32,802 nucleotides of DNA from contig JAQBTX010000006.1 in the NCBI GenBank assembly GCA_027624795.1, positions 1 to 32,802 of the forward strand, in the 5' to 3' direction. The position numbers and the translations under genes are program-made. Source of the stretch: a bacterium. GTDB taxonomy: Bacteria > Patescibacteriota > Microgenomatia > UBA1406 > GWC2-37-13. Below, in pieces: positions 1-32,802 of this stretch. The notes beneath the pieces were generated by a model, which was given only the letters and a program-made list of their open reading frames with translations, was not told the DNA's origin and did no database searches. Each line of letters opens with the position of its first letter. Position 1 is the stretch's first letter.

Positions 1-1
1 A

Positions 2-751
2 CGGCTCATACTTCCTTATTATTTATATTTAATAGCACTTTTCGGTACTCTTTTTATTATTGACCCTTCCTCGTTGTCTGCCGATATGGTAATCAAAAAA
101 TTCCTCCTCTTCCAAGGACGCGACTTAAGCTGGTTAGTAGTACTCTTTATAATCTTTATTCCTTTATTTTCATTTTTGGAATATGCATATCAAAAAAATC
201 GCATGCTATTTAAGCTCATTGGTACAATAGCCCTCATATCATCGATCTTTTTGCTGACCAATACTGTTGATGTACCCTTTCGCTGGGTGATGTGGATCCC
301 GTGGATGGTGTATTTAATTTTTACTCTTTTCTATGCTAAAGGATTACTTTCTCATAAAATGGTGGGTTTGCTTCTTGTCTTGAGTGCATTGACTTTTTTT
401 GTAACACGAGGGGTGTTGATAGAAACAGACCACACATTAACACTTACTGAAAATAAGTATCCGCCAAATATCTTTTATCTTTCTTACGGTATATTCTGGA
501 CCATACTCTTATATGAGCTCCATTCATTTCTTGATACTCGCAATGTGATTCCCATTACAGTACGAAAGAGTTTTGATTTTTTGAGTACTTATGCATATTC
601 ATTATTTTTTATTCATTTTTGGTATGTGGTTATTCTTCAAAAAGTAATTGATTACAAAATGCTTGAATGGTGGGGATTTTTTGGAGTAGTGCTAGGGGCT
701 TCGATTGTTACTCAGGTAGCAATCAACAAAACAAGAAAGCTGATCTTATAG
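2..751 (+). CDS. Multi-pass membrane protein, C-terminal part of an acyltransferase-3-like protein (5'-truncated by the window edge)
   Basis: The reading frame stays open upstream of the listed start (RLILPYYLYLIALFGTLFIIDPSS...), so the gene begins outside the window. Many hydrophobic helices; terminal 'YSLFFIHFWYVVI' resembles the acyltransferase-3 family. Confidence 0.55.
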   Translation, partial: RLILPYYLYLIALFGTLFIIDPSSLSADMVIKKFLLFQGRDLSWLVVLFIIFIPLFSFLEYAYQKNRMLFKLIGTIALISSIFLLTNTVDVPFRWVMWIPWMVYLIFTLFYAKGLLSHKMVGLLLVLSALTFFVTRGVLIETDHTLTLTENKYPPNIFYLSYGIFWTILLYELHSFLDTRNVIPITVRKSFDFLSTYAYSLFFIHFWYVVILQKVIDYKMLEWWGFFGVVLGASIVTQVAINKTRKLIL

Positions 752-755
752 TAAA

Positions 756-786
756 AGGGTCTGTCCCTAATTTAGGGACAGACCCT
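756..786 (-). terminator. Perfect inverted repeat between convergent genes, likely terminator for the minus-strand gene
   Basis: AGGGTCTGTCCCTAA-T-TTAGGGACAGACCCT, 15-bp arms. The minus strand continues with TTTT after the stem. Confidence 0.6.
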
Positions 787-797
787 AAAAAAACTGT

Positions 798-2486
798 TTA
801 CTTTCTTTCTACGTTAAAAAGAGGTCCTACGATCTGAATATTTGCAGGGGCACGAAGATTGAATCGATCTTTAAACTCACCGGAAGAAAAGCCTTCGCCA
901 TTAATGGTTACGGTGGTAGATTTTCCCGAACCAAAATCTGCTGAAACTGAAATGCTTGAAACGCTCTCTAAGGGTGAGCCTCCTTTGTTTCGAAGCTCTT
1001 GTTTTACTTTATCGGGACTCCAGGTCTCTTTCCCTGCTGGATTTGGCTTATCGAGTTGATATAAATTCTCAGCAGTACTTGAATCTCGCTTTACCAACAT
1101 GAGAGTATTTACAATATCAGCCACTTCTTCTGATTTGAGCCATGCGGTATTTGCATATTCACTTCGATATCCCCAATCGCAGTAAAACCATGGAGACTCT
1201 TTGTCATATGCACGGTCATTGAGCTCGCTAAAACTTCCGGGGTTGCCGTCACGTCCATCAAATTTGCTAATGTTTAAGATGTATCCTCCATGGGTAGATG
1301 CATATTCGGTAAAGCCTGGACTTCCGCCATCCATCAAAACCCACCCCGCAGTATCATTTACTGCCTGCTCCCAGTTTCCTCCCTTTACTTCTGGTTTAAA
1401 TACCTGACAGGCTTCGGTTGTACAAATTGACCCAATACGATTCATCTTATTAAGAGCATATGTTCGAGCAGCAACAGCTTGGGCTTTAAGTGCTGCCATG
1501 CCCCCTTGGTCACCCCAGCTATTGGGGACCTCATAAATTCTTTTTACATAATCTTCTATAGTAAAGGTCTTGTGGCCATCTACATTTACAGGGGTGTTTT
1601 GGTCATATCCTGTGTTAAGAGACATGCCAGGATAATATTCGCTTAAGATTTGCTCAGGAGATTGTCCGGCTTTTGCTCTTCCCAAAGCTCCATATTGGTT
1701 TAAGCCATTTCGATGAGGGGCGCCATAGGTAAAAAAGGCAATGGCTGAAGAAAACCCAGGATTTATACCTCTGTCGTCAGAGCATCCCCGCGCAGATGTG
1801 CCCGCAGAACGGGGAATATTTAAGCTAGAAAGTCGTTGAGAAAGTATTTCTTGTTGCCTCGCTGAAAGTGAAACAATCTCATTTTTAAGTTCCTGTTGAT
1901 ATTTTTTAGCGCTAAGAACCTCCCCCTCTAAGAATGATGATTGTTTGTCTATTTGCTCCTTTATGGGAATAAGTCTCTCTTTTTCATCTTCGAGCTTTAA
2001 TTTCTTTTTTTCAATATCTTTTACCAACAACACCACTCGTACGATTGTCCTTTTATCATCGTCGAGTAAATTTTGCTGATAGGAATAGTGCTTGAGCGAT
2101 GTGTTGAAATTATCACTTACCAATAGCTCTATAAGTGCATCCTTTGCCTTATATTGTTGTTTGTAGAGTGATGCAATTCGCTCATCTAAAATGGCTTTTT
2201 GTGAAACAAGACGTTCTTCGCCACTTATAATTTCTGCTTCTTTTTTTATGATTCCTTGTTCGATGGCCAAAACAGATGCTTTGATACTTGCAATTTGCGC
2301 GTTAAGTCCAGCAAGTTGTTGCTCGTTTATTTCTGTTGCATTTTGCGAGCCCTGAAGATCGGTGTTGAGCTTTGATAATTTTGCATTAATATCTTCAAGT
2401 TCATCTGCGCGTACTGCACTTGGAGAAATGAGTATAGTAAATAATAGTATGACAATAGTGGCGTGAGTAAAGAATCTGAAGTGCAT
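798..2486 (-). CDS. Secreted coiled-coil protein with SpoIID/LytB-type domain
   Basis: Signal peptide (LLFTILISPSAVRA), PcsB-like coiled coil, then SpoIID-like 'YGAPHRNGLNQYGALGRAKAGQSPEQILSEYYPG' and 'ALKAQAVAARTYAL'. Confidence 0.85.
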   Translation of the reverse strand: MHFRFFTHATIVILLFTILISPSAVRADELEDINAKLSKLNTDLQGSQNATEINEQQLAGLNAQIASIKASVLAIEQGIIKKEAEIISGEERLVSQKAILDERIASLYKQQYKAKDALIELLVSDNFNTSLKHYSYQQNLLDDDKRTIVRVVLLVKDIEKKKLKLEDEKERLIPIKEQIDKQSSFLEGEVLSAKKYQQELKNEIVSLSARQQEILSQRLSSLNIPRSAGTSARGCSDDRGINPGFSSAIAFFTYGAPHRNGLNQYGALGRAKAGQSPEQILSEYYPGMSLNTGYDQNTPVNVDGHKTFTIEDYVKRIYEVPNSWGDQGGMAALKAQAVAARTYALNKMNRIGSICTTEACQVFKPEVKGGNWEQAVNDTAGWVLMDGGSPGFTEYASTHGGYILNISKFDGRDGNPGSFSELNDRAYDKESPWFYCDWGYRSEYANTAWLKSEEVADIVNTLMLVKRDSSTAENLYQLDKPNPAGKETWSPDKVKQELRNKGGSPLESVSSISVSADFGSGKSTTVTINGEGFSSGEFKDRFNLRAPANIQIVGPLFNVERK

Positions 2487-2517
2487 GATTTAATTATAGT
2501 TTATACTAATAGGTATT

Positions 2518-3399
2518 ATGAAGCTTCTGACATCTTTATTACTCTATGTTGGTCTATTTCTTATAATAATTATAGGTGCTCCCGTGGTTTTATCCGCGAA
2601 ACCTACTCATCTCCAGATGTCTTGCGCTGGAGCTGGTACTGCAACCTTTTCTTGGACCGGAGTAAGTGGAGTAAATGATTATATTTTGCGCATTAGTAAT
2701 GAACCAGCAGGAGATTGGTTTAATGGTGCAGCTGGTGACCAATGGGTTTGCGTCCAGGGAACCTCTGCAACCAGAGCTATTATTCCTGGCTCACCATATG
2801 AAAAATGGAGTGTAGAACCTTCAAATGCTGGTTGTACGAGCCGGACAAGTCAGGTTTCAGCCCCCAGGTTTCGTTGTGATTCAACAAGTTTTAATTGTAC
2901 AGCCCCTGGTGTAAGGTGCATCGAATGCGATGCATGTGGATATTGTTTGGGAAAACCTGCTCCAGGGAATTGGGAAAAGTGTAGTGCGTGCATATACCCA
3001 GGCGCTAGTAGTGACCCGACTTACAATAACACTTTAGCAGTTGATCCTGATCCGGGAGTAAATAAGCCATATAGACAACCTGCCAAGGGAAAATATTTTA
3101 CTCAACTTGGTTGCATAGATACAAACCTATCTTCCTTTCAAGACGCACGGGCTGCTGGGGGTGTGCTTAATTTTATTCTTAGTAAAGTCATATTCCCCAT
3201 TACCGGCATCCTTGCTTTTATGAGTATTATATATGGCGCATTTCTTTTGGCTACATCACAAGACGATCAGTTGCAAATTCAGAGGGGACGTCGGTTTATT
3301 TATGGAGGCATTGTTGGAGCAATCTTTACCTTTAGTGTGGTGCTTATTATAAACACGATTGGAACAGATATACTAAAGATTCCAGGATTCAGTCGATAA
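2518..3399 (+). CDS. Secreted Cys-rich protein with C-terminal two-helix TrbC/VirB2 pilin-like module
   Basis: N-terminal signal, CxxC-rich centre (CIECDACGYC), C-terminal paired TM helices 'GILAFMSIIYGAFLLATS...GAIFTFSVVLIINTIG'. Confidence 0.6.
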   Translation: MKLLTSLLLYVGLFLIIIIGAPVVLSAKPTHLQMSCAGAGTATFSWTGVSGVNDYILRISNEPAGDWFNGAAGDQWVCVQGTSATRAIIPGSPYEKWSVEPSNAGCTSRTSQVSAPRFRCDSTSFNCTAPGVRCIECDACGYCLGKPAPGNWEKCSACIYPGASSDPTYNNTLAVDPDPGVNKPYRQPAKGKYFTQLGCIDTNLSSFQDARAAGGVLNFILSKVIFPITGILAFMSIIYGAFLLATSQDDQLQIQRGRRFIYGGIVGAIFTFSVVLIINTIGTDILKIPGFSR

Positions 3400-3405
3400 T
3401 AAAAA

Positions 3406-4401
3406 CTACAATATGTAAATAAGAAGAATAATCACACCTCCCCATAATGCTATGGTTACTAGTAGGGGTTTGTCTGTTGTTATAATTTTCTCTGGTCGCT
3501 CTCCTTCTTCATGTTCATACAACAACTGTGCATAACGCGAAATTCCATACACTACAAAAGGAATCGTAATCATCATGAGCTTACGTGCTTCTAGTGATGA
3601 TGAAAGTCCAGGGATTGATCGTATGATATTTTGCTTTTCACACTCGGCAATCTCTTTAGAATTTCGATATAGGTTTCTACACAAACTGCTACCTTCATTG
3701 TCAATCTTTTGCTGTGATGGGTCAATATAAAGGGTGTAGGCAAAAAGTGCATACGACACAATAGTCAGTGTGGCAAATGTAGTTGAAAGAAAATACAACA
3801 TGTGGTTTTTATATCGAAAAAGTGACTCTCTTGTTTTACTCCCTTGGGTGACAAGTTCAGCATGACGCTTAATAGTGGCCATAAAAAGAGATATAAAAAA
3901 TATGGTAAGAAGAAGCCATATAGGAATGTGGTACCCCGTTGCAACTACTCCCGCAAGTGCTCGTAATACAAATGAAAGAGATATGGTAAAAATGTCGATG
4001 ATTGGAAATTTTTTAAGATAGAGTGAATAATAAAAATGAAGAAGAAGGAATATGAGAGAAAGTAAAAAGAGAGAAAATGAAAACATAAGCGCCAATAATA
4101 GAGATGCTATGGTAAGAAGAAATACAATAAACGTTGCCTGCGGTATGCTTATAGATCCAGATGCAAGAGGGCGAAATTTTTTGATAGGGTGCTTTTGGTC
4201 ATATTGGTAATCTATGATGTCATTTAGCACATAAGAGGTGGATGACAACAAGCAAAATATGAAAAAAGCATATAGTGATGCCTGTATAAGAACGAGGTCA
4301 AAGAGTTTCCCTGCAAACAATAATGCTGCAAATATGATGAGGTTTTTTATCCATTGATTTACGCGCAAAGCCCGCGCGTATATATAGAAAGTTTTTCTCA
4401 T
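3406..4401 (-). CDS. UbiA-family prenyltransferase, decaprenyl-phosphate phosphoribosyltransferase-like
   Basis: 'RVNQWIKNLIIFAALLFAGKLFD' and 'YVLNDIIDYQYDQKHPIKKFRPLASGSI' (UbiA NDxxDxxxD-like motif); multi-pass membrane protein. Confidence 0.85.
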   Translation of the reverse strand: MRKTFYIYARALRVNQWIKNLIIFAALLFAGKLFDLVLIQASLYAFFIFCLLSSTSYVLNDIIDYQYDQKHPIKKFRPLASGSISIPQATFIVFLLTIASLLLALMFSFSLFLLSLIFLLLHFYYSLYLKKFPIIDIFTISLSFVLRALAGVVATGYHIPIWLLLTIFFISLFMATIKRHAELVTQGSKTRESLFRYKNHMLYFLSTTFATLTIVSYALFAYTLYIDPSQQKIDNEGSSLCRNLYRNSKEIAECEKQNIIRSIPGLSSSLEARKLMMITIPFVVYGISRYAQLLYEHEEGERPEKIITTDKPLLVTIALWGGVIILLIYIL

Positions 4402-4439
4402 GGGTTCAATTGGTTAGATTATACACTATTTGATACTTA

Positions 4440-4736
4440 CTAAATGACACGAAGTAATCTGAAAAATAAGAAACTTATGAAGTAAAACAAGACAACCTGA
4501 AATATAGAAAGATAGAGGGTAAGAAAAAGAGTGATTATAGCAAGAATAAAAAACGCTTCATTATGAATGGCGGGTAATAATCCTTTAGTGAGAAGCATAA
4601 GTATTGATATGGTGAGAAGTGCTTGTGGCTCAAACCACCACAATTCCCACCCCAATATCATGGCAAGTCCCAAGAGAACTGCCGCAAGGATAAGAAATAT
4701 CTCTTTAGTATCGAAAAAGAATGGTCCAAAATACAT
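4440..4736 (-). CDS. Small hydrophobic membrane protein, unknown function
   Basis: 98-aa hydrophobic ORF in a minus-strand cluster. Confidence 0.5.
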   Translation of the reverse strand: MYFGPFFFDTKEIFLILAAVLLGLAMILGWELWWFEPQALLTISILMLLTKGLLPAIHNEAFFILAIITLFLTLYLSIFQVVLFYFISFLFFRLLRVI

Positions 4737-4745
4737 ATAATTATT

Positions 4746-5138
4746 CTACAGGGGTATGTAAACTTTTACTACTCTTCCATCACTTAAGGTAACACTATGA
4801 ACTTGGAGTTGCGTTCCTTTATCTATTCGCACGATGGTCTTGCCTGTTTCTGGGTGTTCTGCTGCATACACGCCTGTTTTGATCGGAGTGTAATTCAACC
4901 CTTCAACAGATTTTACTTGCTGAATCTTTGCAGTTTGCACTATATTATTTCGCGCGTCACTATCTGTGGGATTTTGTATGAAAGCCATCACGCTTGCGGG
5001 AATAGCGCGCAAATTCCCCGCTAAATTGGGGTTAAGTTGTGGAGTGTTTGCCACAAATACGTGGGGTGACCCATAGGAGGCAAAGATAAAAGCAATTGCC
5101 ATGCCGACTACTATCATGATTCGTTTATATCTATTCAT
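4746..5138 (-). CDS. Secreted hypothetical protein
   Basis: Start moved from ORF-track 5171 to ATG at 5138, which overlaps the upstream TGA (ATGA, 5135-5138). Begins MNRYKRIMIVVGMAIAFIFA, a signal-anchor sequence. Confidence 0.6.
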   Translation of the reverse strand: MNRYKRIMIVVGMAIAFIFASYGSPHVFVANTPQLNPNLAGNLRAIPASVMAFIQNPTDSDARNNIVQTAKIQQVKSVEGLNYTPIKTGVYAAEHPETGKTIVRIDKGTQLQVHSVTLSDGRVVKVYIPL

Positions 5139-6331
5139 ATTTGTTGTTGTGGTGGTGTAATCATAATACATTCCTGAACACCATTTATACCTACGCCTTG
5201 TGCTGCACTTGCTAGTGTGCTGCCATCACATGTAGGAAGGTATACGGTATCTGAAACTGTAATAACTATTGGTGTTGCGCTTGTTGCTGCTGTTGCGATT
5301 GGGGTGGGTGAAGGAGTAGCTCCTGGATTGGAAGTTGGTGTGGGGGCTGATGTTGTTCCTGGCGCCGTTGTGGCGGTTGGTGCAGCCCCTTGTGTTATTG
5401 GAGCGCAAGAAATAGTTCCATTAGAATTGGAGCAATTATATGCTTTCTCATAGCAGATCGAGTTGTTATTCCTTTCAATTTCTATATAAAAATCACGTGA
5501 TGCTCCATCGGCAATTTCAATCGAAGAAAAATTACCAATCGATGTATCTGCCCAAAAAGTGGAATTAAATGCAGGGCCTTCAATATGGGTGCCTTTATTT
5601 CCTAATATGTCAGCGCGTGCTACTTTTGGACCAAGATCGCTAGATTTATTCATTTTTACTTCAAATTTTGATATGTTATTGTTGGTCACCTCTACATATA
5701 GTCCAGTTGCTGAGCAGGTTTGATTTGCAGCTTGTGGGTTGGTTGCCGCCGTTGTGGGATTTGTCCCACCGCCTCCCCCATCATTACCCCCACCTCCAGA
5801 ATTGTTCCCGGCAAATAAAGCTATTACAGTACTTGCTGGAATGGTTGCTGTTGTCACACATGTTGGTTTTTTAAAACTATATGTGACGATTTTAAGGGTT
5901 TTACTTGAATCAATGGTGTCGACATATTTATATAGGGGCACGCTTCCAACACCATTACTATTCCACACCCAGTTTATTGCGCTTGCTGGACCTCCTTTGG
6001 GGTCTTGTGCGGCTATTAATATATCGTCAGCCCCCCCGTCGTTTGGATTGTCATCTTGGATAATTGCACAGACATATTCTTTTTCCTTTTGGGGAACTGT
6101 TACTTGACACACTGGTAATGTGGTTTGGAGAAAATGATTACTACCAGAAACAAAAGTGGGGGTTCCTAAGGGACAAGCTGTTTCACCGGCTCGGGTTTCA
6201 GTAGTCTGAATTTCTTTATTGAGGGTAGTAGTTACAAGTGTAGCCACGGCAAGAATGGCGAAAGTAGTAAGAATAACAACGGTAGATATCTCTCCTTGTT
6301 TGACATTCATAGATACCATCATTATAGACAC
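5135..6331 (-). CDS. Surface or pilin-like protein with N-terminal TM and Thr/Ser/Pro-rich C-terminal stalk
   Basis: 'GEISTVVILTTFAILAVATLVTTTLNKE' N-terminal helix; low-complexity 'APTATTAPGTTSAPTPTSNPGATPSPTP' stretch. Confidence 0.6.
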   Translation of the reverse strand: MSIMMVSMNVKQGEISTVVILTTFAILAVATLVTTTLNKEIQTTETRAGETACPLGTPTFVSGSNHFLQTTLPVCQVTVPQKEKEYVCAIIQDDNPNDGGADDILIAAQDPKGGPASAINWVWNSNGVGSVPLYKYVDTIDSSKTLKIVTYSFKKPTCVTTATIPASTVIALFAGNNSGGGGNDGGGGGTNPTTAATNPQAANQTCSATGLYVEVTNNNISKFEVKMNKSSDLGPKVARADILGNKGTHIEGPAFNSTFWADTSIGNFSSIEIADGASRDFYIEIERNNNSICYEKAYNCSNSNGTISCAPITQGAAPTATTAPGTTSAPTPTSNPGATPSPTPIATAATSATPIVITVSDTVYLPTCDGSTLASAAQGVGINGVQECIMITPPQQQI

Positions 6332-6360
6332 AGTTACGAACGATCACAACTATTAACTAG

Positions 6361-6366
6361 TATAAT
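6361..6366 (+). promoter_or_regulatory. -10 box TATAAT for manA, 5 nt before the ATG
   Basis: TATAAT-GAGAT-ATG; no room for a Shine-Dalgarno sequence. Confidence 0.5.
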
Positions 6367-6371
6367 GAGAT

Positions 6372-7433
6372 ATGCGACCCTACCTCATTGTTCCGCAACT
6401 TATCGAACAACCCACATGGGGAGGAGACTATATAGTTCATTTAAAAGGTTGGGATGATTTGAAAAAGATCAAGGTCGGCAAAATTGGTCAAAGCTACGAG
6501 TTGTCTGGCTCATCGCTTTTAGCAACCAATATTATTAGTAGTGACGATCTGGGACTCTACAAACCCAACACTACTACTCCACTTGAGTCGGTTTTGGAAC
6601 CAGATGAACACATGCCGCTTCTTATTAAATTAAATCAAGCACGAGGTAATTCGTTTCAGCTCCATATTAAACCAGGTGAGAAAAATGATGTGTGGAAAGC
6701 CAAACCTGAGTCGTGGTACTTTTTGGAAAAAGGGTGTGTAACTTTAGGGCTTAATCCCAAAACTTCCACAGAAGATTATAAAAAGGCCTGCCAAACTATA
6801 GAATCGTTTATGAAAAATCTATCTTCTCAAATAAAAAGCAAGTCACTTGCATTAAATGATGCACGGCTTCAAGCTAATTTATTTATACAAAAACTAAACC
6901 CATGGCAGTATGTTAATCTCTATAAGGTTGATCAGTTTAGCCTTATTGATCTATCTATGGGCGCTATTCATCACTCGTGGGAAGAAGATCCAGATAATAA
7001 TGTGGGAAATGTGGTGTATGAGGTGCAACTGGATGTAAGTGATGACGAATCGACTATGAGATCGTTTGACCAAGGGAAGATAAAAGATGATGGAAGTATA
7101 CGCCCCATAACTATTGATGACTATTTTACTCACATAGACGCAGCCCCCGAACACAACACTCTTGATTACTTAGCGCGCACCCCACAAGAAGAATTATTGC
7201 TCGCAACAGAGTTCTATGTATTGAATCGGATGGAAATAACAAGTAAACGATCTATTCAAATGAAGGATTTGTGGCATCATGTATATGTACAAAACGGAAC
7301 AATAAGCCTTGTGGGAGCTGGAAGAACGCTTCATATCACTAAGGGCCATTCATGTTTTATTCCATCTGGCGTAAGTAACTATACTGTATCATCAACTAAT
7401 GCAACGATATTAATTACTCATTTACCACAATGA
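6372..7433 (+). CDS. manA: Mannose-6-phosphate isomerase, class I
   Basis: 'EQPTWGG' N-terminus, 'LIKLNQARGNSFQLHIKPG' cupin motif and C-terminal cupin fold. Confidence 0.8.
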   Translation: MRPYLIVPQLIEQPTWGGDYIVHLKGWDDLKKIKVGKIGQSYELSGSSLLATNIISSDDLGLYKPNTTTPLESVLEPDEHMPLLIKLNQARGNSFQLHIKPGEKNDVWKAKPESWYFLEKGCVTLGLNPKTSTEDYKKACQTIESFMKNLSSQIKSKSLALNDARLQANLFIQKLNPWQYVNLYKVDQFSLIDLSMGAIHHSWEEDPDNNVGNVVYEVQLDVSDDESTMRSFDQGKIKDDGSIRPITIDDYFTHIDAAPEHNTLDYLARTPQEELLLATEFYVLNRMEITSKRSIQMKDLWHHVYVQNGTISLVGAGRTLHITKGHSCFIPSGVSNYTVSSTNATILITHLPQ

Positions 7434-8842
7434 AATTCTCATATCAAAACACTGCTCGAATAGTTGAAGATGAATTAATAAAAACAATAAATTCTCTTTC
7501 TGATTATCAGTCACACTTGAAAGATGTAGTAGCTACTAGAGGATATGACGCTGATGAGGCTTCCATGAATCTTCCATCAGATGTTAAGCTTATCCAAAGT
7601 GTAATGCAGATAGTTGACAAAAAGAAATCAGACAATCTCAAATACATTATTATCATAGGTATTGGTGGATCAAATTTAGGAACAAAAGCCATATATGACG
7701 GGCTTTATGGATATTACGACGTGTTGCGGACTGATCGATTTCCCAAAATGATATTTTTAGATACTCAAGATACTGATGTGTTATCAAATCTTTCTTCACT
7801 CCTCTCTTCCCTATCTGATCCTAATGAAATCATCATAAACGCCATCAGCAAATCGGGTGGCACCACCGAAACCATGGCAAATTTTGAGGTGGTCTTTGGT
7901 ATGTTGAAAGATCGCTTCTCCTCTATCGCCAACCGGATTGTATTTACTACTGATGAGAATTCTAAATTTGATTTAGCGGGAAAAAATAATTCCATTGATG
8001 TTCTCTATCTTCCTCAAAAAGTTGGTGGCCGGTATTCAATCTTTTCTTCAGTTGGCTTGTTCCCTCTTGCTTTGTTGGGGGTTGATATTGAAAAAATGAT
8101 GAGCAGTGCGGTAAAAATGCGGGATTTATGCGTTAATTCGGAAGGTTTAGAAAATATAGCGCTTGTTTCGGCAAGTATACTATTTATACTGTCACAACAA
8201 GGAAAAAATATCAATGACAATTTTATTTTTGCACCACAACTTGAATCTATGGGTAAGTGGTACCGACAACTCATGGGGGAGAGTGTTGGAAAAGATGGAA
8301 AGGGGATAACTCCAACCGTATCTATTGGGTCAACCGATTTACATTCAGTAGGGCAGTTGTACTTGGGCGGTCCTAAAGATAAAATAACCACATTTATTTA
8401 CATAAAGCCGACTGATGGGGGAGTCATAGTTCCTCAACAAGCATATTTGGGACTTATTGAAATGATTCAAGGAAAATCCATCTCATCTATTATGCAAGCT
8501 ATAGTACAGGGAACTAAAAAGGCATATGAAAACCAAAATCTACCATTTATGGAAATTGAACTCGATGAGATTTCTGTGTCTGAAATTGCTGCATTTATGC
8601 AGTTTAAAATGATCGAGATGATGTATTTGGGCAAACTCTTTGGGGTAAACACCTTCGATCAGCCGCATGTGGAGCTATATAAAACAGAGACAAAGAGAAT
8701 ATTAGAAGAATCATTGAAAGAAACCATGGAGATAATGTCCGATCCCACACTTATGGCGGCAATACAAGAAGGTGAGGCGGAGATAAAAGCCGGTAAAGGA
8801 ATTTCTTGGGAAGACGTCAAAAAAGAATTGGATTTAGAATAA
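7430..8842 (+). CDS. pgi: Glucose-6-phosphate isomerase with an appended antitoxin-like C-terminal tail
   Basis: 'IIIGIGGSNLGTKAIYDGL', 'ISKSGGTTETMANF', 'FAPQLESMGKWYRQLMGES', 'FGVNTFDQPHVELYK'. ATGA overlap with manA. Tail after residue ~427 is discussed under findings. Confidence 0.9.
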   Translation: MKFSYQNTARIVEDELIKTINSLSDYQSHLKDVVATRGYDADEASMNLPSDVKLIQSVMQIVDKKKSDNLKYIIIIGIGGSNLGTKAIYDGLYGYYDVLRTDRFPKMIFLDTQDTDVLSNLSSLLSSLSDPNEIIINAISKSGGTTETMANFEVVFGMLKDRFSSIANRIVFTTDENSKFDLAGKNNSIDVLYLPQKVGGRYSIFSSVGLFPLALLGVDIEKMMSSAVKMRDLCVNSEGLENIALVSASILFILSQQGKNINDNFIFAPQLESMGKWYRQLMGESVGKDGKGITPTVSIGSTDLHSVGQLYLGGPKDKITTFIYIKPTDGGVIVPQQAYLGLIEMIQGKSISSIMQAIVQGTKKAYENQNLPFMEIELDEISVSEIAAFMQFKMIEMMYLGKLFGVNTFDQPHVELYKTETKRILEESLKETMEIMSDPTLMAAIQEGEAEIKAGKGISWEDVKKELDLE

Positions 8843-9094
8843 ATGTACAAGATTGTTGTTTCTCCAAAAGCAATTAAAGAGCTGAAAATTATTAAAAAAC
8901 TTCATAGGGAGGCATTTAAAAAGACGCTTGAAGCGCTTATGGAAAATCCTTATGATGGCAAACCACTTAGTAAAGAAATGCTTGGGAAATACTCATATCG
9001 CGTAGGGGTTTATAGAATTATCTACTCAGTTAATAAGAAGGATAGAATGATCAATGTAATAACGGCGGGCCACAGAGGCATCGTATATCAGTAA
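8843..9094 (+). CDS. RelE/ParE-superfamily toxin-like protein
   Basis: 83 aa, 'MYKIVVSPKAIKELKIIKKLHREAFKKTLEALMENPYDGKPLSKEMLGKYSYRVGVYRIIYSVNKKDRMINVITAGHRG'. ATG directly abuts the pgi TAA. Confidence 0.85.
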   Translation: MYKIVVSPKAIKELKIIKKLHREAFKKTLEALMENPYDGKPLSKEMLGKYSYRVGVYRIIYSVNKKDRMINVITAGHRGIVYQ

Positions 9095-9095
9095 A

Positions 9096-9743
9096 CTATC
9101 TTTTCCTCGCCAAACACGAAATCCATTCCACTTCTGAGCGACCAACTTTAGGTTGTTCGTCTTTTTCGTTATATTGCTCTATTTTTGAAACCTGAAACCC
9201 AGAAACCTTCATAAGACTTCTCACTTCATCGAGCGTAAAAAATTGAAAGAATCTGTCGTGTTTAGAGAGGCTATCGTTAACTATTTTAAATTTATTACTA
9301 TCTATTTGGGCTTTCACATTAACATATAATGTGCCATTACCTTTTAATATGCGATAAAATTCCTTTAATGCTTTCTTGACTTCGTTTATTGTTTCAAAAT
9401 GAAGAAGAGAGGCATTTGCCCAAACTCCATCAAACAACTCATCTTCAAATGGGAGGTTTAAAAAGCTTCCTGTTATAAATGTTCCGGTAGGTGCATGTTC
9501 TTTCGCTTTTTGGACAAACTCATCAACAAGATCGATTCCAATTACTTCAAGACCTTCTTCTAATAAATACTTACTGTCTCTTCCTGCTGCACAACCCGCA
9601 TCAAGAACTAATCCACCCTTAGGTAGTTGCTTTGTAAAAAAAGAAAGTTTATTGGTCTTTTGAAATTGATAATAGCCCAGTGTATATTTTTGAATATTGT
9701 TTCGATACCAGTCAATAGTGTCTTTAAATCCTGCTACTTTCAT
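9096..9743 (-). CDS. Class I SAM-dependent methyltransferase
   Basis: 'LVLDAGCAAGRDSKYL' motif I, 'FDGVWANASLLHF'. Confidence 0.85.
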   Translation of the reverse strand: MKVAGFKDTIDWYRNNIQKYTLGYYQFQKTNKLSFFTKQLPKGGLVLDAGCAAGRDSKYLLEEGLEVIGIDLVDEFVQKAKEHAPTGTFITGSFLNLPFEDELFDGVWANASLLHFETINEVKKALKEFYRILKGNGTLYVNVKAQIDSNKFKIVNDSLSKHDRFFQFFTLDEVRSLMKVSGFQVSKIEQYNEKDEQPKVGRSEVEWISCLARKR

Positions 9744-9748
9744 GGTGG

Positions 9749-10258
9749 CTATAAATCTATTAACTGAGCAGTGTTGTCGGAGCTATTATATATAGCAAGA
9801 CTTGCGCCTTTCACATTGGGGGCGGTTTCTGGCATAAAAGTGCCCGGATTCACAGAAAGAGTTTTTCCAATAATTTTGATTTCTTTTATGTGATTGTGTC
9901 CATGAAGCACCACATCATACATCTGAGATTTTAAGAGTGCGTCAACAATCTCTTCATAGTCTCCGTGGAAAACAGCAATTTTTCTGTTATCTATTTCAGT
10001 TGATATGAATCGATCCTCATACTTAATATTAATACCATACAGCTTCGCCCGTTCAATGTGGCGAAACTTGTCTCCGTCATTATTGCCAAATACTCCATAA
10101 ATAGGACAGTGAAGGTCTTTGTAATAAGCTAGACTAAAAGGAGAAACCCAATCACCACAGTGGAATACAAGCTCTACTTTATTATCACTAAGGACTTGTA
10201 CGGCTTTTTTAATGTTCTCTATTTGATCGTGCGTATCAGAAATGATTCCAATTTTCAT
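9749..10258 (-). CDS. YfcE/MJ0936-family metallophosphoesterase
   Basis: 'IGIISDTHDQIENI', 'FHCGDW', 'VFGNNDGD', 'VFHGD', 'VLHGHNHIKEI'. Confidence 0.9.
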   Translation of the reverse strand: MKIGIISDTHDQIENIKKAVQVLSDNKVELVFHCGDWVSPFSLAYYKDLHCPIYGVFGNNDGDKFRHIERAKLYGINIKYEDRFISTEIDNRKIAVFHGDYEEIVDALLKSQMYDVVLHGHNHIKEIKIIGKTLSVNPGTFMPETAPNVKGASLAIYNSSDNTAQLIDL

Positions 10259-10341
10259 ACTTTAATTATACTAAAAGCTCATAATGATTTTAGGGTCGAT
10301 GCTTTTTCCCCGCATATATTCCGCACTATTCCTGCAGGTTT

Positions 10342-11352
10342 TTACTGTTTTGTTTGTGGTTCCTTTTCTGGAGAAATATATTCGTGGATAATGGTTTCTA
10401 CAAATAAAAATATGGGGATTCCTAAAAGAACACCAAGCACGCCACCGAGTCTTCCTCCAACTAATAAGACGATGAGAGTAACAATGGGGTTTATACCTAC
10501 CGCGCGCTTCATAATCATGGGAACAATCACATTGTTTTCAAGTTGTTGAATAATGATGTAGAGTGCGAATGCTGAAAAACCAGTAAAGTATGATGTGCTA
10601 AATCCAAGTATTATGGCTGGAATTGCCGATATGGTTGGCCCAAAGTTTGGTACAACTTCTAAAAGCCCTGCAAGTACAGCGAGGGGGAGCGCATATTTTA
10701 CTCCTATGATAGTGAGTCCAATATAGGTTAATGTGCCAACCACGGTCATGAGTGTTACTTCTCCCCAAAACCATGACGACATGCGCTTTTCTGCAGTAGC
10801 TATGGTTCTTACTATTTTTATTGCTTTTCTGGGTTCAAAATATCTATGGAGTACCGCGCTTATCATGTTTTCTTCAAGAAGAAGGTACAGGCCAAAAAAG
10901 AGTGTCGCCATAACAAAAAGAACGTTTGAGAAGATAAGTGTTATAAGTCCAAATATATTATTGGTTGCATCAGGAATAAAGCGACCTAGTTCATTGAAAT
11001 TAATAAGTTCTGGAGCTTGAGGAGAAATATCTTGAATGATATAGGGGAGTGATCGAATGAGGTTTGTGGTTTCTACAATTATGGGGGGGATAATGAGCCA
11101 GATAAGGGAAAGGAATATGAGAATAAAAAGAAGATATGTTATACCAGCTGCAAGAGCACGGGGTATATTTCTAGCTACGAGCTTTGCAACAGCTGGCCGC
11201 ATAGCACTCATAAGAATAAATCCGATAAGAAGTGAGAATAATAAATCCTTCATGATCCAAATTCCATAGAGAACGAGGGGGATAAGAGTAAACAGAAACA
11301 CCGAGCGAGGTGAGATGGTGATGTGTATTGGGTCGCTGCTTTTCATGGTCAT
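10342..11352 (-). CDS. AI-2E family transporter (PerM-like)
   Basis: 'EVVPNFGPTISAIPAIILGF', 'QQLENNVIVPMIMKRAVGINPIVTLIVLLVGGRLGGVLGVLLGIP'. Confidence 0.85.
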   Translation of the reverse strand: MTMKSSDPIHITISPRSVFLFTLIPLVLYGIWIMKDLLFSLLIGFILMSAMRPAVAKLVARNIPRALAAGITYLLFILIFLSLIWLIIPPIIVETTNLIRSLPYIIQDISPQAPELINFNELGRFIPDATNNIFGLITLIFSNVLFVMATLFFGLYLLLEENMISAVLHRYFEPRKAIKIVRTIATAEKRMSSWFWGEVTLMTVVGTLTYIGLTIIGVKYALPLAVLAGLLEVVPNFGPTISAIPAIILGFSTSYFTGFSAFALYIIIQQLENNVIVPMIMKRAVGINPIVTLIVLLVGGRLGGVLGVLLGIPIFLFVETIIHEYISPEKEPQTKQ

Positions 11353-11371
11353 TTTATTATACAGTACGCCG

Positions 11372-12469
11372 TTATTCTTGTGTACGCACTGGCATGATGA
11401 TATGAGTATATGTTTTATCTTTTGAGGACTTAAATACTATTGGGGCGTCGGGTCGAAGTATTTCTATAATTATTTCTTCACCATCGACGCTATTTAGGAA
11501 GTCGAGTACGTAGCGGTAGTTGAATGAAACCTTTTGTGGCGGCCCTTCGATCGTTACATCTTGTGTGGTTGTATTTTCATCATTTGCTTCTTTCTTGGGT
11601 GATATCCGAAGCATACTGTCTCCAAAATCATACTGTACTACATATGAATAGTCCCGTGCAAAAACAGAAATGAGTTTTGTGTTTCGAATAAGTTCATCTT
11701 TTTGTAACACAATCGTTGTTACCTTACTATCTGGAAGCACGCGCTCGTAGGGAGGGAATTCTCCATCGATGAGGCTGGTATAGAAATCCATTTGATTATC
11801 TGATAGACGCACCACCCGCTCTTTTTTAGAGAAAGAAAAAGTAACAGATTTACTTTCTTTAATATATCCACTTACTTTTCTAAGAAAGTCTGCGGGAATT
11901 ATCATAGATGGGATGGTCCCCGTTTGTTTTTCTTTCACTATAGAGAGTCTGAACCCATCAGTTGTAACAAAAACGACCGCTCCCTCTTCTGAAACAACAT
12001 TCACTCCGGTAAGTACCGGGCGGGCGTCATCTGATGACGCAGCAAATAGGAGTTTTGAAAGATTTTTACTTATAAGTGACGTTTCTGCTTGCTCAATTTG
12101 CTCCCCGGGTTGTGGTGGTTGAGGAAAGTCTTCGGCAATAATGCAGGGAAACGCGCCCTTTGTTTTTTTCTGTTGTATTGTTACGTTTTGCTTTTCAATT
12201 GTTATATCGATGTCTCCTGCGTCTAGAAGTTGAACGAACTCAATGATTTTCTTTGGCTCTATAATGGCGTGTAGTGTGGGTACTTCGTCCGCCGGTATGA
12301 TAGAGTGGAAATAGCTGTTGAGGTCTGTACTATATATATGAAGCTCTTTCCCTTCATTAGATAGATATACTCCTTGAAGTGCTTGGGTTGACGTCAGTCT
12401 GTTGGCAGTAAATTCCTGAGCTATTTTTATCTTTGATAAAAACCCTTCCTTATCAAGTGTTATCTTCAT
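11372..12469 (-). CDS. dnaN: DNA polymerase III sliding clamp beta
   Basis: 365 aa clamp; 'GVNVVSEEGAVVFVTTDGFRLSIV' and C-terminal 'VFKSSKDKTYTHIIMPVRTQ'; adjacent to dnaA. Confidence 0.93.
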   Translation of the reverse strand: MKITLDKEGFLSKIKIAQEFTANRLTSTQALQGVYLSNEGKELHIYSTDLNSYFHSIIPADEVPTLHAIIEPKKIIEFVQLLDAGDIDITIEKQNVTIQQKKTKGAFPCIIAEDFPQPPQPGEQIEQAETSLISKNLSKLLFAASSDDARPVLTGVNVVSEEGAVVFVTTDGFRLSIVKEKQTGTIPSMIIPADFLRKVSGYIKESKSVTFSFSKKERVVRLSDNQMDFYTSLIDGEFPPYERVLPDSKVTTIVLQKDELIRNTKLISVFARDYSYVVQYDFGDSMLRISPKKEANDENTTTQDVTIEGPPQKVSFNYRYVLDFLNSVDGEEIIIEILRPDAPIVFKSSKDKTYTHIIMPVRTQE

Positions 12470-12502
12470 TGGTAGTATATATATAATAGTAGTAATAGGG
12501 GC

Positions 12503-12519
12503 TGTGCATAAGTGTATAA
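12503..12519 (-). promoter_or_regulatory. DnaA-box-like pair in the dnaA-dnaN gap
   Basis: TGTGCATAA (12503-12511, reverse complement TTATGCACA) overlapping AGTGTATAA (12511-12519, one mismatch). Confidence 0.5.
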
Positions 12520-12547
12520 AACAGACTGCGCATTTTCAAGACCATTC

Positions 12548-12569
12548 AAACACCCACATGTTGGTGTTT
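12548..12569 (-). terminator. Hairpin between dnaA and dnaN
   Basis: AAACACCCA-catg-TTGGTGTTT, one mismatch; no strong U tract. Confidence 0.3.
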
Positions 12570-12583
12570 ACAACGTGTGGACT

Positions 12584-13921
12584 CTATGTAGATGTGTATA
12601 GGCTTTGTCTTATCACATCAATCTCTTTCTTAAATTCTACGTCTTTCATACAAAGACCTTGAATTTTATTTACCGCATGCATTACAGTGGTGTGGTCCTG
12701 CCTCTTCACTAAAAACGCGACGTCAGCTAGGCTTATTTCAAGCTCTGTACGAAGAAGATACATGACAATTTGACGAGTGAGTGCAACCTCTCGTTTCCGT
12801 GAACTTCCACGAAGCTGTGCCTGCTTTACATTGTAATAAGCGCACACCGCCCGCATAACTTCTTGTGGGGAGGCTTTTGCCACCTTTCTTACCCCAGCGC
12901 TTTTTTGAAAAAAGGCCTCAACTGTATCAAGTGTTATCTTCTGATCTTTCTCATGCAAGCTTCGTGCATATAAAGAGAGGAGGGTCCCCTCAAGCCCCCG
13001 GGTATCAGTAATGATATCTGCTATTGCTTTTGCTGCTGACATATCTATCTCTATGTTTTTCTCCTTCGCTTTGATAAGGAGGATGGCGGCACGAAGCTCA
13101 AACCCCGGAGATTGTATATCTACTAAAAGCCCGCCCGAAAAACGGGAACGCAACCGATCTTCTAAATTTCGTATCTCATGGGGTGGTTTATCTGAGGTAA
13201 GAATAACCTGGCCCCCCGCTGAAACAACACTATTAAAGGTGTGAAAAAACTCTTCTTGCACGGTTTGTTTCCCTGCTATAAATTGAATATCATCTAAAAT
13301 AATAAGCCCGAGAGAGCGGTATTTATTACGAAAAGCAGGGGTTTTCTTTCCACGAATTGCTTCTATAAGGTCATTCATAAACTTTTCACCTGAACAAAAC
13401 AATACCCGGGCATTCCTATTTGTGTTTAAAATATGTCGTGCAACTGCTTGTGCTATATGACTTTTTCCCACACCAACCCCTCCATACAAAAAGAGTGGGT
13501 TATATGAAGATCCTAAGTTTTTAGCCACTGCCTGACTTGCGGCAAAGGCCACTTGGTTGCTGGTAGAAACAGCAAAGTTATCAAACGAACATCCTGGATT
13601 GATACCAGCTTGACGAAGTAAATCTTCTATAGAGGGTTTGAATTCAAGAAGTGGCCCGACATCTTCTGTTTTTTGAACAGCTGTTTTTAGGAGTATTTCA
13701 ACCACCACATCCCTTCCGGTGTGGGCAGTAAGCTTTTCTTCAATGTCTTGCCGCTTCTTTTGGAGATACGTATATGAGCCAGTGCTATCACATATGAGCG
13801 TAATAGAGTTTTCTTCCAAAAGTGCGAGTTTGGCATTTGAAAGAACGGAATGGTATATCTGATTAGATACCCTTAAATGCTCGACTGACTTAAGAAACGA
13901 TTCCCAGAAAGATTGTTGCAT
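12584..13921 (-). CDS. dnaA: Chromosomal replication initiator DnaA
   Basis: 'NPLFLYGGVGVGKSHIAQAV' Walker A, 'LIILDDIQFIAGKQTVQEEFFHTFN' Walker B, 'VKRQDHTTVMHAVNKI' DNA-binding signature. Confidence 0.97.
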   Translation of the reverse strand: MQQSFWESFLKSVEHLRVSNQIYHSVLSNAKLALLEENSITLICDSTGSYTYLQKKRQDIEEKLTAHTGRDVVVEILLKTAVQKTEDVGPLLEFKPSIEDLLRQAGINPGCSFDNFAVSTSNQVAFAASQAVAKNLGSSYNPLFLYGGVGVGKSHIAQAVARHILNTNRNARVLFCSGEKFMNDLIEAIRGKKTPAFRNKYRSLGLIILDDIQFIAGKQTVQEEFFHTFNSVVSAGGQVILTSDKPPHEIRNLEDRLRSRFSGGLLVDIQSPGFELRAAILLIKAKEKNIEIDMSAAKAIADIITDTRGLEGTLLSLYARSLHEKDQKITLDTVEAFFQKSAGVRKVAKASPQEVMRAVCAYYNVKQAQLRGSSRKREVALTRQIVMYLLRTELEISLADVAFLVKRQDHTTVMHAVNKIQGLCMKDVEFKKEIDVIRQSLYTST

Positions 13922-14007
13922 AAACCCAAATAAATAAGTGAATTAATTGTGTATAACTTATCCACAAATAATAAACATATTAACATCTATTTTCAACTAG
14001 ATCTTTC
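13922..14007. promoter_or_regulatory. Candidate oriC / dnaA upstream region with DnaA boxes
   Basis: TGTGTATAA (13948-13956 = TTATACACA on minus) and TTATCCACA (13958-13966) in an AT-rich intergenic segment at a gene-strand switch. Confidence 0.65.
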
Positions 14008-14703
14008 ATGTTCAAACAAGGAATAAAAAGGTACAATCAACTCTATATGTGGTTACTTAACATACTCTTTCCCCAGTGGTGTATGGGCTGTCGGACGTAT
14101 GGGGCACCTCTCTGTGCTGCATGTCTAAAAAACATCTACACCATTGATAATAATTCCCACTACACGCATAAAAAAATTCTTTCAGAAGGGATCATAGATG
14201 GGGTAGTGTGTATGTTTCAATATAAGGGTGTGGGGAAACAAATCATAAAACAATGTAAATACAGACTTCGTTACAAAGATTTTACTGAAACACTTTTACT
14301 ACTTCAACACAATTGGAAAGCAGATTTTGACATAATGATTTCATCATATCCAGATTTTGTTCTTCAACCAATACCCCTCCACCCCAATAAATACCGGGTG
14401 CGTGGATTTAATCAAGCAAAAATAATCGCTCAATTTTTACAAACATTTTATAATGCTCCCATAATTAATACCCTTAAGCGAGTAAAAAACACACCACCCC
14501 AGGCGCAGCTTTCCACAAGAGCCAAGCGCAAACAAAATCTCAAAGGTGCATTTTCAATATCAGACCAGAGTCCAATCCCACCCATCATTGTATTAATTGA
14601 CGACCTATATACCACAGGGGCAACTGCCATAGAAGCAGCAAGGATATTAAAAAAACAAGGATGTAGTAAGGTATATTTATTTACCGTTGCACATGGGGTT
14701 TAA
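14008..14703 (+). CDS. ComF-family phosphoribosyltransferase-like protein
   Basis: 'LLNILFPQWCMGCRTYGAPLCAACL' Cys motif, 'YRVRGFNQAKIIAQ', 'VLIDDLYTTGATAIEAARILK' PRPP-binding loop. Confidence 0.92.
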   Translation: MFKQGIKRYNQLYMWLLNILFPQWCMGCRTYGAPLCAACLKNIYTIDNNSHYTHKKILSEGIIDGVVCMFQYKGVGKQIIKQCKYRLRYKDFTETLLLLQHNWKADFDIMISSYPDFVLQPIPLHPNKYRVRGFNQAKIIAQFLQTFYNAPIINTLKRVKNTPPQAQLSTRAKRKQNLKGAFSISDQSPIPPIIVLIDDLYTTGATAIEAARILKKQGCSKVYLFTVAHGV

Positions 14704-14713
14704 TAAATTATAC

Positions 14714-14742
14714 TTGACAATACGTATACCTTGTATTACAAT
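14714..14742 (+). promoter_or_regulatory. Sigma70-type promoter TTGACA-N17-TACAAT
   Basis: -35 14714-14719, -10 14737-14742, exactly 17-nt spacer, ATG 6 nt downstream. Confidence 0.8.
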
Positions 14743-14748
14743 GTATAC
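14724..14748. promoter_or_regulatory. 25-bp near-perfect palindromic operator candidate
   Basis: GTATACCTTGTATTACAATGTATAC; symmetric except one pair (C/T at positions 7/19) and the central base; overlaps the -10. Confidence 0.65.
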
Positions 14749-15153
14749 ATGATAAAAAATACTAATGAGAAAATTTTAAACGCTCGCATATCAAAAAAGC
14801 TCTATGAGAAAGTTTCTCAAAAAGCAAAAAGAAACAGAACCACTGTTTCTAATCTAATTCGGAATATTATTGAGGACACTCTTGAAATTCACAATGACTT
14901 TCATGATGCTGTGGACAAAAAGATAACTAAATATTTATCAAATGCGCAAAAAGAGGATATTGTTGGTTTCCAGGAAATGTTTCTGGCAAAAGATGCGCAG
15001 TGTGTTGAGTGTGAAAAAATTATAAAATCGCCCTCTGTTGCTTATTTCGCATTTTTTGAGAATAATGATTCTAGAGTTATTATTTGCGAAAGTTGTAAAA
15101 CCAGAAATACAAAGGAAAAAATAAATACCAATGAGACTTCTTCAGATAGCTAA
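14749..15153 (+). CDS. Ribbon-helix-helix type regulator with C-terminal two-CxxC zinc-ribbon-like segment
   Basis: Start corrected from 14731 (upstream of the -10 box) to ATG 14749: MIKNTNEKILNARISKKLYEKVSQKAKRNRTTVSNLIRNIIED (RHH), then CVEC...CESC. Confidence 0.7.
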   Translation: MIKNTNEKILNARISKKLYEKVSQKAKRNRTTVSNLIRNIIEDTLEIHNDFHDAVDKKITKYLSNAQKEDIVGFQEMFLAKDAQCVECEKIIKSPSVAYFAFFENNDSRVIICESCKTRNTKEKINTNETSSDS

Positions 15154-16495
15154 GGAATCAATTGCTCTGATTTTTCGGATTAAACCCTGGAATAAAAAGG
15201 TTGTTATTTCTAAGACAAATGCAATTTTATTGCGAAAGTCTCTTGAGAGCCTTGGTGCCATATATATAAAGCTCGGGCAAATGCTCGCGTTGCGACCTGA
15301 TTTTCTACCAAGTGTTTATTGTGATGAGCTATATAAGCTTCTTGACCAAGTACCTCCAATGAGCAGAGAAGAAGTAATACAAGTTCTTGAGTCAGAATTA
15401 GGTAGTAAACAATCATTACTTATCAATTTTGATCCTACACCTATAGCATCAGCCTCATTTGCACAGGTTCATAAAGCAAAATTAAACAACAGTACAGTTA
15501 TAGCCGTAAAAATTCAAAGACCAAATTTAGAACAGATAATAACGCGTGATTTATCTATCATAAGATTTTTTGCAAAAATATTTGATTTGGTATTTAATCC
15601 AGTCAATAAAATCACAAAAATTGTAGATGAGTTTGAAATCTGGACAAGAGAAGAGCTTGATTATGTACTTGAGGCAACAAATATACAAAAATTCAATGAA
15701 CTATCTGTACTTGTCGGAGATGGAATCCGTGGTCCAGAGGTTTATAAAGATCTTAGCACCTCAAAAATTCTTGTAATGGAGTTTATAAATGGAGTAAGTT
15801 TAACAAAAATAGTTTCTTTACTAAGAAATGGTCAAGAGGATCGGGTAAATGAACTGGGCTTTATTGGAAAAGAATCTGTAAATAAACTCATTAGAAATAT
15901 GCTTGAAATGTCGCATATACATGGATTCTTTCACGCGGATCCACACCCGGCAAACATTATTTTTACCCCTAATTCACAGCTTGTCATGGTTGATTTTGGT
16001 ATAGTTGGAGCTCTTACAAAGAAGGAACGCATTCTTTTACTCAGATTTCTCAGAACTCTGCTTGCCGGAAGTGTAGACGATTCTTTAGAAGCACTTCTTG
16101 ATCTGGCTGAAAACAAAAAACTAGAGAATATTCCACAAGTAAAGATTAAATATCAAGTGTTGATAGATAAGTTTATTGCAACTTTCCAGTCTGAAACTTA
16201 TCTGGAACAGCAGATAAAATCTGGACCTGTTTTTGCTGATATTTTAAGACTAATGCAAAGCAATGGAATTGAAATGCCTGTAAGCATTATCCGCTATTTT
16301 AAAACATTCGAAACGGTGGAAGGCTTGATATTTGCCCTATATCCAGAGCTACAGATTCAAGATATGTTAAAAGAATTTAGAAGAGTGTCTATTATTAATT
16401 TAGTGGATGCTATTCCTACCAAACTTGATGAAACAATGCTAAATACGTATTTTCTCAAACTGATAAATTCATTAGAGAAAAGTTTGTTAAACTAG
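15131..16495 (+). CDS. ABC1/UbiB/AarF-family atypical kinase
   Basis: 'LGAIYIKLGQMLALRPDFLP' KxGQ motif, 'ASASFAQVHKAKLNNSTVIAVKIQRP', 'HGFFHADPHPANIIFTPNSQLVMVDFGIVG'. Confidence 0.92.
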   Translation: MRLLQIAKESIALIFRIKPWNKKVVISKTNAILLRKSLESLGAIYIKLGQMLALRPDFLPSVYCDELYKLLDQVPPMSREEVIQVLESELGSKQSLLINFDPTPIASASFAQVHKAKLNNSTVIAVKIQRPNLEQIITRDLSIIRFFAKIFDLVFNPVNKITKIVDEFEIWTREELDYVLEATNIQKFNELSVLVGDGIRGPEVYKDLSTSKILVMEFINGVSLTKIVSLLRNGQEDRVNELGFIGKESVNKLIRNMLEMSHIHGFFHADPHPANIIFTPNSQLVMVDFGIVGALTKKERILLLRFLRTLLAGSVDDSLEALLDLAENKKLENIPQVKIKYQVLIDKFIATFQSETYLEQQIKSGPVFADILRLMQSNGIEMPVSIIRYFKTFETVEGLIFALYPELQIQDMLKEFRRVSIINLVDAIPTKLDETMLNTYFLKLINSLEKSLLN

Positions 16496-16498
16496 AAG

Positions 16499-17295
16499 TT
16501 ATTTCAATACCCTCCGTAAACATATGAGAATACATGCAAGCTCTATGAATACTTCATATAAATCTGCGTGATAATCTCACCTTACCGTAATCAGTCTGTA
16601 GTTTTGAAGCCATACATTGGTACGTTCAACAATCCATCTGGTTCTGTAATAACCTTCAATACGCTTGTTATAGATGGGTTCATTAATCTATCCCTTCTTT
16701 CTCCTTTTGGGTATTTTATGTTTGATTCCTCGTTTGGCAAGTGTACCTCTTAACCATTTTGCATCATATCCTTTATCGGCCATCAATACATCTGGGCGTT
16801 TCTTTGGATGAAGTAGGCGAGATTCAACTGATATTTGATCTATCGTAAGGAGTGTAAGGCGAAACTCTGAAATATTTGCAGCTTCTGTAAGGAATGTAAG
16901 AGGAATTCCTATTCCATCAACAGCAAGCATGGCCTTTGTGCCTTTTCCACGCTTCGTTTTATCTACTTTAACCCCTTTTTTAGTAGATGCAAATATTCCA
17001 TCAAGATAGGCTATTTCCCACGTGAGTTTATCTTACTTATCGAGAATTACAAGGAGTTTTTGCCATATATTATTCCATCCTCCATGCTTCATCCACTTTG
17101 TAAATCTTCTCCAACAGGTAACTGAGGAACCATATTTAGCAGGAAATACACCCCATTGTGCGCCAGTTGTCAGTATCCACAAGATACCCTCTACTGTTTT
17201 TTATCATCCTCACGAGGCTTTCCACCATGGGAAAAGTCTTGACGAGGAAGTAGTAGTTGAAAAATAACCCACTGCTTATCTTATAATTTTCTCAT
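16499..17295 (-). pseudogene. Degraded IS5-family-like transposase
   Basis: Minus-strand pieces 'MRKL*DKQWVIFQLLLPRQDFSHGGKPREDDKK', 'TVEGILWILTTGAQWGVFPAKYGSSVTCWRRFTKWMKHGGWNNIWQKLLVILDK*DKLTWEIAYLDGIFASTKKGVKVDKTKRGKGTKAMLAVDGIGIPL', 'VLMADKGYDAKWL...KKG*INEPIYNKRIEGYYRTRWIVERTNVWLQNYRLITVR*DYHADLYEVFIELACILICLRRVLK'. Several in-frame stops and a frameshift. Confidence 0.85.
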
Positions 17296-17300
17296 ATACC

Positions 17301-17615
17301 TATCATACTACTTACTGGAAAGATCCAGTTGTTAAGGATATGAGATGGGTTCTAGAAGATAAACAAATACCGCATCTTTTTATTTACCCCAGGTGTCCAA
17401 AGATCAATGCATTTGTAGAACAAGCTACCCGTACCCTACAAGAAGAATTTATGGAAAGCTATATCCACACCGAATGGAGTGGTATCACCACCTTCAATCA
17501 TGACCTTATGAAGTACTTAGTTTGGTACAATACTAAACGAGTTCATAAAAGCTTGAATAACACAACGCCTATCGATTATCTATTATTAATTTTACCTCAA
17601 GAGCGCAATATGTAA
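17301..17615 (+). pseudogene. 5'-truncated integrase-core transposase remnant (IS3/IS481-like)
   Basis: 'IPHLFIYPRCPKINAFVEQATRTLQEEFMES...FNHDLMKYLVWYNTKRVHKSLNNTTPIDYL'. Only the C-terminal part of an rve domain. Confidence 0.8.
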
Positions 17616-17631
17616 GGGATTTAATAAAATA

Positions 17632-17660
17632 TTGAATCCTTTAACCTATAATGATATAAT
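17632..17660 (+). promoter_or_regulatory. Promoter TTGAAT-N17-TATAAT
   Basis: -35 17632-17637, -10 17655-17660, ATG 6 nt downstream at 17667. Confidence 0.65.
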
Positions 17661-17666
17661 AGCGGC

Positions 17667-18119
17667 ATGGAATTTAATCGACTCATTTCACTCGTACTTG
17701 GATTTATTGTTCTTATTCTTGTTTTTGTGTGGATCAACAACCGCATTCAAGCAGGAAAAACTGCTAAAACCAACAATGGAAATGAAATCCAAGTAACCCT
17801 TACTATTACTCCATCTCCAAAAACCAATGGAGAGAAAAAATCATGGAACCCCTTTGCCTTTTTGTTTAACAATGGGTCACCTACACCAACCACATCAAAA
17901 ACTCTAGTCAACACTAATGCCACAACCTCTACTACACCAGCCACGAATCAACTCTCTGGAAACACCACAGAGGTACAAGTGGTTACTGATAATAAAATAG
18001 GAGGAACCAACACCCTTCCATATGCAACACAAATACCAGAAACCGGACTTCCCTCACTCATTCTCCCCCTTTCTTTTGCTGCGCTTGCCGGGGGTATGTA
18101 TATAAAAAAGCGATCCTAA
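17667..18119 (+). CDS. Putative cell-surface protein with C-terminal sortase-type sorting signal
   Basis: N-terminal TM, Thr/Asn/Pro-rich middle, C-terminal 'IPETG-LPSLILPLSFAALAGGMYI-KKRS'. Confidence 0.7.
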   Translation: MEFNRLISLVLGFIVLILVFVWINNRIQAGKTAKTNNGNEIQVTLTITPSPKTNGEKKSWNPFAFLFNNGSPTPTTSKTLVNTNATTSTTPATNQLSGNTTEVQVVTDNKIGGTNTLPYATQIPETGLPSLILPLSFAALAGGMYIKKRS

Positions 18120-18208
18120 CAATCTCTCACGTCCTTTCTATACACTCAGTTTGATTTTTAGAAATCTGTCTGTAATAATGTCTGCAGTTATACATTTACA
18201 TTTCTTCC

Positions 18209-19267
18209 ATGACCACTAAAAAAGAACCAGAAAAAATATTAATAACCACCCCTAAAAGCGAAAAAGATAAAGCAATTTCTTTAGCCATAGAGCAAATCCA
18301 AAAGGAATTTGGCAAAGGATCAATTATGAGAATGGGTGAGGGTCCCGTAACTATGGTGGAAACCACCTCAACAGGCATACTTCCTCTCGATATTGCACTT
18401 GGCGTCGGAGGAGTGCCAAAAGGAAGGGTGATAGAACTGTATGGCCCCGAAGCTTCGGGAAAAACAACCATCACTTTATCTATCATTGCCCAAGTTCAAA
18501 AAAATGGGGGAACAGCAGCATTTATTGACGCAGAACACGCCCTTGATCCAGCGTGGGCAGAAAAACTTGGGGTAAAGCTTGATGAACTTCTCATCTCTCA
18601 ACCAGATACCGGTGAACAAGCACTTGAAATAACTGAAACACTTATCCGCTCCGGCGGACTTGATCTCATTATTATAGATTCGGTAGCAGCGCTTGTGCCA
18701 CGAGCAGAAATTGAAGGAGAAATGGGAGATGCACAGATGGGACTACAGGCGCGACTTATGTCTCAAGCACTTCGTAAACTTACCGGCATCATTTCTAAAT
18801 CAAAAACAACTATCTTATTTACTAACCAACTTCGTATGAAGATAGGGATTATGTTTGGGAATCCAGAAACCACACCAGGTGGTATGGCGCTCAAGTTTTA
18901 TTCATCTATTCGCATGGATGTTCGCAAGATTCAAACCCTTAAAAAAGGAGATGAAATCATCGGCGCCCGTGTACGAGTAAAGGTGGTTAAAAATAAAGTT
19001 GCTCCACCATTTCGCAAAGCAGAATTTAGTATTACACCTGAAGGGGTAGATAATTTAGGCGCACTCATAGATCTTGCAAGCGAAAAGAACATCATAGAAA
19101 AAAGTGGTGCCTTTTACAAATATGAAGGTGAACTGTTGGGTCAGGGTATAGAGCAAGCAAAAATATACCTCGATGAGCATCAGCCACTTCAGCAGAAGAT
19201 CACCAAGTTAGTATACGATCAACTAGGTATCGCTATGGCGACATCGCAAAAAACACCCAAGAAGTAA
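18209..19267 (+). CDS. recA: Recombinase A
   Basis: '[20 protein letters not shown]', '[18 protein letters not shown]', '[22 protein letters not shown]', '[35 protein letters not shown]'. Confidence 0.98.
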
Positions 19268-19291
19268 GGAGGACACTATAATGGAAAGGGT

Positions 19292-19774
19292 ATGAAATCC
19301 AAACAAGAGTCTATACATAAACTTGCAGTAGGAGCATATCACTACCTTCATTTTCGTGCTCGAACCGTGTATGAAATGCGTACACACCTTACCAAAAAAA
19401 CACAAAAATATCCAGAAGCCCTTCCTTATATTGAAGAAGTTATAGCAGATCTCATAGAACAAAAGTATCTAAACGATACAAACTTCATAAAAGAATTTGT
19501 TCGATCCCGAACAAATAATAAACCACAAAGTAAATTTCTTTTGTCGCGAGAACTTATCACGAAGGGAGTTTCTCAAGAAGATATTGACGAGTACTTTAAT
19601 GCAAATCAACTCGACGAACACGAATTAGCTACCAAGGCACTTACCAAAATTACAGGTCGCTGGAACAACCTTCCTCCCCTTAAAAAAAAGAAAAAAATAT
19701 ACGACTATCTTGCACGAAGAGGATTTTCTTTCGATATAATACGTGTTGTATATGAAGAAGATTCCTCTTCATAA
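19292..19774 (+). CDS. recX: RecX-like regulatory protein
   Basis: Directly downstream of recA; 'AYHYLHFRARTVYEMRTHLTKK', 'LIEQKYLNDTNFIKEFVRSR' RecX-type repeats. Confidence 0.88.
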   Translation: MKSKQESIHKLAVGAYHYLHFRARTVYEMRTHLTKKTQKYPEALPYIEEVIADLIEQKYLNDTNFIKEFVRSRTNNKPQSKFLLSRELITKGVSQEDIDEYFNANQLDEHELATKALTKITGRWNNLPPLKKKKKIYDYLARRGFSFDIIRVVYEEDSSS

Positions 19775-20028
19775 TCCATCTTGCACTATTATGGTATACC
19801 AAGTACAATGGGGTGATTAAAAATTTGATCAAAGAAGCATACGCGAAATAAGTTATTACAGCAATTTATGTTAACAACCATCACAACTACTCTCCACAAT
19901 TATTTTAGGTAGAAACGTGAGTATATTGACGCGCATAACTACGCAACAATATATTTAGTATTGGTTTGATATATAGATACATCTGGATCTTACATTCGTA
20001 ACCCTTCTTTGTACGCATTTATACAGCT

Positions 20029-21483
20029 ATGTTTCAATCCCTCATTAACTCCCTGTTCCGCCAAACACGGCAGGAAGAAATAACTAAAGCGCAACAACGC
20101 GCAAAAGAGATCATTCTCCAAGCAAATGAAGAAGCCCTTTCTATTAAACAAGTAGCTGAAAAGCAAGCAAGCAGCGCAGTAATAAAAACAATTGACATTG
20201 AAAAGAGACTCTCACAAAAAGAACAACGGCTTGAAGAGCGTGGAAGAAGTTTGAGTAATGGAGAGCAAAGCCTTCGGGTAAAAGAAAATTCCATTGAGCA
20301 GGGAAGTAAAGAGCTTGCTGAACAGAAAGATCAGATAATTTCCAAGCTTGAAAAGATTGCAAAACTCACCAAAGATGAGGCGCGCAAATTTCTTTTAGAT
20401 GCATGGGAAGATAAATTAAAGGGTGAAATTGCTAAGCGTATCCGAACCGCAGAGGAAGAAATTAAAAAGACAGCAACCGAAAAAGCCCAGGAAATTCTCC
20501 TCGATTCTATGAGATATGGAGCAACTGATTATGTTTCAGAATACACACTTTCCACCATTCAACTCCCAAGCGATGATTATAAAGGGCGCATTATTGGGAA
20601 AGACGGTCGCAATATTCGTGCATTTGAGCTGGCAACTGGCGTAGATGTAGATTTAGAAGAAGAAGGTGTGATGCGCATGTCATCATTTGATGGAGTTCGA
20701 AGAGAAGTGGCGCGCATATCTATGGAAAAGCTTTTAAAAGATGGACGTATCCAACCCCAACGAATAGAAGAAGTGGTGCATAAGGTAAGAAGTGAGGTTG
20801 ATAAAGTAATTCTTAAAGCAGGTGAAGATATGCTTCACCGTGTGAATGTGTTTAATCTTCCTGCAGAAATTGTAAACCTACTTGGACAATTTAAATTTCG
20901 CTTTTCATATGGTCAGAATCTCATTCTTCACACGCTCGAAGAAACAAAGATTGGGATCGCTCTCGCTCATGAACTCAAAGCTGATGTTGACACCGTAAAG
21001 TTAGGGTGCCTCCTTCATGATATCGGAAAAGTAGTAGTAGATAAAGAAGGTTCGCACGTAGATCTAGGTGTAGAACTTCTTAAAAAACATGGATTTCCAC
21101 AAAAGGTCATAGACACTGTTGCGGCTCATCATGAAGACATACCCTTTCCATCTATTGAAGCGGTTATCGTATATATAGCAGATGCAGTATCGGGTGGTCG
21201 ACCCGGAGCGCGTCACGAAGATTTCCAAGAATACTTAAAACGCATAAAGACCATAGAGGACGCTGCGCTCGCTCAAAAAGGAGTACGCGACGCTTATGCA
21301 TTGCAAGCGGGGAGAGAGCTTCGTGTAATTGTACGACCAGATCAAGTTTCAGATGATGAATCATCAATTCTCGCGGCTAAATTAAAAGAAGAATTAGAGA
21401 AAAAGTTTGATGTGTTTCCGGGACAAATAAAAATCACCGTTCTTCGGGAACACCGCTCTGAAGCGACCGCTAAGTTTAATTAA
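20029..21483 (+). CDS. rny: Ribonuclease Y homologue
   Basis: Coiled coil, KH 'GRIIGKDGRNIRAFELATGVDVDLEEE', HD 'LGCLLHDIGKVVVDKEGSHVDLGVELLKKHGFP', 'VAAHHEDIPFPSIEAVIVYIADAVSGGRPGAR'. Confidence 0.95.
   Translation: MFQSLINSLFRQTRQEEITKAQQRAKEIILQANEEALSIKQVAEKQASSAVIKTIDIEKRLSQKEQRLEERGRSLSNGEQSLRVKENSIEQGSKELAEQKDQIISKLEKIAKLTKDEARKFLLDAWEDKLKGEIAKRIRTAEEEIKKTATEKAQEILLDSMRYGATDYVSEYTLSTIQLPSDDYKGRIIGKDGRNIRAFELATGVDVDLEEEGVMRMSSFDGVRREVARISMEKLLKDGRIQPQRIEEVVHKVRSEVDKVILKAGEDMLHRVNVFNLPAEIVNLLGQFKFRFSYGQNLILHTLEETKIGIALAHELKADVDTVKLGCLLHDIGKVVVDKEGSHVDLGVELLKKHGFPQKVIDTVAAHHEDIPFPSIEAVIVYIADAVSGGRPGARHEDFQEYLKRIKTIEDAALAQKGVRDAYALQAGRELRVIVRPDQVSDDESSILAAKLKEELEKKFDVFPGQIKITVLREHRSEATAKFN
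21446..21483 (+). repeat. 38-bp direct repeat copy 1 (3' end of rny including stop)
   Basis: GGGAACACCGCTCTGAAGCGACCGCTAAGTTTAATTAA, identical to 22552-22589. Confidence 0.97.
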
Positions 21484-21528
21484 TACCCCTCAGGGTCTCA
21501 TTCCCCGATGCTCTGTATCGTGATTGTC

Positions 21529-21560
21529 ATACTGAGTCCGCCAGGTGGCGGACAAAGTAT
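21529..21560. repeat. REP-like imperfect palindrome
   Basis: ATACTgaGTCCGCCA-GG-TGGCGGACaaAGTAT: 5+8 bp stem with 2x2 internal mismatch. Confidence 0.7.
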
Positions 21561-21927
21561 CCATAACTAAAAAACTACCAAGTACTAGATTCTTCGTTTC
21601 ACTGAGTCTGACTCGGTTTCACTCAGAATGACAGGAGATACCCCAATGCTCTCTCGTCGGGGAGTATCATTTCTCTCAATGATCCATTATGGAGAGGTGC
21701 CATACAAGATATCGTTCAGGAGGGTACTGAAGGCCAATGTCAGTGCGGATATGAATGTTTTCACCAAGCTCTGAGAATTTTTATCCATTAGAATACTGGC
21801 GGTTTGCCTTTATAAGCATGTTGTATAAAACAGGGTATGTAGATATAGCAAGAAAACTGGGCGAGCAGGCAAGTTTAAGAGCCAAAACACAGAGACCAGA
21901 TATTGATTGGGAGTTGAGGGTTTAATG

Positions 21928-21956
21928 TTGACAATGTACACTTTATTAGCTACAAT
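21928..21956 (+). promoter_or_regulatory. Promoter TTGACA-N17-TACAAT of the toxin-antitoxin operon
   Basis: -35 21928-21933, -10 21951-21956. Confidence 0.8.
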
Positions 21957-21964
21957 GTAGCTAA
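21946..21964. promoter_or_regulatory. Perfect 19-bp palindromic operator candidate
   Basis: TTAGCTACA-A-TGTAGCTAA overlapping the -10. Confidence 0.75.
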
Positions 21965-21967
21965 TTT

Positions 21968-22261
21968 ATGAAAGAAATTCGTTTCAATAAAGAAAAGAGC
22001 ACATTGTTGAAACGAGTCCGCGGGGTTGACTTTAATGAAATAAAGAGCGCAATCAATCAAGGTTTATTAATTGACACAATAGATCATTATAATAAAGACG
22101 CATATCGCAATCAGAAAATATTTTTGGTTCGATTAAAACAATATATATTTTGCGTGCCATTTGTAGAAGAAGACACTTATATATTTCTCAAAACGCTTTT
22201 TCCTAGTAGAAAATATACGAAAAAATATTATCATTTAATCTCACAATATGAAAAAAAATAA
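21968..22261 (+). CDS. Putative toxin, BrnT-like / RelE-fold small protein
   Basis: 97 aa, basic; first gene of an overlapping two-gene operon followed by an RHH-type protein. Confidence 0.65.
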   Translation: MKEIRFNKEKSTLLKRVRGVDFNEIKSAINQGLLIDTIDHYNKDAYRNQKIFLVRLKQYIFCVPFVEEDTYIFLKTLFPSRKYTKKYYHLISQYEKK

Positions 22262-22547
22262 CACCATAGATCCTTTTACCCCACTTGACAAATATGAGGA
22301 AGACCTCATGCAAAGTATAGAACACGATGAGTGGGCATCTGTTGCGGATAAGAAGAAGGAGATAAATAGATATACTCAACTATTTCGCAATGAATCGGGG
22401 AAAGATAAGCGCATAACCATACGGGTGGCGTCTACAGATTTACAAGATATTAAAGCAAAAGCTAGCTCAAACAGCATGCCCTACCAGACTCTTATTAATA
22501 TTCTTCTGCATCAATATGCAAAAGGCAGGATAGATATCAACTTATAA
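22248..22547 (+). CDS. Putative BrnA/CopG-like antitoxin
   Basis: 'KDKRITIRVASTDLQDIKAKASSNSMPYQTLINILLHQYAKG' matches the RHH antitoxin signature; overlaps the toxin gene by 14 nt. Confidence 0.8.
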   Translation: MKKNNTIDPFTPLDKYEEDLMQSIEHDEWASVADKKKEINRYTQLFRNESGKDKRITIRVASTDLQDIKAKASSNSMPYQTLINILLHQYAKGRIDINL

Positions 22548-22551
22548 CCCA

Positions 22552-22589
22552 GGGAACACCGCTCTGAAGCGACCGCTAAGTTTAATTAA
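22552..22589 (+). repeat. 38-bp direct repeat copy 2
   Basis: Identical to 21446-21483, located outside any gene just upstream of the HU gene. Confidence 0.97.
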
Positions 22590-22751
22590 GCTCAATTTGA
22601 TATAGACTGTCATAATACGATAGTTTAAGTATGGATTGACAAGAAGCGCTATTGACGATAATCTGTAGGGTGTATTATGTTACATCCTATTCCAACACTC
22701 TATCTAGTATTTGATACAGTGTCTCAACAAAAGAGAGGAGGTGAACAATAA

Positions 22752-23024
22752 ATGACAAAAGCTGATTTAGTAGCACAAGTAGCCAAAAAAGCAGGACTCA
22801 CCTCCAAAGCTTCAAAAGACGCAGTTTCTGCGGTTTTTGATACCATTGCAGCCGCGATGGAACGAAATGAAAAAGTAGTGGTAACCGGATTCGGAACATT
22901 TTTAGTACGAAACCGAGCAGCACGAAAAGGACGAAATCCTCAAACGGGAGCTGAAATTCAAATCCCAGCAACAAAAACCCCTGGTTTTACTGCTGGAAAA
23001 AGTCTTAAAAGACGAGTTAAATAA
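22752..23024 (+). CDS. HU-family DNA-binding protein
   Basis: '[32 protein letters not shown]...[23 protein letters not shown]'; strong Shine-Dalgarno GAGAGGAGGTG. Confidence 0.97.
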
Positions 23025-23043
23025 CTCATTTTTATAGATATAC

Positions 23044-23072
23044 GGACAACCCCATTTTTCGTGGGGTTGTCC
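23044..23072 (+). terminator. Hairpin downstream of the HU gene
   Basis: GGACAACCCCA-tttttcg-TGGGGTTGTCC, 11-bp perfect stem; weak U tract. Confidence 0.7.
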
Positions 23073-23101
23073 TATACTATAGAGTACCACCATCATTTTA
23101 T

Positions 23102-23644
23102 ATGAAACGAATCATCACTATCATTTTTATTATTGTTTTTTCGTTCATTCTTACTCCTGCAATCCATTCTGCAACGGAACCAAAAACAATAATTATTGAG
23201 GAAAAAGAAATTCCATACGAGCTTCCTCATCCTGGACTTCTTCCTGACCACCCACTCTATTTTTTCAAAACACTTCGTGACAACATTCTCATTATGACTA
23301 CACGCAATAGCTATAAAAAAGCAAAACTCTATCTTCATCTATCAGATAAGCGAATTACGGGAGCACTCAGACTTTCAGAAAAAGGAAAAGATGAACTTGC
23401 GCTAAAAAATGCAGCTGAAGCAGAAGAGATATTTTTAGAAATACCCCCATTTTTAAAAACGGTGAAAGAAGAAGGAGGAGAGGATTCAGAGAGCCTTATA
23501 AGCGCATTACACCTTAGCAATGCCAAACACCGTGAAGTGATTTCTGAAATGATAGAAAATACAACTCAAACGGAAATTCAGGTACTCGAGGAACTTCTTA
23601 TGAAAAATGAGGAAGGGAAAAAGGCACTCAACGCCCTTCAATAG
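23102..23644 (+). CDS. DUF5667-like secreted protein
   Basis: Signal peptide; 'LPHPGLLPDHPLYFFKTLRDNILIMTTRNSYKKAKLYLHLSDKRI'. Confidence 0.75.
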   Translation: MKRIITIIFIIVFSFILTPAIHSATEPKTIIIEEKEIPYELPHPGLLPDHPLYFFKTLRDNILIMTTRNSYKKAKLYLHLSDKRITGALRLSEKGKDELALKNAAEAEEIFLEIPPFLKTVKEEGGEDSESLISALHLSNAKHREVISEMIENTTQTEIQVLEELLMKNEEGKKALNALQ

Positions 23645-23736
23645 AGAGCATATCAAAGAGACATTATATTGAATATATATAATAGTGTGGTATAGTATTA
23701 ATCTGCAATACAAGCAGATAAGGAGATATTGAATTT

Positions 23737-24798
23737 ATGACCAACAAAACGAATCACCCAATGGAGGCACTTCTTGCCTCAAGTTCACTTTCAAACATAA
23801 AGCAAGGCACAGAAATGGATGCAAAAATCCTCTCATTATCTAAAAAAAACGTCCTATTTGATGTGGGGGCAAAAGCACACGCACTTTTGGGAGAACGAGA
23901 ACTCAAAGAGATTGCAACATACCTTCCTTATTTACAAGAGGGAAGCTCAGTTCGTATCCGTATCATATCTGCCGAATCTCGCGAAGGATACCCAGTAGTT
24001 TCAATGCGAACGTTTTTTGAAAAAGGGAAATGGCAAATACTTGCAGAAAAGAAAAAGAACGAAGAAGATATTGAAGTAGTATGTGGCGAATATGGAAAAG
24101 GTGGTGTATTTGTTGATTTTATGGGAATACGAGGAGTTATTCCTAAAATTCAACTTACTGTAGATTATCTTGAAGATCCATCCAAGCTACAAGGGCAACG
24201 TATTGAAGTCAAAGTGCTCGAAGTAGATGAACTTAAAAATCGATTAGTTGTTTCTCAAAAGGCTTCAGTGCTTAAGATATCACAAAAAGATCTCCATGAA
24301 CGATTTGACAAAATAAAAGTAGATTCAACATATGAAGCAACTGTACTTGGTGTTTCTGAATTTGGCATCTTCTGCGAAGTAGAAGGAGTTGAAGGTCTCG
24401 TTCATATATCTGAAATATCATGGGAGAAAGTATCAAATGCTTCAATGTATGTAAAACAAGGCGAAAAGATACAAGTCCTCGTAGTTGAAAAAAATGAAAA
24501 TGACCTCAAATTAAATCTTTCTATAAAGCGACTTGCACATGATCCTTGGAGAGAGATTGAAGGCAAATATCCAAAAGACAAAGAAATTGAAGGAGAAGTG
24601 GTTCGAAAAGAGCGTTATGGATATTTTGTACGACTCGAGCCTGGTGTTGAAGGGCTCATACACATCAGTAAATTATCTGGCTCAGAAGATTTTGCCATTG
24701 GCCAAAAAATAAAAGTATTTGTAGAGCGTATTAGTGGTAAAGAGCGACGCATGAGCCTTCTTCTTCCTCAAACAGAAAAGCCAGTATTCTACCGATAA
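23737..24798 (+). CDS. S1 RNA-binding domain protein, ribosomal protein S1-like
   Basis: Repeated S1 motifs: 'VLGVSEFGIFCEVEGVEGLVHISEISWEKV', 'RYGYFVRLEPGVEGLIHISKLSG'; upstream AAGGAGA. Confidence 0.88.
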   Translation: MTNKTNHPMEALLASSSLSNIKQGTEMDAKILSLSKKNVLFDVGAKAHALLGERELKEIATYLPYLQEGSSVRIRIISAESREGYPVVSMRTFFEKGKWQILAEKKKNEEDIEVVCGEYGKGGVFVDFMGIRGVIPKIQLTVDYLEDPSKLQGQRIEVKVLEVDELKNRLVVSQKASVLKISQKDLHERFDKIKVDSTYEATVLGVSEFGIFCEVEGVEGLVHISEISWEKVSNASMYVKQGEKIQVLVVEKNENDLKLNLSIKRLAHDPWREIEGKYPKDKEIEGEVVRKERYGYFVRLEPGVEGLIHISKLSGSEDFAIGQKIKVFVERISGKERRMSLLLPQTEKPVFYR

Positions 24799-24842
24799 TA
24801 CCAGTAGTATCCCCTTGCAATGTAGTGTATAAATAACACACC

Positions 24843-25637
24843 ATGCAAGATGTTTGTATCATAGACCACTCCAATACAACACTCCAGGAGCGAATCATAA
24901 CTGCTTTATTATTAGCTATTCTCATAGGTGTGGTGATTATATTATTAAGCGAGCTTCAACTTATCCCTTCAATTTCAAGTATTCAAATAACTCTTCCTGT
25001 TGTTTTTATCTTGGGGATTATTGCATCAGTATCAACATGCATGGCTACCGCTGGTGCGCTCTTTCTAACAACCATCGGTACATTAAAAACAGATAAGGTT
25101 GTACCAGCGGTGTTTTTTAATATAGGGCGTGTTCTCACCTATGCTGCATTTGGATTTCTTCTTGGATTATTTGGAGAATTTGTACAGGTAAAATACGAAG
25201 GGGGGGTAACACTTACCATTTTTGTAAGTAGTATTATGATCTTTGTGGCGCTTGATATGTTGGGGATCATTTCATTCAAGCGCATCATGTTGGCATTTCC
25301 ATACATCCGCGCAATGGGGAAAATGGAAGAAGTATTAACGCGCAAACCCAGACAAATGGCGGGATTATTGGGAGTATTCTCCTATTTTCTTCCCTGTGGT
25401 ATTGCTCAAACCGTCCAGCTTTTTGCTTTGGGATCGGGCGACCCCATGTACGGGCTCCTTCTTATGGGAGTATTTGCTTTAGGTTCTGTGCCAGCTCTTA
25501 TGTTTTTAAGTTTCAGTTCATTTTTCACCCGTACGTCGTGGTACCCATGGTTTATGCGTGTTGTTGCGATAGCTATTATTTTAGTAAGTGTTGGTTATAT
25601 TGCAAACACTATGCAAGGTTCGTTTCAGGTATTGTAG
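24843..25637 (+). CDS. TauE/SafE / DsbD-like transmembrane protein
   Basis: 'FILGIIASVSTCMATAGALFL' and 'SYFLPCGIAQTVQLFALGSGDPMYGLLLMGVFALGSVPAL'. Confidence 0.75.
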   Translation: MQDVCIIDHSNTTLQERIITALLLAILIGVVIILLSELQLIPSISSIQITLPVVFILGIIASVSTCMATAGALFLTTIGTLKTDKVVPAVFFNIGRVLTYAAFGFLLGLFGEFVQVKYEGGVTLTIFVSSIMIFVALDMLGIISFKRIMLAFPYIRAMGKMEEVLTRKPRQMAGLLGVFSYFLPCGIAQTVQLFALGSGDPMYGLLLMGVFALGSVPALMFLSFSSFFTRTSWYPWFMRVVAIAIILVSVGYIANTMQGSFQVL

Positions 25638-26043
25638 GTTTTTTCTCAAGCATTGTTGCTAGTTGATTATTTTTTACTTCCACTCTAATGGGGCGTACGA
25701 GCTGCACTCCTAAATTTGCTATTTTAAATCCAAGTCCCAATAAAAAGTGCATGATTAAAAAGTAGACTGACATATTTAACACACCATTAAGCATTTGAGG
25801 GTCAATAAGTTGCGGGGTAGGTAAGCTGGCTCCACTGCTACTTAGCGCGGCAAAAGGGTTTTCTTGTATAAGATCACTGAGCTCTTCTGAATTTGTAGCC
25901 TCTTGGACAATTGGTTTAGAAGTGAAAAACTCTAAAGGCTCTGCCTTGTTGGTAAAAACCATAATGATTTGTATGGCAGCATATATCATGACAAGTATTC
26001 CCAGCCCCAATAATATATAGCCAACTATTCGTTCAGAACTCAT
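25609..26043 (-). CDS. Two-helix membrane protein, unknown function
   Basis: 'IVGYILLGLGILVMIYAAIQIIMVF' and a second TM; convergent 29-nt overlap with the preceding CDS. Confidence 0.55.
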   Translation of the reverse strand: MSSERIVGYILLGLGILVMIYAAIQIIMVFTNKAEPLEFFTSKPIVQEATNSEELSDLIQENPFAALSSSGASLPTPQLIDPQMLNGVLNMSVYFLIMHFLLGLGFKIANLGVQLVRPIRVEVKNNQLATMLEKKPTIPETNLA

Positions 26044-26179
26044 GTAAACATTGTAACTGAATTCTCATTACATATGCAAGCAGTGGTATACTGTATGGTA
26101 GATATAGTGGAATACAGTTCCTATAGTAATATTATCCACCCTATGTGTATAATTCAATAATTACCATATAATTACTGTT

Positions 26180-27016
26180 ATGAAAGTCATTACAAAAACA
26201 AACCGGTTACAAAAAATAACACAAATTGCTTTACTAAATAAAAACACTATCGGTTTCATTCCCACCATGGGAGCCTTGCATGAGGGGCATTTAACATTGA
26301 TACAGCAAGCTCAAAAAGAAAACAATATCGTGATCGTATCTATTTTTGTAAATCCTAAGCAATTCAACAGTATTAAAGATTTTAACAGATATCCACAACC
26401 CATAGAGCAAGATAAGGCTCTCATTAGAGATTACGCTGATTATCTTTTTTATCCATCTGTTGAGGGAATGTATCCAGATGGGTTTCAATCAAGTGTTCAT
26501 GTAGGAAAGCTCGCTGAAACTCTTGAAGGAGAACACCGACCAGGACACTTTGATGGCATGGCAACAGTTGTTCTTAAGCTATTACATATGTGCGTTCCAA
26601 CCCGAACATATTTTGGACTCAAAGATTATCAGCAATACCTTATTGTCAAACAAATGGTAAAGGATCTCAATCTTCCCATAAAAATAGTGGGAGTTCCCAC
26701 TATTCGAGAAGAATCTAAACTAGCACTTTCTTCTCGCAATCAATTACTTTCTTTACATGACAAAACGTCTGCAGCACAGATATTTTCTGCATTACAAAAT
26801 GGCAAAGAGCTCATCATGGGGGGAGAACGAGATGTACGCACGATCGAAAAAACCATAAAAACCAAACTCGAGCCCATTTCTAAAAAGATTGATTATGTTG
26901 CAGTGCGATCACTGTCACTTGAGGCCATCACATCAGTAAATCAAGATGTGGTTATTCTGGTTGCGCTTTATGTGGGTGATATTCGCCTTATAGACAACAT
27001 CATTGTTCGGTTCTAA
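26180..27016 (+). CDS. panC: Pantothenate synthetase
   Basis: 'GFIPTMGALHEGHLTLI', 'VSIFVNPKQF', 'LEGEHRPGHFDGMATVVLKL', 'YFGLKDYQQYLIVKQMV', 'LALSSRN'. Confidence 0.95.
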   Translation: MKVITKTNRLQKITQIALLNKNTIGFIPTMGALHEGHLTLIQQAQKENNIVIVSIFVNPKQFNSIKDFNRYPQPIEQDKALIRDYADYLFYPSVEGMYPDGFQSSVHVGKLAETLEGEHRPGHFDGMATVVLKLLHMCVPTRTYFGLKDYQQYLIVKQMVKDLNLPIKIVGVPTIREESKLALSSRNQLLSLHDKTSAAQIFSALQNGKELIMGGERDVRTIEKTIKTKLEPISKKIDYVAVRSLSLEAITSVNQDVVILVALYVGDIRLIDNIIVRF

Positions 27017-27054
27017 TATGATGGTATACTTTTTTGATTAGTAATTTTTTCATT

Positions 27055-27564
27055 ATGAAACAAAATCTTATTATTGTCGGAAGCATCATTATTGCAGCAG
27101 TTCTTATTGGAATGTTTGTTCGTGGCAGATCAAACAAAACCCCAGAAATGCCAAAAGAAGGAATTTCAGATATTGCAGTCAGTGAGTCGATAAAGGCCAA
27201 AGAAGAAACCAGTGATCTTAATAGTGGAGAAAGTATGATGAAATCTACAACAGAAAAATTATTACCATATTCTCCGGAAACATTACAGGAAGCTCTAAAA
27301 GATGGCACTGATGTGCTTTTTTTCCATGCTGGGTGGTGCCCAACATGCATAGCGGCAGAGAAAGATTTTCGAGCAAATCTAGATCAGATTCCTGAAAATA
27401 TCACTATTATAAAAGCCAATTATGACACCGAAACAGAGCTTAAAGCAAAGTACGGAGTTGTAACGCAAGACACCTTTGTGCAAATTGACGGGCAAGGTGA
27501 AGTTATTGCAAAGTGGAATAGTGGCGGGAAAGGAATGCAAACTTTATTGAAAAATATTCGCTAA
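27055..27564 (+). CDS. Membrane-anchored thioredoxin-fold protein
   Basis: N-terminal TM 'LIIVGSIIIAAVLIGMFV' and active site 'FFHAGWCPTCIAAEKDF'. Start moved from 27034 to ATG 27055. Confidence 0.85.
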   Translation: MKQNLIIVGSIIIAAVLIGMFVRGRSNKTPEMPKEGISDIAVSESIKAKEETSDLNSGESMMKSTTEKLLPYSPETLQEALKDGTDVLFFHAGWCPTCIAAEKDFRANLDQIPENITIIKANYDTETELKAKYGVVTQDTFVQIDGQGEVIAKWNSGGKGMQTLLKNIR

Positions 27565-27576
27565 GAAAGTGGAATA

Positions 27577-28140
27577 TTACACCTCTTTATACCTAAAACA
27601 ATTCATCTCATGATCGTTTACCATGCCAGCAGATTGCATGTAAGCGTAACAGATGGTCGTTCCCACAAAATTCATACCACGTTTTATTAAATCCTTACTC
27701 ATGGCATCTGACTCTTTGGTTGACGCTGGAATATCTGACAGTTCTTTAAATGCATTAATGATTGGTTTACCTCCAACAAATTGCCAGATATATGCATCAA
27801 AACTTCCAAATTCTTTTTGTATATCTATAAAGACTCTAGCATTTCTGGTAGCAGACGCAATTTTTAATCTATTTCGAATAATATGGGGATTTTCTCGGAG
27901 CTTTTCATGTTTGACACTATCGTAGGCTGCAACTTTTTTCACATCAAAATCATCAAATGCTCTCCGGTATCCTTCTCGCTTACGAAGAACCGTAATCCAG
28001 GAAAGTCCCGCCTGAGCTCCTTCTAGAAGAATCATTTCGAAATGCTTGGCGTCATCGTGTTTGGGCACTCCCCATTCTTCATCGTGGTATTTAATATATA
28101 GCGGATCGCTACTGGACCACTTGCAACGGTGTTTGATCAT
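27577..28140 (-). CDS. tag: DNA-3-methyladenine glycosylase I
   Basis: 'CKWSSSDPLYIKYHDEEWGVPKHDDAKHFEMILLEGAQAGLSWITVLRKREGYRRAFDDFD', 'VNDHEMNCFRY'. Confidence 0.95.
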   Translation of the reverse strand: MIKHRCKWSSSDPLYIKYHDEEWGVPKHDDAKHFEMILLEGAQAGLSWITVLRKREGYRRAFDDFDVKKVAAYDSVKHEKLRENPHIIRNRLKIASATRNARVFIDIQKEFGSFDAYIWQFVGGKPIINAFKELSDIPASTKESDAMSKDLIKRGMNFVGTTICYAYMQSAGMVNDHEMNCFRYKEV

Positions 28141-28186
28141 AGATGAATATTATCTCATTGCGATGTGCATTATGGAAGGTTTTTTG

Positions 28187-29059
28187 TTACAAAATCACAC
28201 TCTCATCTTTTCTCGTTACAGATTGTTTGGTAAGAATATACGTATCGGTATTGTACGTATCTACAAATATAAATTCACCTTCTCCCTTCAAAATACCTTC
28301 GTATGGCAAACAGTATCCGCATCCATCGGCACCTCCTGGACATTTGAATTTACCCAATTTCCGCGCTGTTTTCATGCGCTTGGCGATATCTAAGATTGTT
28401 TCATATGCGTCATCTTTATTGGGAAGCTCTTGCTCAATAGGATCTTCGTCTTTTGCCAAATACCAATAGCTCGCCTTACTAACCGGTCGCTTTTGAGTAT
28501 TTCCTACCAATAAAAGGTAAATAGGAAGCTGCAGTGAGTTTGAAGATTCAGCATTATTGCCGGTTTTAAAATCTATGATGTGTACACTATCAGTGTCTTC
28601 CATATATTCAAGCCAGTCAATTTTGCCACACAATATAATATTATCTTCTTCAGATAAAAAATAATGAGGCAAATCTCCCTGTATCTTTACCGCCCTTCTT
28701 GCTATGGGGCCCGGGTTTTTGGTTACTCGTGAAATCATTTCTCGGCCTCGTTTTTTATATTGTTCTTCACTGTCGGCATCACGAAATCCTCCGCGTTTTC
28801 CGGTCACCTTTTTCCACGATTCATCAAACCTGTCCATAAGTATCGTACTAAAGCGATCTTTTACCGGAAGCACAGATAACGACTCTATAACTTCATGAAC
28901 CGCCTGGCCAAGCGCTAATGGCGCCGACATAATCTTAATCTTATGATTCGTTTTTGGGTCTTTATATACATGTTTCAATTCGTATGCCCGCTCACATTGA
29001 AGAAAGTCAGTTATGGAAGTATGAGAGACCCAAACTGCTGAATATTTATCTGGTGTCAT
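28187..29059 (-). CDS. Stand-alone PD-(D/E)XK nuclease (RecB/Cas4-like) with Fe-S-type cysteines
   Basis: 'SITDFLQCERAYELKHV', 'GKIDWLEYMEDTDSVHIIDFKTGN', 'LQLPIYLLL', 'CPGGADGCGYCLPYEG'. Confidence 0.85.
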   Translation of the reverse strand: MTPDKYSAVWVSHTSITDFLQCERAYELKHVYKDPKTNHKIKIMSAPLALGQAVHEVIESLSVLPVKDRFSTILMDRFDESWKKVTGKRGGFRDADSEEQYKKRGREMISRVTKNPGPIARRAVKIQGDLPHYFLSEEDNIILCGKIDWLEYMEDTDSVHIIDFKTGNNAESSNSLQLPIYLLLVGNTQKRPVSKASYWYLAKDEDPIEQELPNKDDAYETILDIAKRMKTARKLGKFKCPGGADGCGYCLPYEGILKGEGEFIFVDTYNTDTYILTKQSVTRKDESVIL

Positions 29060-29070
29060 GAGTCATTATA

Positions 29071-29394
29071 TCACTCCTTTGCTTTGGCAATATCTTTATG
29101 CAGATCTGCAAGAAGACAATTAACTGCCATTTTAATTTTTTCTTCGGTTTTATCTATTTTTCTTTTGATATGATTCCAAAGCTCATCGTGCGCTTCATCT
29201 GCCATGTGGTTCAGAAATATCTTTTTGTCTTCTTCAGAAAGTTCAGTGAGAATAGTATCGATTATCAGGTGATGTATCCCAGACTCGGCGATATCGATAA
29301 GCTCTTTGCGCTCTTCTACCGAAAGATCCAAGTCATCAAGCGCAGCATGAATAGAGTCTATAGTTATAAGGTGATGGTAAAAATGGCGCTTCAT
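29071..29394 (-). CDS. Hypothetical alpha-helical protein
   Basis: Start placed at internal ATG (MKRHFYHHLITIDS...), right after the upstream gene stop; fits a minus-strand run. Confidence 0.5.
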   Translation of the reverse strand: MKRHFYHHLITIDSIHAALDDLDLSVEERKELIDIAESGIHHLIIDTILTELSEEDKKIFLNHMADEAHDELWNHIKRKIDKTEEKIKMAVNCLLADLHKDIAKAKE

Positions 29395-29398
29395 AATA

Positions 29399-30280
29399 TC
29401 AGTGAATGTTAATAGGTCCGAGTGGTACGGTATTTTCCGGATCATCAATAAAAAAGTATACCACTGGTCCGCGGGCGCTGCCGTCTTGGCGCTCCAAGTA
29501 ACTCATAACTTCAGGCGACCCACCCAAGTGCTTGCCAGTCCACGGTGCCGGTCCGGCGTCCCCAATAACCACCACCATGGCTTTTCCATTCTCTGGATTT
29601 ACAATAAGCATTTTACGATATTTAAAGAATGCATACAGCTCATTTGGGTTTTCATCCCACCCTGGTGCTAAGAATGTCTGTACTGCTAAGTAGTACTTTT
29701 CCCGCTCAATATCTTCTTGGTTCAGAGCACTTGACTGGGCAAACCATCCCCATGCGCCCCGTCCCGGAGCCATACCAGAGCTGGCATATTGGGATTCTTC
29801 TGCGGTTTGAAAATGAGTTTCCATAGTGTCGCCGGAATAGCGCGCCAGATGTTGTTCGGCGCCAATCAACCCATAACTTCTATTAAGTCGTTTTCCATAC
29901 AGTTGGGCTTGAGCATTCATGCCAAAATATGACTTGAAGATTGCTGCAATCTGCGCTTCTTGCTCGGCATTGAGCTCGGTAACTTCTGGGGGAAGTGCCG
30001 CTTTTAATTCTTCTACCAGACTACTCGTCGAATGTGAGCTTGTTTTATCGACTGGGGCAGTGGAGGGAATTAAATTCTGAGCAAGGGTTTGGGCGGAAAC
30101 TGGATGCGAAAGCATGAGCATTCCCGCAGCAGATCCAGCAATAAGTTGTTTGGAATTGGCCTTTATCCATATGAGAGATTCTCTATGTTTCCCGACAAGA
30201 TCCTTATGAATCTTTTTATGACGTGCTACCCACGCATCACGAAGCTTATGGAAATGTGAAGAGTACCTTTTTATTGGCAT
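29399..30280 (-). CDS. Membrane-anchored or secreted protein with C-terminal double-psi-beta-barrel-like segment
   Basis: TM 'LIAGSAAGMLMLSHPVSA'; 'MLIVNPENGKAMVVVIGDAGPAPWTGKHLGGSPEVM'. Confidence 0.55.
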   Translation of the reverse strand: MPIKRYSSHFHKLRDAWVARHKKIHKDLVGKHRESLIWIKANSKQLIAGSAAGMLMLSHPVSAQTLAQNLIPSTAPVDKTSSHSTSSLVEELKAALPPEVTELNAEQEAQIAAIFKSYFGMNAQAQLYGKRLNRSYGLIGAEQHLARYSGDTMETHFQTAEESQYASSGMAPGRGAWGWFAQSSALNQEDIEREKYYLAVQTFLAPGWDENPNELYAFFKYRKMLIVNPENGKAMVVVIGDAGPAPWTGKHLGGSPEVMSYLERQDGSARGPVVYFFIDDPENTVPLGPINIH

Positions 30281-30363
30281 GTCATAAGTGTACTATATGG
30301 TATTTTCGTTGTATCATGAAATGAAGCTGAATATATACACTTTCAATTTATTTATCAATTGTT

Positions 30364-31290
30364 ATGACTGATCATAAAGGCAGGATTCGGAGCACTTTTT
30401 TGCTTGTCTTAGTGCTCGGTGGGCTCATTGTATTTGGATTGCTTAATAATTCAAGGGTGCCACAGAGAGAGCAAAAAAATGCAACGGTTCTGAGTATATT
30501 TTCGCATTTTATGAACCCACCAGTCGACGATCCCCTCATTAGAAACATCAAAGATATACTTGCAGAAACAGATGGGACATATGGCATCTTTATCAAACAT
30601 TTAGGGACCAATAAAACTTACACAATCAATGAACATCAGGAGTTTAAATCTGCAAGTCTTTATAAATTATGGGTCATGGCAGTAGCTTTTAACCAAAAAC
30701 AAAATAATAGACTCATGAACAATATTACAGTGAATCCAGATCTGACAAAGATACATGAAGCATTTTATAGCGCAACTGAAGAAGCAATGTTTACAAAAGG
30801 GAATAGCACTCAATCAGTAGATGAATTATTGGAAAAAATGATCACTATTTCAGATAATGATTCAGCACACTTACTCTCCAGTCATATAAGATTATCAAAA
30901 GTCACCACATTCCTTCAGGAGAATGGATTAAGAAATTCTACTATTGGGGATCATGATGGCTACCCTAAAACCTCCCCTTATGATATCGGACTTTTTTTTG
31001 AAAAGTTATATAACAGTGAACTTGCAGATAAAGTGCATACCTATCAAATGCTCGAGCTTCTCAAAAAGCAACTACTCAACGGTAAGCTCCCTAAAGACCT
31101 TCCCGCCGATGTGGTTATTGCTCACAAAACCGGAGAGCTTGAACGTGTTTCACATGACGCAGGTATAGTGTATTCCAATAAAGGGAATTACATTATCGTA
31201 ATTATGTCAGAAACAGATGACCACAGTGTTGCAAATGATCAGATCGCACGCATATCAAAAGTTGTTTATGACTATTTCATAAACAATTAG
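30364..31290 (+). CDS. Class A beta-lactamase-like serine hydrolase
   Basis: N-terminal TM; 'SLYKLW' (SxxK), 'SDNDSAHLL' (SDN), 'AHKTGEL' (KTG). Confidence 0.85.
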   Translation: MTDHKGRIRSTFLLVLVLGGLIVFGLLNNSRVPQREQKNATVLSIFSHFMNPPVDDPLIRNIKDILAETDGTYGIFIKHLGTNKTYTINEHQEFKSASLYKLWVMAVAFNQKQNNRLMNNITVNPDLTKIHEAFYSATEEAMFTKGNSTQSVDELLEKMITISDNDSAHLLSSHIRLSKVTTFLQENGLRNSTIGDHDGYPKTSPYDIGLFFEKLYNSELADKVHTYQMLELLKKQLLNGKLPKDLPADVVIAHKTGELERVSHDAGIVYSNKGNYIIVIMSETDDHSVANDQIARISKVVYDYFINN

Positions 31291-31348
31291 ATGGTGCGTG
31301 AATTATCACTATAGGTCGATTACTATTAGTCTCGCGGATCACATTTGA

Positions 31349-31354
31349 TATAAT
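31349..31354 (+). promoter_or_regulatory. -10 TATAAT, 6 nt before the ATG
   Basis: TATAAT-GAATAT-ATG at 31361. Confidence 0.5.
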
Positions 31355-31360
31355 GAATAT

Positions 31361-32740
31361 ATGAAGAAAGAAAAACAGTGTACCTATTACGTTTCCGGCA
31401 TGCATTGCCCTGCATGTGAAGTGCTTATTGAAAAAAAAATCTCCAAATTTCCTGGCGTAACCCATGTTGATGCATCCCTTTCTAAAAATGAACTGCAGGT
31501 TTCTTACCAAAAAGGAAGCAGAAAGTCACTTGATGAAATCAATAACGCGTTATTCGAATCTGGATATAGCGTATCAGACGAGCCAGTGGGAAATGTAGTC
31601 TTTGACCAACTTACCATCATGAGAGCCGCTGCAGTATTTGCATTTTTCTTTATTGGGTATCTCATTCTTGAAGATTCCAATATATTGGCTCAGGCGAGCG
31701 TAGATGGCAATTCGGGCATTATCGCTTTTTTTGTGCTGGGCATTGTAGCCGGTGTTTCTAGTTGCGCTGCTTTGGTGGGCGGTATCTTACTCTCTGTTTC
31801 CAAACAATGGAGTTCACTTTATGCGGGTGCGAAGGAGCATAAACGTGCTTTTCCCTTTATACTTTTTAATGCGGGGCGACTCGTGGGTTTTGCGGTATTT
31901 GGTGCAGCGCTTGGATATGTGGGATCTTTTTTCCAACTTTCTATTCAGCTTGCTTCAGCTATGACATTGGTGGTATCGGTCCTTATGATCACCATCGGGC
32001 TCCAGATGCTTCAGGTTCCTGGCTTTCGTAACCTCACCTTTCGACTTCCTTCATTTATAACGCGAAGTATTTCAGATGAAAGCAAGTTTAATGGCATATG
32101 GGGGCCATTTATGCTCGGAAGCTTTACTTTTTTCTTGCCGTGTGGATTTACCCTTATGGCACAAACGCTCGCACTTGCTACAGGGTCACCTCTCACAAGT
32201 ATGCTTATGATGGGTGCTTTTGCATTGGGTACGCTTCCCATGTTGGGAGTGATTAGTTTTTCAAGTATTTCTCTGCAAAACAATAAGGCGCTTGCCGGAA
32301 CATTTAATCTAGTGGTAGCTATTTTCATCGTTCTTTTTGGATTATATACGGTTAATTCGCAACTTAATGTATTGGGTTTAGTAAGTGCCAGTGATATACG
32401 AGCCGGCTTTACCTCAAAACAAATAGAGGTCAGTACTACGCTAGGAGCCAAGGTAGTTGAGAGGAACGGTAAACAGGTGCAGCAGGTAACCATGCAAGCA
32501 AAGGGATTTGAATATTTTCCTCAAACATTACAACTCAAGGCAGGCATACCGACCGAGTTAACGGTATTGAATGAAGGAATTGTGGGATGTGCCCGAGCTA
32601 TGTTTTCTGCCGGGCTTTTTAATGATGTATTGTATTTGCAAGGCGATTCTTCAACTACTACATTTACCCCACAAAAGGGTTCATATAAAATTAGCTGCAG
32701 CATGGGTATGGTTACACCAGTTCGAGTAGAGGTTATTTAG
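31361..32740 (+). CDS. HMA domain + TauE/SafE-DsbD-like membrane domain + C-terminal cupredoxin-like domain
   Basis: 'YVSGMHCPACEVLIEKKISKFPGV' (HMA GMxCxxC), 'GIVAGVSSCAALVGGILL' and 'TFFLPCGFTLMAQTLAL', C-terminal 'GFEYFPQTLQLKAGIPTELTVLN...GSYKISCSMGM'. Confidence 0.85.
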   Translation: MKKEKQCTYYVSGMHCPACEVLIEKKISKFPGVTHVDASLSKNELQVSYQKGSRKSLDEINNALFESGYSVSDEPVGNVVFDQLTIMRAAAVFAFFFIGYLILEDSNILAQASVDGNSGIIAFFVLGIVAGVSSCAALVGGILLSVSKQWSSLYAGAKEHKRAFPFILFNAGRLVGFAVFGAALGYVGSFFQLSIQLASAMTLVVSVLMITIGLQMLQVPGFRNLTFRLPSFITRSISDESKFNGIWGPFMLGSFTFFLPCGFTLMAQTLALATGSPLTSMLMMGAFALGTLPMLGVISFSSISLQNNKALAGTFNLVVAIFIVLFGLYTVNSQLNVLGLVSASDIRAGFTSKQIEVSTTLGAKVVERNGKQVQQVTMQAKGFEYFPQTLQLKAGIPTELTVLNEGIVGCARAMFSAGLFNDVLYLQGDSSTTTFTPQKGSYKISCSMGMVTPVRVEVI

Positions 32741-32802
32741 GGTAAAAAAGAAAGAGCTGCGGGGATTGGAGGATGTTAGAACTTTTTTAGCCTTAAATAA
32801 GG

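Follow-up and report, generated by a model that had tools for sequence, protein, structure and literature searches.

A glucose-6-phosphate isomerase that carries the toxin-binding half of a Phd/YefM-type antitoxin in a Patescibacteria genome

In one genome of the Patescibacteria, glucose-6-phosphate isomerase (GPI, encoded by pgi) ends in the toxin-binding half of a Phd/YefM-type antitoxin, and the gene for a RelE/ParE-superfamily toxin follows without a gap. Our main reading, to which we give a probability of roughly three in four, is that a deletion fused the antitoxin half to GPI and that the GPI-borne tail acts as a constitutive, non-autoregulated antitoxin entrenched with its toxin. The locus lies in a window of 32,802 nucleotides, by which the whole stretch of DNA analysed is meant; the host genome (1.07 Mb) has Ca. 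Roizmanbacteria as its closest relatives and contains one copy of pgi, and the fusion is known from this single metagenome-assembled genome. The features are listed below, G003 and G005 being two genomes of the same genus.

6372..7433, plus strand: mannose-6-phosphate isomerase-type gene (ORF; PF21621 MPI_cupin_dom, E = 5.5e-9)
7430..8842, plus strand: pgi, glucose-6-phosphate isomerase with fused antitoxin tail, 470 aa (ORF and profiles)
8707..8710, plus strand: fusion (deletion) junction (blastn split on G003 and G005, and alignment)
8711..8839, plus strand: predicted Phd/YefM-type antitoxin C-terminal (toxin-binding) element, GPI residues 428-470 (profile, PDB and sister-genome matches, and model)
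8843..9094, plus strand: RelE/ParE-superfamily toxin, 83 aa (PF05016, TIGR02385, Foldseek RelE fold)
9096..9743, minus strand: convergent methyltransferase (PF08241, E = 5.5e-21)

The upstream isomerase gene and the start of pgi overlap by 4 bases, and the two genes are likely in the same operon. The toxin ATG abuts the stop codon of pgi (TAA, 8840-8842) with no spacer and in the identical frame, as the original prediction had claimed for a RelE-like toxin. No separate small antitoxin gene is present at the locus, the tail being inside an open frame of 480 aa, and the neighbours are the mannose-6-phosphate isomerase and methyltransferase genes, with no adjoining gene for a repressor or transcriptional regulator. 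By eye, a dnaN-dnaA-like pair was also seen on the minus strand of the window (11372-13921), a few kb from the fused pgi, which may place the locus near the replication origin.

Judged by profiles, the window protein is clearly a member of the GPI family despite its divergent Patescibacteria clade: it scores 72 bits with PF00342 against a cut-off of 22, and its best PDB match is 3ifs (E = 4.8e-48), with the NCBIfam equivalog cut-offs for GPI being missed (best NF010697, 250 bits vs 443). The GPI homology ends at residue ~424-431, and 37 related GPIs stop 0-9 residues beyond the end of the catalytic domain, none of the 37 having an antitoxin tail; thus, residues 428-470 are a genuine addition, and a natural extension of GPI is ruled out. 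The short bacterial GPIs 1zzg, 1b0z, and 3ifs share the catalytic domain (residues 1 to ~427) with the window GPI but lack its tail. The comparison of pgi length and 3' neighbor among relatives, which the original prediction had proposed as a check, found no GPI that carries the tail without an adjacent toxin. In a family-level genome search, 46 of the 72 genomes gave no match to the window GPI or tail, and many genomes of the same family would seem to have no recognizable GPI of the window type.

Searched alone, another of the proposed checks, the tail matched RelB_ParD (NF050811, E = 0.0019) in NCBIfam, and 9g12_C (E = 0.0038) and 3g5o_A in the PDB; used as a profile, it found 3g5o_A and 9g12_C at 3-4e-4, and it is 72-75% identical (E~1e-13) to the standalone antitoxins of the sister genomes. 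With a match so far above chance, the tail is by homology an antitoxin C-terminus, in line with the earlier claim that GPI ends in a Phd/YefM-like tail. PF02604, the N-terminal DNA-binding/dimerization domain of Phd/YefM, has no Pfam match in the window protein; on intact antitoxins it spans residues 3-74, a stretch largely absent from the window protein. The toxin exceeds the cut-offs of both PF05016 (ParE_toxin, 42.2 bits vs 23) and TIGR02385 (32.2 bits vs 27.9), matches 9g12_A and 3g5o_B in the PDB, groups as a model with RelE structures in Foldseek, and has in its C-terminal part the residues R58, H77, R78, and Y82 (toxin numbering), which the alignment shows to be conserved in the family. 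That the tail and the toxin form a cognate pair is independently supported, since they match both partners of the same solved complexes (3g5o and 9g12).

Structure models agree with this pairing. When the tail and toxin were modeled as one covalent chain, with the TAA read as Q and 51 aligned sequences, the mean pLDDT was 94.4 and the tail helices (92-97) lay beside the toxin, and the final helix of GPI ran on without a break into the first helix of the antitoxin. The model of the full 554-residue chain had a pLDDT of 85.8, with lower values in the tail (63-77) and 79-90 in the toxin. There is also an experimental precedent, as an isolated Phd-C element failed against its Doc toxin and a SUMO-Phd-C fusion neutralized it (PMC10440598). 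Homology to the solved complexes, the joint model, the conserved residues, and this precedent together suggest that the GPI-borne tail would neutralize the toxin. The original prediction had further proposed that internal initiation could release a free mini-antitoxin. ATGs in frame are indeed present at 8726 and 8735 (38 and 35 aa), as are further in-frame starts at TTG 8714 and ATG 8753, but none of the four is preceded by a strong Shine-Dalgarno sequence; a mini-antitoxin of 35-38 aa is therefore disfavored, both by these starts without a clear ribosome-binding site and by the failure of Phd-C alone.

The origin of the fusion can be read from the sister genomes. In G005 (L007) and G003 (L008), pgi encodes 428 and 427 aa, respectively, and is followed by the promoter/operator of a toxin-antitoxin (TA) module, then by a Phd/YefM antitoxin of 98-100 aa, on which PF02604 is found at 4e-16 (G005) and 1e-16 (G003), as it also is in the L038 orthologue, and finally by a RelE-type toxin. 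By blastn, window positions 8560-8709 align to the pgi ends of these genomes and 8708-9110 to their TA region, with 188 bp (vs G005) and 192 bp (vs G003) between the two blocks absent from the window. In G005 the missing stretch includes the stop codon of pgi, the region between the genes, and the first 46 antitoxin codons; in the window, the end of pgi (codon ~426-427) continues in frame with antitoxin codon 47. The toxin and methyltransferase stops are 1 nt apart in the window and likewise in G003, and the end of this flank is also preserved in G005; the TA module is thus at the orthologous site. The comparison shows, as the source of the fusion, an in-frame deletion of ~190 bp at an ancestral pgi/phd/yefM-relE site, and the earlier claim that an antitoxin lost its N-terminal half and was joined to GPI by its toxin-binding half finds its unfused counterpart at the same site. 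A third genome of the genus, G001, has a GPI 78% identical to that of the window and no TA downstream of pgi. Before-state (G003, G005), loss state (G001), and after-state all occur within one genus. In G001 (L006), the region downstream of pgi also has no methyltransferase, and a PIN-domain ORF adjoins pgi.

A deletion of this kind could in principle be an assembly artefact or a strain chimera, the organism itself having no deletion, and the genome is indeed in 80 contigs. This is very improbable, as the junction homology amounts to a few bases at most, with no long microhomology found and hence no long shared word to collapse, the frame is preserved, both flanks are syntenic with G003, and the genome is 98% complete with 0.45% contamination.

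The deletion also removed the regulatory site. A conserved promoter-operator, TTGACAnnnTGTACAnnATTnTGTA, precedes, with small variations, the related antitoxins of eight other genomes as well as the L002 antitoxin of the window's own genome (loci L007, L008, L038, L029-L032, L035, L039, and L002; ~45 bp or less before the antitoxin start); the core of the YefM operator is TGTACA (PMC7730913, PMC4803016). The TTGACAnnnTGTACAnnATTnTGTA pattern with its TGTACA operator was not found in the window even with 3 mismatches allowed, and thus the deletion took the regulatory site and the regulatory domain together and spared the neutralizing element and the toxin. As a separate observation, the TTGACA..TGTACA..TGTA arrangement is strikingly conserved among phd/yefM modules at unrelated sites.

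The tail could instead be an incidental remnant, in which a recent, near-neutral deletion hit a module whose toxin was already weak or silent, leaving the tail as a passenger that will decay. Such an account would fit the occurrence of the fusion in a single genome, the lack of the whole TA in G001, which makes the module dispensable in the clade, and the identity of just 49-53% between the window toxin and those of G005 and G003. However, we consider it unlikely: the cut falls between the two functional halves of the antitoxin with the frame kept, the family-conserved toxin residues are retained, and both tail and toxin are undamaged, with a rate of divergence no higher than that of intact modules. 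With synonymous sites near saturation, which hampers dN/dS, the dN of the tail to L038 is 0.24 vs 0.32-0.33 for the intact G005 and G003 antitoxins, and that of the toxin is 0.33 vs 0.29-0.32. By these relative rates the tail and toxin appear to be without sign of decay; the toxin tree gave no support for or against a sister relationship between the window toxin and the G003 and G005 toxins. A further alternative is that a different Phd/YefM antitoxin, encoded elsewhere in the genome, controls the toxin in trans, which would make the GPI tail irrelevant, and a complete phd/yefM-relE pair does exist at G000:C60 (L002). Its antitoxin, however, has its own adjacent toxin, and the best other match to the tail in the genome is 46% over 39 aa, so this route seems extremely improbable. 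The L002 pair (1369-2481) adjoins a hicAB pair.

Fusion of the tail to a long protein was seen once in the survey. Two slightly overlapping samples were scanned with the tail profile: one of the phylum (380 genomes), with 39 matches, and one of the class (373 genomes), with well over 100. Together they hold ~750 Patescibacteria genomes and >160 tail matches. The window has the only genuine match in a long frame (480 aa), all other genuine matches being in frames of ≤158 aa, and a RelE-type toxin adjoins nearly all of them among the loci examined. Two other long-frame matches to the tail sequence or its profile, L003 (397 aa) and L101 (396 aa), are probable glycosyltransferases by eye and were rejected as chance matches, and L134, a strong match in a 58-aa frame, is cut by the contig end and so is no truncated antitoxin. 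L032 (G054:C25, ~1363-1602) is possibly another altered module, its Phd/YefM antitoxin having a premature TAG after ...KKGKMYD with the downstream RelE toxin intact. In a non-exhaustive search of open-access full text, no core metabolic enzyme was described as naturally fused to a type II antitoxin element.

The locus is best described as a type II TA module whose antitoxin is cut to its toxin-binding half and moved onto a glycolytic enzyme, a variant of the known Phd/YefM-RelE modules. Like the hybrids of this kind (yefM-yoeB, axe-txe, and relBE1/relBE2 of M. tuberculosis, PDB 9g12 and 3g5o), it has a homologous toxin-binding element and a RelE/ParE-fold toxin, with the genes adjacent and the antitoxin part first, and at the protein level it very probably works in much the same way. 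In contrast to them, three defining features are missing, namely the DNA-binding/dimerization domain, the TGTACA operator-promoter, and the standalone antitoxin gene, and a glycolytic enzyme takes the place of the N-terminal half. An antitoxin without a DNA-binding domain that acts against a RelE/ParE-superfamily toxin is also found in PaaR2-PaaA2-ParE2 (PMC8630535), but PaaA2 stands alone as a protein and its repressor is encoded by a gene of its own, and no repressor gene adjoins the window locus. In PanA Phd-C and the engineered SUMO-Phd-C (PMC10440598), a linear Phd-C on an unrelated globular carrier neutralizes the toxin, a predicted likeness to the GPI tail; in those systems an antitoxin domain or a laboratory tag serves as carrier and the toxin is a Doc homologue, whereas here a natural enzyme of central metabolism carries the element and the toxin is of the RelE type.

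We propose that the ancestor had a chromosomal phd/yefM-relE type II TA module just 3' of pgi and that the ~190 bp in-frame deletion removed the pgi stop, the TA promoter-operator, and the DNA-binding/dimerization half of the antitoxin, which placed antitoxin codon 47 directly after pgi codon ~426-427. The remaining half would prolong the last helix of the GPI C-terminus, wrap the toxin, and hold it inactive. Expression of the toxin would now be tied to pgi transcription and stop/start-coupled translation, YefM-type autoregulation would be gone, and a stable, abundant enzyme would provide the antitoxin constitutively. Loss of pgi or truncation of the tail would then be harmful as long as the toxin persists, leaving pgi and the toxin mutually entrenched; the earlier suggestion that GPI neutralizes the toxin and that the pair becomes hard to lose is thus plausible and agrees with the models. 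A bolder extension, which we regard as decidedly unlikely, is that the GPI-antitoxin is a metabolic sensor, in which the abundance, oligomeric state, ligand occupancy, or stability of GPI alters toxin release, or the bound toxin modulates GPI; if true, a glycolytic enzyme would directly gate a translation-inhibiting toxin. On the main reading, GPI with its entrenched antitoxin tail would parallel, in a natural setting, the SUMO-Phd-C made in the laboratory, a linear antitoxin element on an unrelated protein, and the locus lets one ask whether an antitoxin can act without a DNA-binding domain and without autoregulation, and whether TA modules can become entrenched via the capture of a core metabolic gene.
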